Below are positions 1 to 64,000 of a DNA stretch of 64,000 nucleotides, piece after piece. The DNA is from Amia ocellicauda (lineage: Eukaryota > Chordata > Actinopteri > Amiiformes > Amiidae): positions 6,609,357 through 6,673,356 of the forward strand of contig NC_089863.1 of assembly GCF_036373705.1 (NCBI RefSeq), written 5' to 3'. The number at the start of each line of letters is the position of its first letter. The first letter of the stretch is position 1. Position numbers and translations under genes: made by a program. The notes under the pieces are model-generated. The model had not been told where the DNA came from. It searched no databases and worked only from the letters and a program-made list of their open reading frames with translations.

Positions 1-866
1 TTTGGGACGCAGCCGTGGTGTTAGTCGGTGTGGATACATTATAGAATTAACGGTGATACGTAACATAAATTGGCGACGGGGATGTTTTATACACCTTTGC
101 AATTGTACCAAATGATGTCAGTATTCACTAAGTGGTACTAAGCAAGTGTTCAAACTATTAACCCACGTATTACGCTATAAAAGATGGCTGCCGCGATTGG
201 CCATGTTGATGCCTTTAATGAGTCTGTGGAACCGTGGATGACAAACATTGAGAGGTTCGAGCATTTAGTAACAGCAACCGATACTCCTGATGAGCAACGT
301 GTGGCTGTTGCTGAGTGTTATGGGGAATCAGCGCCAGGAAGCCAGGAAATAAAACAATGAAAGCATCGTGGGAGTATTGGAACAAGACCTCATTTATTGT
401 ATTCACTTGTATAAATTGCAAATTGTAAAATGTATTATGCTTTGAATTGCACTATATTTTGTGAATTTGAATTTGTAATGTTATGCCTTGTACTGCACTG
501 TATTTTTGCACTTTGTATTGCGCTTCTAGTTTGTAAATCGCCCTGGATTAATAATCCCCTTGACTGGCTCGGGGGACTGGGCAGCCTACCCCCAACCTCT
601 AGCATAGTATTTACCACCTGTGTGAAAGGAAGTGTATGTTATTTGTTATGTTAACAAATCATTAAGAAGGAAGGAAATGTCATGTATTTGAGCATGTTAC
701 CTGATGACCAGTAGGGGTCACTGTGTAAAATATACAGCCCTGTAAAGGCTTGTCTGGTGTTTTTGCCCACCAGGGCTGAAGTGCTTGCTTTCCTCAATAT
801 AAAGGTTTGAGACATGCCGTTAGAGTCAGTGTGGATACATTATAGAATTAAGGGTGATACATAACA
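1..866 (+). mobile_element. Ty3/Gypsy-type LTR retrotransposon, internally deleted
   Basis: The window opens inside a 5' LTR that ends at 65 (ending in TAACA). A primer-binding-like stretch, TGGCGACGGGGATG, follows at about 71. A gag-like start lies at 184 (MAAAIGHVDAFN..., then VEPWM..IERFEHLV), which resembles the N-terminus of Gypsy gag proteins. After about 330 the gag frame is lost and no protease, reverse transcriptase or integrase is present. A purine tract (GAAGGAAGGAAA) sits at 666-677, directly before a 3' LTR at 678-866 that begins TGTCATG and ends ATAACA. The last ~45 bases of the two LTRs match closely (GTGTGGATACATTATAGAATTAA). It is a dead, internally deleted element. The family call rests on layout and the short gag start. 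Confidence 0.7.
678..866 (+). repeat. 3' LTR of the Gypsy-type element
   Basis: This 189-bp LTR has TG...CA ends and is preceded by a polypurine tract. Its 3' end nearly repeats the 5' LTR remnant at 1-65. The target duplication cannot be tested because the 5' flank is outside the window. Confidence 0.65.
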
Positions 867-1185
867 ACAATAATAATGATAATAATAAGAAAACCAACAG
901 TCAGTCTGGGAATTTATGAACATCAGGAACTATACACTAATCCACCTTCTATGTGTTGCATTTAAATACATGTGTTGCATGTAAATGCTTTTCACTTGCA
1001 GATTTCATGTAATTTAGACAATTGGAAGCCAATTTCCTTGTTTGAGAGAGGTAACACATAGATAACTTATGTGCCTGGGATAGTGTATTTCCCAGGTTCC
1101 ACCTTGGCCTCCATGTCCAGGTGTTCCACAGGCAGTAGACGTAATCTCCCACAATGGGTAACACACTACCATACTCATACACAAC
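867..1185. other. Unassigned sequence before the hAT insertion
   Basis: It starts with an AAT-rich stretch. A 77-codon minus-strand frame (949-1182) has no recognised homology and is cut by the hAT target site, so I do not call it a gene. Confidence 0.3.
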
Positions 1186-2539
1186 CAGTGCTGGGGAAAG
1201 TTACTTTTAAAAGTAATGCCTTACAATATTGAGTTACTCCCTAAAAAGGAACTAATTGCATTACTGAGTTACTTTTAATGGAAAGTAATGTGTTACGTTA
1301 CTTTTGTGTTACTTTTTCTTAGCTGGCTGAGGCTCGATCTCTTCCAGGCCTTGCAGGTGTTTTTTGACTGAGAAGTTCTTTTTTGCATTAGTGTTTAATG
1401 CAGTAATGCATTGAACAACAGACTATATAACATACACCTTCATTTTCTTTTAAATTAGAATCCATTTATTCTAGTTTATAATAACAGGTAGATTTCATAT
1501 TTTGTGCATAATTATTAGCACAGCTAAACACATTCAATGAAGTTATGTTTGACAAAATAGGGCAAATATCTTAAACATTTAAAGTGTTTAATAACTTAAA
1601 ACAATAGAGAACAAACTACATCACAAATTAAACATAAATGTCTCAGCTTTCAGATTTGAAAAATGTAAACAAATGTGTAAGTTGATTCCAACAAGCCCAA
1701 AAAAACTCTTTTTGAGTTTTCTATTTAGTTTTTCCATCTCAGAAATGTACAGCTCTGGCCTGTCATCTCCATGTCTGACTTATCTGTTCCCGCACAGGCA
1801 TGAGTGCGAGAGTCTACGTGGCTATATTAATTTTAATTAAGAATTTTAATTTAGTACTTAAACACTTTAGTTATTAAAATTTGAATTAGTCTGTGTTCCT
1901 AAATACACTGCGCATACCCATTCCTGACTTTTCCTAACCTAATGATATGTATTAAACATGCCTTCAGCCTTTTAGCTGCATAAACGCAAAAATAAATAAG
2001 TTATAAACATATTTACCTAGAATAGCGAAAATCGGGTTATTTTGCCCGGTCATTTAAATACATAATAACTCAAATATTACGCATAATCCTGCCTTCATTT
2101 TACAATACACTCAGTCTGGCGCTCCAGTGGTGATCTCTACCCGTCTACAGTCTTTCATGTGCTTGAAAAACACGCATTGTACAGCATTACAGGCGTTTTC
2201 TTACAGCTGTATTCAGATTGAGAGGATACAGTGATTACCCGCAAATAAACAAGGATTGGAAACGGAGACTGAAGAGAGCATTATTCCAATATTTACGTTT
2301 GCACTTGTTTCATTCTCTTATTGTATGCTGTTTTTGAGCTTTTTGCTAACTGTAGGCTATATAGTTATTCATGTTTTGACTGCAGTGTGTGCGTTTAGAA
2401 AAAAGTGCTTTGTTATTTATAGCAATAATTTTAATGTTTTATGATCATATTTCAATTTAAATACTACATTTGTGCTATGTAAATGTTGGACTTGATGTTC
2501 ATTAATAAAACTTCTGATTTTTATACGATGGTTTGATAT

Positions 2540-5500
2540 CAATCAATCATCAATCAATCAATCGCAGGGTAGCCACAGAGCGCTTTACAGACTTGTAAAC
2601 ATACAACAAACGTATAGCAAAATAAAAAACATAAATACAATAAAATCAAATATAGACCTGTAAACATTTTACATGATCTAGAATAAAGTGAGTGAATATT
2701 TAAGTAAATAAACCATTTAGGCACGGAGGAGAGAAAAACAAAAAAACTCCTATGGATGGCATGTAGGAGAAAATCAATTTCTGGGGGTCCACAGCTTAGG
2801 GCCTAGGCCTAATGGTTGCCTCCCCTCCAGGCAGTATAGTTATTACAGCAGCAAGGAGATCAGAAAGTTCTTTATCGGTGCTGCTGGCTGTGGTCTTCCC
2901 TCTGGAGGAGGCCTCTCGCTGGCCATTGGGGGTGGAGGGTTTGGACCATCAACAGGCTTTGGGTTGCGATGGCTCGTCAAACCTTGGGTGTGGATGCCCC
3001 GTTGACCATCCGTGGTGAGGTGCTTCTGGGATGGGTTGTGCCTCATCAGACTTCCATGGTGGGGGACGAGGTGCCTCGTTGGACCCTCAGAGGAGGCTGT
3101 TGCTGGAAGACAAGAAGGCAGTCGTGCTCAGATACTCGTCATGCAGTGCAGGACATTTCCAAAGACAGTTGTGCAATTGCATGTCCATGGCACACCGGCG
3201 GCACTATGGGCTAGAAACACAGAGACAAAACAGATGAGTCTTCAGCCGTGATTTAAAGGCTAAGACAGAGGGGGCATCTCTTACATTGGCTGGAAGATCG
3301 TTCCACAGCTTCGGGGCCCTATAACTGAATGCTCTACCACCTGCGGTTTTCTTGTGTATTTTAGGGAGCGCTAAGTAACCGGCTTCCTGTGATCTCAATG
3401 GCCGACCTGGAGTGTATTCCATAAGGAGATCTTTTAGTAGGGAGGTGCCAGCCCCTTTAGTGCTTTAAATGTTAGTAAGAGAAATTTGAAATCTATCCTG
3501 TAGCGCAAGGGCAGCCAGTGAAGAGAAGCCAATACTGGAGTGATGTGTTCATGTTTTTTTGTTTTTGTTAGGATTCTTGCAGCAGCATTTTGGACTGAAG
3601 TGCAGAAATAGCTCTGTTTGTGCTGCCTGACAGAATGGCATTGCAGTAATCCAATCTAGATGTAACAAATGCGTGTATCAATTTCTCAGTGTCCTGTAAT
3701 GAGAGGAATTGTTTTAGTCTAGCAATGTTTCTAAGCTGGAGGAAGGAAGATCTCGACACATTCTGAATGTGTGATTCAAAAGATAGATTATGATCACAGA
3801 TGACACCCAGGTTTCGTGCCATCTCCTTAGGGGAGAAATTAAAGTTATCATTACTCAGTTTTGTTAGTGCATGATGAACAGTTCTTTTTTTGACTTCTGT
3901 TTTGTCAGAATTAAGCATAAGAAAATGTTTTGTCATCCATGTTTTAATCTCAGGCAGACAGCACATTAGTTTTTCTAGGTCTATGGTGTTGTTAGGATTT
4001 ACTGACAGATATAATTGTGTGTCATCTGTGTAACTGTGAAAGTTAATATTATGTTGTCAAATTATATCACCTAAAGGGAGCATGTATAATGAAAAAAGTA
4101 TAGGTCCGAGGACTGAGCCCTGTGGGACTCCGTACTTAACCTCAGTTAAATTTGAGTGGTTCTCGTTAATCTGTACATATTGGAGTCTGTTTGACAGATA
4201 TGTGATTGTGTCAAAAGCCGCACTTAAGTCTAATAAAATAATAACACTAGTGTGCCCTACATCAGAGGACTGAAACACATCATTCAATACTTTTAACTGG
4301 GCTGTTTCTGTACTATGGCTGGAACGGAAGCCTGATTGAAGTTCTTCATAAAGATGATTATCGGTTAAAAAAGCTGGCAGATGGTTTGCAACTACTTTCT
4401 CTAGAACCTTAGAAAGGAAGGGAAGGTTTGAGAGGTCGATAGTGTTTAAGTTGGTTAGGGCCGGCACTGGATTTCTTAAGAAGTGGCTTAATTACAGCTA
4501 TTTTAAATGAATCAGGAACAGATCCTGAGGATAAAGAGACATTAATAATATTGTGTATTCTGTGAATAATTAATGGCAGAGATTGTTTTATCAGTTTAGT
4601 GGGTATAGGGTCTAGTGCGCAGGTTGTTGTTTTCATTTTAGTAATTAAGGAGACCAATTCCTGGTGATTTACTACGTTAAACGAGTCCAAGGTAGTCCGG
4701 GGCTGTGAAGGACTGCATGTGGCTATAGTATCTGTGTATGTTTCCTGTTCTATCTGTTTTCTAATGCTGTTAACTTTGCTATTGAAATGATCCATGAAGT
4801 CACTACAGGTGAAATTGGAGGGATAACCTCTGAAGGCTTCACCTGCTAGTAAGTGTGTTCGTCAAACCATGGCGAGTGTTTTGTTGGTTTAATTTGTTGG
4901 TGTCCTTAATGGGGCTACTGTATCTAAAGCAGTGCTTAGTGTATTGTTGAAATTATTTAATAATTCATCTGCAGATCCTGTTTTGATAAAGCTAGCATTT
5001 GGCAACAGGGTAGTGAATTTATGAATAGTAGTGGGATTTAGGCAACGAATTTCTATATTCCTCTCCTGTGTGACTAATTCTACTCCAGGCAGCTCAAATG
5101 TAATAAGGCAGTGGTCGGAAATTGTCTGGTTTTGGGGTGATATTATTAGGTTGTGAATCTGTACCCCACGGGTTATAACTAGATCTAGTGTGTGATTGTG
5201 ACGATGTGTGGGTCCTGACACATGCTGAGTGAAGCCTACAGACTCCAATAGGGACAAGAAACTAACAGTGAGGGGGTCGTCTTTAATGTCAATATGTATG
5301 TTAAAGTCCCCCAAAATAACAAGTTTATCATAGTGTATGGCTAAGTCAGATAAGAGATTGCTAAATTCAGTCATAAAAAAGGAATAGGGGCCTGGTGGCC
5401 TATAAATAGCTATAAGCTGAAGAGGTGGATTAAGCCTAAATTCTACCTGGTGAATTTCAAAAGATGGGAAGCTGTCTAATGTCTTAGTAGAGGCGTAGGT

Positions 5501-6000
5501 CTGTGTGGTAGATGGTGGCCACCCCCCCCCCCCCCCCACGGCCTGTTGCACGGGCCTTCTGGCAGTAAGAGTAGTCATTAGGGGAGGCTTCTACTAATGG
5601 AATAGTGTCGTCTGGTCTTAACCAGGTCTCAGTCAAGGTGAGCACATTAAGCACATTATTAAGGCTGCTTTGTTAGGTAGTGAGCGGATGTTTAAGACAG
5701 CAAGCTTATACATGGGAGGAGTAATGTGAGCAGGTAATTTCTGTCTTGTAGATTTAACTTCTATTAGATTGTTGAAACGAGGGCCCCGAGAGGAAGGAAT
5801 ACATCCAAGCCTATGACAAATTACTGTTTTAATAGGATAACTATTGATTTTGTTTGTATAAGATTTAATCTCAGGACTATGTACTTTATTGGATGACCCC
5901 AGGCAGGGATCTAGGATCGGGGTCAGGCTGTGCTGGGAGTTACCGGTGCTCTGAGGAGTCACGTTTTTAAACAACTAGCTATATTATCAGATAACATTAG
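2540..6000 (-). mobile_element. L2-clade LINE, near full length, decayed
   Basis: On the minus strand an L2-type ORF2 can be followed in order, broken by frameshifts and stops. The start of the endonuclease is at about 5,974-5,633 (LAVLNIRSLPNKA). The endonuclease body is at 5,578-4,889 (AIYRPPGPYS, VILGDFNIHID, TISDHCLITFEL). Reverse transcriptase is at 4,795-4,057 ([60 protein letters not shown]). The C-terminal part is at 3,966-3,204 (FVTSRLDYCNAILSG, LWNDLPANVRDAPSV). The 3' end at about 2,540-2,580 carries a TGATTGATT-type tail and a GCGCTTTACA motif, both common in fish L2. It is nested in the hAT element. Confidence 0.85.
5521..5537 (+). repeat. Poly-C run inside the L2 endonuclease region
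   Basis: An uninterrupted C run of about 17 bases. It sits in the L2 endonuclease frame near 5,578 and is a likely slippage or assembly-error site. Confidence 0.8.
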
Positions 6001-6265
6001 CGCTCCTCTCCAGCTCGGATGGAGCCCATCTCTTCTGTATATCACAGCTAATAAAGAGCTATGGTTACAACAACCGGCTTTGTAGGTAGAAATGTCAGCG
6101 CTTCTAGTGTTAAAAAATGTAAAAGTAACTCGCAATACTTTTTTTAAAGTAACTCAAATATTAATGTGTAAATTTATAAAGTAATGCGTTGCTCGTTACT
6201 TCAGAAAAGTAATATTACGTAACGCGAGTTTCTTGTAAGGCGTTACCCCCAACACTGTACACAAC

Positions 6266-7225
6266 AGACAACTCCCAAATACAGACTGCAAAATAACATC
6301 AAAGCCTTCATCACAGAACAATTTTGACATTTAACCTTTCGCAAAAGCCCCGCCCACTCAGTTGCTGTTGCTGCGCCCGTCAAGCCACACTGCTGTGTAA
6401 GCGGAAACTGCCCCCCTCTACCCCCCCCCGGTATTTTCTCTCAGTCCCCCTAGAAATAATATAGATATGAAGTAACATGGCGGTCAGATAGTCCGACAAA
6501 GCACCGTTAGCCGCTCCTTGTATTTTCACAATGACAAAGACAACATCATTAGCCACTAGCTTACCTTGGAGCAGACACATGTATGTTTGTTCATCTTCGT
6601 GGTATTTAGCTGGGAATCGGGCCTCTCACACTGTCTTATCCACTGTCGGCATCTTTCCTCTTGGGTTTTGGGTTTTGGGCTTTGGAAAGGAGAAAAAATT
6701 ACTTTCTCGTTAGTGCTCTGTTTCTCGTTCCTCCCTCGTCACTCATCATTAGTCTATTTGTTTCTAGAGCTGTCGTTTGTCATCCAATCAGAGGAGGCTC
6801 TGTGACTGCTTCAACCCGCCCGTTTTCCCCAGCAGGAGGCTGTGTTGTCTGTGCTGTTCAGTGCTTTGTGCGATTGCTGTTGTTATACCTGCAGGTTTCG
6901 TTTGTATTGTTTTGTATGTTATCTGTTTCAATCCCACTGTCACCCATCCCTGTAATAAGCCTGGGGAGGGTGAAGTAGGTAGGTAAGATGCCCCAGGGCT
7001 TCCATTTACATCACATAGGGTTTGGTTTCTGTTTCAAAACACTAGGCTAGTCCTTCACGGGGTGCCACAATGTGTATTTTTGGGCTTGGCTATGAGGGTG
7101 TTGCCTTAGTGGCTTAAATAGGTTGGGGTTTTCTTTATTTCTTTGATTTGGCACCCATGTGTTCATCCTCCCTTTAGTCCTGTGTATCTGCTATTTATTG
7201 TGTTTTATCCGGGGTATGTGTCATG
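6266..7225. other. No gene recognised
   Basis: This mixed sequence lies between the hAT right end and the Harbinger element. Several overlapping plus-strand frames (6,531-6,986) have no recognisable domain and low-complexity composition. Confidence 0.3.
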
Positions 7226-8640
7226 CCCCGAGGGGTGTACTACGAAGGGAGTTTAACCTACTCAGAGTTAACTCGGGGCTATCAAGGAAAGTCAGGGTTG
7301 ACAAACTCTGATTGCCTAAACTGGTGTTAAACAGTACTACGACGGTGGTTAAGATGTCGGTTAGTTGACTCGTGTGAACTGGAGTGTGTGCGCATGTCTG
7401 TGCGCCGGACTGTCCCCGGAGCAATGCAGCTGATAATGTCAGGATATGAGGGTTTAAGGAAAGGTCAGCGGCTAAATCTATCACTGTGGTGGCCAATAAA
7501 GCCAGGGAGGCTTGTTGGCAGCGCATTGCCGGCAGAGTCAATTCGTAAGAGCAGTATTCTTGTCATATGTTCTCTATTTTGTCTTACGGATTCTTCTTTT
7601 ATTTGTAATATGATTGAGACGTAAGGACACGTAAAATAGTCTTTCTAAATATGTGAAAACAATTAGGATAATTCAATTATAGTCTACACATGGGCTACAT
7701 CTCTGAAATTGACCCGTTACTCACTGTTAATGAATTAAGATCTACTCCCTAAAGCACCCAGGCTGTAGAGCTGCCTGTGTGAATTCAATGCTATTGTGTT
7801 CAGAATAACTTCATTCTAACAATCATTTCAGCTGCAGCCCCAGTGGAAAGAGCACCTGCAACAAGTCTGGATGAAAAATAAAAATATTCTGTCAAGTGGT
7901 ATGTATTAATAATACTCATCATTAATACACAGTACAGATGTGGTGTGTAGCCTACACTTACAATAGTCTATTCATGTGTTCACAGCAAACATTGATGCTG
8001 TGAAATGACTTCCTATTCACTTAATCCCCCTCATGTTCTCCTAGGGGTGCTCTAATGGGGATATGCGTACAGTCAATTGCACCAATCACCCTCTGGATAT
8101 CTATGGAAAAGGTGTTCTGTATATAGGCCCAGCCTATGCATGTTAAAAATAGACCAAGTATTTTTATATTGTGAATTACCTGTGATCCCATAAAAATCCT
8201 CTTTGGTCTTTAGAACGCTTAAATGGCCAGGGACACAACAAATGCATCCAGCAGTTTAGAGAGAGCAAGTGCCACCTTGCGAGCTGCACGGCAGACAGTG
8301 TTCCTGCTCAGAGGTGCAGCATCACCAATGGGATACATGAAGTGTCAGCTGGCAAAATACCGCACAGCAAGACACACTGTCTGTTCAACAGTGTGGGCAT
8401 CACTCCAGTGAGTGGCATTGACACGTCTGGCCCTAGAAACTGGCAAAGATACTGAATTCCCTCAGATGAGAATTTATATCTTTCATAGAGAGCATCATCG
8501 GGGTGAGCTAGAGGAGCTGCCCGGTCTCTACACACCCTCGCCCTGCGGAGTGAGCCTCTCACAATCCGTGCCCAATGTCGATTGTGTCCCAACAAGATTG
8601 TGGGCGGAGGGGTGCTGCTTACATAGGGTAACATCGAGTT
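7226..8640 (-). mobile_element. Harbinger/PIF-type DNA transposon, inactivated
   Basis: The minus strand from 8,634 encodes a HARBI1-like transposase: WARIVRGSLRRARVCRDRAAP, then PLAHPDDALYERYKFSSEGI and QYLCQFLGP. A frameshift leads to AHTVEQTVCLAVRYFAS, a TGA stop, then HFMYPIGDAAPLSRNTVC and RAARKVALALS. After a probable intron (about 8,120-8,190) comes DIQRVIGAIDCTHIPIRAP at 8,103-8,047, which holds the first catalytic Asp region. On the plus strand at about 7,465-7,550, AAKSITVVANKAREACWQRI then AGRVNS resembles the SANT/Myb-like second protein of Harbinger elements. A possible terminal segment (GGGGTGTACTACGAAGG) lies at 7,231. Multiple stops make it non-functional. Confidence 0.7.
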
Positions 8641-9245
8641 TTATTTATTATTTTACTGCATTGTATGTGGCCCCATTCTGTCTCTACATTATGGTGCACA
8701 TTCCCACCCACACTTTCTACCTCTAGCTCCTAGGCCAAGGGGAGAGTTTGTAACAGTCCCAATGATGCTCAACTCAGCAGAGACAGAGAGGTGAGTGCAG
8801 TGGGGGTACACAGAAGACAGAGGTGCACAAATGTGCTGCCAGGTCCATGTTATGTTGACTCGTAATAGTAATAGTAATTAACACTTAGGGTTGGGGGAAC
8901 TAATATACAGGGACAGGCAGCACAACAGAGAGGTACACCTATAGTGGGGAGTTGTGTCTCCAGTTGTGTTTGTAATATTTGTCTTAAATATGTTCTAAAA
9001 GTGCTGGTCAAACCAAATTACTATTTATCAACGGTCAAATTAAACGTTGAGGGGGCAGGGCGGGAGGAGGCCAGTGGGGGGGGGGGGTAAACTGATGGTT
9101 GTTTATGGTTTGAGTATGGGGGGGTTGGTGTGGCTAAAATGCCAGGGCTGAGTTCTGGTCCTAGTCCGCCCCTGTGGCAGAACACAGGGAGAGGCAGAGA
9201 GGGGGAGAGAGAGAGAGAGAGGGAGTGCGGTGCAATCGCAGTGCA
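8641..9245. other. No gene recognised
   Basis: Low-information sequence with a G run near 9,077-9,088. A TTTATT (AATAAA on the minus strand) lies near 8,641. It could serve as a polyadenylation signal for the weak exon candidate at 9,246-9,448. Confidence 0.3.
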
Positions 9246-9448
9246 TCACCGCAGCCTGATGTGTGAGAGAGCCAGTGTGGGCGAGTAGTCAGGAACAATG
9301 ATGGGCAACGAGAAGATCTCATCCCCCGGGCTGCCGGGTCTAGGGGTCGCTGAGGCGGGGGCTGCCATCCTTGGGAGGTGGTCCTCCAGTGTGACAGGGA
9401 GAGGGGTGAGGCAGGATAAGCGCTCCCCATAGCAATGAAAACACTCTG
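9246..9448 (-). CDS. Possible terminal coding exon, unidentified gene (weak)
   Basis: On the minus strand a pyrimidine-rich tract ending CTGCATTTCAG precedes AGTGTTTTCATTGC at about 9,448. One frame then runs CFHCYGERLSCLTPLPVTLE, DHLPRMAAPASATPRPGSP, GDEIFSLPIIVPDYS and LALSHIRLR to a stop at 9,246-9,248. Amino-acid composition is protein-like rather than repeat-like, unlike the flanking (GA)n and (CA)n. No family is recognised and no upstream exon was found, so this may be chance. Confidence 0.2.
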
Positions 9449-9499
9449 AAATGCAGAAAGAGAGAGAAAGAGAGAGTGAGGAATAGATAGAGATGGGGG

Positions 9500-9575
9500 T
9501 GAGAGAGAGTGATAAGAGAGAGAGAGAGAGAGAGACAGAGACAGACAGACACACACACACACACACACACACACA
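9500..9575. repeat. (GA)n followed by (CA)n microsatellite
   Basis: GAGAGA runs at 9,501-9,535 lead into ACACAC at 9,549-9,574. Confidence 0.9.
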
Positions 9576-9659
9576 GACTGGACTGCTGAAGATGAATACA
9601 GGCACATAAACTGACTGCTTATTGAAATAAAGGTAAGCACAGTGTTCACTAACACTACA

Positions 9660-10585
9660 CTAAGAGAGTGATAATACCAACACTAAGAGTCAACTATATA
9701 CAAAAAGGGTTTATTTACAAATGGGAGGGAAGTATATACAAGTATGAACAATATTCCAAAATAGACATGATAATAGTAATACAAATAATAAACAAATACA
9801 CACTAAGCTAATCTAGAAGGGAATCCACTACCTGACTTATGTTTGGAATAAACCCTAACCGTCTACACGAACTAAACTAGAACTAAACCACCCCAACCTA
9901 AATAGCTAATGCACAAGACAACATATATCCCTACGTGTAAATGTGTAAACCCATGGGTATTTCACCCATCTACCCGTTTTCCCCTGAACAAAAGTCAATA
10001 ACTGTTTACAATGTGACAAAGCCAAAACAGAGAAGAAAACAGTAGGTAATACACGAGGAAAACACAATCAATCACAAAGTTAGCTTTACACAAACAAACA
10101 GGGTAGCAACACAAAATGGCGGACACCTGCGTACAATAGGGATAGGGAAGACAACAGAACACAGTACACGCCAGTACACGTACACGCACTTACGTAAGGG
10201 CACGTAACAATGGGGATACTTTGGAAGAATCAATTAATATTCATTAAATACTAATATGCAAGGCTAACCAATTATGTTGTCTACTGAATAATGAACAGTA
10301 TGGCTTAAGAATAGATATGCCAAACCCTGTGGTATATTTCTACCTCACCACTTCTGTAACCTTGTGGAAAACTCTCAAAAACAACAGCAATGTTTTTTTT
10401 TTTTAATATATCCATGTCTACCTCCTCAACATAAAGTGTCAAGGCAAGGGAGATCATATGTTTTGAGAACTGAGTGTCTCTGTCTGCTACAGACTTCTCA
10501 AGACACATTCAAAAAATCAGATGCACACAGACCCTGTATGAGCCAAAACTAATAAATGTTGTTAAGTTCAATATACATAGTGATC
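9660..10585. other. No gene recognised
   Basis: AT-rich sequence with short frames only. I see no domain, RNA gene or clear repeat boundary here. Confidence 0.3.
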
Positions 10586-10589
10586 AATA

Positions 10590-10890
10590 CTAGTAATTCT
10601 TATACCACTGGAAGTCTTTGGGGTTAGTCTTTACCAACCTTACACACCGACTTGGTGCAATGTTTGCTTCTTGGTAGATTTGCTCAAGCTCTTTCAAGTT
10701 GCCTGGGGATTGCTTATGGACGGCAGTTTTTAAGTCTTTCCACAGATTTTCAATAGGATTCAAATCAGGACTTTGACATTCACTTTCATATTCTGAAGCC
10801 ACTCCAGTGTGGCTTTGGCTTTGGAAAACTGTCCAGCTGAAAGGTGAATTTTCATCCCAGTTTTAAGTCTTTAGCTGCCGGGAAAAGGTT
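10590..10890 (-). mobile_element. Tc1/mariner transposase 3' fragment
   Basis: The minus strand from 10,790 encodes SPDLNPIENLWKDLKTAVHK followed by SPGNLKELEQIYQEA and PSRCVRLVKT. This matches the C-terminal block of fish Tc1 transposases, including the last catalytic acidic residue in the NPIENLW motif. Sequence up to about 10,890 (GGTGAATTTTCATCCCAG) also looks Tc1-derived. No terminal repeats are seen, so it is a truncated relic. Confidence 0.75.
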
Positions 10891-12600
10891 ATTTTTTTAA
10901 ACTGTTATAAGTGTTAACATGGAGATGCCAGTTTGAGTTGCACTGCTGATAAAACTGTTCATCTGATTCTTGAACCATTGTTTGTTGTATCTACTGGCTT
11001 TAATGGGGTTTTGTTTGCTTCTGTCTTGCCCCCCTATTATACAGGCTTGTTTTGTGAAGTGCTCTGGATATTATTGACTGATGCACATTTTCTCCCATCT
11101 CAGCCATTGAACTCTGAAGCTCTTTCAAAGAAATGTACTCAGCAGGACTTTACGCTTGCAGAACAACAGAAAAAGCCAGAGTTTTCTTAAGTTATCCTGA
11201 AAGTTATCCTGGCTAACTCTGTTATTGTAAGATTTGTTTTTCTTCCTCCACCCCAGCAATAGCAAAAATGTAATATTAGTTTTGAGGCTATTAAAATAAC
11301 CAGAACTGCTGCAGGGATTGCACTCAAACTTCAAACACTATGACAGAGGGCAGAACTCAAGAATCTGGCCAAGTGTGACGTCACGCCCTTATATGAAACT
11401 GTGTGCGACACGAACCAGCACAATAATTGTACCTGTTACAGGGATTCTGGTAATGGCTCCATGCATACCAACATTGATAATAATGGTAAGAAGAATATCA
11501 TTAAAATGAATACAAAAATAAATAAATACATACATAAAAGAAAGGGTAATATATAAAGAAAACATTAATTCATCTATTCTGGGGCAATATTGTAAGTACA
11601 CAAGTACACCATTTGATTATTGTTGAAGTATCTGATTGACTGCAAATCAATGAACCATTCCTTCAATTTAAACAAAACTTCGATTATTACACACATATAA
11701 ATAAAAGTACTGTAAAAGTGTATGTTTCTCTGTTTAAATCAGGAGACCTGATGGAATGTTTAATTATAAAAACTTAGTTAAATACAAACAAATCACCTTG
11801 CTTAGTAAAGCAAGAATTTTAAACCTACATTCAATCTGGGAGCTGATCTTAAATTACACACCCATCGCAATTCTAAAGTAACGGAGTGTGAGTTGAGTAA
11901 ATACAACTCTCTGAGTTCATTTCTGCTTCTTGCATCGTCTCATCACGGCTATATTGCAGCTGATTTCAGAGATAGAAAAAGATCGATTTCTGGTTGTGAT
12001 TTTAAAAGCATGCTGTTTTTCTTCACATATTTGATGCTTACCATACTCACAATCAAGCAAAAACATTGACTTACGTTTATTAGCTTATTCACCCAACAGA
12101 AAGAACTGCAGCAGAGTTATGGTACATTTAATACATAATAAAGTATCAATAACTGCATCAGTATTTCACCATAGTAATGTACTTAATGTGTGGTACAGAT
12201 TAGTGCCGTTCACTGCTGGAGAATGGAGTCAGACACAGAACTGTGTGAATTTCCAGACAAACACTGATGTCTAACTGCTGTGCCTGACAAAGATCTGCTC
12301 TGATCAGCTGCTTCACACTCCTGTCCTGTGGTTTGACTTGGACGGCCTCTTTTGGGGTGTCAAATGGAGATGTAGTTGTCCAAAAATTACTCCCCCACCA
12401 CGTTGACATGATTTTTCTGGACAGTAAAGGAGCTGGCTGAGTATTACAATATGATGATACACATGGCACTGATACATATAACTATTAACATAACTGTTTG
12501 TGTAATTTAAATTTACAAATCTAATCCAGTGCAGATTATCTCTAGTATGAATACACTGCTGAGATTAAAGGTTGCTTGCTTAACTGAGGCTCTTCCCACT
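10891..12600. other. No gene recognised; downstream flank of the zinc-finger gene
   Basis: AT-rich DNA. A minus-strand AATAAA (TTTATT at 12,077-12,082) is a plausible polyadenylation signal for the zinc-finger exon and would give a 3' UTR of about 520 bases. An 89-codon minus frame at 12,200-12,469 has no recognised homology. Confidence 0.35.
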
Positions 12601-13568
12601 CTAGGAGCTGCTGTTTAGTTTCTCTCCTGTGTGAATGCACTGGTGACGTTTAAGGCTTGATGTCCATCTGAAGTTCTTCCCACACTGGGAACAGTTGTAC
12701 GGTTTCTCCCCTGTGTGGACGCGCTGATGAGGTTTAAGGCTTTCTGATTTACTAAAGCCCTTCCCACACTGGGTGCAGCTGTACGGTTTCTCTCCTGTGT
12801 GAATGCGCTGGTGAATTGTCAGTTTTGCTGCCTGACTGAAGCTCTTCCCACACAGGCTGCAGCAGTGCACTCTTTTCCCTCTAGGAATGCATTGGTGTTT
12901 TTTTAAGCTTCCAAAGTTCCTATACGTTTTCTCACACTGGGGGCAGTGATGGCAGCCTCGATGTTTCCAAGTTGTGTTTGAGGGGTGAGAGTCAGAGCTG
13001 GAGGGTCCAGGACCCAGCTGTCTGCCCTGTGAAGATGGGCTCTCACCCCTCACTGTACTGTCACTGCCTCCACTGAGCCCCGTCCTCAAGGCAACCGGGT
13101 CAGTGTCACACAGTCCATCTACTGGGAGCTGTGGTTCCAGTTTACAGAGGCCTCCTGTAATATTCTCTAGTATAAGATCACAGAGTTCATCTTTCAAAAC
13201 CGTATGCATTTCCCACTCCAGTTCATTGTCCTCTGTCTTAATGTGAACAGACGCAACACTGGGCTCACACTGTGTACTGGTAGAGTCTGGCTCAGCACCA
13301 GCTGCACTGGGTCCACACTCAGATCCCAGTGCCCTGAGTCCCTGTGTTAAACCCACAGTCTGTGGTTCCGCCATGTGGCCAGACTCCAGTCCACTGAGCT
13401 CCATTTCACCGTGTCTGCTCCTGTGCTGCTCAGACAGACTCTTGTTGTCTTCAGTAGCTGTGGGCTCTGTGTCCTGCCTCAGACTGGAGCCCCACTCCTG
13501 CTCACAGGGCTGCTGCTCAGTGGGAGACCTTTTCCCAGAGTCAGGGAGGGCAGTGTCTTCTCCAGCTC
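12601..13568 (-). CDS. C2H2 zinc-finger protein, terminal exon
   Basis: The exon opens after a good acceptor (GTACTCCTTCAG) at 13,568 with a split codon, and the frame is open to a stop at 12,601-12,603. The internal Met at 13,404 is not needed as the start. The N-terminal ~200 residues are acidic and Ser/Pro-rich, with a sumoylation-type IKTE motif (VHIKTEDNELEWE). Four zinc fingers close the protein. The first is degenerate (CPQCEKTY...HQC, with an irregular second ligand pair). The others are CSLCGKSF, CTQCGKGF and CSQCGKNF types joined by TGEKPY linkers, the last ending HTGEKLNSSS. It is probably a DNA-binding transcription regulator. No KRAB or BTB domain is visible and the 5' exons were not found. 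It lies between transposons, so it could be an intact gene or a retained fragment. Confidence 0.75.
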
Positions 13569-13674
13569 CTGAAGGAGTACAAGACAGGAGAGCAGATCAG
13601 AATAAGGGCATCCCGGCAATTAATCACGGAAAATAAGTCAATTACATTTTACACATTCCCTTGCAAATTACATA

Positions 13675-13882
13675 AATAAAACCCCTTAGAGCCCTTCAAA
13701 GCTATAAAATAATCATGCATAACAGATACAATATGTATTCAATTAAGAAAATAATACCCAGTCACTTACTGTCTGTTTGATTTAGATCAAATACTTGTCC
13801 TACAACATTAATAAAACCCCAATAGCACTATTAATAAATCATACATAACAGATACAGTATGTATGCAATTAAGAAAATGAAA
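13675..13882. repeat. Imperfect tandem duplication of ~120 bp
   Basis: AACAGATACAATATGTAT (about 13,721) recurs as AACAGATACAGTATGTAT (about 13,847), with matching flanks (AATAAAACCCC upstream and CAATTAAGAAAAT downstream). The segment CCCAGTCACTTACTGTCT...CCTACAACATTAATAAAACCCC also has a third copy at about 18,234-18,310. Confidence 0.6.
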
Positions 13883-13889
13883 CCCGGAG

Positions 13890-14590
13890 ATCCAGTGACC
13901 ATCCCATGTCCATGTCGGTGGAAGATCAACAAAAAGCTGATCTTCATCAATGCAATGCTCGTATTGACACAATGCAAGACAAGTTGGCGGATATTGAGGC
14001 AGAAACTGTTGCTGCAACTAACGGAGGGAGTGGAGGGCAATGAACCAGTTCATTTTTTTCAACAACTAATCCCTCATTGGTTCCCAGATCTGCAACCAAA
14101 AGGCTCCCGTATTGAGCAGAGCACACAGACCCTATTCCGATGCTCCAAAGAGTCCAGCCGTCCTTGCACTTTGATTATACAGTGCCTCTGTTACACTGAC
14201 AGAGAGCACAGCCTTCAAGCTGGTCGCAAATCAGATGCAGTTATTGTCCAAGTCGGAAATTAGCCATCTATGTGGATTACTCTGCTGTCACTGCTGTGAA
14301 GAGAAAGGCGTTTGGACCGGTCAGGGCAAGGCTCTGCCCCCACAGAGCAGAACATTTCCTGGTGTCTCCTGTTGTTCTGAAAGTTAACCACGGCAGGACC
14401 CGGCTCTGACAAATATCCCTATTATATTGGCAGGTGATTACAATCAGTTATTTGATCAAGTGTTAGATGCTGTGGTGGTCCCAAAGTCAGACACGCAAGA
14501 ACAAAAGCTACTTAAAGCAGCTGTTGAGACCAAGAAATAAACAGAAGTATTTACATGTTGCCACAGAGAGAGACAGGAGAGTACAGGTGA
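13890..14590 (+). mobile_element. L1 LINE, ORF1 plus endonuclease remnant
   Basis: Shifted frames together spell an L1 ORF1. There is a coiled N-terminal part (CNARIDTMQDKLADIEAE), then EGNEPVHFFQQLIPHWFPD, then a C-terminal part (IYVDYSAVTAVKRKAFGPV, RARLCPHRAEHFLVSP, VVLKVNHG). Directly after it comes a scrap of endonuclease, AGDYNQLFDQVLDAVVVPK, so ORF2 is internally deleted. The 3' end of what is probably the same L1 reappears at about 17,645. Confidence 0.65.
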
Positions 14591-14864
14591 GAGGTAGCCA
14601 TCTTGTTGTTTGACTAGTTTCAGACCAGTCTTAGCATTGCTCATTTTATTTTAAGTTTGCCTTAATTGCAGTTAGCAATTGTATGTAGTTTGCCTAAATT
14701 GAAGTCAATTCAGTTCAGCTGCTGAGTTGGTGAAAGTAAATAGGCTGTAGAAGGGAGATTTTGTCTAGGACTAGCAGGAATTGTGTTGCAGGAGGAGCCA
14801 GGTTGGGCCAGTTAGGTGTGAATTGGGGAAAGGTAGACAAAAGCTACTTAAAGCAGCTGTTGAG
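14501..14864 (+). repeat. Exact 28-bp direct repeat, 336 bp apart
   Basis: ACAAAAGCTACTTAAAGCAG plus CTGTTGAG occurs at 14,501-14,528 (inside the L1 endonuclease remnant) and again without mismatch at 14,837-14,864 (in the 5' region of the CR1-like element). Confidence 0.9.
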
Positions 14865-17640
14865 CGAGAGCTGCGCTGCATCTTGGTGACAAAAAGTTAA
14901 GCAGTTGACTAGGGATCTGAAACCAAGAGACTTAGGTGGGAAAATAAATAAATAAATTAATTAACATTTAAAAGCATGTGGCCACTACAGTGTTAGGTTT
15001 GCAGAATGATTGCCTTTCTGGATTATCTCAGGTTGTCGATCTGTGCTGTATTAGGGATATAGAAGAATTGGTCAATCAGCCCATGAGAGAGATGGTGTGC
15101 ACGCCAAAACCTAGGAGAGTTGAGACCTTAGAGCAGGACAGCGTAGAGAACTGCTGGGTTACAGTAGGTCGTAACCGCAGAAAAGGGCGTGCACAACCCC
15201 TAGAGACACCCCAAGAGCTTGAATTGCCCAACAGGTTCCAACTGCTGGAGACCGAGTTGAACAGTGACAGCTCAGAGGGTGATGGGGGGCAGTTGAGCAC
15301 CAGAGCACCATGGTGCCCACTCCCCCCAGAAGAGGGAGGTAGTTATAGTAGGAGACTCAATTCTTAGAGGTGTAGATCACACAGTGTGTTCTAGTGATAA
15401 GGAGACCCGCATGGTATCTTGCCTGCCTGGTGCTCAGGTTGCAGATCTCCCTAAACTAGTAGACGGGCTACTGGCCAAAGCCGGGGGAATCCACTGGTCA
15501 TGGTACACATTGGAACCAATGACATAGGAAAAGGAAGGGCAGAGGTTCTGCAAGACAAATTTAAAGAGTTAGGAACAAAACTAAAGAGCAGAACCTCCAC
15601 GGTAGTTTTCTCCGAAATACTTCCGGTACCACGTGCCAGGCAAGGGAGAGGCAGAGATTAGAAAGTTTAACACGTGGTTGAATGCTTGGTGTAGGGAAGA
15701 GGGGTTTAGGTTTATGGAGCATTGGTCTTTCTTCTGGAATACATGGGACCTGTTCAAACCAGATGGTCTACATCTAAACAGAAGGGGGGCTAATGCACTG
15801 GGAGAGCGTATGTGCAGAGAAATTGAGAATCATTTAAACTAGGGACCAGGGGGGCAGGGAGCTCTGACAATGGCAGATGTTCCTCTAAGGAAAGAAAACA
15901 AAGGGAACCCGCTAGTAGGAAAGTGCTGAAATGTTTGTACCTCAATGCCAGGAGTATAAGGAACAAGATGTTAGACTTGGAAGCCACAGTGCTGGTGGGT
16001 GACTATGATGTTGTAGGTGTGACAGAAACATGGTTTACAGAAAATGATGGGGATGAATACAAGTTGGAAGGATACACACAGTTTAGGAGAGACAGGCAAA
16101 ATCGAAGAGGGGGTGGGGTAGCATTATATGTGAAAAATGACATTGAGGCAGAAGAACTAAAATTAGATCCCAGTAACGGAACAGAATCCTTGTGGGTGAA
16201 ACTTTTGAACAAGAGATCTGGAGGATTAGTGGTAGCAGTGTTACAGGCCACCAAACTCAGATATTCAGAAAGATGCTGCATTGTACAGTGTAATCAGGAC
16301 TGCATGTAGCAAGGATGTGGCTGTTATAATGGGGGATTTCAATTTCCCAAACATAGACTGGGAAAGCCCAGTGGGGACTAGAGAAGCAGAAATAGAAATG
16401 GTTGAGATGGTAAATGACTGCTTTCTAACTCAATTTGTCAAGGAACCAACCAGAGAGAGCGCATGTATTGACTTGATCTTTTCAAATGACCAAGACAGAG
16501 TCAGAGGGACACAAGTTAGAGAACCATTGGTAAACTGTGATCACAACATGGTTAGCTTTGAGGCATTCTTTACAAAAACAAGGACAAAGTCTAAAACAAT
16601 GGTCTACAATTTCAGAAAAGAAAACTTGAAGGTATGAGGCGGCACTTAGAAGAGGTAGACTGGAGCACACTGGATACAGAGTCAGATGAAAATGGATGGG
16701 TATATTTTAAGAATATACTACTCGAGGCTCAGGAGAAATCTGTACCAAAACTTAACAAATTGAGGGCCAAAAAAACACTGGCCAAAATGTTTTAACAGAG
16801 GTATGCAAAAAAATATCAAGAGAAAGAAAATGTTGTAGAGCGCATACAAAAGGGACAGAGACGAAACAAAATGCATAGAATATGTTGAGCTGCAAAGAGA
16901 TCTTAAGAAAGGGATCAGGAAAGCAAAGAGAGAAATAGAAAGAAACATAGCTCTTGGAGCTAAAACTAATGCAAAGAGTTTTTCTCAATACTACAACAGC
17001 AAGAGATCAAGAGATCAACAAATCACCTGGGTCAGATGGGATATTTCCAACAGTACTTAAAGAAATGAGGGAAATTATTTATAGGCCGCTAACTCAAATA
17101 TTCCAAATGACACTTAGAACAGGGGATGTGCCAACTGACTGGAAGACAGCAAATGTCATACCAATCCACAAGAAAGAGGACAAAACTGAGCCAGGAAATT
17201 ACAGACCAATCAGTCTCACCTGCATCACCTGTAAAATGTTGGGAAAAATGATTAGACAGAAAATAGAGGAGCATCTTAATGATAACCATATTCTTGGAGA
17301 TAGTCAACACGGGTTTAGATGAGGCAGATCATGTCTTACTAATTTATTAGAATTTCAGCTGTAGATCAGATGATATGATACACTTAGATTTTCAGAAAGC
17401 TTTTGATAAGGTTCCACACCAAAGACTGATCCTCAAATTGGAAGCTGTAGGCATTCAGGGTAATGTAAGTAGATGGATTATGAACTGGTTGATGTCTAGG
17501 AAACAGAGGGTGTCGATTAGAGGAGTTGCTTCTAACTGGAGTGAGGTTGTTAGTGGAGTTCCACAGGGATCAGTACTAGGGCCTGTGCTTTTTCTAATCT
17601 ATACTACGACCCTTCCAATGATGTCCATATGGGACAGGGA
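14600..17640 (+). mobile_element. CR1-like LINE with esterase-type ORF1, 3' truncated
   Basis: ORF1 (about 14,978-15,840, frameshifted) includes VDLCCIRDIEELVNQPMREM, then a serine-esterase-like region: VVIVGDSILRG-type sequence near 15,340, ETRMVSCLPGAQVADLP, and FNTWLNAWCREEGFRF followed by DLFKPDGLHLNRRGANALGE. ORF2 (from about 15,930) has an endonuclease (LYLNARSIRNKM, DVVGVTETWF, VAVIMGDFNFPNIDWE, CDHNMVSFE) and a reverse transcriptase (KSPGSDGIFPTVL, ENYRPISLT-like at 17,190, [31 protein letters not shown]). It stops just before the catalytic YxDD box, where L1 sequence takes over. Several stops and frameshifts show it is dead. Confidence 0.8.
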
Positions 17641-17644
17641 GTGA

Positions 17645-18232
17645 AGTACAAATGCTGTTACACCTGACTGGAGCACTATTTGGGAAAACATCTTTACTTC
17701 ATCCAAACATTTGTCTCATCAGCTCAGTCACTTTGAATTGGCTCAAAAATTCTATGCTACTCCTCTCAGGGCATTTCAGATGAAAATTAGTGTCGACCCT
17801 CTGTGCCAGGCTTGTGCCTTGGGAGTGACAGGTACCTATGTGCATATGTTCTGGGAGTGCCCAAAGGTTGTTACTTTTTGGAGATTCGTGGTCTCCATTA
17901 CGAGTCCTCTTCTGGGTGTGAAGGTGCCTCTCTCTCCTGAGATCTTCCTACTGGCTAATGATTCAAAATTAATCTCATCATCACATTCCAGGAAGCTGTT
18001 CCTGGCAGGGATGATGGTAGAAATGTCCATTTCATTTTCTTCTATATGGCTTGATCACTTTTAAGATATTATTTTAGAAAGATCCACAGCTCAACTACAC
18101 TCATGTTGCATGAGACTCTGCTGTTGAGTTACTCAGCTATTTAAGTCTATTTTGCTAATTTAAATACAGCTGAGGGGGGTGGGGGGGATATGGTTAATGT
18201 CTGTTTCTAGTAACAATAAAAAATAAATAAAA
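17645..18232 (+). mobile_element. L1 LINE, 3' end of ORF2
   Basis: Open from about 17,640, it encodes the extreme C-terminus of fish L1 ORF2: DWSTIWENIFTSSKHLSHQL, then FELAQKFYATPLRAFQMKI, then a cysteine/histidine cluster (DPLCQACALGVTGTYVHMFW ending in ECPKV). The stop is at 18,062-18,064 and an A-rich tail (AATAAAAAATAAATAAAA) ends near 18,232. It probably continues the L1 piece at 13,890-14,590. Confidence 0.7.
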
Positions 18233-18233
18233 C

Positions 18234-18320
18234 CCAGTCACTCACTGTCTCTTTTGATTTAGATGGAAAACGTATTGATGTCCTACAACATAAATAAAAC
18301 CCCAATAGAAAACAAACCAA
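18234..18320 (+). repeat. Third copy of the 13,757-13,822 segment
   Basis: CCCAGTCACTCACTGTCT, GATTTAGAT and CCTACAACATAAATAAAACCCCAATAG match the sequence at 13,757-13,822. It lies immediately after the L1 tail, so the two copies bracket the whole L1/CR1 block. Confidence 0.6.
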
Positions 18321-20640
18321 AACACAAGCAAACATGGGAATGTTTCCATAGCACTGGATTTTTGGACAACAATATATTTCAATGCTTATGCGTTACTTAT
18401 GGTATCGCACTTATCAATCAAGCTATAAAAAATACATAAAAGTGTGATGAATACATATATCGATAGTTTAAATTCACAAGAAACCAAAAAAAAAAAAATT
18501 AGATTAATTTTTGTGACAGAACTTTTTCACTTCTGAAACCCTATCTGTCATCTGCTCTACTGCAGGGATGAGTTTAAGGAAAACATCAAGTTCTTTCTAA
18601 ACTTACTTTTCTCAAAGCACATCTCTTATGACTCGGTCAGATGTTCATATACAGGGGGAGTCCTAGAAGTGCTCTTGGAAGGATTGAAAACAATGATACT
18701 GTTTTTAACAAAACAACAAGACTGTCTTGCAGCACAAGAGGCACATTTCAATTTCTCACAGAAAAAGACTAGTTGCAGCAGCTCACTATCTACTACATCA
18801 CACTTATGAGTTTTTTCTTTACCTGAACTTAGAACAAGACTTGTAAACAATATTTGCCAGATGTACAAGCATGTGAATGAGCTCGTGGGTGAGACGGTTG
18901 AGTGTAGCACTGCAAATAAACACAGATGTACAGAATTCAAAGAAAAACAGCAAGGATAGGATCTTTGGTGGAATTGAGTTTCCAGCAATACAGTGGAGCC
19001 TCTATTTCCTCACGTCTTATAGAAAGCAACTCATTTACTAACTGTTCTGTAGCAGATCTTGCAGAGCTGCTCCCAGCAAAGACCTGAAAACACAACTAAC
19101 ACAGGAATCACAGGAGTCAGTGGCAGCACGGGGCACCTGCCCCCCCCCCCCAAATTATTTCAATTTTTTTCTCAAACCTATGTACAAACATTTCAGTAAC
19201 TAAGATAACTGCAATTTAGCGGCAGCCCCTTAATCAGCGCATGCGCGTCATCGAGTGTGTACCTGGTGGCGCCGGTGTTTCTGTGGCACTTTGTGTGCAA
19301 GACAGCAGGTACAGAACATCACACCCTGATCAACACTTTGATTATGACAACAGGCTTTAAACATTCCTTTGTTTGGGCATTTCATTGTAGTTCATCCTGC
19401 TTTTTCGTGGCAGTCTGAAGCATATATATTGTCCAGTTTTTGGTTTGTTTTTGTTTTACCCAAATTTCATATTTTTGTAGTAATGTTCTGTTTCATATCA
19501 GTAAGCAATCTGCTTAAAACAATTTTTAAGTACATTAAAATAGGCGTTGTTTTATCTCTCGTACTATTGTTTTATAATGGATTGACAACACGTGAGTCAA
19601 TAAATGTGTTTTTACAAAAATGCTACATTATTTTTCAAATATAGTAAAGGTATTAAATGATGTTTTTTGTATAACTGTGTTACTTTTGGTACTTGGTTAT
19701 TAAAGTGTTCAGGTGCTTTTCCTGCCTTTCAATTCCTAAACTTAAGTTAAACGAGAAGAACACAAAATGTTACATCTAGTGATACTAACTAGGCCAACAG
19801 GTACAGTTGCCTTCAGAATTATTCACATCCGTACATTCAGTATTTGTTGCTTAAATGAATGGCAACAACTTATTAAAGTATAAGATATATTAAAGCATAT
19901 TCAATGTATTTATTTTAAACCCTGAGAGAGACGTCTCCCTGAAGCAGCTGTAGTATCAGCAGTAGCAGCACCAGTGAGGGTCAGACAGGTAGGAGGTGGT
20001 CTAACGAGTGATTACTGTTTAGTGGGACTAAAAAGCTCAGTTGCAATAATATTTATTTACTCAATTGTTCTTATAGTTCGCCGTACAGTACAATTTCATC
20101 ATGCCAAAAGATCGACTGGCAAGAGATTAATATAAGAAAGGGTCCGACTCCTTAGCGAAACCCAAGCGAAGATGTTTCAACAGTAACTGGTATCAGAAAT
20201 ACTATTTAATAAGTATGTAGAGCAGTACATTAAAGTACACTTACATTTCAAAAGACTTACGATACCCCCCTAAAAAACAAAAAAACATTCAGCTGCATGG
20301 CGCCCCTGACAGTAGTTATTAAAAACAACAGGATACTATGGGAAGTGCAGGCAGCCCTGAAAGTACCAATATGAAAAAACTAAATACAATGAGCAGTTTG
20401 TGTTGTTGCTGAACCTGCATCAGTCAGGCCTTTTGCAGCTTGAAAATCCAATGAATCATAAACAATGCTACATTTTAACATTGAGTTGTTTTAATGTAAT
20501 GTCTGTACAATGTCTGTGAATCTAGGTACATTAATGAACAGCATTGTGATCAGCTTTTTTAAAACGCTTCCTGTTGTGCTTTTTGTTTGTTTGGTTGATT
20601 GTTCTACAGTAGCTCTGTTTGAAACTATTTTTCAACTTCA
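18321..20640. other. No gene recognised
   Basis: AT-rich, repeat-like DNA. A 120-codon minus frame at 18,626-18,988 has no recognised homology. A CAGTGGCAGCACGGGGCACC motif at 19,119 and a GGCGCCCCTGACAG motif near 20,310 might be transposon ends but do not match well enough to call. Confidence 0.3.
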
Positions 20641-20647
20641 AATTGTA

Positions 20648-20765
20648 CCGATCACTGTGATCAATTACAGAAAATAATGGAAAATATATTCCCCCTAGCA
20701 AAAACTAATAATGAAAAAATTGAATATATTTTCCATTAGTTTCTGTAATTGATCACAGTGATCAG
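20648..20765. mobile_element. MITE-like palindrome
   Basis: The left arm is CGATCACTGTGATCAATTACAG followed by AAAATAATGGAAAATATATT. The right arm (20,723-20,765) is close to its reverse complement (AATATATTTTCC, then TTCTGTAATTGATCACAGTG). The two arms flank a ~32-base loop. A related half copy lies at about 25,090-25,190. Confidence 0.65.
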
Positions 20766-20798
20766 TTTTCAGATTGGATTATATATATATATACATCT

Positions 20799-21060
20799 AT
20801 ATACACCGATCAGCCATAACATTATGACCACTGACAGGTGAAGTGAATAACACTGATAATCTCGTTATCATGGCACCTGTCAGTGGGTGGGAAATATTAG
20901 GCAGCAAGTGAACATTTTGTCCTCAAAGTTGATGTGTTAGAAGCAGGAAAAATGGGCAGCGTGAGGATCTGAGCGACTTTGACAAGAGCCAGATTGTGAT
21001 GGCTAGACGACTGGGTCAGAGCATCTCCAAAACTGCAGCTCTTGTGGGGTGTAGCGTTAA
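20799..21060 (+). mobile_element. Tc1-like transposon, 5' end fragment
   Basis: It begins with the fish Tc1-type terminal sequence ACACCGATCAGCCATAACAT, followed by ATTATGACCACTGACAGG. After a one-base deletion the transposase N-terminus is readable: [20 protein letters not shown] followed by [11 protein letters not shown], a paired-type helix-turn-helix. Homology ends near 21,060, so the catalytic part and right terminus are missing. Confidence 0.75.
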
Positions 21061-21639
21061 GAGCATTGTGATAAGAGCATTCTAGCCCTGAGCTGGAGCT
21101 CTGATCTAAAGAAGACCTCTCCCCCAAAGTTACCAGAATTCCCGAGCTCATCGGCCCATGAACTGTTCTACGTCAAAGTGACAGTCTTGGGAGTCGGCTC
21201 ACCTAGAATGGGCCAAATGGCTTGGAATCCCTGCTGTGAAAACGTCTGGGGAATATGGCTTGGAAGTCATAAACCCCTTTGAAGCGGGCGAGAGCCGAAA
21301 TCCCGAAACAGAGCTACGAACCCAGGCCAACCGGCATTTCCAAAAGATGGCATGGATTGATATCAGGCATAAATTAGTGAAGCAGGCTGAACTGGCGACA
21401 CTTTGCCCCGAGTGAGGGCAGTGAGGGGTTTAAGAAGGGGATGAGAAACCAGGATGGGAGGTGCAGTACTAATGGGAGCAGAGGGAAAGAACAAGCGTGC
21501 ACATGGGTGTGGAGGAATGTTAAGTGGAAGAGTGACAGATGGAAACAGTGAGAGGAGAAAGAAAAGGCAGGGGAACAGCGGCATCTAGTGCAGATAGAGG
21601 GTCAGGGCTAGGGAACCCTGACAAGGATGCAGACAGCAT

Positions 21640-22480
21640 TGGGCAGCCGTGAGATCATGTACCCGAAGGGGCTGAGGAGCGTGCCGGGGAAGAACGCATT
21701 CAAACAGCGATACCGGAGGGAAACACCGGAGACGATGATCGCCGACTACAGCGCAACTGGAGAAACGAAGACCAAACCAACCTGGTCTTCCACACAGACC
21801 ACCCAAACACCTGGCACGCCACGCTCAGTGACCACTACCCGCACGCCAAGAAGCAGGGCAACAAGACCGGCCGCCAGCTGACAACTCATGAGGACGGCAT
21901 CCCGGACAACACAACACTCATAATACACCTGTACAACACCGGGACAGTGCTGATCCAGCCTGGAACAATTCGAAAAAACCTTCACGAAAATCAGGTTACA
22001 GGCAGAAACTAACAAGAGTTGCATTCCTGAGACTCCGGAGACGCTCCATCCAAGCAGAGACACTACGCAGCCAGAGCCATAAACAGACAATAGCCCAGAT
22101 AATGGGCCATCAACACCTGGCCCACAGTCACCCAGAATCAGGCCCCTTAAAGAATGCCTCTCCAGTCTGGCAGCTGAATTCACTGAATTCAAACAAAAGA
22201 TCCTCACTGCACTGGAGACGCCTGACATGCAAATTGAAAAATGACCACTGGGCCACAATATCCAGCCTAAAGAGGCAACTTTGTGACCTGCAACAACAAA
22301 ACTAACATCTCCAAACAGAACTGTCCAACACCAGACAGGAGCTGCTCAGAAAGCTCAGATCAGACTCCAGACTCAGACACAGCCAGCTGGCAGCATTGGA
22401 GAGGCAGCGCCCCCCACACAGAGCAACACAGAGGAGAATGGCCCAGACAGCCCCCCACTGAGAAATTTCTACTTTTATTT
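21640..22480 (+). mobile_element. Degenerate ORF1-like transposable-element gene
   Basis: One plus frame encodes GAEERAGEERIQTAIPEGN, then a compact domain with NLVFHTDHPNTWHATLSDHY and TTLIIHLYNTGTVLIQPG. A shifted frame continues LEQFEKTFTKIRLQAE and later LKECLSSLAAEFTEFKQKIL. The NTGTV(L/M)IQ then FEK(T/V)F pattern is one I associate with ORF1-like proteins of fish retroelements. Several frameshifts and stops are present. I do not know the exact family. Confidence 0.5.
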
Positions 22481-24410
22481 TTTTAGTTTTGTGACCATGA
22501 CCCAGACTATAGTGTTATTGCTGTAACTGTTTCTAGGCATCCTTGTGCTTGAATTGGTATACATGGTTTGTTTTTGTTTCTGCTTCCAGTTTAAATATAC
22601 ATCAAGGAACAAACTAAGTTTGACAAAGGAAGAGGAGTAAAGACATCTGCAGTTGTCTCTGTTCACAAGGTATACATGTCTATTCATGATTATTCAAAAC
22701 ATTTAAGGTAAAATGTTGGTGTTAGATATTAAGTTACTTAAAACATGCTACACTGAAAACCCACCTAAACAAATGAAAAAAAAGATCCACCATCCACTGA
22801 CCTACAGACAGATCTCCAGAACAGTCAGCTTTGTCCCTTTACTGGAGTTCCTATTATATAATGAGCTTTAAATGATGTATTGATGCAAGTATGGCTTTTT
22901 TCAAGTCTTCTGAACCTTGATCATAAATAATGTGTGGTTTATCTTATTCCTACAGTATGTGAGGAATCACCCAATCTGTGCAGTTTCTAAAGATTTTGTA
23001 AGATTTTCAGATAATAATACAAAACAGAAAATAGTAAACTTTACAAAGCTTTAATGTACTGTAAAAGATTTATCTGAAAATAATAAAGACTCGGTTCTGA
23101 ATGAAATTAAGCAAAAATGACAGATAAACCTTAGCCTTTATTTTTTCTTATCTCTGTCTGTCAATGTACGTGTGTGTAACGTATGATGTCGATTGGAACT
23201 TAATCTTAATATGTGTACATTTTACAGGGTTAACCATCTGACACGTGATCATCGTACATGGAAACAGCAGAGGAAGAGGCTCCACATCTCTTTTTTTTGG
23301 ACAAGAACTCCAAGAAGCTGCTGTGGTAGGAGACACAAACATCACTTCCTGCCAGGCCAAAACCTGTCTGGATGCTGTCATGGTGCACCTGGGTACATTA
23401 TATTTTGTACCCCAGGTAATGTTTCTACAACATTTTATCTTAAATGATCCACATACAAAATCAAAATCCAACAAATACAAGTTTCTTTCCCCCAAAAAAT
23501 CACCTCATTCAATTTTGTATAATCAAATGTATGAATCAAATCACAAATAGTTGAAGATAAAATATTGTTATTGTTATTATTGTCATTGTCACTGTCACTT
23601 ATTATTACATAGAGACATTGTAAATATTGTTATTGTTGTAATCGTCATTGTCACTTGTTAGTCTTATTACAAACCATTGTTCTCTAGTTTTTTCTATATC
23701 TAATAAAACCATTTTGAACATACAGGTGTGTTGTGGCTTATATATATATATATATATCAATACAAATCTGTATTTCATTGTTTTATAACAAACGTTTAAT
23801 ATTTAATAATCAACATGTGGCTTAATTATATTTAGTTATCATGATAAACGTTTAATTCTGTATAGTTCTGAAGAACCCAGTCTTGATGCAGGATGATACA
23901 GGATGAGGATACATTTATTTATTTTACATGCCAGGCCTGAGAGTCTGAACAGCAGAAGTGGACAGTTTTTATACAATGCATAGCATGTGGTTCTGCAGGG
24001 TCAGTCACAGGTTTCCCAAAGTGTTGTCTTGAGGTCAGGGCCCTGACCCTTGTAATGTGTGTGGTGGTCTTCCTGAGGAGGGGGGTCTTCATGGAAGCAG
24101 GTGTTTTCCTGTTACGGCATACAAACTGCCCAATCTCAGTTTTCTTTAACGATGGACGATGAGGTAATCAGTCACTATAATGCCTTCAGCATTGAGAGAA
24201 GAACAGGAAACCACAAACGAACACTAAGCAAACTGGCAACTGTGGGCTATGATCTGTTTGGGTGTTCCTCTTATCATAAGCAGAAGTCAAAGTGCTAGCT
24301 CGATAAATCTCATTTGCTCGGTCTGCATACTATTATTAATATAAAACATTATACAGTTCACACAAAACATTAATAGCGGCTCTTCAGTTCAATTAGATTG
24401 GTATCTCCAT
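22481..24410. other. No gene recognised
   Basis: AT-rich non-coding DNA with a short (TA)n at 23,741-23,757. No frame longer than about 115 codons is present and none has a recognisable domain. Confidence 0.3.
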
Positions 24411-24600
24411 CAGGTGTTTAGATTATGAACACCTGCATTTTAATAAACGTGTCAATGCGTCAGGGTGTTCATTTCCTAAACACATGAGCAAGTTTATTTT
24501 CTAAACACGTTCAAGAAAATGAACGCCTTGACGCATTTAAAAAGTGTGAGATAGGTGTTTAACTATGTGTTCGAAACTTAAACACTGGGGTTTACAGTGC
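24411..24600. mobile_element. MITE-like inverted repeat
   Basis: GTCAATGCGTCAGGGTGTTC followed by ATTT (about 24,451) is nearly complementary to AAAATGAACGCCTTGACGCA (about 24,514-24,538). The outer parts (GGTGTTTAGATTATG near 24,415, ATAGGTGTTTAACTATG near 24,551, AAACACTGGGG near 24,584) keep the pattern. No coding capacity. Confidence 0.5.
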
Positions 24601-25089
24601 TAGCTAATTAGCTAACGATCATTGATGCTGCAGGACTAGGTCGCAGTGTTACAGCATAGAGGCAGAAAAAAGAAAATAAGATCAAACCTCTTACAGATCC
24701 TATTCAAGGTATAACTCGCTGCAGATGCAAATACAGCCACCATGCTATAATAAAATGCTGTTTGGTGGCAGGTAAGGTGAACTTGGACCGTCCAGTTAAA
24801 GTAATAAAAAAACAGCTACACATAAATGTCATCATCATTGAAACAGTTAGCATGCAAGCTACTGTACAGCAATAAAAACAAAGCATAATCAAATAACCTC
24901 TCTTGTGCTTGTTTTTCCTTCAGTATTTTTACGCTTTTGTTCTTGGTCCTTTTTCCGCCATTATAATTTGGTTGCGTCGCAATCCTATTTTTTTTTCTTT
25001 TTTCTACTACACCCAACACATACCAAAACTAGATTGATGAGAGGTTTCTAGAGCATAACTTGCGTTTGATTCCATGATTAAAAATAAAA

Positions 25090-25190
25090 TCCAATCGGAA
25101 AACTGATCACTATGATCAATTATAGAAAATAAATGAAAATATATTCCATTTATTAATTATTAGTTTTTGCTAGGGTTCCCCCTAGTGGCT
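25090..25190. mobile_element. Related half copy of the MITE at 20,648
   Basis: TCCAATCGGAAAACTGATCA followed by CTATGATCAATTATAG and GAAAATATATTCC resembles one arm and flank of the palindrome at 20,648-20,765, plus its central GCTAGGG/CCCCCTAG motif. Confidence 0.5.
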
Positions 25191-25366
25191 GGGGGCCCTA
25201 AGCAGCCGCTTATACATAGAAACAGCTCTGGGTGACAGACAGACCCCTAGCTAGGTCCAGTCCCTACGCTGGCGCAGTCTGCGCACAGAACCGGACATGA
25301 CATCAGCACGCATCACACTGGACAAACTGACAATATGTCTGCATTCAAATTCATTTTGATTGTATA

Positions 25367-25372
25367 TTTATT
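25367..25372 (-). terminator. Candidate MED11 polyadenylation signal
   Basis: TTTATT on the plus strand (AATAAA on the minus strand), about 660 bases downstream of the MED11 stop. A second overlapping copy follows at 25,371. Confidence 0.4.
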
Positions 25373-26032
25373 TATTTGTATATAAAGGTTGCTACATTTC
25401 TCAGTGAGCAAAAGACCTCCACATTCTCTTCAGGCTTCTCCTCCTTCCTCCCCCCATCTCCCTCTTTCCCTGTGAAGTCTCCCTGGCTGCAGCAACTCTT
25501 AAGTTCACGCTTCCCCCCGTATACCAAAAACAAACCATTTTAAAAATGCAGCCACTATTTACAGCATATTTACAAACACAACAGTCACAAGTCAGAAATG
25601 TTGGCCCTAGTGCCCGAGCCTGAGCTCCAGCCCTGTGTGTGTGTGTCAGTGTGTGTGTGTGTGTCAGTGTGTGTGCGTGTCATGGGCTCTGGAGCCAAGC
25701 AATTCAGTCCCGCAGCGGAAGCAGATTGGGATCCTTGAATAACCAAAGCCTGGACGAGATCCTCCGTCGCTGAGCAACTAGAGACCAACCGGGCCAAACG
25801 CACTCCCCCGGGTCCCCCGTCAATGTGCGTCTGTGGGGTTCTGTCTGTGCTCGACCGTGTCGGGGCAGGGGGCGGCTCCCCGGCTCCACTTCTGTGTAGG
25901 TGGGAGTGTCTTAATTGTGTGTTTGAGTGTCTGTCTCTGAGTGAGTGTGTGTCTGTGTATGCGTGTCAGTCTTTCTGTTTGAATGTGTGTGATTGCTGTG
26001 TGTGAGTATGTGTTTCATGTTCAGTCTGTGTG

Positions 26033-26282
26033 TTATGTCTGTGGGTCCAGCATGATCTCGCATGTGCGGCCCAGCTCTCCCAGTTTGACCCGGGCGTACT
26101 CTGCACGGTTCAGCGCCATCTGGCAGTCCTTCCGGGCCGAGTAGGTGGAGCCCTCGTGGGGCTGACCGGTCGCCACCTGGTGGGAGAGAGAGGGAGTGGC
26201 AGGGTGTGTCAGTGAAGGTCTCTCACAGTCTCTCTCTCGCACACATTCACTACATCTCATACACACACACCCATTACGTGTG

Positions 26283-26333
<51 letters not shown>

Positions 26334-26985
26334 GCGTCTCTCTATCACACACACTCACTACATCTCTCTCTCTCTCTCTCTCCCTGACCTGGGTGAGGTA
26401 GCGGATCTGGCCGCTCAGCTCGTTCTCCACGCGGTTCACCGAGGAGCTGAACTGGGTGAGCTGGCGGTCCAGGAAGCTGGCGTTGTGCTTCTCCTTGGAG
26501 AGCTCCAGCACAATGTTCCCTGCAGGGGGAAGCGGGAGACCCTGTTACAGACCGTCTCTCCCACACCCTCTCACCAGATGTGGGGTGCAGTGTTTGCGTT
26601 GTTCATCCAGTGCTTAGAATGGTGTCGACCCCTTGGTCATGAAGGAGAGCCCCTCCGCAACCCAGCCCCGCCCCCATTTAATCCAATACAGCCTCACATG
26701 TTCACAGCTCCCCACCACACCCCCCCTGGGAGACTGATGAGAAAAGCTCGCCTTGATGAATAGGGAGAGGGAAGGAGGAAAGGGAATGGAAGATATGCTT
26801 GAGATCGGCAGGTGCCACATCAGACAGACAGGTCTTGGGAAAAGCCACTTTGCTACGTTGATGCCGGTGCCTACAGGGGTGATGTCACGCTTTCGGGGGT
26901 TGACGTCACACTGACCTGCGCACTGCAGAATGACGGCGATCTCCTTCTCCACGTCCTCCAGGGCCCGCAGTCTGTCATTGGCCAT
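26033..26985 (-). CDS. MED11: Mediator complex subunit 11 (MED11)
   Basis: Three coding exons on the minus strand, 26,985-26,916, 26,519-26,389 and 26,176-26,033, join in frame to 114 residues; human MED11 has 117. The product is a small helical subunit of the Mediator head module, which pairs with MED22 and links Mediator to general transcription factors during RNA polymerase II initiation. Conserved stretches are [66 protein letters not shown] and the end [20 protein letters not shown]. Splice sites are CAG|GTCAG (both donors), CTGCAG| and CCACCAG|. The ATG at 26,985 lies inside an exon whose acceptor (GTCTCAG) is at 27,017. A non-coding first exon is therefore expected upstream, probably ending at the CAG|GTTTGT donor near 27,652. 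Introns carry (CA)n and (GA)n repeats. Confidence 0.95.
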
Positions 26986-27652
26986 CTCTCTCTCTTTCTG
27001 CCTCTCCAACACTGCACTGAGACAGAGAGGGGGGAGGGAGAGAAACGGTTAATACAGACACTACTAAAAGAGAGAGAGAGAAAGAAAGAGAGGGGGAGGG
27101 TTAATACACACTACTGCACAGTAATGAGGCACTGAAAGAGAGAGTTTGTAAGTTTAAATACAGAAACACTAGCATACAGTAAGATTGCACTGAGACAGAG
27201 GGGGGTGAGGGAGAGGTTTTGCTCTCTCATTGATAGTTCAATTAAGGATTCAATTAAGTAATTAAGAGCTCAGTTGGAACAAAACAAACAGCAGGCAGAG
27301 AGATGGATCAGGTCCTGGAAGAGCCCCTACTAATAAAAGAGTTGGTTCTTTAATAAGTTCTTTATACAATGATATACTTAACCTAAGACCCCTACTGTTT
27401 AAAATAATGAAAAGGCACAGATTTAGGACATTATTCGTTCCGTTAAAGGTTAAATTAAGTCACTGAGAGCTCGGTTGGAACAAAAAAGGTAGAATAGGGA
27501 TGAGAACCACTAGACAATACTGCACAGTACAAAGACAACTGCAGTCCAGTTTAATGCGTTTAGCGACAGAAAACTGTTTCAGTCCAGGTTAGAAACGATT
27601 ACGTTCATTTCGCAACTGTATGGACGCGTTTATTGAGTTTCTCACACAAACC

Positions 27653-28036
27653 TGCGTCGCGCTGCCGGACGGTCCTGCACTGAAGCTGCTGCGCTGCGCT
27701 TCCGCCACGGTCACCTGACACGGCGCGCACCGAGGGACAAACCTCCTCCGTCGCACGGCAGCGCGAAACGCGGAGCTGGAAAGAGAGAGACGCAGCGGAG
27801 CGGGCGGCGGGGCTGAGCGTTTGCCTGCTCGGGAGACTTTTTCACATTGTCTGTTTATTGCGTCCAAACGTCAAAGTATTATTTAATAAGCCACTAAACA
27901 AGATGCGTTTACAGTAGAGCCGAGGACCAATGCAAACTTCGCCAGGTCGCCTCGCCCGTTCCGAAAAGAAAAGACCATATTAAACTTAAGACAGAGAAGA
28001 GACGAAAGAGAGAAAACCACTGTGAGCTCAGAGCTG
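27653..28036. promoter_or_regulatory. Probable bidirectional promoter, MED11 / ATG16-like gene
   Basis: The two genes diverge from this CpG-rich stretch, which has dense CG dinucleotides at 27,650-27,830. The two start codons are about 1.05 kb apart, and the predicted non-coding MED11 exon 1 probably starts inside this interval. No TATA box is obvious. This is inferred from gene layout and base composition. Confidence 0.5.
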
Positions 28037-29798
28037 ATGGAGGGATGGAAGAGCCACGTCCGCGCACAGCTGTGCCGGAGAGACTGCATCCAGAGAGACG
28101 CCTTCAGGGGCCTGTCCAGCGCATGTAAGACTTACTATTCATGATCATGTGCTATAGGCTCCGTGCACGGTGCACTTAAACAGATGCATGCATGTTACTT
28201 GAACATTGAAGTCTGGGTCAGCACCCTCTGCTCACCCCCGTAGCTGCTCAGAGAAATGCATCCTAATTATTCAGGGTTTATTTAGAGGCGAGGTTGCCTA
28301 TTTTACTACTGCAGTGTCTTTGGGATGATGGATATAAATATATAAGACTGGATAAGCGCTCTTTCCTATGGCTGGGTTTTGCCGCTAGAGGGTGTATAGA
28401 AAACGCAAGATCTACACACTGGGGTATTGAGCTAGATGAGCCAGCGCTGGGACTGCATCACCTGCTGCATTTAACCCCTTTAGTCCTACGGTGTAGCCCT
28501 GCTCCAGTGCGTTAGGTTAGCCATTGAAGACAGGTGTGTGAATTAGTAGTGAGGGCTCATTAAAGGTAGTTTTCTTCACTTAAATGTCTAGTTCAGCATC
28601 TCTCGTTTATTCTGCCTCTGTGTTATGTACTGGATACACTGTTTTCAGGTTTCCCTGGGGTGCAGTATTGTCGGAGTCTATGCAGGCCCTAAGCATTAAA
28701 ATGCCATCAGCGTTCAAAGTACAGTGCACTGACCTTGGTGGCCCTAACAAAACGCAGCAAAAGGTGCCGAGTGACCTTTAATTAATGAATTGAGCTATTG
28801 GAGTTGCTTACATTTTCCTATCCCCTGCAGTCTCGGCAGCGACATTTTCCAAGATGGTAGGTACATCTTAGGACAAAGTGTTGAACAGGAACCCACACAC
28901 AGATGACAGTTTGATAAAGGTGACAGGGCAAGAGAAACGTTGCCAGCTCTGACTGCGAGATTTCATTATTGGACTGGGTCCTTCGACAAAGAGGAGGACG
29001 CAGGGAACGGGTTTTGGCACTCAGGACTGCGGGTTCTGTGTGTACCAGCGCTTCTAATCAACAAATAACTGAATGTTTTAATTTTATGAGGAACTGAAAA
29101 GGTTCCATGAATATTATTATTTGTAATAAAAATACTAAAACAAAATTACCCTTTACTGGCACACAAAGACTTTGGGAAACCTCCAGTTGGGTTGTCTGAC
29201 AGTCCCAGAATGCACCTGTGTTTCAGATGCCCGGCTGCTGGAGAGAGTAGACCTGCAGGAGGCGCTGTGGGAGGAGGCCAAGGCACACAGGTACACGGGC
29301 GCCACCACTGCCCCACACTCGCACAAACACAGGTTCACGAAGACGCACAGGAGAAATGACACACATCCTCCACTCGGAAGTGATGTGATTGTGTGACCCA
29401 TTCAACCCTGGTCCTGCTGGCCTCTTGCTGCGAGGCTCACAGGGAAAGAGGTGGGTGTGTCCCGTCACCTTGTTAACCCCGAGTCCTCACCCCCAGTCCA
29501 GATGGCAGCACCCGATCGGAGCTGAGCCAATGGGTGGCGTCCCTGGGGGAGCCAATCCAGTTGCAGCTGGAGCTGAGAGAGGGCAGGCGAGCTCATGAGC
29601 GGGTAAGAGGCGGCCCAGAGCAACCCACGGCCGGTCCTCCGTCTCCCGTTTGACTCCCTCTTCCTCCTTCTCTCAGCTCTCTCTCAAAGTCTCGGATCTG
29701 AGCAGCAGTCTGGTCCTGTTGGAGGCGGAGCTCCAGGACTGTCACTCGCAGTGAGTAGCAGGCAGAGGGCGGGGCTCCCAGCTACAGTTTATACACAC

Positions 29799-29830
<32 letters not shown>

Positions 29831-31372
29831 AGGGTGAGCCGATACCGGGGCGAGGCGGTGTCTCTCTCGCGCTGCGCCACCGCTCTCCAGGCCAGCCTGT
29901 TGGACTTACAGGTGGAGCTGGAGCACCAATCCAGCCTGCTGGACGCCCTGCGGTCGGACCAGGCCCGGCTGAGGGCAGAGCTGGGGCGGGAGCAACAGGA
30001 GAAGGCGGAGCTTCTGGAGCGCTGGCTGGAGGAGAAGAGAGAGCAGGCGGAGAGGGTGAACCAGCACAATGCCACTCAGGAGAGGTGAGAGAGAAAGAGT
30101 GAGTGAGTGAGTGTGTGTGTGTGTGTGTGTGTGGGTCAGTGTGTCAGTAGTTACTCAGTCAGTTGTGGGGCAGAGAGTCATTAAGTCTGGTGTCTGGCTA
30201 AAGTCCCTGCCAGGCTTCCATAAGCAGGGCTACCTAACACAAGACCCTGGCCTGACTCTGTCCTCTCCTGTGCCATACTGTAGTGTTGTTAGGCTCAAAG
30301 CAGGCTTCGCGAAGCAGTACCAAAGCACAATGTATCGATTCAGTGGGTCGAAGCCCCGCCACACCTTGCCATAAACCATGTGATCACTGTAAACGAAGTT
30401 TCGTGTGGTCACACCGGCAGCTGACTGTGTCGAATTGGTTTGGAATACGCATCAGTGTGTCGGGAGACAGATTTGCGGACGCTACCGAATACATTTATTG
30501 AGAGAGAGACAGATAGATACTTAGACATAGAGATAGTGATAGAAAAGCGAGTTAGTTAGAGATCTAGATGTAGAGATAGTTATATATACCTTGCTCGAAA
30601 CACCCCAGTACTGCATTATCTCCACTAGGCCAATCCGGTAGATATGCTGGAAGATCTCTGCATCACTTGGATCATTACACAATAGATAAATAAATCTACC
30701 TCCCAGGGATAAATAAATCGGAAATGCATGTAACTGTTGACTATATGTAGGCTATTTGAAATGTAGAATTAACTTAGTTAATTGCATTTATTTGACGTCA
30801 CTACTTTGTATGACATACGACAATCGGGTAAATATGACTGTCTTCTATATTCAGTCTTGAGTCTAAACTGTTACATAATGTTACTTATACCTTATATCAA
30901 AAGGTTCAATGCTACTGTGCCATGTTGCGCCATGCCATGTTGTGCCATACCGTACTGTCCTCTCCCGTCCTGTCCTGCAGGTGGGCCAGACTGACCAGCA
31001 GACTGAAGAAGAGACTCCGAAACTGGACACCTCGCCAGTGAGCCCCGCCCCTTTTACATCACAGTAAACCTCTCCTCAAACCCCGCCCTTTAGACAACAA
31101 TAACCGCACCCACTTTAAACTATCCTATATAGCACAAACCACCAGCTCTCCTCCTCTCCCTCCCTCTCTCTGTGTTCAGCTCGATCCAGTACGCGGGCAG
31201 TGACGGGGCGCAGGAGCCACCGGGGCCGTCGGGGGGGCCAGGCAGACAGGCCAACGGACAAACGGACGCAGCCCCCCTGCCGCCGCCGGCCCCTCCTCCA
31301 GCAAGCCGCCCCAGTGCCCGCCCTCTCCGACAGGAAGCCACCGAGCCACCTCGAGCAGGGCCTCACCTTTGA
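28037..31372 (+). CDS. ATG16-like autophagy coiled-coil protein without WD40 domain
   Basis: Eight exons join in one frame to 287 residues: 28,037-28,124; 28,831-28,860; 29,227-29,290; 29,497-29,602; 29,677-29,750; 29,833-30,084; 30,981-31,037; 31,180-31,372. All junctions are GT..AG. Exon 1 encodes GWKSHVRAQLCRRDCIQRDA, which mirrors the ATG5-binding helix of ATG16L1 (WKRHI..QL.RRD..QR.AF). Residues ~97-215 form a heptad-rich coiled coil. It ends in a block (ELLERWLEEKREQAERVNQH) that matches ATG16L1 ELVTRWMAEKAQEANRLN. The last exon is Pro/Gly-rich with no WD40 repeats, whereas ATG16L1 and ATG16L2 carry a C-terminal beta-propeller. By family knowledge ATG16 joins ATG12-ATG5 to direct LC3 lipidation. 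I infer ATG5 binding and dimerisation here, as in short yeast Atg16. Exon 2 is only 30 nt and is the least certain. Confidence 0.8.
29797..29832 (+). repeat. (CA)n/(CT)n tract forming the exon 6 acceptor
   Basis: A (CT)n microsatellite runs directly into the AG acceptor of exon 6 of the ATG16-like gene. It serves as its polypyrimidine tract. Confidence 0.8.
30085..30980 (+). other. Intron 6 of the ATG16-like gene
   Basis: An 896-nt intron that starts with a (GT)n repeat at 30,105-30,133. The rest has no recognised element. Confidence 0.6.
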
Positions 31373-31834
31373 CCTTTGATTCTGTAATGGGGGGGGGGGG
31401 CGGCGGTAAAGGAAGCTCCCTGTTGCTTGCGTCGCCAAACAGGAAGTGCTCTGGTGTCTGAGACGGGAAGTGACCCTTATGAAAGGCTCCCGTCAGCTTT
31501 TCCAGTCAGCATACCTGCTACTGTGTTGTTGTGGTGGATTATCGTGACTGGCCTCTCCCTGCCAGGATCAGAAGCCCAGTTATAGCCTTCCAGCACTCAT
31601 GAGCTTCACAACTGAACACGGTGGGATTCGGGTTTAGCGTGTTAAGGGGCTTTGGGCAGCACACTGTACACTGCGGGGGAACTGGAGGGCAAAATGAAGG
31701 AGAGATCGAAGTAGTCTGACACATTCAATCCTTGTTCCTCAAGATCTAAAGCTAGTGAGAGCTGGTAATGCTAATCTGTTTATCGCTATTGGGAATGTTG
31801 TACCGTACAGGGCTTTGGTTTTATTTTTTTATTC

Positions 31835-31840
31835 AATAAA
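31835..31840 (+). terminator. Candidate polyadenylation signal of the ATG16-like gene
   Basis: AATAAA about 460 bases after the stop codon. Confidence 0.5.
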
Positions 31841-32050
31841 CCATTTGTTACTCTCAATCAATAACTCAGCTTATTTATGTAGGTTCTCGCTGCGGTTGGC
31901 TAAGTTGCCCTTCCCATATCTGTCACTGTAATATAACCTTTGACCCATGTGTTATTTTATAGTTCCTTGCTGAGTGGATACGTGTCAGCCAATGCAACAA
32001 GTACATAAGAAAATAATAGTAACCCAAAACAACAATTCTTTCTACATATA

Positions 32051-32805
32051 CAGACGGGTGACAAGTTAAACGAAAATCCAACATAAAGTGTCTCAGTGAG
32101 GTGTTGGGCACCACAAGCTGCCAGAACAGCTTCAATGCTCTTGGCACAGATTCTATGAGTCTCTGGACTCTACTGGAGGGATGAACACCATTCTTCCAAA
32201 AGATATTCCCTCATTTGGCGTTTTGATGATGGTGGTGGAGAGCGTTGGCTAACACGTCGGTCCAGAATCTCCATAGGTGTTCAACTCGGTTGAGATCTGG
32301 TGACTGCATAGGCCATATAAGCAAAATGTTTCACCATAGGATAAAGGTGATCACTCAGAATAACTCTGTAATGATTTGCAGTGACCCTTCCCTCTAAGGG
32401 GACAAGTGGACCCAAACCATGCCAGGAAAATGCCCCCTGCAGCATAACAGAGCCTCACTGTAGGGGTCCAGCAGTCAGGCCTGTCCCGTTCTCTTGGTGT
32501 CGCCACACATGCACTCACCCACTTGTCGAGAATATGGTGAAGGATGACTCATCTGACCAGATCACTTTTTTCCCACATCTCTGTAGACCAGTGCCTGTGG
32601 TGCCCCAATAATGACCCTCTTCCAGTCCAGATCCTTTCCTCTTGCCATCTTGATCCAAAATCGAGGTCAGCTGGGCCTTCTCAGCATTTGTATACATGCC
32701 ACAGAGCATGATAGGATGTTAATTGCTTAATTGTATCATGCAGTACACCTGTTTGGAGGTTTGGAGGATTTATTCAGGTTTTTCCTTTAATTTGTCACCT
32801 GTCTG
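32051..32805 (-). mobile_element. Tc1/mariner-like transposon with both ends, internally deleted
   Basis: The left end CAGACGGGTGACAAGTTAAA and the right end (reverse complement CAGACAGGTGACAAATTAAA) are inverted repeats, flanked by TA at 32,049-32,050 and 32,806-32,807. The minus strand encodes shifted Tc1 transposase pieces: KKVIWSDESSFTIFSTSG near 32,570, and further along an HLWRFWTD-like stretch near 32,270. At 755 bp it is about half normal length, so it lacks a complete transposase. Confidence 0.8.
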
Positions 32806-32807
32806 TA

Positions 32808-35392
32808 TGTATTCAGGTTTTTAAAAAAATAACATTTTAAATGACAGACAAGACATTCCAAAGACCCCAGTGGAATAACAGACAGATGTATCCCAATGGA
32901 AGAAAAAGTCAAAGCCACACACAAATAAGCACACCCAGAAACACATATATTTGAAGTTGTTTTTCTTATTTTCTTTTAAACATTTTCTAAAATGCAGTAC
33001 AAAATAAAGAAGCCACAAACTTTCCAATGTTCTTTTTTTTTTTTTTTTTTTTTTCTTGACTAAAATAACATATTGCTTATACGGTATCTTGGTTGGTTGG
33101 TTGATGTATTTTTTAAAATTTTATTTTTATATCAATTAATATCACTCTTATGATGAAGTCATTAAATTACCAGGTAGTAGTTTAGTTTGTTTTCTTTACA
33201 TGTTTTTGTTTTAGTAGTAGTAATAGTAGTAGTAGCTTAGAAGTTTTTCCTTTAAAAAATAAAATTATAACAATTCTGCCTCGGTACGTGATAGTCTCAG
33301 TCAGGGCTCTTGGACTCAATCCCTGGAAGCAGTTCTCCGGCCTTTGTTCGCACTAGCCCAGCTCCCAGTCTCTTAATGGGTCTAATTAACTAATTGGATG
33401 GATTTAACACTTCTCTGTAGATTGACAATTATGTCAGTTAGTGGCACCTCCAGTGTAATGTATCTTTTATATGTTGCCAAGTAAGATGATTTAAAAACCA
33501 AGTCATGTAGGTCTTAACCGAACACATGATCTAACAGGAGTTATATAGCGCCCTACATAGACCTTGCAATTACCTGGTTCAGCAAACAGACACGAAAAGG
33601 GACTATTGTACCCAGGTCCCCAGTGAGAGAGTCCATCTCTGTGGTCTAATATGAGAGAGGATTCTGAGAAGATGGGGTAGAAGTAGGAGCAAAGGCCAGA
33701 GCCTCCAGGATTTGGGTTCGAGAGCCCCGCGTTGTTCAGTCTAGTTTGATCTCAGGTCAGGGTTCGCTGGGAAGGAGCGGAGCGGGTTGGACTGGGCCAG
33801 CACGCATGTGCACACACACACACTCATCACGAAAAAGCCCAGCAGCATGAAAGGCCAACAGTGATGGCAAGCGCAGGGGCAGCCTACTGGGGCTGTGCAG
33901 ACGGAGGTGACTGCCGGTTTGGAGTGGTGGATTGTTGGATAGAATTAGACAGACAGACACACACACACACACACACTCGTATATACATATACATACACCC
34001 ATACAGATACACACACCCATCTATATATACACATACATTCATACACACACCCCCACACATTGATGCAGCGTCTCGTCGGCGAGCCGGTGTGCGAAGCGGC
34101 TCGGGCGCCAGGGGACTCCCGAAAGCAAGGAGCAAAGTAATAAAATATTTTTTTTTTTTGTTTGTTTTTTTAAATTATTTAGAGCGTATCGGATAAAACC
34201 TCTCGGCTCGCAGGGAAAGAGTACAGATGTGCCGAGTCTGAGCTCACAGCTGTGTGTGTGTGACACAGCCCAGTCTGACCGCTCCACTCCTCCCGACTGT
34301 ACTGCACTATACTGCACCACTGCAATTCATCCCACAGCCCCACTACACTGTACTGTACCTGGACAAAACTGTGCTCACATTTAAAAACAGAGAAAATATA
34401 CAGCTTGTGAGAATACAGCAGGGAACATTGGGTTAGTTGATTCCACCTTTAATTAAAAAAACAAAAAACAATAAAACAATTCTGAACAAAAACAATGGCA
34501 ACAATCTTGGTTCTGGTGATTATAATTTTTTTACAGATGCAGTTCTGTTCAGATGCTGGCGTGTCGGGCCGGGGGTGGTCACCCACAGCAGGGATGGGGT
34601 GGGGGTGGCGGCTGCAGTTCAACACCAAGGGGGGTGGCACCAGGGGGCACCAGAGACCGGCCCGCCCAACCCGGGAGTCCACAAACGGCAACCGTTTAAG
34701 ATGACAGGACGCAGATGGGACCCCTGTGGCTGCTCTGACGTCGGCACCCCTCCACACCCACGGCGGCGATTTTACGTAATGAAAACCACGTCCGCGGCTC
34801 AGATACATCGAGCTCGATTTTTGTAACTCGGCCTGCGTTTTGGGCTGGCTGACATCTCGGTTTTAAACCCCTCCCCATGCACTCTCTGCGGCAGCAAGCT
34901 TGGTCCGTGTGTGTGTGGAGTGAGACAGTAAAGGGTGTATGCGTGTGCGACCGAGTGGGAGTGAGTTAGTGAGGGCGAAGGTAAAGAGAGAATGAGCGAG
35001 TGAGTGAGGGTTTGCATTTGTGTGAGAGAGTGTGAGGGTGTGCACGTGTGTGAGAGAGTGAGTTATTGAGGGTGTAAGTGTGTGTGACAGTGGGAGTGAG
35101 TGAGTGAGGGCGAAAGTAGAAAGGGAATGAGTTAGTGAGGGTATGAGTGTGTGCGAGAGAGAGAGTGCGAGGGAGTCCCTGTTATTCTCACCAGGACCTC
35201 AGACAGCGGACTCTCTGAGCCTGGCTCCCCTGTCACTGCGTGCCAAGGAGGAATGAGGGCAAACCGACCCCAGTTCTCTCCTTCTCTTCACCCTCCCGCC
35301 CTCCATAGACAGTGTTCAGACTTTCTGTACTGGGCCTCTCTCTGAAATGTGCGTCACTGGGTACTCAATAAAAATCATAGTAGTAGTAGTAA

Positions 35393-35448
<56 letters not shown>

Positions 35449-36660
35449 TAATAATAAATCTCTACATATAGCTATACAGCATTAAAAAAATAACCTGTTT
35501 AAATGACAGAGAAGGAAAAATAAATTGGCACCTCCACCACCATCACAAAATGCTTCGCTTTTTTCACCCTCGAAGACAAAGTGGGAAATAATAATAATGG
35601 TCATGGCCCTGGGTTCTACAGAGCTGAGCTGTGTCGAACCGGTATCGGTGTCTCCAGGCAGTGGGGGGGACACCGAACTCCCAGGGAGGAGCAGTGAGAC
35701 GGGGACAGGAGGCTCCACTACAGCAGCAGGCTGGGGATTAACCCTATACATTCCACCTGAGCTCCCCTTTGGTTAATTGGCGATGCAATTAACTATAATT
35801 GATTAATTTGACCTCTCTCTTGTTCTGCTTCTTGATTGAGGGTGAGCGTGAGGCGAGAGAACCGTTACGCAGGGGAGTATACAGGGGCACGTGGTGCTGA
35901 AAGGCATTCTGGGAAATCAACACGAGGTGACCCCAAGGTACAATGTGGTTTCCGAATCGAGACAATCAATCATCGGTCCATCCATAGTATTTCAAGGTGC
36001 TGGCCGGGGAACGGGGGTTAAAATCAGATAAAAATACATTAAAACATCAGCCTCTCTCTCGCTAGCATGCACTGCTCTCCAGGTTACATTTTGTTTAATT
36101 TTAGGAGCTGTGAAACAATGAAAAGTGCTCCTGTGTAGAAATAGAAAGCCACCCACTGGCTTAGACCCCACCCCCCAACCCTCATTAGCTCATTAAATAT
36201 GGCTGCCGGGCTTTTCCCCTCAGAGCAGACGCTTAGTATGTGGTACGCTGCTTAAAAAGACACAAAAAGCATTAAAATCAGATTAAACCGCATTCCCACC
36301 AACCCCCGACCCCCTTATTCTCCACTGACCCTCTCACCCCATTCTACATCTACATCTCTCTGTCTGTCTCTCTCCCCCTCCATCTCTCTCATATGATCCA
36401 AACACACTTAATGCCCTGCCACCAGTCCCAGTACGCCACCAGTCCTCAGCCGGAACTGGGAGCTCCAGTCTGAATGGATTGGCACTGAGAGAGAGGGAGA
36501 CTGGAGAGCAGGGGCTTGTGCCATGTGACCACACCCAGACCCCAATCCAGCCCGCCTTGCCCCTGACCTGCCCCCTTGCCCCACCCCCACCCCACCCCCA
36601 CCCCACCCCCCTGATTGGCCCGCCACCCCCATGCTGCACCCGCCTGGCGGAGGGAGGGGC
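32808..36660. other. Gap between the ATG16-like gene and ARRB2; no gene recognised
   Basis: The stretch holds a poly-T run (33,033-33,054), a (CA)n run (33,958-33,976), AT-rich DNA and GAGTGAGTGA-type repeats (34,910-35,160). It also has an (AAT)n microsatellite (35,392-35,457) and a C/CCCCACCCC repeat (36,570-36,612). ATTAAA on the minus strand at 36,094-36,099 could be the ARRB2 polyadenylation signal. Confidence 0.4.
35392..35457 (+). repeat. (AAT)n microsatellite
   Basis: About 20 copies of AAT, with minor interruptions. Confidence 0.9.
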
Positions 36661-36759
36661 TCAGCAGAAGTGGTCGTCCTCATCCTTGTCGTCCTTCATG
36701 CCTTTGAGCCGCAGCCGCGCAAAGTCCTCGAACACGAAGTCGTCGTCTTGACAGAAGTT

Positions 36760-36809
<50 letters not shown>

Positions 36810-38131
36810 GTTAATACAGACACACTGAACACTATACATACCACAGAGGGAGAGATGGGGGAGAGAGACATGAAGACACTCACTTCGTCTCAAACTCTAT
36901 CAGGTTGGTGTCCACTGGCGCGTCTGTTTCTGGGACAGCTGAGGGGAAGAAGACCGAGGGTTAATAAGCAACACATCAACCCGTCAGCAAACCTACCAAA
37001 TCAGCTATACGGTGCATTGGGCATTGTGAGGTCACAGTAAGGTCAGTGTGAGGTCACACTGTGAGGCGACCGTAAGGTCAGTGTGAGGTCACAGTAAGGT
37101 CACAGTGTGGGGGGACAGTGTGAGGTCAGCAGGGGACTTGCTCTTACCTGACTGTGGCCGGGAGGTGGGCTGATCTGACGGCTTGGGGTGCATTAGGACG
37201 AAGGGCAACTCCACAGACACATCACTGAGGGGACAGACAGAGAGGAGGACATGTCAAACAGCAGCAGAGCCTGGACAAACGACACGCTCACACCTTGCCA
37301 GCCCATCTCGGCACCGACACAGAGAGCCCAGGGTGTGAGGACAGGGGGTAGCATATTCTCCCTGACAGGTATTAACGTCAAAGATAGTCCTTAATTATAT
37401 GGTTTCATGGTTTTCGTCGATGACTATATCCTGCAGGGGGGGACGGGGGGGGGGGTCTCTGGCGCTGGAGGCTCATGACGCTTGGGATTGGGGGTCTTTG
37501 TTTCGCTCTGGGAGGGGGTGGCTATTGTTGATACTAGGCTCATTGGATCTAGGGGGGAGGGGGGTCTCATCTACATGAACAGAGGACGTTAACTTGACTT
37601 CACCTCACCAACATCCCACTGAGAAACTGAGAGAGAGAGAGAGAGAGAGAGAAAAAGAGACACCAAAAGGGGAGAGAGAGAGGCAGAGCAAGCCAGAGGA
37701 GCAGAATAAGATAGAGAGACAGACAGGGCAACAGAGACCAGGAGAGAGAGAGAGATGGATAAAACAGGGAGGCAAAAAAAGTAAAAAGACAAATCATAAA
37801 ATTACACAACAAAAAGAAGGACGCAGGCAGCAGGGTGGGGGGACCACAATACACAAAATACATCTCAATATTTCTTGTGTAAGTCTTTCCTTTAATCATT
37901 ACATTTGCAAAACTAACAAATGCCACATGCCAGGCTGTCATGATTTTTGTTTTACCTGACATTATACTAGAGTATATTAAATAATGTGCACAATAACAAA
38001 TACTGGCTGTAAACCTACATTTTGATGAAAAATGCACTCAAGCCTGCAGAATAGACTTCATGAAGTCCACAGAACGCAACACATTACAGCGCATGTGTGT
38101 GATTACTATTACTTGTGTTGTTGTTATCTAT

Positions 38132-38164
<33 letters not shown>

Positions 38165-41100
38165 CTTGTCATAAGAGACAGTATGTGGGGGGTGGGGTGT
38201 TGGAGGGTTTGGGGTTCTTGCAATGGTTGTGGTTTGATGGATAGGAGTACACTGTTTATTGTTTATGGATTTGTGAAATAAAGTTAATTTAAAAACCTAT
38301 AGATAGAAAGATCAATAGATAACACATGCAATAGAGATCACGCAACATATATATAACGTGATATATATAAAATATCGCATAACAACACAAGTAATAGTAA
38401 CCACAAATTATATCCATCTAAATTAGCGGGGGGGTGGGGGTGTGCGATCACGTATTGTCGGGGGTGTTTGCAGATCGGGTTTGTCCAGGGTGAACGAGAG
38501 TGGGGCGGAACTAGTTTCTTTTAGTTATTATTTTGTTTCCCTCACGCATATGTTTGTCCAGGCGGGCCAATTGTGAAACCCTGTATATATATATCAATCC
38601 ATATTCGCTTCTGTTTGTGTGTAATTCAAACATATCATTAAAACTGGCTAACTATTATTTTGTTCATTCGCTTCCATTGCTTTAAAAAAAATCTTAATAT
38701 AGCGAGTGTAACATGTAAGACCGTAATTCCACGAACCCGTCTATAATTGCTTCATTTTTTTTTTAATTCCAAAGAAGTTGCCACAGTCCAAGCCGAGGAG
38801 AAGGATTCCGACTCACACTCAACTTGAATACAAAAGACGGATATTTTCCTTTGATTAATTATTTTATCTAACCATTTCCTATCAAAACACCAAACGCAAT
38901 TAGAGAACACTGTGTTAATAATACAATTGTAAGAGGGCCTGGCCTGGCTCACTTCCTCTCTTACACCCCATTTGCTGACTGCAGTACACCGTAAGGTAGC
39001 AAGGGGGCGAAAGCATACCAATTGCATAAAAACAACATTCCCATTTAAATCACAGCACAATTAATAACTATTATGGATTTACTTTAATACATAAAAATGG
39101 CTCTAGCACCGTCTGTTTGTAAAATAAACATGCAACTTGATAAGCAGTTGCATCTCCTGATTAAGGACCTCAAAACGACACATTTACTAACATCAATACA
39201 AATTATTTGATAGTAACATGCCACGGAAACACATTTGCTCCCTCATCTTCATGCCTTCTCCCGCCTTACTTTAATAAACGTAGATGACGATTGGCCAAAT
39301 TAAAATTGACCAATAAGGGTCTTCTGCAAGTGATTGGCCACAAAGATTGACAAGCATTTCCTGCAAAGTGATTGGCTGCATAAAAAAATAGTTGCTCCTC
39401 CCACAGTCCATGGTTTCCGGGTCTGCAGCTATACATACTTGCATACAAATGACAAAAACTTGAGTCTTGGGATACAGGGATTTTGTAATATAATATAAGT
39501 ATTGAGTATATCGCAAAAACTCGATATATGGCCCAGCAATAGAGTGAGTGAGGAACCAGGGAGACTGGGAGGAGGAAGCACATAGGCACAGCACACAACG
39601 AACCCTTACCCGCCACGCGATACCACCAGCTTGACTTTGACCCGGTAGGACACCAAGATGCCCAGCACTTCCTTGTTGGCCACTTCTTTCACTCTGAAAC
39701 ACAAAGGGATGGTGTGTCAGCGGGTTAATCGATGTACCCCTCCTAATCGGTGCGTTCATCAGTATGTAACTGCCACTCACGTGGTGCTGGAGGCCAGGTT
39801 GGTGTCAACCAGTGCGTCAGTGTCATTGCGTCAGTGCGTCTGTTTCAGTGCGTCAGTGACGTGGTGCTGGAGTCCAGGTTAGTGCTAATCGGTGCGTCAG
39901 CGTGTCAGTGTATCAGTGCGTCAGTGTATCAGTGTCACTCACATGGTGCTGGAGGCCAGGTTGGTGTCTTCGTGCTTCAGCTTGCCGTCCAGCGCCAGGC
40001 CACGCTTCTCCCTGTTGTTACTGAGCATGGGGGTCAGGGTGTACACCTTGCAGAACGTGGAGCTGGGGGACACCTGGTCACTGTGAGGAGGGGGAGAGAG
40101 AGAGAGAAACAGCACTACTGTGTTACTCAGTCCATTCAGCAGGGAGACAGAGAGCGCGAGAGAGAGAGAGAGAGAGAGGATTGCGGACAGAGAGAAACAG
40201 AGAGAAATAGGGTGGGGGATGGGGACAGGGACACAGTATTAAGGGACAGAATACAGGAGTTCCTGTATCAATCAATCAATCAAATTTAATTGCTCGTAAT
40301 TGAAGAACTGCCAGAGGGAGGTCAGCAGCAATGGACGCACTGCAGACGTCATGCCCAGATGGGGTAGTGTTTGTGTTTCGGGAGGGGTGGGGTCCCAGCG
40401 TTCAGGGGACAAGGCGAACGGTATTTTGGGGGGTGTCCGTCGGTTGTGGGGGGAGGGGAAGGGGATGGGGGGGGGGCGTCCCTGTACTCACCGGCTGAAC
40501 AGCGAGCTCACAGACTTGCTGTAGGTGTCGCTGGAGTACAGCACCACGTCTGTCACCTGCAGCACTGAGAGAGAACACGCACTGTGACATCATGGCGGGG
40601 GCAGGGCCAGGACCGGGGCAGAGTGCCATTAGGGGAAGGGCAGGGGTCAGAGGCTTTATGAGAGGGCTGATTGGCTGGGCGGGGCTCAATGGGTGGGGCA
40701 TAGACAGGAAGTGGGCTGAGCGGAGGACTGTAATGTCCTTGTGGGGCAACAGGAAGGAAGGGGCGGAGGGGAGCGTGGTGGAAATCGGGCCGTGTGATTG
40801 GCCGGCAGTGAAATGGACTGTGGGAAATGTAGTTTGTTTTCAGTTGGTTGGTGGATTTGATCCGATTGCTTTCCCTCACTTATTATGGTCTGTACAGGAT
40901 GCTGTCTCAAATTGCTTGGAGACGTGATTGACAATAGAGGAGATAGGGAGGGACTGAAGAGAGTATGGGGGAGAGAGAGAGAGAGAAAGAGAGAAAGATG
41001 GAGGGATGGAAGGAGAGAGAGGAGAGATGGGTACTCACTCTGCCTCGACCTGCGCCACAGGACACTTGTACTGGGCAGTGCTAAAGAGACAGATATCAGC

Positions 41101-44100
41101 ATACTGCCGCACTGTGAGGAGAGAGAAGGGCAGGGGTTACACAAAGCACAACACACACTCACACACACACATACTATGGCTCTGAGGATGCCGCGTTGTA
41201 GGCGGCCACAGTCCTGACTGCCAGGAATGGGATCCAGGGAGCTCCCAGCAGTCTGTGAACATGCACTGGCCAGCAGACAGGACGTGCGTGTCTGTCTGTT
41301 GGTCAGTGTGCGTCTCTCTCTCTCTCTCTCTCTCGGTGTCTGTATGCCATAGTTGGGAGACAGAGGAAAAAGGAGGGAGGGAGCGAGGGAAGGGGATCTG
41401 AATCCCAGCCACTGATTCTGGAGTACCTCCCTCTCTCTAACTCACCAGAGATCTTTATTTTCTTGACAGTCTTGGTGGAGTTGTTGGTGACGTGGACGTT
41501 GACGCTGATTGGCTCTCCGTGGTAATACAGCTGGAGGGAGAGAGAATAAAACAAAAATGGTGAGAATCAGATAGCAGAAGACCGTTTTTTGACAGGGACG
41601 TATGTGTGTGTGTGCGTGCACGTGTGTGTGGGTGCACAAGTACCTCCTTGTCCAGAGATGCCTCCAGGTGCAGGGACCGGTCCGACATCAGGAAGCTGCG
41701 CGTCGTCTCCACCATGGGCTGTGGCCCGGGTTTCTCTGGTGCGTACTGGACCTTCCTGATCACCAGCCTCACGGAGTTCCTGCAGCACAGAGATGCCGTC
41801 ACACACACACACACACTCTCGGAGACTATGGTACACGTACACGTACACGTTGGTGCCACTATCATTATAAGGACTCTCCATAGACATAATGACTTTTATA
41901 TTGTACAAACTATAGATTCTATCCCCTAACCCTAACCCCCATAAAAAACTTTCTGCATTTTTACATTTTCAAAAAAACATCATTTAGTATGTTTTTTAAG
42001 CATTTTGAATTATGGGGACATTGGCAATGTCCTCATAAACCACCATTTTTGCATAATAACAGTTTGTAACCTAAAAAACCTCGTAAACCACATAAACCAA
42101 CCCACACACACACACACAAACACACAGTCACCTGCTGACCCTGAACTACAGACACATGCAGAGACTAATACACTGTCGCTGATATTGGCACACAAAAGGT
42201 TAGAGAGACAGAGAGACTGACCTTTTGTGAATCTTCTCTTCAACCGATTTGGCACAGAATGCTCTGATCTCGAAATCCACCCCACACGCCTGCGGACAGA
42301 CGGACGGACGGACGGACAGACATTTTAATGGGGAAGTTGACGGCTTGATTTACCCGTGCATCTATAGGCGTCTTATGTACAGCGCCCTGTGTGTGAGAGG
42401 TCTGGCTGTGTGCGACTCTGCAAGTAACCATCAGTGCTCTTCATTTCATCTCTCCTTACACTCTCTCCAGAACCCTCCGCTCCTCCTGCGCCAGAAGACT
42501 GACTTTGCCTCCTCTCCACTTCAGTTCCTGACCACCTTCAGGCGATTACTCAACACACGCCTGTTCAGACTGTACCTGTGATACAGCGGCCTGATCCCCT
42601 GTGTGTGTGTGTGTGTGTGTGAGAGTGAGGCTCTGTCCCTGTTTTGAGCATGTGTGAACATGCGTGTGCGACTGTGCTTGGCTGTTACGCCAGTACCTTG
42701 CCAGTGTCCTCGGGGCCGGGCTGCAGGGTGACGGAGCAGGGCAGGTTCTGAGGGATCTGCGGAGAGAAATACACACACATATCAGAGCTGATGTCACTGG
42801 ACTGCTGTGTATTCTCTCACAGTGAGGGGGCGGGGGGGCGTGCTGGTCCAGAGTGATAGTACCAGTGTAGAACATTTTACCAGGTGTTACAGTGTCAGTG
42901 TGTCACAGTATTGCAGTACCAGTGTGTCAGTATTACAGTATCAGTGTGTCATAGTGTTAGAGTATCAGTGTGTCACACGTGTGCTCTCACAGTGAAGTAG
43001 AAGGGGTGGGTGTGCTGGCCCAGTATTAGTATCAGTGTGTCTGTGTGTCGCGTGTGTGCTCTCACAGTGAAGTAGAAGAGGTGGTCGTGCAGACCCTGTA
43101 TTACAATGTCAGTGTGTCAGCGTCACAGTATCAGTGTGTCACGCATGTGCTCTCACAGTGAAGTTGAAGAGGTGGGCGTGCTGGCCCAGTTTTACAGTGT
43201 CCGCGTGTCACGCGTGTGCTCTTACAGTGAAGTAGAAGGGGTGGGCGTGCTGCCCCAGCTTCTTTAGGAGCCGCTCCTGCAGGCGGCTGAGGGGCCGGCG
43301 CTCCTCCGGCAGAGCGGGGAAGGCCTGGAAGGTGGAGATGTACAGGTCCTTCCTGAAGGACAGGCCCAGCACATCCAGGTCCTCCCGGCCATAGCGGAAC
43401 GCACACGTCAGGGTCACAAACACTGGGGTGGGGAGAGAGAGGGAGAGACTGGTTATGGGACTATGGGAATGAAAGGAAGGAGAGGCAGAGTTAAAGAAAG
43501 AGAAATAGGATAGGAAAGGGGGACACTGGGAGATGGAGGAAGAGAGAGGGGAGCAAGGGAGAGGGTATGACGGAGTGAAAGAAAGGTGTTTTAAGAGAGA
43601 GGGGTGAGAGATGAAGGAGGGATGGGGGGATGTGAGGAACACAGAAAGAAGGGAGCAAAGGTGAGCTAAGGTCTTTTTACCTTTCCGGTCTTTCAGGTAC
43701 TCTGGGTCAATCAGGAGCACTCCGTCTGCAGGGGGAGAGAGAGAGAGCAGTTTTAGTTTCTGTGCGTTGTTTAACACCGTGGACTGAATGCAACTGAACA
43801 GACCGAGAGAAAGAGAGACACGCGACAATCAACACCATCACGCTTGGTTCCGTGCTCGTCGTGCGGTTACCGGTCACAGAGGGAGTGTGCGAGAGAGTGT
43901 CAGTGTGTGTGAGAGTAGGTGTTACAGTCTCTCTCGTATTAAAAACAGCACAGATCCCAGCGAGCCCAGTCTCCCTCGGGGGGGGGACCGAAACCATAGC
44001 AGCAGCCACTCCCGCGTCCCCTCCACCACAGAGGACCTGGGGCCAGATCCAAGAGGCTCGAAAACAACAACAACAACTGTGTAGGCAACCCACAGGAGTA

Positions 44101-45174
44101 GCATTCCCCCTGAACAGGAGGTGGTGGGGGACGGGAGCAGAGCGCAGTTCGATCTCTGACTCCTCTCCTTTTAAACCTCTCAGTCAGTGCGTCCGTGTAT
44201 CATTCCACCACTCAGTGTTTCAGTGCATCCGTGTATCAGTCCGTCACTCAGTGTGTCAGTGCGTCCCTGTATCAGTCTGTCACCCAGTGTGTCCGTGTAT
44301 CAGTCCGTCACCCCTGACCCTCATCGGCACGGACACTCACCTACTGGGTCCACATGGTCCAGATGGTCAACAAAGTCTCTCTTCCCCAGATACACTGTGA
44401 GCTGCACAACGAGAGAGAGAAGAGGGAGAGGTTATCAGTTATCAGGCAAGAAGTCTGTCAAAGAAACAACCCCTGATACAGCTTTCTCTCCCTCTCCCTC
44501 CCTCTCTCCCTCTCAGACTGACCCCGAGGCGCTCCACTCCCTTCTTGAAGACTCTTTTCCCTGGAGGGGGGGGCAGTTCACAGAACACATCTTCCACACT
44601 AACTGCCCCCTCCATCACCGACACACAGAGAGAGGGAGAGAGATTTGACAAAGAGAGGGGGAGACTAGCGAGAGAGGACAAGAGAGAGAGAGAGAGAAAG
44701 AGGATGGACTGAAGAAAAAGCAAAGGTAGTGGCAGGAGGTAAAGAGAGGGTTGGGGATAGAGAGAGAAAACAAGAACAAACGGAACGAGGGAGAAAAAAG
44801 AAGCGGGGAGGACGAGAGAAATGGTATGGCGTTTGGGGAGACTAAATCAGGCAAGGAACAGAGAGATGCTGAGAGAAAGAGGACAAGAGGACAAGGAGGA
44901 AGATACTGACATAAGGGTGAGAGCAAGAGAGAGAAACGGAGGGAGAGAAGAGTGGCTGTGGCAGGCTGCTGTATCCAGTCGCAGGAGAAAGGGAAGGAGG
45001 AAGGAAGGGAAGGAGCGAGACAGGGCCCTGGAGGAGGTGTAGTCAGTCCATGGGGACACAGGGGTGTCTGCGTTAACCGTTTCGGCACAGTCAGAGAGCG
45101 ACACAATTAATGAAAAGACAAAAGAAAGTAAAAATTCTTCTACCTTGCAGTTGGGGCTGGACTTCTTGAACACT
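36661..45174 (-). CDS. ARRB2: Beta-arrestin 2, exons 2 to the last
   Basis: Minus-strand exons: 45,174-45,144; 44,401-44,341; 43,725-43,681; 43,422-43,226; 42,756-42,697; 42,289-42,222; 41,779-41,644; 41,530-41,446; then 41,111-41,039 or 40,564-40,492; 40,080-39,943; 39,693-39,610; 37,224-37,148; 36,938-36,884; 36,760-36,661. With the missing 23-nt first coding exon the product is 410 residues (human 409). It desensitises and internalises phosphorylated GPCRs and scaffolds signalling. Visible landmarks are [10 protein letters not shown], the finger loop [11 protein letters not shown], polar-core Arg in VRLVIRKVQ, Asp residues in [18 protein letters not shown], clathrin box LIEFE and AP2 motif [14 protein letters not shown]. 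The tail [11 protein letters not shown] and the LRLKGMKDD block favour ARRB2 over ARRB1. The optional LLGDLASS insert of ARRB1 is absent. Confidence 0.95.
36762..36807. repeat. (GA)n microsatellite at the last ARRB2 acceptor
   Basis: About 23 GA units. On the minus strand this (TC)n is the polypyrimidine tract of the final ARRB2 exon. Confidence 0.9.
37029..37128 (+). promoter_or_regulatory. Array of AGGTCA half-sites with 5-bp spacing
   Basis: Seven exact AGGTCA hexamers plus one AGGCGA lie at 37,029, 37,040, 37,051, 37,064 (AGGCGA), 37,075, 37,086, 37,097 and 37,123. Five adjacent pairs are separated by exactly 5 bp (CAGTA, GTGTG or CCGTA), the DR5 layout bound by retinoic-acid receptor/RXR dimers. 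It lies in an ARRB2 intron. It may be a chance minisatellite. Confidence 0.5.
37225..39609 (-). other. ARRB2 intron with simple repeats
   Basis: A 2.4-kb intron with (GA)n at 37,630-37,651, (TA)n at 38,142-38,163 and AT-rich DNA. No further exon was recognised. The ARRB1-type LLGDLASS alternative exon would be expected here if present; I did not see it. Confidence 0.5.
39771..39890 (-). repeat. Duplicated exon end plus splice donor (ARRB2)
   Basis: The last ~25 bases of the 40,080-39,943 exon with its donor (AACCTGGCCTCCAGCACCAT|GTGAGTG) recur downstream in the intron. A near-perfect copy lies at about 39,774-39,805 (ending AGCACCAC|GTGAGTGG) and a poorer one at about 39,853-39,876. They are embedded in CAGTGCGTCAGTG repeats. 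Confidence 0.75.
40492..40564 (-). CDS. ARRB2: ARRB2 alternative exon B (visual-arrestin-like form)
   Basis: A second 73-nt exon 474 nt downstream, also phase 1 in and phase 2 out, between acceptor TCTCTCAG and donor GTGAGT. It encodes [20 protein letters not shown] then SLFS. It aligns without gaps to exon A (about 7 of 25 residues identical) but looks more like rod/cone arrestin (Q(V/I)T(D/N)VVLYS.D.Y.K.V). It joins cleanly to [12 protein letters not shown]. Including both exons adds 146 nt and breaks the frame, so I infer mutually exclusive use. Confidence 0.8.
41039..41111 (-). CDS. ARRB2: ARRB2 alternative exon A (canonical beta-arrestin form)
   Basis: A 73-nt exon, phase 1 in and phase 2 out, between acceptor CTCACAG and donor GTGAGT. 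It encodes [20 protein letters not shown] then QVEA, equivalent to human residues 236-260. It contains Arg237 and Lys251, which with Lys233 form the known phosphoinositide/IP6-binding patch of beta-arrestin 2. Confidence 0.93.
42811..43259 (-). repeat. Minisatellite built from an ARRB2 exon end and its donor
   Basis: The end of the 43,422-43,226 exon (CTGGGGCAGCACGCCCACCC CTTCTACTTCACT|GTAAGAGC on the minus strand) is repeated in the following intron at about 43,190-43,146, 43,098-43,053, 43,023-42,981 and, decayed, 42,850-42,811. The copies still read LGQH(A/T)H(P/L)F(Y/N)FT and carry GTGAGAGC donors. Between them are CAGTGTGTCA repeats. Confidence 0.8.
42875..42977. repeat. ~30-bp minisatellite, CAGTGTGTCA(C/T)AGT(A/G)TT type
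   Basis: Three to four imperfect units in the ARRB2 intron next to the exon-end copies. Confidence 0.6.
44178..44315. repeat. ~36-bp minisatellite in an ARRB2 intron
   Basis: Four imperfect units of the type CAGTGCGTCCGTGTATCAGT followed by CCGTCACT. Confidence 0.65.
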
Positions 45175-45408
45175 CTGTGTGAGAGAGAAAGAAAAAGAGT
45201 ATGAGGGGCTGACAATCCACAGAGACACCTATATATCATGCCCGTACGCATTGCTCATTGTTTGAATGGAGTAGCTGTGTCTCAGGGTGGCCCCCCAGTG
45301 GCCGGAGTGTATATTGCACAGGCCAAGTTCAGCACACTTGATTGCCGGTGGGGGGGGTGGGGGGTTGGGGAGTAAAAAAGCAGAAACAAAGGGGGTTTGT
45401 GTAATATT

Positions 45409-45434
45409 AATCATCATCATCATCATCATCATCA
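45409..45434 (+). repeat. (ATC)n microsatellite
   Basis: About 8 units of CAT/ATC. Confidence 0.85.
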
Positions 45435-45576
45435 CAGGAAAACTGCCATCTCTATTTTTATATCCACTTTCTGACTCATCTACTGCTTGTCAATAGTATT
45501 CACAGCTCACTACATCATTCATATTATTATTGTATCAGCCGACAGAGAGATAGTGAGTGTGAATGTGTGTGAGTGT

Positions 45577-45580
<4 letters not shown>

Positions 45581-45634
<54 letters not shown>
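45581..45634 (+). repeat. (GT)n microsatellite
   Basis: About 27 uninterrupted GT units. Confidence 0.95.
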
Positions 45635-45636
<2 letters not shown>

Positions 45637-46451
45637 AGGGGATACACTCCCACACACCCTTGCTACACAACACACACTAAGCTCTGAGCACTCCACACTC
45701 ACTGCACATATGCACACCCTTGCTACAAACACACACTCCCTCAGACACACACACTGCACTTATACACAACCTGCTAAACACACACACTGCAAACACACAC
45801 ACACACACACACCTCTCAGCTGCTGCAGGAGAGGAAGCAGGGTTGCGCCGAGAGAGGTTTGGGTTTTTGGTTTTTTTGGTATTTTTCGGCAGCGCTAAAA
45901 ATAATGCTTCCCCTCCCTCTGTCCCTCCCTCCCTGAACACCGGCACACATTTAAACATACAGTGGAGTTTGTGCTGGCGTTTCGATAATAGAAAGCTTTA
46001 GAAATCAGCAGAGCTGGAATAAAACCGGACGGCCCGACTCCGTCCAGGCACTAAGACCCAGAAAAGGAGGAATGGCCTGGAGCCCGGCCCCATCCCGGCG
46101 ATTGTGCAGCAGAATCTCATGAACAGGGACAGTCTCTGTAAACCCCACAGATCCATGTCAATTTACAGGAATTATAACGAGGTTAAAAGCCTTAAGAGTC
46201 AGAATCAGGAAGTGCTTCGTGATGTCCCGACGCACGCAGGCCGCGCCCACAGCGGCTCACACTGACAGGGGGAAAATAAAAGCAAATTGTTTTGCTTCCT
46301 GTTCACATATTTTGGTTTGCGCTTGGTCCTCCACGCAGCAGATGCCCAAAATACGCCACGTTTCGGCCGCAAAGCCATAATCTGGACTTGCCCAGAGAAT
46401 CAGAAATGATCTACTGCCGAGAGCACCAGCATCAGCCGTAGACAGACACAG

Positions 46452-46740
46452 AGCAAGGCATTGCTGTGGTAGGTGTTAGAGGAGTGCTCCCTTTGGTGCT
46501 TGGTGTTGTGACATAACTGCAGTGAGATTTGGATTTTGGGGTGGATGTTTGGGAAAAGGGAGAGAAGAAGTGGGTGTTGAAGTCTGGTGTTGCGGTCATG
46601 CTCCCTTTTGTGCTTGGTGTTTGGAGATAGTCATTGTAACATGAAGGTGGAGTGGGACAGCTGGAACATTGCGCTGCACTGCAGTGATGGGTGTTGGGAG
46701 AGTGCTCTCTTTTCTGCTTGGTGGTGTTTTGCCACCATAG
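46452..46740 (+). repeat. ~105-115-bp degenerate tandem repeat, three units
   Basis: GGTGTTAGAGGAGTGCTCCC followed by TTTGGTGCTTGGTG (46,472) recurs as TGCGGTCATGCTCCCTTTTG then TGCTTGGTG (about 46,589) and as GGGTGTTGGGAGAGTGCTCT then CTTTTCTGCTTGGTG (about 46,687). Confidence 0.6.
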
Positions 46741-47734
46741 GAGAAGGGGCGGGGCCTGTCGATTCTTCATTTGTTCAGTGCCACAGTTCAACCACACACA
46801 CTCAAACTGTCTGATCTAAGGTGCTACATCCCCAGGTGTGCAGGTCTGCGGTTTGGGGGGGTGGTGGATGTGGTGACCCTGCACAGGAAAGATCGTCACG
46901 GCTGGGGTGAATCAAGCAGCCCGGAGGGGGAGATTACCCTGCCACATGGCGGGCAACACACCAAAACTAAATCTATATATTATGGAGGTTTAGGATTTAG
47001 GATGTCTGCTGCTGGATTCACCGGTCCCTCCACAAAACAGGACCACATCACGACATAAATTTTCTCCACATCTCGGTTTCTTTCTTCCTCTCCTTCTTCC
47101 TCTCTCTCTCTTTCTCTCCCTCTCCCACCCTCACTCTATTTGATCTTTGTTAATGTGAGGAGATATTTTCCTGTTTTTGTGGAACGCCTAGCCTCTTCTC
47201 TCTGTTTCTCTCTCGCTCTCATTTGCTTTGTGCTTTCTTTCATTCTCTCTCTCATTCTCTTTGTTCTTTCTTTCATTCTCTCTCGCTCTTTACCCACTTC
47301 CTTTTCTTTTTCCGTCCGGCAATGAAGGGATCAAACACAGAGAAAAACAAAAGCCAGGGCACCAGCACTGCTGGGCTGATGTAAATCACCACAGATGTGA
47401 GCAGCACAGGTGTGTGTGTGTGAGAGAGAGAGTGTGTGTGTGCAATTGTGTGTGGATGTGTGTGTGAGAACGAGAGAGAGAGAGAGACAGAGAGAGAGAG
47501 TGTCCCACACACCCAGGAGATGCACTCAGAAACTTCGTTATGACAAATAAGTCAATTACCATTATGACAAAACTTTGGGCTTAATAAATACACCCACTAG
47601 TCCCCTGATAACCCACAAGCACAGACTAGGCGTTTAAAGAAATTAAATACAATAACAATCTTACTAAATCTAAAATCCAGACATGCAGAATTATAATAGA
47701 ACACTGTCTCGGTTTTGTTCGGTCTTCAGACAGT

Positions 47735-47815
47735 ACGGCAAGCCCCTGCAGCCAAAAAGGGTCTGGCCTCATCTGGGCAACTCTCCGGTTGTAATCCAGT
47801 CCGACCCACTGAAAT
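47735..47815 (-). repeat. Dispersed repeat, copy 1
   Basis: CTGGCCTCATCTGGGCAACT then CCAGTCCGACCCACTGAAAT. It matches copy 2 at 62,345-62,420. On the minus strand both copies read FxWVxLD....VAQMRPD.F. Confidence 0.6.
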
Positions 47816-48164
47816 GTGTCAGTAGAAGCACGACAGTCCCACTGCGACAATACAGCCTGGCACAGTTCAGGACCACACTCGTCTCACTCTCCCTCTCCCT
47901 CGCCTTTTCCTTCCCTCACTCTTTCCCTCTCTCTCGCTCTTAGAGCTCGGCTGATGAAAGATTAAAAGCCAATTAGTCCATGGTTCTGGGCTCCCCAGCT
48001 CTAATGAATACGGCTGATTAATACTTCATGGCTTACATCCACCCCGAGGGCTGCCGCCAGAGTCACACACCGAATGAGACGCACACACAGACACACACCC
48101 TTCTACATACACAGAGGGACAAATGCACTTACACACACAGAATACTAGAGTCACTGACTGGACT

Positions 48165-48710
48165 GAACTGGGCTGCTGCAGAGTCACTGACTGGACTAGA
48201 CTGGGCTGGACTGGGCTGGTACAGAGTCACTGACTGGACTGGACTGGGCTGCTGCAGAGTCACTGACTGGACTAGACTGGGCTGGACTGGGCTGGTACAG
48301 AGTCACTGACTGGACTGGACTGGGCTGGTGCAGAGTCACTTACTGGGCTGGGCTGGGCTGGACTGGACTGAACTGGGCTGGTGCAGAGTCACTGACTGGA
48401 CTGGGCTGGGCTGGTACAGAGTCACTTACTGGACTGCTGCAGAGTCACTGACTGGATTAGACTGGGCTGCTGCAGAGTCACGGATTGGACTGGGTTTGAC
48501 TGGGCTGGGCTGGTGCAGAGTCACTGACTGGACTGGACAGGGCTGGACTGGGTTGGGCTGGTGCAGAGACACTGACTAGACTAGACTGGGCTGGACTGGG
48601 CTGGGCTGGTGCAGAGTCACTGACTGGACTGGACAGGGATGGGCTGTTGCAGAGTCCCTGACTGGACTGAACTGGTACAGAGTCCCTGACTGGACTGGAA
48701 CAGGGTCAGC
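48165..48710 (+). repeat. Minisatellite, GAGTCACTGACTGGACTGGG type
   Basis: About 13 units of 30-60 bp with the shared core GAGTCACTGACTGGACT followed by a variable number of GGGCTG/GGACTG pentamer-like blocks and GCTGCTGCA or GCTGGTGCA. Confidence 0.9.
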
Positions 48711-49588
48711 CTATCCATAAAGTTCGGTACATAGATTAGACATTAGGAAAGGGTAGATTTTACACACAGACAGGGGATATACCGGTAACAGGGCAGAAAC
48801 TCATACAGATAAGACAAGCAGGTTTCATTTGGTTGCCATGGCAACCAGACGGGGCTCCCTCAAGTTACCATGGCAACAGGACAAAGCACAAAAAAATATA
48901 TATACGTTTAGCCCGGGTGTGAACACAATAAGGTTGTGTCACAAATGCACATGTGCAAAAAGCAAGTCTTCAGTCAAACATAGGAACACACGCGGACAAA
49001 CACTAGTGCTCTTTATTAGCGCACACACCAGCACACATGTACACACACAGTTTCTATGTCAGTCACTGTTCCCCTGTCCGTGGGTCCGTGTGTCAGTCAG
49101 TCACCGCCCCCTCCCTCCGTATGCCTGCGTGTCCAGACGCTAGTCCACTTCATTTGTACTCAAACCCGCTTTATTTATTAATGTCTTTTTTGTAGGGAAG
49201 GAAACTGCACTGGAAAAATCCATGAGCAAATAGAAGAGGAGACAGAAATCACCGAGTCTATCAGAGGGGGAGGGAGAATGAGAGAGCGAGAGATCGAGGG
49301 AAGTGAAGAGAGTGAAGAAACTGTTGTCGAAACACACCGCAGCTCAGCACAGTCCCCACAACCCCAACACCACAGTCACACACACCACCACTGACACACA
49401 CACACACTTCTGCGAGGCCGAGAGCTCAACACGGGTCCTTGATCTGGGGCTAAATACAGCAACACAGTGGCAGGTGTCCACAGGGAGGAGACGGGGGGGC
49501 TACATTTAGCTTGCCTGGGCCGGCACAGGGTCACAGCTAGAGGGAGATGGGGATGGGGAGGGGGGGGGGAATGATCTTTGAGTCTGTT

Positions 49589-49590
<2 letters not shown>

Positions 49591-49642
<52 letters not shown>
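49591..49642 (+). repeat. (CT)n microsatellite
   Basis: About 26 CT units. Confidence 0.95.
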
Positions 49643-49645
<3 letters not shown>

Positions 49646-49941
49646 AAGCTGCAAAAGGTCAAAGTTCCACTTTTATAAGTTTGCAGAGTGTAATTTGGAA
49701 GCTGAAATCACCTAGTTAGTTTATATTTATATTTTGTGGCTGGCTCTGTGCTGTGGGCTACACGTCTTGCCAGGGGTGTTGGGGTGGGGGTGGGACACTG
49801 CACTCAAGTCTCCGACTCAGCATTTCACACTTGAAGAAGACTGGTCACATGACCCTCCCACCCCCCCACAGCACTTCCTGTCAAAGGGCTATCCACAGAG
49901 AAGCACTTCCTCTAATGTGGGCTGTCAGCGGATATCCAGAA

Positions 49942-49944
<3 letters not shown>

Positions 49945-49974
<30 letters not shown>
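49945..49974 (+). repeat. (GA)n microsatellite
   Basis: About 15 GA units. Confidence 0.9.
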
Positions 49975-49979
<5 letters not shown>

Positions 49980-50170
49980 TGTGCAAGTCTGTGCGAGTAT
50001 ATGCGAGTGTGTGTGCGTGTGCATGTCTGACAGTGTGTGTGTATCCGAGTTTGTAAATGTGCAAAAGTGTGTGAGTGTGTGTGGAGTGACAGACCCCAGA
50101 TTGCACAGCCTTCTCTGCTGTGCTATGTTGCCTAGGGCCTCCTGACCCTTTCAACTCTATTCCAAGAGTT

Positions 50171-50172
<2 letters not shown>

Positions 50173-50240
<68 letters not shown>
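50173..50240 (+). repeat. (AC)n microsatellite
   Basis: About 34 uninterrupted AC units. Confidence 0.95.
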
Positions 50241-50241
<1 letters not shown>

Positions 50242-51883
50242 CCTGCTTCAGATCTGAACTTCGTGGCCATTTGCCTTATCGGGTGGGACGCCTATGCCAG
50301 AATCTGCACGCTCGGAGTGATTGGCACAGACACACTCACACACACACGCATGCACACACGCACACACACTTGATCACAGCAATGACACCTCTCTCTCCAG
50401 CTCTCTGTTTCCCTGCCTCCCTCTGCACACTCACTCTTCTAAAAGTATGTTTTTGTTCGTTGACAAGAGGAGATCTGTGCCATCCGCCGGTCGCCAGTCT
50501 TGTCGAGTACCAGCGTGGGAGAGTCAGTAGGCCAGCGATTCCCAACAACATTTCTATCATTTTACTATCAAGCTTAAGGTAGCATAAAAAAGCACAGGAA
50601 TAGATGATTATAAAAAAAAAATCTGAAGTCCTTCCCAAACCCACTCTCCTCTGTCTCTGTTTTTCTTCCCGTTTTCCAGGAAGTGAGAAAAATGCTTGCT
50701 GCCCTGAAATCAGCAGCCCCAGGGTGGCACACAGCCACCCACACAGCCTCTGGGCACAACTTCCTCTTGTTTTGTCCGCCAAGTCACTGGACTGCAGAAC
50801 TAAAACAAAACAATGTTTTCGGACAAGTGCAGTGCAGTGCAGGTCTATCTCCAGCCTCAGTTTCTAGTGCTGATCCAACTTTAACCCTCACTGGGAACAT
50901 TAACCGCGTCAGCCACCACACCCATGTCACACACAGTCCGTTTCTGAATCTATAACTTGGGTCGTGTCTCCCCAGGGCTTTGAATCAGGAGGGTGGCGTA
51001 AAACCTCCTATTTGAGGCGATATTTTCTTATCTCAAAACGGAAACACACTAACATCCTTTAGTGATGTTGTGTTAACCCAACATTTGCAAACAGTGATAA
51101 TTGACTTGATATGATAGACTTGACTGTTCCTTTTGTTGTTGTTGTTGTTTGGTTGGTTGTTTGGTTGGTTGGTTTAGGTCCAAATATGATTGTGTTCACA
51201 GTGTTAACTTTGTGTCTGTGCATTAAATCAATTAACCCCTCAATTAAAACTCGCGATGCTGACAATCACAAATGACTGCCAGGCGTAAAATTCTCCTCCA
51301 TTAAATACGCCCCCAAACAGCTGCGTTTTGTTGCGTCTTTTCACAGCCTGTTCAGAAGAACTGGTCTAGTAAGGTACTCCAAGACTAGAGCTCTGTGAAA
51401 GCAGCCGTACTTGTGTCAGCAGATTCAACTGAAATGGGAGAGTTCGTGAATTCCTTTATGACGACAAAGAACGCCAACCCGTTCCTACGACGAATAAAAG
51501 TGTGCTCTTTTTGCGCATGCGTAGGTGCCACTTTGATCGGTTGCAAACATGCCAGCCGCAGCATCCCAGTACAGGGCCGTGATGGGGGGGGCGTTGGCAT
51601 AATCCTTTGGCATTTCTGGGGTCTCGAGTATCCACTGTGCCCAGCTGCAGCACGTCAAAACGAGTATAGCACAATAGCAAAAACGATGACGTCTCAGTGT
51701 TTATGCACCTCGGTGCTGTACTGTCATGAGAAGTACGTTCAGAAGAAAGTATTTAGGAGGATTTGTGGATTCCGTGCTCGCCGCATACTTCTACTGCGCA
51801 TCTCGGGCGCTTGTCAAGGGATTACTGTATTATTAACAGAGATAACTACACTTAACTAGTAAACTATTTAAATAAATATAAGA

Positions 51884-52475
51884 ACATAAGAAAGTTTACA
51901 AACAAGAGGAGGCCATTCGACCCATCGTGCTTGTTTGGTGTCCATTAATGACGGAGTGATCCAAGGATTCTCTCCAGTCTATTTTGAATGTTCCCAAATT
52001 GTCTCTTCAACCGCATCGCTGGGGAGTTTGTTCAGATTGTGACGCCTCTCTGTGTGAAGAAGTGTCTCCTGTTTTCTGTCTTGAATGCCTTGAAGCCCAA
52101 TTTCCATTTGTGTCCCCGGGTGCGTGTGTCCCTGCTGATCTGGAAAAGCTCCTCTGGTTTGATGTGGTCGATGCCTTTCATGATCTTGAAGACTTGAATC
52201 AAGTCCCCACGTAGTCTCCTCTGTTCCAGGGTGAAAAGGTTCAGTTCCTCAGTCTCTCAGTAGGACATTCCCTTCAGACCTGGAATAAGTCTGGTTGCTC
52301 TCCTCTGAACTGCCTCTAGAGCAGCGATATCTTTCTTGAAGTGTGGAGCCCAGAACTGTCCACAGTATCCAGATGAGCTCTGACTAGTGCATTGTACAGT
52401 CTGAACATCACTGCCCTTGTTCTCAATTCTACACTTTTGACAATATACCCTAACATCCATTCCAGAAACTTCCGG
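51884..52475 (-). mobile_element. CR1-type LINE, 3' end
   Basis: The minus strand encodes the C-terminal part of CR1 ORF2: [20 protein letters not shown] then [12 protein letters not shown], followed across frameshifts by RLRGDLIQVFKIMKGIDH, ELFQISRDTRTRGHKWKLGF, KAFKTENRRHFFTQRG and VETIWEHSKQTGENPW-like sequence. The plus-strand start ATAAGAACATAAGAAAG is the usual CR1 3' terminal repeat in reverse complement. It is 5'-truncated and dead. It may belong to the same family as the element at 14,600-17,640. Confidence 0.8.
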
Positions 52476-52984
52476 AATAACCCCAATAACTAAATTCTAC
52501 ACTTATATGCAGGTTTGTTTTTAATCCATTATGGTATTCGATCGGACTGCTGAATAGGAAACCCAAACTGCATTTCCTTTATCTTTGCATTCTCATAATG
52601 TGAAGCCCTGGGTTGCAGCTTCCCCAGTTTATGGTGAAATGCGTCACTGATCACCACAACTCAGCAATACTCTCACAACAGACCCAGCCTTGTGCAACAC
52701 AGGCCGACTCGCTTACACCCTGCACATTCATCCGGCTCCTCCTCAAAGCCCTAATTAGCGTCGTTAATTCGAGCCTGGATTCATTACCCGGAGATCACAT
52801 GACCAATTGTGAGAGGTTTGCTAATTCTTGCGCATTACAGGGGGGCGGATACACATCCACGGATGACCATAAAGTCCTCCTTTGACAACAAACACACTCA
52901 AGGAGCTCAACTGACCCTCAAAGAAGTAATGACTCGTGTCTATTAGGCCCTGTGACACTGGGCTGCAGATTAAAGACCTTGTAA

Positions 52985-53068
52985 TTGATGAAAGGGGGAC
53001 GTGTACGTGTACGCCAGTAAAACCTTGTTAAGTCGCCTTGGAAGAAAGCATATAAATAAATAAAACAG
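52985..53068 (+). mobile_element. SINE/LINE 3'-tail-like fragment (weak)
   Basis: AAGTCGCCTTGGAAGAAAGC followed by ATATAAATAAATAAAAC resembles the GTCGCYTTGGATAAARGCGT tail shared by many fish SINEs and their partner LINEs. No tRNA-like head was seen. Confidence 0.4.
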
Positions 53069-53356
53069 ATGGCAACTATTTTATTTAGTTTGTAACAAGG
53101 TGTATGTGCAATGTGTATGTTGTGTATGTCTGCTTTACTGTGCGTCTCGTGTGTACTATACTGTGTTTGCTATGGTGGATATCTGTAAAAGGATTGGGGA
53201 GAGTATTGTGAGGCCAGAGAGAGACAGAGAAAGTGTGCCGTAACCCTGCTTAGGGAGGAGGGGAGAGGATGGCCGTGGGGGTGGGACACACATCCTCTCT
53301 GCTCTGTCCAACAATCGCAGCTTCCGCCACACAGCTGAGGAAACCCAGCCCCCAAC

Positions 53357-53380
53357 ACACACACACACACACACACACAA
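53357..53380 (+). repeat. (AC)n microsatellite
   Basis: About 12 AC units. Confidence 0.85.
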
Positions 53381-54784
53381 AAATAGGTTAAAAATGGACG
53401 CATCTCTTGCTGTAAGTATACAAAAGCGAGAAAGACACATAAACCGAGAAAAGTAACAAATTAATCAAAGGGGCGTCTCTCTCTCTCTCGCTATCAGTAT
53501 GTGGCCTCATCCGCCGCCACCCCCGTTTTACAGAAGAAGGTCCAGGGGCTTACCTAAATCCCGTCATCCAATCAGGGGATATTCTGTCCAACGGACTGCT
53601 TTTAATTGGTTAAGCCCTTAAATGTAGTATAATCCCCATAGCTCCGAGTAGAGATGGAGAAAGCTGGGGGGGGGGAGAAACTGCTAGATAAATAGAGGAA
53701 GAGATAAGAGAAGGACAGAGGTAGGAGAGAGAGGTAAAATGGGGATAGAGACTTAAAAGTGGGGGAGGAGAGAGCAAGAGAGGTGAAAATAGTTTTATTT
53801 TCATTGTTTATTATTGTTGTTAATGTGTATGCATCAGCTTTGGCCATACTACTAATGTCATGCCAATAAAGCAACTTTTGAAGTTGAAAGGAGAGAGAGA
53901 GAGTAGAGGAGAGTGTGAGAGAGTGTTAGAAGTGGGGGAGAGCAAGAGATAGAGCAGAGAGAAAGAGATAGCCATCACTGAAGTTCTTGCCCAATCTTGC
54001 AATGCTTGCATTTCCCCTTTTTGCCTCGCTGGCTTCCGGTGCACCAACACACACACACACACAACACCCCAGCTTATCTCACTCTCACAATCTCTCACTT
54101 CCTTGACACCCCTTCGCTCACATTATCTCTGCGTCTCATCTCTACGTTCCTGGAATCTCGCTCACCATCTATGATTCTCCCTAACCTACCCCAGACACCC
54201 TTAAACGTATAGACTGAGTGAAGACAGGCGTGTGCGTACGTGTGGGGCGGACAGGGGAGCCGGACAAGAACATGTTTGGGATCTCTCAGTTTTGTCACTC
54301 TGAACTATTGTATCGCACAAGTGGCCTACTTTCACCTCTACCTGACCCCTGCCTTATAACCCAAGCCACTCGCCTGGACGCCTCTCAATTCTCCCGTCTC
54401 CTGCACCACAGTCACACCTCCCACGATTTCAAAACAGCGGAGAGCAGAAGGAAGACCGACTTCGGATGTGACGCACAAAATACACCCTTACTCATCTTCC
54501 TTGCTCACGTCTGCATTGCTTTTCTACAGCGAGGTTCTTGATTCTCATCTGCAGCCTCGGCTACAGAACTCGCGCCACTAATTGGCAACGTCCCTGAAAC
54601 CTGCTGGACCGCGGCCGCCTGTCCAGTAGGTTTTTATGAATGTTGTCAATTAGTGGCAAAAGATCTGTAGCCAGGGTTGCACATCTGTAGCTGAGGTATT
54701 AAATTGCTTCTTAAAATCGGGAGCATTTGTTTAAGAGTTTATCCCGTGTGCAGCATCCCTTCAAAAAGACTGTGTACCAAACTG

Positions 54785-54886
54785 GACTGTGTCTCTGTAG
54801 TACCAGGGCTGGAGACCCTGCTGTAGTGGACTGGGCTGTGTCTCTGCAGGACCAGGGCTGGAGACCCTGCTGTAGTGGACGGGACT
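54785..54886 (+). repeat. Two-copy ~52-bp tandem duplication
   Basis: ACTGTGTCTCTGTAGTACCA then GGGCTGGAGACCCTGCTGTA and GTGGAC is followed by a second copy that differs at a few bases. Confidence 0.8.
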
Positions 54887-56042
54887 TAGCATCGCCCTGA
54901 GACGGAGACACACATTGCTAAGCAACCAGTGTCTTGGATCCCTCACACACACGTCCCCTTTCACAGCCACCGAGGCCTTTCAGTGTGGCTCAGGCAGCAT
55001 GACCCTCCGATACGGGAAGAAATGTGGCACATGGCACGCACACAGACACACAAACACACACACCAACATGTATGCACGCACACATACATATAAAAACATG
55101 CAGCACATAAGACACACACACAGACACACATTAGTCTCTTGTTTTTTCTTTGGCATGGTTACCACCCCCCCATCCCCCGAACACCTCAAGTTTTTTGTCG
55201 CGTGATGTTGGAAAAGTTAACAAAGTTAAATATCACACGAACAGTAAGCAAATCTCCTTCAGCCAACGAGCTCCCAACTATGCCGTGTCGGGAGCCAGAG
55301 AGTAAATAGAACACATAATATATGCATTTATTGTAATTGCAACCTGTTAACCCACACTCTGGAAAGCAGAAGGAACACGGCCGAGCCAGAAAAAGAAAAT
55401 GAGGAAGGACTTTGCGTCAGGAGACGTTTTAGTAAGATCTGATGCACAAAACAGCTGACTGTGCAAGTCTCACGTGTGGAGGGGGCTGTGAATGTGAAGG
55501 AGTGGAGTAGAGGGATGGGGGAGAGGGAGATAAGGACGGAGAGCAAGAGAAATGGAGATGGACACTCAGAAATTAGAAAGAGAGAGAGAAACGTGGGGTG
55601 GGGAGAAAGTGTGGATCAGATTAATCAGAGAGGCAGCCTCACGGTCCCACGGGCCCTAACAAGACGTAATCAGCTCTGTAATTAGCCAGCTTAACAAGCA
55701 GCCCAGCGCCCAGCCTGCCTGCCACAGTCAGCCCATTAAGAGCTTACGGCTGGGAGAGGTGGGGGGGCAGGCTGTACCCCGGACCAGCACGGCTTTAACA
55801 GGCATTGGAATTTTTGGATCTGCTGGAGTCGGTTTAGTCCCCTTACACAAGAGCCCCGCGGGGCCCTGCGCTCGCACAGACAACAACACACGCTCACACT
55901 CATGTCAGACCCCCCAATGGGACCCGCGAGTTATGTCAGACCCCTCTAAAGACAGGAATTTGGAGTTTTAGGGACTGAAGTTTAAAAGAGCTACAGTTCC
56001 CTCTCTCTCCCTCGCTCTGTGCATCTCTGCGTGTCCCTCTCT

Positions 56043-56114
56043 CTCTCACAGGCTGTCCTCAGTGGCATCGTAAGCGTAGCCAGAGAATTCAGAGTCGTAG
56101 AGCAGCTGTGTCAC
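56043..56114 (-). CDS. Possible short terminal exon, unidentified gene (weak)
   Basis: On the minus strand, after GGCTCTGCAG, a frame reads TQLLYDSEFSGYAYDATEDS then L and stop (TGA). The composition is protein-like and includes two Tyr-based sorting-like motifs, unlike the low-complexity frames around it. No family is recognised, the acceptor has a poor pyrimidine tract and no partner exon was found. Confidence 0.2.
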
Positions 56115-58997
56115 TGCAGAGCCGCGACGCGCCTACAGGATATGTGCGGCCGAGAACAAGTTTCCAACAAAACAACACCAGCAGCACCCAAACAAAACAG
56201 CACTGAAAAAGCGGTGTGTGCATGCAGTGTGTGTGTCAGCGCCTGCACGTGCTGCTCTGTTTGCCGTCGAGCAGTGCCCCTCAGTCCAGATCGGAACTTT
56301 CCAAAATAAACCAATGCATTAATTCACCTCGATTAACACACACTCATCACTTCTGTTTATAGTCTCCTGCAGGACAGAGAGACGGGGGAGGGGGGGCGAA
56401 AAGAAAGGTAAACTTTGGAGCCGGGGGAGGATCGCAGAGGCACTATAAAAACACAGGGCTGAGCAGGATTTGAATGCAGTGACGTCTGTGCACAGCAGCA
56501 GGACGGGGGAATGCAGGACGTCCTTATCTCTGTATTCAAATGACAAGGGAAACAGTCAAATCTGAGACCCGGCGGGTCAGACTGTCCAACTGGCTGAGAC
56601 GGAGAGACAGAGAGACAGAGAGACGGAGAGACGGAGAAAGATTTCTGCTTCTTTAGTCCGTTGGTATCAATGTTAGTGCGTTCATTGTTATTAATGTATG
56701 TAACTTTTTTCCTTATGTACATTTGAGTATTTAAATATTCTCTTAGTTGTCTATTCATTCCTATATATTATTATGATCCTGATGATTCATTTATTTTTTA
56801 CTTATCAGTTTCTCTTCCCTTCTCTGCTATTGCTCCCCTATCATTATCAGTCACTCCCTTTTTTACGGTCTATGAATGCTATGATTATTCCTACTATCTT
56901 ATGGTTTCCCTGCTATACACACACGCACACACATTATTTTTATCTCCTTATGTTTACCAATATTCATTATTATGCCAACTGCTTTGGCAATACTGCTTAC
57001 GATGGTCATGCCAATAAAGCTCAGTAGAACCGGGGAGGGGACACACACACACAACAGAGAGAACTGTAGCTCTTTACACTTCAGTCCCGTTAAAACACAA
57101 ACCACACATTCCTTATCTTTAGTTACTATCTGTTGTTCTGAGAGAGAGAGAGAGAGAGCGAGAGCGAGAGAGAGACCACAACACTGCGCAGGGAGGGTGC
57201 GCTCAGCCCGGGGCTATGTGCAGAAGACACTCCTTGCCCAGACAAACAGACACCGGGGCCAAAGCAAACTGGAGACCCAGCCATACCAGACTACAGCCCA
57301 GCCTGAGAGGATGACCGGCCTGGGGCAGTTAGATCATCTCCTCCTCTCCCCCTCTCCCTCTCTCCCCCTCTCCCCCATTCTCTCCATCCCTACCCAAACC
57401 GCGCCCCGACTGACTGTGCTCAAGCGAACGGGCGCAGTACAATCGGCGTACAATCGTCTCTCACTCAGAGGAGGGGCTCGGATGACAACGGGCAATTTAA
57501 CAACAATGGGAGGCACAAGTGACCCCCAACTCCTCTTCCCGGAGAGGAAACCGAGCCTCTAATCAGATCATCAGCGCTGGCAGCGGCCGCAGTAATTCAC
57601 TGGGTGAGTTACGCAAAACTGCGCCGGCTGCTCTGTAAATACTACAGTATACCACAGATTGTGATAAATTAAGCAAATGTTCTATTAAAAATAAAAAAGA
57701 CGTTGCCTAGCAGCGGCTGAAATTCCATCGCAAGGCCAATGCTGCGAGTCCCGTCAGAGCGCAGCGCCTCATCGCAGCGGTTCATTACTGCAGCAACATG
57801 TGCGCCGAGGTCTAAAACAATTATGCAAATCCAACACCGTCACCGACAGTCAAACCTCTTGCGAAAGAAGGGCCACCATTCAAGCCACAGCGTGAACAGG
57901 AAAGACAATGCCGAGTCCAACGTCCACAGATAATTGGCCAACGGTCTCCAAGCGCGGATGGCTCCAAGGGCTGCACATCTGACAAAGTGTCTGTGTTTAT
58001 TTTTTACCTGTAAAACCAGTTTCAAAATATTCCTTTATTTCCCTGGCTTTGTTCCACATTCTCACACCACTGCACCACGGTTCCCCACCTCCTTCTCCTC
58101 GTTGGAAATCAAAGGCAGAGCGAAGGGAGCAGCACATCCACAGCCAGCAGTCCTCAGACCAAGTCCTTTCCCCGAACCCACTGGCTTCCGCAGACAAATA
58201 GTGGCCCCAACTAACATCCAGCCTAGTATTCGTTAGTTCTTTCTTGTGTATGTTTATAAATCGGTGTGTGTGTGTGGTTTTATAGTGTGTCTAATCATTA
58301 TCAACAATGCAGAAACTGATTCTGTAGTTGGTATGCTTTCATTTGAGTGGCCCCACATGCTTTTAGCTCTTATAATGGAGAAATGGCCCTCTTGAACGCA
58401 TTTTGTGGTATAAATTCTCAAAACTTTCCCAAATAGACCTTTTTTTTTCCAATGCACATTATTCTTTCATGTCTTATGCTATTCTTACCTAACAACTCGA
58501 CAAGTTTCAATTTGAGTGGTGTTCCAACATAAAATGTTCATATCAAGATTTCCTGTAGACTTTAATGGAGGAAAAAGATCAATTTCTAAAAACACGTGTA
58601 ATATAGTAATATAAATGTGTAATATATAGGTCTAATCATAATCAGCTACGTTATAGTACAGGTTGTCTAGTTTCAGGGTCACATACCTGTACGTCTTATA
58701 ATGTCCATATTAAGCACTTTTGCATCTAAGAAGTTCTAAGCAGGCAAAAATGGAGGGAGTGTAAAGTGATAAACATATATATTTAAGTTATTTGCAGGTG
58801 CAGCTTTAACAGAGACCGGAGAAGAAAGACAGGCCAACAGAAGCTGAGAATATAAGGAGCAGAGACCGATGCACTGTGCTGGTGTGTCAGTGTGGGCCGA
58901 GCCTGCATTTGAATACTAACAGAGGGAGCCGAGTGTGATTTTGCAATGCAAACTCAGCTAACAACTGACTTGGACTGTTTACAAAACAGCAGAACTC

Positions 58998-58999
<2 letters not shown>

Positions 59000-59030
<31 letters not shown>
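59000..59030 (+). repeat. (AC)n microsatellite
   Basis: About 15 AC units. Confidence 0.9.
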
Positions 59031-59033
<3 letters not shown>

Positions 59034-59980
59034 AACACACAATCCCTCTATTCTCAGAGCAATTGCAGTCTCTCCCAGGCCCTGCAACAGCTGGCAGGAA
59101 TCACAAACATCCAATTAATCAATTACGGCCTCGTTAAGTCTCCGGCAAGGCCACGGTCAGAGAGATGTATAGTTACACACACAGAAACACACACATTTTT
59201 TAAGATGCACATCCCAGTTCCTCGTTAAACTGACACTTCGTTAACTATTGACAAGCAGGGCCAGCGCACTTGGGACCCGCTGTCCTGGACGCCACTTGCG
59301 CTGACAACACCCCCCTCCTCCGCCTCACCTGGGTCAGCCCGTACGATTAAGATTACCATTGAGATTAGGATTCTTATGACGATTAAGGCGATTATGATTG
59401 AGTCAATTAGGCCTCAGGAAATCGCTCGGCCAGGCAACACCGACCCAGGCCGAGCCAGACGAGAGGCACAGCGTCCTTCCAGCAGCGACCACAGATCGTA
59501 CATTGAATATGTTGATTTATTCAATGAGTTTGTAATGTGAAATTAATAAAAACAACAATAATAAATCAATGTAATGCGAGATTTCTGCCACAAAAACACT
59601 CTGGCACTGTACCCCAGACCCTGCCAGCTAACAAAGCCGTGGCGCAGCAAAATAAGAAAGAGAGAAGCCACTGGCAGGCCCGATCCGGGGGAAAAAACAA
59701 ACCCACCAAAATAGGCCTTTTCAGGATTGTTTTGCTGCTCTGCAACTCCGGCCAGCCACGCTGACATCACAACCCCCACAGGAGTCGGCCTGCGGTCCGG
59801 CCAGAATCATTTGGTCTTTAAAAACATCTCAATCTGGGATTCCTAATATCTCCTTCCCTTTTTGAGTCCTCGTCCATGCGAGCGCTGCCGTGGTGGGAAC
59901 AGGGCGACCGTGACCGAGCTCAGACTTTGACCCCTGAACGGTGGCGGGCCAGAGGGGTAGGCCACATTCCTGGCAGCGCA

Positions 59981-59983
<3 letters not shown>

Positions 59984-60017
<34 letters not shown>

Positions 60018-60030
60018 GGGGGGGGGGGGG
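59984..60030 (+). repeat. (GT)n followed by a G run
   Basis: About 16 GT units run into TTGGGGGGGGGGGG, a likely polymerase-slippage and G-quadruplex-prone site. Confidence 0.85.
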
Positions 60031-62344
60031 CTCTCCAGCTGCCTCAAGTCTTGCGCTGACAATGCAGGGAGAGAACGGGAGACGAATCCCAGCCCCCTCC
60101 CTCCCAGTTAACCATCCCGGCGCCTCGGCACAGATAGAGATTCGGATTGTTATTGTTTTTATTGTGGATATTATTGTTGTCGCTATCATTGTATTTATTC
60201 ATTAGATGGTGGTTAGGTTGATTACGAGTCGCTATAAATATTGTGACTGAAATTAAGATCATGAAGATTATAATTACGGAGATGATGATGATGATTCCAA
60301 TTACAATCATGACTATGAAGAGAACGATTACAATAAGATTATGATCATTAAAACCAAGATGACGATTATTAAGATTGTTGTTGAGCTGATGATTATAAAT
60401 TGTCTGAGTCAATGAGGTCTCGGGAGGAGGGGGTCGAGGAGAGAGAGAGACAGACATAAAGGGACAGACACAGAGACAGAGAAGAGAGACAGAGACAGAA
60501 TAAGCTCGAAGACCAGTAATACATCCCCCCCTGTACAAGACGTTTAACTCAGACCAATGACGCGACCGGGCCCTGGGCCGGCTGGACCAATAGACACAAG
60601 ACTCTTGTTCACTAAAAGCCGTGCTAATGTATTCACTCCGCCTCTGATGACCGGAGAATTGGATTTACGATGCCGATAAAGCCGCTCGCCACTTGAAAGG
60701 CACGCCTACCCGGCCAACCGGGTGAGGCCTGGCAGGAGGCGGACCTCAGTGCCGTGAAAGGGATAGTTCACGGCACTCTCTCTCTCCTGTCTTTTAAGCA
60801 GAGGATGTTTTCGTCGGTCCGCCTCGTTTCCGTGGTTTTCAAATTCACTCCCTTGTTCCCGCCCCGAGACAAATGGACCCCCTTCCTTCCCCCTACAAGG
60901 ACAATGGAGGGGTCTGGATGTTAACCTTTTGCTTTCAGAATGAGATGGACACGTTTGGAAGCCAAGGCAACAGCCCACCTCCAGAAACCCACTGTCCATC
61001 AGTCCCCCAATCTCGGCCCAGATTTGCCCAGGCACAGTCGGCGATGGGGGGCACAAGGCAGGAAAGCAAGACAGTCGAGAATACACCAAGACTTCCTATT
61101 CGCTGCCTGGCCTGGCCTGGCCAACTCAGCCCAGACACAGACACACTCACTCAACACAGAAAAGAAGCGGGTGAATAGCCTGGGCTACTCCCGAGAGGAC
61201 ACCTGGTAAAAAGAAAAAAGTCCCAAAAACAGGCCAAACAAACAAACCCAGATCCGAGCGGCAGTAAACAATGTCATACATCAGCAAGTTCGGTGGGGGA
61301 AGCCAAGAGGTGTCCCTGTGCGGCGGCCGAGGGGGGAGGCGGCGGGGAAGATGTAAACACGTTTAAAGGTCACCCTGAGTGGTTCACTCAAACAGGAACC
61401 AGGCAGAAGTCAAACCTCCCCCCCCCGCTGCCTCTGACTCTCTAATACTGGTTCCAGAGGCCCACTGTCACAGGAAACAGCCCTGACACAGCACACATTT
61501 CCCAGGCCCGGAAACAGCCCTGACACAGCAACGTTCACACCCATACGGAGGCGAGGGGGAAAAAGACACGGTCACAGTGGTACGGAGAAGAGGGCAGGGA
61601 GAGGGAGAGGGAGAGAGATGTTGGGCACAGCCAATAAGGAGTCAACGATGGAGGAGGCATACGTGTGAAAACCACCGTCACTGTAACACACTGTATGCAA
61701 ATCGTGATGCTCTTGATATGTGGGACACCTGTATCAAAGTTCAGTCTCCTGTCTCTCATGTCTCTTTATTCCTCTCCATTATCTGAAGGGGGTAAAAGTG
61801 TCTGGATTATCCTCGGCGTGCTACAATGCATCTGCCTCGCTCATCCCACACACCCCTGAAACCCCCCGGGGCTGGCCTCCTTGGTGCCGGTTCATGATGC
61901 CATGCTGACATCATCAACATGCGACACCAAAAGACTCGCCCGTGTTGGAAACCGTCTGAGATCCCAGTCCCGGTCCTGCGTGATCCAGCAGGAGTCCAGA
62001 GAGGCCCGGGCCTATTGTTTGTGGTAACAAGCTGAGTAAGGGTGCAATGTCATCCTTTGTCATGTATGTGTCGCAGCTGTCTGTAAACACATTAAGGCCC
62101 GAGTGAGTGTGAATGTGAGTTAGCGTGTGCGTGTGAAAATGAAGTGCGTATCTACAGCTATTCTCCCACAAAGTATCTGAATACATGGAATTACAACCCA
62201 TACGAGGCCTTCCTCGCCCGCGCGCATCGAGCGCTGCGTGGCAGGACGTGGTTATCGAATGACGTGTTGCCCGCGGTTCTGACATGGCAAACCACACAGC
62301 GTGGATAGCACTGCAAGTCCCCAAAAACAGAAAAGTACGACAAG

Positions 62345-62420
62345 TCCATGCCGACAGAAAGTGTCGGGCCTCATCTGGGCAACACTGCCGTCAGAATCCA
62401 GCCTGACCCATTTAAATTGG
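62345..62420 (-). repeat. Dispersed repeat, copy 2
   Basis: CGGGCCTCATCTGGGCAACA then CAGAATCCAGCCTGACCCAT. It matches copy 1 at 47,735-47,815. Confidence 0.6.
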
Positions 62421-63166
62421 CCACCACGTTTGGCACAAGTCACAGCCGCACATCCTGAGGGCAACACAGCGGAAGGAGGCGTGTCCAGTATCTCTCATAA
62501 GGAGCCTTCTACATATATATATATAGCATATCTCAATATCTCAAGGGTTCTCCGCCTCGCCTTACAAATTTAAACCACAAACACATTGCAGTGAATGATG
62601 TGAAGGTGTAACAATCGAGCAGGACCATCTTTTACAGAGGTGGGGAGATGCCATGTGTGGTAGAATGAATTGACCCATTTTTATTTTCTTAATGGAGTGG
62701 CTGTTAATATTTATGGGGCTGGTTTTGGCGTATGAATTGTCCATATCCAACCTGCTTTTGTGACCCAGATATGGATCATAATAATCATAATCCATTCTTG
62801 AACGGACTACCGCCCCCAGTTTATGTGGCAATAAAATCATTTCAAGAACAGGGCCAAGTCTCCCCTAAATATGAATATCAGCCATCACAGCTCACAGGCG
62901 TGTGGGAGAGGAGACAGACGGACTGACACAGATGTGCGTTACGCAGGTAGGGAACGGGGACTGAATGGCAGCTGGCTTGTGTGTGTGTGTGTGTGTGAGT
63001 GTGTGTGTGTGTGTTTGTGGGGGGAAACAGGCCACCCTATCTGTATCCCTCTCCCTCCTCACACACGTAACCATCAGAGAGAGAGGGGGGAGAGGGGGAA
63101 AAAAACTAAAAATCAAAATGATGCAGTTAGTTTGGATGCATACAGAACAGCGGAGACACCTACTCA

Positions 63167-63170
<4 letters not shown>

Positions 63171-63241
<71 letters not shown>
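63171..63241 (+). repeat. (CT)n microsatellite
   Basis: About 35 CT units. Confidence 0.95.
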
Positions 63242-63246
<5 letters not shown>

Positions 63247-63828
63247 CCCCCTGTATATCAATTAAGGCTGTGTCCGTGACTGACTATCCCAGTGTACCAT
63301 ATGCAGCAGTCTGGAGTAGCTCTGGAGTAAGTCTACACAGCACAGATCACATGCGACACGATCCGGATTATAAACAGCTGGAGACGAGTGGATATTTCCA
63401 GTAGTGAATCGCACCCACCCAGCCAGCCAGCCCCCCAGTGCTCCGTCTGTGTCTTTTCCTACTGCGTTGCTGCAGCCCCGACAGGATCCCACCGTGCATA
63501 ACTATATACACACACACACACACACACATATATATAAATACGGAAGACGGATCACAGAGCTGCTCTCTCTCTCGCCCCATGTTTGCGTGCGTGTGTGTGC
63601 GTGTGTGTGCATGTGTGTGTGCATGTGTGTGCATGTGTGTGCGTGTGTTCAATGCACATATGCAAAGCGTGGATGTCGGGGTGTTATTGCGATGCAAACG
63701 TCAAGAAAGCACGTCACGACAGGGGCGCTGGAGACTCAAGGAAATGCAAAACGGCCAGCACAGCACAGCCCGGCAAAGGCACAATCTCGTCCGGGTTCAG
63801 GAAGGCGAGCAATTAACATCGGGTGAAT

Positions 63829-63870
63829 AATCACCATCACCATCACCATCACCATCATCATCATCATCAC
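63829..63870 (+). repeat. (ATCACC)n/(ATC)n repeat
   Basis: Four ATCACC units followed by five ATC units. Confidence 0.85.
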
Positions 63871-64000
63871 ACAAGTGTACAAATCACACACACACACGCC
63901 TCCAGCTCCGCAGACACCGCACAGACAGAGCCGTCTCGATCGCACTGATATCCATCCACCCCAACCCACTAAACCCAGACACCCCACGCCGCTGCTGCGC

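Follow-up and report, generated by a model that had tools for sequence, protein, structure and literature searches.

Two alternative versions of exon 10, one resembling visual arrestins, form a probable mutually exclusive pair in the ARRB2 gene of ray-finned fishes

β-Arrestin-2 is a protein that shuts off many cell-surface receptors. The β-arrestins are common to hundreds of receptors, and making one of them selective is an open question of both design and physiology. A locus of Amia ocellicauda raises this question in a natural form: can one ARRB2 gene choose, by splicing, between an ordinary β-arrestin segment and a visual-arrestin-like one? The locus lies in a stretch of 64,000 nucleotides (NC_089863.1, positions 6,609,357 to 6,673,356), hereafter called the window, in which two neighbouring exons, A and B, had been predicted from the sequence to be alternatives of one another.

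The gene and its two versions of exon 10

The gene carrying these exons is the orthologue of ARRB2. In a tree of the whole gene built without exon 10, the 18 ARRB2 rows are set apart from one ARRB1 and four visual rows (100/99), and the Arrestin_N and Arrestin_C domains both score above the cut-off in the isoform with A and in the isoform with B (77.2 versus 73.9 bits for Arrestin_C). Exon 2, whose peptide starts at residue 8, contains both Ser13 and Cys17, two residues given as typical of ARRB2 in PMC5501109. The first seven codons belong to exon 1, which was not found. Three MED11-like stretches were found on the minus strand between 26985 and 26045 with human MED11 as query, although one 62-residue piece of them had no Pfam match; MED11 is also the neighbour of human ARRB2 on the same strand. 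The coding exons are arranged as follows.

45144..45174, minus strand: exon 2, constant, with Ser13 and Cys17
44341..44401, minus strand: exon 3, constant
43681..43725, minus strand: exon 4, constant
43226..43422, minus strand: exon 5, constant, unsplit
42697..42756, minus strand: exon 6, constant
42222..42289, minus strand: exon 7, constant
41644..41779, minus strand: exon 8, constant
41446..41530, minus strand: exon 9, constant, upstream partner of the pair, with Lys233
41039..41111, minus strand: exon 10A, 73 nt, phase 1 to 2, usual β-arrestin form of ARRB2 residues 236-260
40492..40564, minus strand: exon 10B, 73 nt, phase 1 to 2, visual-arrestin-like alternative of ARRB2 residues 236-260
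39943..40080, minus strand: exon 11, constant, downstream partner, first bases TGA
39610..39693, minus strand: exon 12, constant
37148..37224, minus strand: exon 13, constant
36884..36938, minus strand: exon 14, constant, with LIEFE, which we take to be a clathrin-box-type motif
36661..36760, minus strand: exon 15, last coding exon, its tail with FVFEDFAR presumably of the AP-2-binding type

The gene is not a visual arrestin (SAG or ARR3), since the visual likeness is confined to exon B and the rest is ARRB2. Its tail motifs LIEFE and FVFEDFAR are retained, unlike the clathrin/AP-2 tail, which is lost in visual arrestins. Identity reaches 96.9% with Albula, 96.3% with the characin Salminus, 95.1% with gar and 93.6% with tarpon, and by itself does not place the gene; only the tree, in which the 11 teleost rows group without it (83/76), hints at a non-teleost. 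Exon 5, unsplit here, is described in PMC5501109 as split in the ARRB2 of Euteleosteomorpha.

The layout of the pair agrees with the original prediction in coordinates, strand, length, phases and GT..AG sites, and the junctions that it named (41446, 41111, 40564 and 40080) are each correct. Exons A and B, in this order, are 474 nt apart and share 29 of 73 nucleotides and 7 of 25 residues; B belongs to the same exon position of the arrestin family as A. The frame logic behind the claim that only one of the two can be used also holds: inclusion of both (146 nt) runs straight into the TGA with which exon 11 opens, and skipping of both leads to an early stop as well. On a rough matrix the donor of B scores 10.3 bits versus 6.7 for A, and pyrimidines occupy 15 of 16 acceptor positions in A and 11 of 16 in B; the splice sites of both exons look usable. 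Exclusion of A plus B by a distant branch point is unsupported and appears unlikely, because an AG lies 19 nt ahead of the first base of exon B and the intron between A and B measures 474 nt. The visible safeguard against double inclusion is, as far as the sequence can tell, the disruption of the frame.

Two further features of the introns can be mentioned. The intron before A contains a GA tract (41313-41334) able to pair with CU tracts of either of the two introns that follow, but no RNA-pairing mechanism is claimed because these tracts are simple repeats. The Rbfox-type TGCATG occurs once upstream of A and not in the other two introns, a count too small to support regulation by this motif. 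Rfam returned 0 matches over the whole window.

Identity and distribution of exon B

Exon A is of the β-arrestin type, with 23-25 of 25 residues identical to the A exons of nine other vertebrate ARRB2 rows, from shark to opossum, and 22 to human ARRB1. Exon B is closer to the rod and cone arrestins, as proposed: it shares 13-15 of 25 residues with seven SAG/ARR3 rows versus 6-8 with eleven β-arrestin A rows. Apart from other B rows, the exon nearest to it is that of sturgeon ARR3 (15/25); cow SAG shares 14/25. When the window was scanned in six frames with 25-residue exon peptides, B was the top match for all four visual-arrestin queries (scores 48-60). In twenty simulated first-order Markov windows, the maxima obtained with two of the queries, sturgeon ARR3 and cow SAG, averaged 26.4 and 25.7 and never exceeded 35, so that a chance open frame can be rejected. 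At the four differences fixed between the two types in the rows compared, 242V, 243V, 248D and 252K, the visual residue is present in 8/8 B rows; 239V is shared in addition. The window B nevertheless differs from all seven visual rows at 237, 249 and 260, and residue 237 is Leu or Gln in B versus an acidic residue in the visual rows. Conservation is lower in B than in A and almost absent from the final six residues of B.

A retrocopy, an assembly error or a stray ARR3 fragment as the source of B is unsupported. Exons 2 to 15 of one ARRB2 follow one another in order, A and B are both flanked by constant exons, and the only other arrestin copies seen in the window are short ones of the tail of exon 5. 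No further ARR3-like sequence was detected next to B with ARR3 exon 10 as the only query.

The search of relatives recovered exon B in at least 11 ARRB2 protein records from eight other ray-finned fishes among the matches listed (Danio, Cyprinus, Sinocyclocheilus, Pygocentrus, Denticeps, Albula, Esox and Coregonus), which span Elopomorpha, Otomorpha and the pike/whitefish group. These come from 242 protein records (9 of 9, the best 120 of 162 from the SAG search and the best 120 of 1138, with 7 already seen), of which 122 were classified by exon, the 120 SAG-search records being left out, into 111 A, 9 B, 1 with both and 1 unclassified. Inspection by eye identified one of the nine B records as sturgeon ARR3, assigned the unclassified Esox record to B, and found B also in a Coregonus record counted among the 111 A, which gives the 11. 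Identity to the window B is 20/25 in Danio, Cyprinus and Pygocentrus, 17/23 in Albula and in Denticeps, where B is two residues shorter, 16/25 in Esox and 15/25 in Coregonus. As annotated among the matches listed, B stands alone in 9 of the 11 records; the predicted proteins of Albula and Coregonus contain A and B together, in the same order as in the window. In two B records the stretch before B is not exon 9. In carp, Sinocyclocheilus and Pygocentrus the annotated A and B proteins differ here by a clean swap of 24 residues; they also differ at alternative ends elsewhere, and their assignment to the same gene is deduced from the identity of the remainder. Judging from these records, the pair is conserved well beyond Amia ocellicauda. 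Among the best 120 of 1138 matching records, in which 90% clustering may hide isoforms, the ARRB2 of shark, coelacanth, reedfish, gar and tetrapods showed no B exon. The statement that no such pair had been described is upheld in part: no publication on it was found among the matches listed (titles and abstract openings), but the zebrafish form is already deposited as a database model, arrb2b isoform X2 (XP_009301315.1).

A predicted hybrid isoform

By PDB alignment, exon 10 encodes ARRB2 residues 236-260, equivalent to arrestin-2 235-259. PMC11173308 places the C-domain element of receptor preference at 237-268 of arrestin-1 and 233-262 of arrestin-2, and states that specificity was reversed when this element was swapped together with an N-domain one. 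Exon 10 thus nearly coincides with the mapped receptor-discriminator element, which strengthens the part of the original prediction concerned with receptor choice. According to an excerpt of PMC6420155, Tyr251 in the C-loop of arrestin-1 (Phe245 of arrestin-3) contacts rhodopsin; at this position B has Tyr in 4/8 rows, the window included, and His in the other four. Both structure predictions were poor (mean pLDDT 43.6 and 41.1, from 14 and 15 rows).

The second proposed consequence concerns the phosphoinositide/IP6 site. Arg237 and Lys251 are indeed kept in A and replaced by Leu and Ser in the B of this species, while Lys233 sits in constant exon 9, upstream of the pair. B has a Lys at 252, one residue further on, as do the visual rows, and Esox B retains Lys251; given this residue and the Leu or Gln at 237, both the visual likeness and the loss of the lipid site are incomplete. 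PMC11615292 reports that K233Q/R237Q/K251Q weakens the change induced by PIP2 and PIP3, with a near-normal response to receptor phosphopeptide. In a five-site mutant including Lys233, Arg237 and Lys251, IP6 trimers are lost and JNK3 activation is attenuated (PMC5681653, in part).

On the basis of these observations, we consider it probable (about 0.7) that 10A and 10B genuinely exclude one another in ray-finned ARRB2, and that the B isoform is a visual-type receptor reader mounted on the endocytic body of a β-arrestin. Splicing would select one exon per transcript, and the frameshifted products of double inclusion or double skipping would be removed by nonsense-mediated decay. Transcripts with 10A would give ordinary β-arrestin-2. 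With 10B, a visual-type strand-loop-strand would replace the receptor-discriminating segment of the C-domain and, in this species, two of the three lipid-site residues would be lost, while the finger loop, the phosphate sensor and the clathrin/AP-2 tail of a β-arrestin would be kept. The receptor preference of such an isoform is expected to be narrower or shifted, and its recruitment to membranes by lipids and IP6, its trimerisation and its scaffolding of JNK3 are expected to be weaker. By its choice of exon, a cell may change the receptors or the membrane lipids that its arrestin recognises.

B could instead be a decaying or regulatory exon, whose frameshifted RNA tunes the level of ARRB2 and whose peptide is irrelevant. 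The immediate stop after double inclusion would suit such a role, as would the poor conservation of the final six residues and the limited likeness (15-17 residues) of four of the other seven B rows. In eight species, however, the frame of B stays open and most of residues 236-254 are preserved, a constraint that a poison exon does not need, and proteins with B only are annotated; we regard this alternative as very unlikely.

Origin of exon B and comparison with known switches

In a tree of these exons with SAG and ARR3, recommended together with the original prediction, B falls among the visual rows, next to ARR3 (92/74); the opposite grouping of B with A was not rejected (3.0 log units, p_AU 0.193, 25 columns). 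This tree, which has no ARR0 root, used 26 of the 27 collected rows, the fly being dropped: 8 B rows, 4 SAG (of 120 SAG records), 3 ARR3, of which one came from a PDB alignment, and 11 A chosen for spread. The B rows are the window and seven of the eight species, Sinocyclocheilus being omitted as its B letters equal those of carp; Albula was padded with two gaps and Denticeps received a hand-placed two-residue gap. The 16 sequences listed by a strict PDB search with a fly arrestin are all β-arrestins and provide no invertebrate outgroup.

Shared ancestry of B with the visual exons is favoured by this comparison, and three routes can be weighed. An arrestin gene older than 2R may have had both exons, B being kept by the visual genes, A by ARRB1 and both by ray-finned ARRB2. 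This route, which is compatible with the hybrid isoform, is a serious possibility that we hold at somewhat under even odds. It would account for the visual residues fixed in all B rows and for the place of B beside ARR3. According to section 13 of PMC5501109, the visual-type A253D (ARRB2 position 248) departs from the state of ARR0, and the IP6 site is missing or loosely kept in visual arrestins, so that B and the visual arrestins share changed states. B may also predate the teleost genome duplication, given its presence in Elopomorpha, Otomorpha and pike/whitefish and the position of the window gene outside the 11 teleost rows. Against such an ancient pair stand the unrooted tree, the grouping of B with A that survives the test, and the lack of B in the shark, coelacanth, reedfish, gar and tetrapod ARRB2 of the best 120 of 1138 records.

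This same restriction of B to ray-finned fishes among the matches listed, and the place of sturgeon ARR3 as the closest exon that is not itself a B, would be expected if an early ray-finned fish had acquired B later from a visual gene, probably ARR3, through gene conversion or the capture of an exon. We judge this exchange unlikely: B is barely nearer to sturgeon ARR3 than to cow SAG, differs from 7/7 visual rows at 237, 249 and 260, and has no further ARR3-like sequence beside it (ARR3 exon 10 query). Tandem duplication of A within ray-finned ARRB2, with B converging on the visual form under selection of the same strand-loop-strand for a narrower receptor choice, seems equally improbable. Although the equal length, phase and order of exons only 474 nt apart and the unrejected B-with-A tree speak for it, convergence would be needed at all four fixed positions plus 239V, next to an A that is nearly unchanged from shark to opossum and shares merely 29/73 bases with B. 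Tentatively, and with more doubt than for the ancient pair itself, the visual/non-visual split of arrestins may have been prepared by splicing, if the single pre-vertebrate gene made two isoforms with a β-type or a visual-type receptor-reading exon; ray-finned ARRB2 would then be a living relic that makes both forms, with the B form serving opsin-like or other selected receptors.

The ARRB2 pair can be compared with several known systems. The exons IIIb and IIIc of FGFR2 are mutually exclusive, and the choice between them alters partner specificity. The predicted ARRB2 switch is similar in that one segment of a signalling protein comes in two versions, of which each transcript would carry a single one; unlike FGFR2, a receptor read from outside, it would sit in an intracellular partner of many receptors, and one of its alternatives resembles the version of a paralogous gene. 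In the arrestin-1/arrestin-2 chimeras of Vishnivetskiy 2004, as told in PMC11173308, receptor-discriminator elements were swapped between a visual and a non-visual arrestin. The C-domain stretch involved is almost the one that differs between A and B; the chimeras also exchanged an N-domain element (arrestin-1 49-90), whereas the ARRB2 pair would change the C-domain part only, through splicing, with a B exon akin to the visual one and not identical to it. Among vertebrate mutually exclusive pairs, exons 4a and 4b of OGDH change a regulatory property and exclude each other by distant branch points, according to the portion of PMC7969005 used. ARRB2 differs in the AG 19 nt before B and in frame disruption as the apparent safeguard. 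The database models of zebrafish arrb2b X2, carp, Sinocyclocheilus and Pygocentrus carry the same exon alternative as the window, and zebrafish is therefore a directly testable system. A natural switch would thus swap about the same C-domain stretch that laboratories exchanged to change receptor preference, and the pair provides a concrete test of whether the division into visual and non-visual arrestin genes was anticipated by splice isoforms.

The gene and its two candidate tenth exons

A single arrestin gene occupies the minus strand of the window between positions 45174 and 36661, where 14 coding exon positions (numbered 2-15) were resolved; exon 1 was searched for within the window and was not found. 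Between exon 9 (end at 41446) and exon 11 (start at 40080) stand two candidates for exon 10:

41111-41039, minus strand: exon 10A (A), the usual beta-arrestin form; 73 nt, phase 1 in and phase 2 out, GT..AG
40564-40492, minus strand: exon 10B (B), the visual-arrestin-like form; 73 nt, phase 1 in and phase 2 out, GT..AG

The coordinates and frames of this pair, originally predicted as two exons of equal length, strand, phase and splice-site type, were thus reproduced. Translation of the spliced models shows an open frame to the stop with A alone and likewise with B alone. With both exons included, the frame runs straight into the TGA that opens exon 11, in agreement with the claim that only one exon is usable, and the omission of both leads to an early stop too. 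The low identity of A and B (29 of 73 bases) points to an old duplication, provided that they are tandem duplicates.

The identity of this gene as ARRB2 was assessed with a tree in which exon 10 was omitted, where it clusters with 17 other ARRB2 rows (100/99) as against one ARRB1 and four visual-arrestin rows. It also possesses Ser13/Cys17, strictly conserved in ARRB2 with the exceptions of lamprey and pufferfish ARRB2b (PMC5501109, section 13). A human MED11 query detected three similar stretches at 26045-26985, downstream of ARRB2 and likewise on the minus strand; a Pfam scan of one of these pieces was negative. The ARRB2-MED11 neighbourhood of the human genome is thereby kept in the window. 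The constant part of the gene shows 97% identity with that of Albula, 96% with Salminus (a characin), 95% with gar and 94% with tarpon. A tree places the gene with gar and reedfish, outside 11 teleost rows (83/76), a weak hint that it comes from a ray-finned fish other than a teleost. Elsewhere in the window, open frames resembling pieces of reverse-transcriptase/endonuclease retroelements were noticed by eye at 3571-5590 (minus) and 15827-17319 (plus).

Occurrence and affinities of exon B

Exon B is the top-scoring site of the window for all four visual-arrestin exon queries (scores 48-60), and the maxima obtained in 20 simulated windows did not exceed 35 for the two queries tried. It is carried by 11 ARRB2 protein records among 122 classified, partly by eye, from the matches listed. 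These belong to eight ray-finned species (of Cyprinus, Sinocyclocheilus, Pygocentrus, Danio, Denticeps, Esox, Coregonus and Albula). In carp, Sinocyclocheilus and Pygocentrus, the A and B proteins differ by an exact 24-residue swap at the exon 10 position; the Denticeps B is two residues shorter, and in two of the B-carrying records (P0007 and P0009) the stretch preceding B is not exon 9. The predicted proteins of Albula and Coregonus string A and B together in one chain, which matches the A-then-B order of the window and counts, at the level of annotation, against strict exclusivity. As the protein database was clustered at 90% and the two isoforms differ by about 4%, the absence of B records in other vertebrates means little. 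The two exons very probably form a genuine pair that ray-finned fishes have conserved.

The predicted closeness of B to rod and cone arrestins is borne out by 13-15 identical residues out of 25 with seven SAG/ARR3 rows, against 6-8 with 11 A rows; A itself shares 7-11 with the visual rows. Four positions (242, 243, 248 and 252, ARRB2 numbering) are fixed in the seven visual rows and fixed otherwise in the 11 A rows, and all eight B rows display the visual residue there. Position 239 is Val in 8/8 B rows. Three residues of the window B match neither group: Leu at 237, Thr at 249 and Arg at 260. In the B rows as a whole, position 237 is occupied by Leu or Gln (with one gap), 249 by Thr in 8/8 and 260 by Arg in 6/8. 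In an unrooted exon tree of 25 columns, A is split from B and the visual exons (100/100), and B is placed beside ARR3 inside the visual rows (92/74). Forcing B with A costs only 3.0 log units (p_AU 0.193). A common ancestry of B and the visual exons is favoured, even if not proven. One Acipenser sinensis record (P0130, named "UNVERIFIED_CONTAM: hypothetical protein") looks like a model of ARR3, the cone arrestin, in which pieces are repeated; the best PDB match of a query assembled from it is salamander cone arrestin.

The original prediction that no such pair is described for ARRB2 holds for the literature matches listed, among which no description was found. The terms "mutually exclusive", "exon duplication" and "duplicated exon" do not occur in the main text of the deuterostome arrestin re-annotation (PMC5501109), which refers to its supplement for isoforms. 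Zebrafish arrb2b isoform X2 is already on record as a database model. As far as could be seen, exon B is annotated in places and undescribed.

Choice between A and B

The reading frame is the visible safeguard of exclusivity, as wrong combinations stop early and would presumably be decayed. Steric exclusion over the 474 nt that separate the exons is unlikely, and a distant branch point is argued against by an AG located 19 nt before the first base of B. The acceptor is richer and the donor weaker in A, and the reverse is found in B. A GA repeat upstream of A (41313-41334) is complementary to CU repeats in two introns, the one between A and B (40971-40992; 95% over 22 nt) and the one between B and exon 11 (40157-40178; stretches of 19-22 nt at 100%). 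If these repeats pair in the RNA, exon A could be looped out either by itself or along with B. At 42946-43263 (minus), a stretch spanning the 3' end of exon 5 and its 5' splice site occurs in four copies (78-86% to the reference), the real one and three in tandem in the following intron, the latter being possible decoy or alternative donor sites.

Lipid site and receptor reader

Phosphoinositides and IP6 are bound by K233/R237/K251 (PMC8733679). Their mutation weakens the PIP-driven change and hardly affects the response to a receptor phosphopeptide (PMC11615292); a five-residue mutant including them loses IP6 trimers and attenuates JNK3 activation (PMC5681653). The predicted loss of Arg237 and Lys251 is confirmed in the window B, where both are substituted and a lysine is displaced one residue onward, a position that would face the opposite side of the strand. 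It does not extend to every B: at residue 251, six of eight rows have Ser, one has Asn, and Esox retains Lys, and loss of the lipid site is therefore common and not universal.

By PDB alignment, exon 10 encodes ARRB2 236-260, within which falls the C-loop Tyr251/Phe245 position. This residue contacts rhodopsin, and F245A by itself had little effect (excerpts of PMC6420155). A review attributes receptor preference to arrestin-1 237-268/arrestin-2 233-262 and an N-domain element, and reports that it was reversed by exchange of the C-domain and N-domain elements (PMC11173308). Both the finger loop and the clathrin/AP-2 tail come from constant exons, as presumably does the phosphate sensor. The pair would be well placed for a functional switch, in which isoform B would be a hybrid combining the endocytic body of a β-arrestin with a receptor reader of the visual type.
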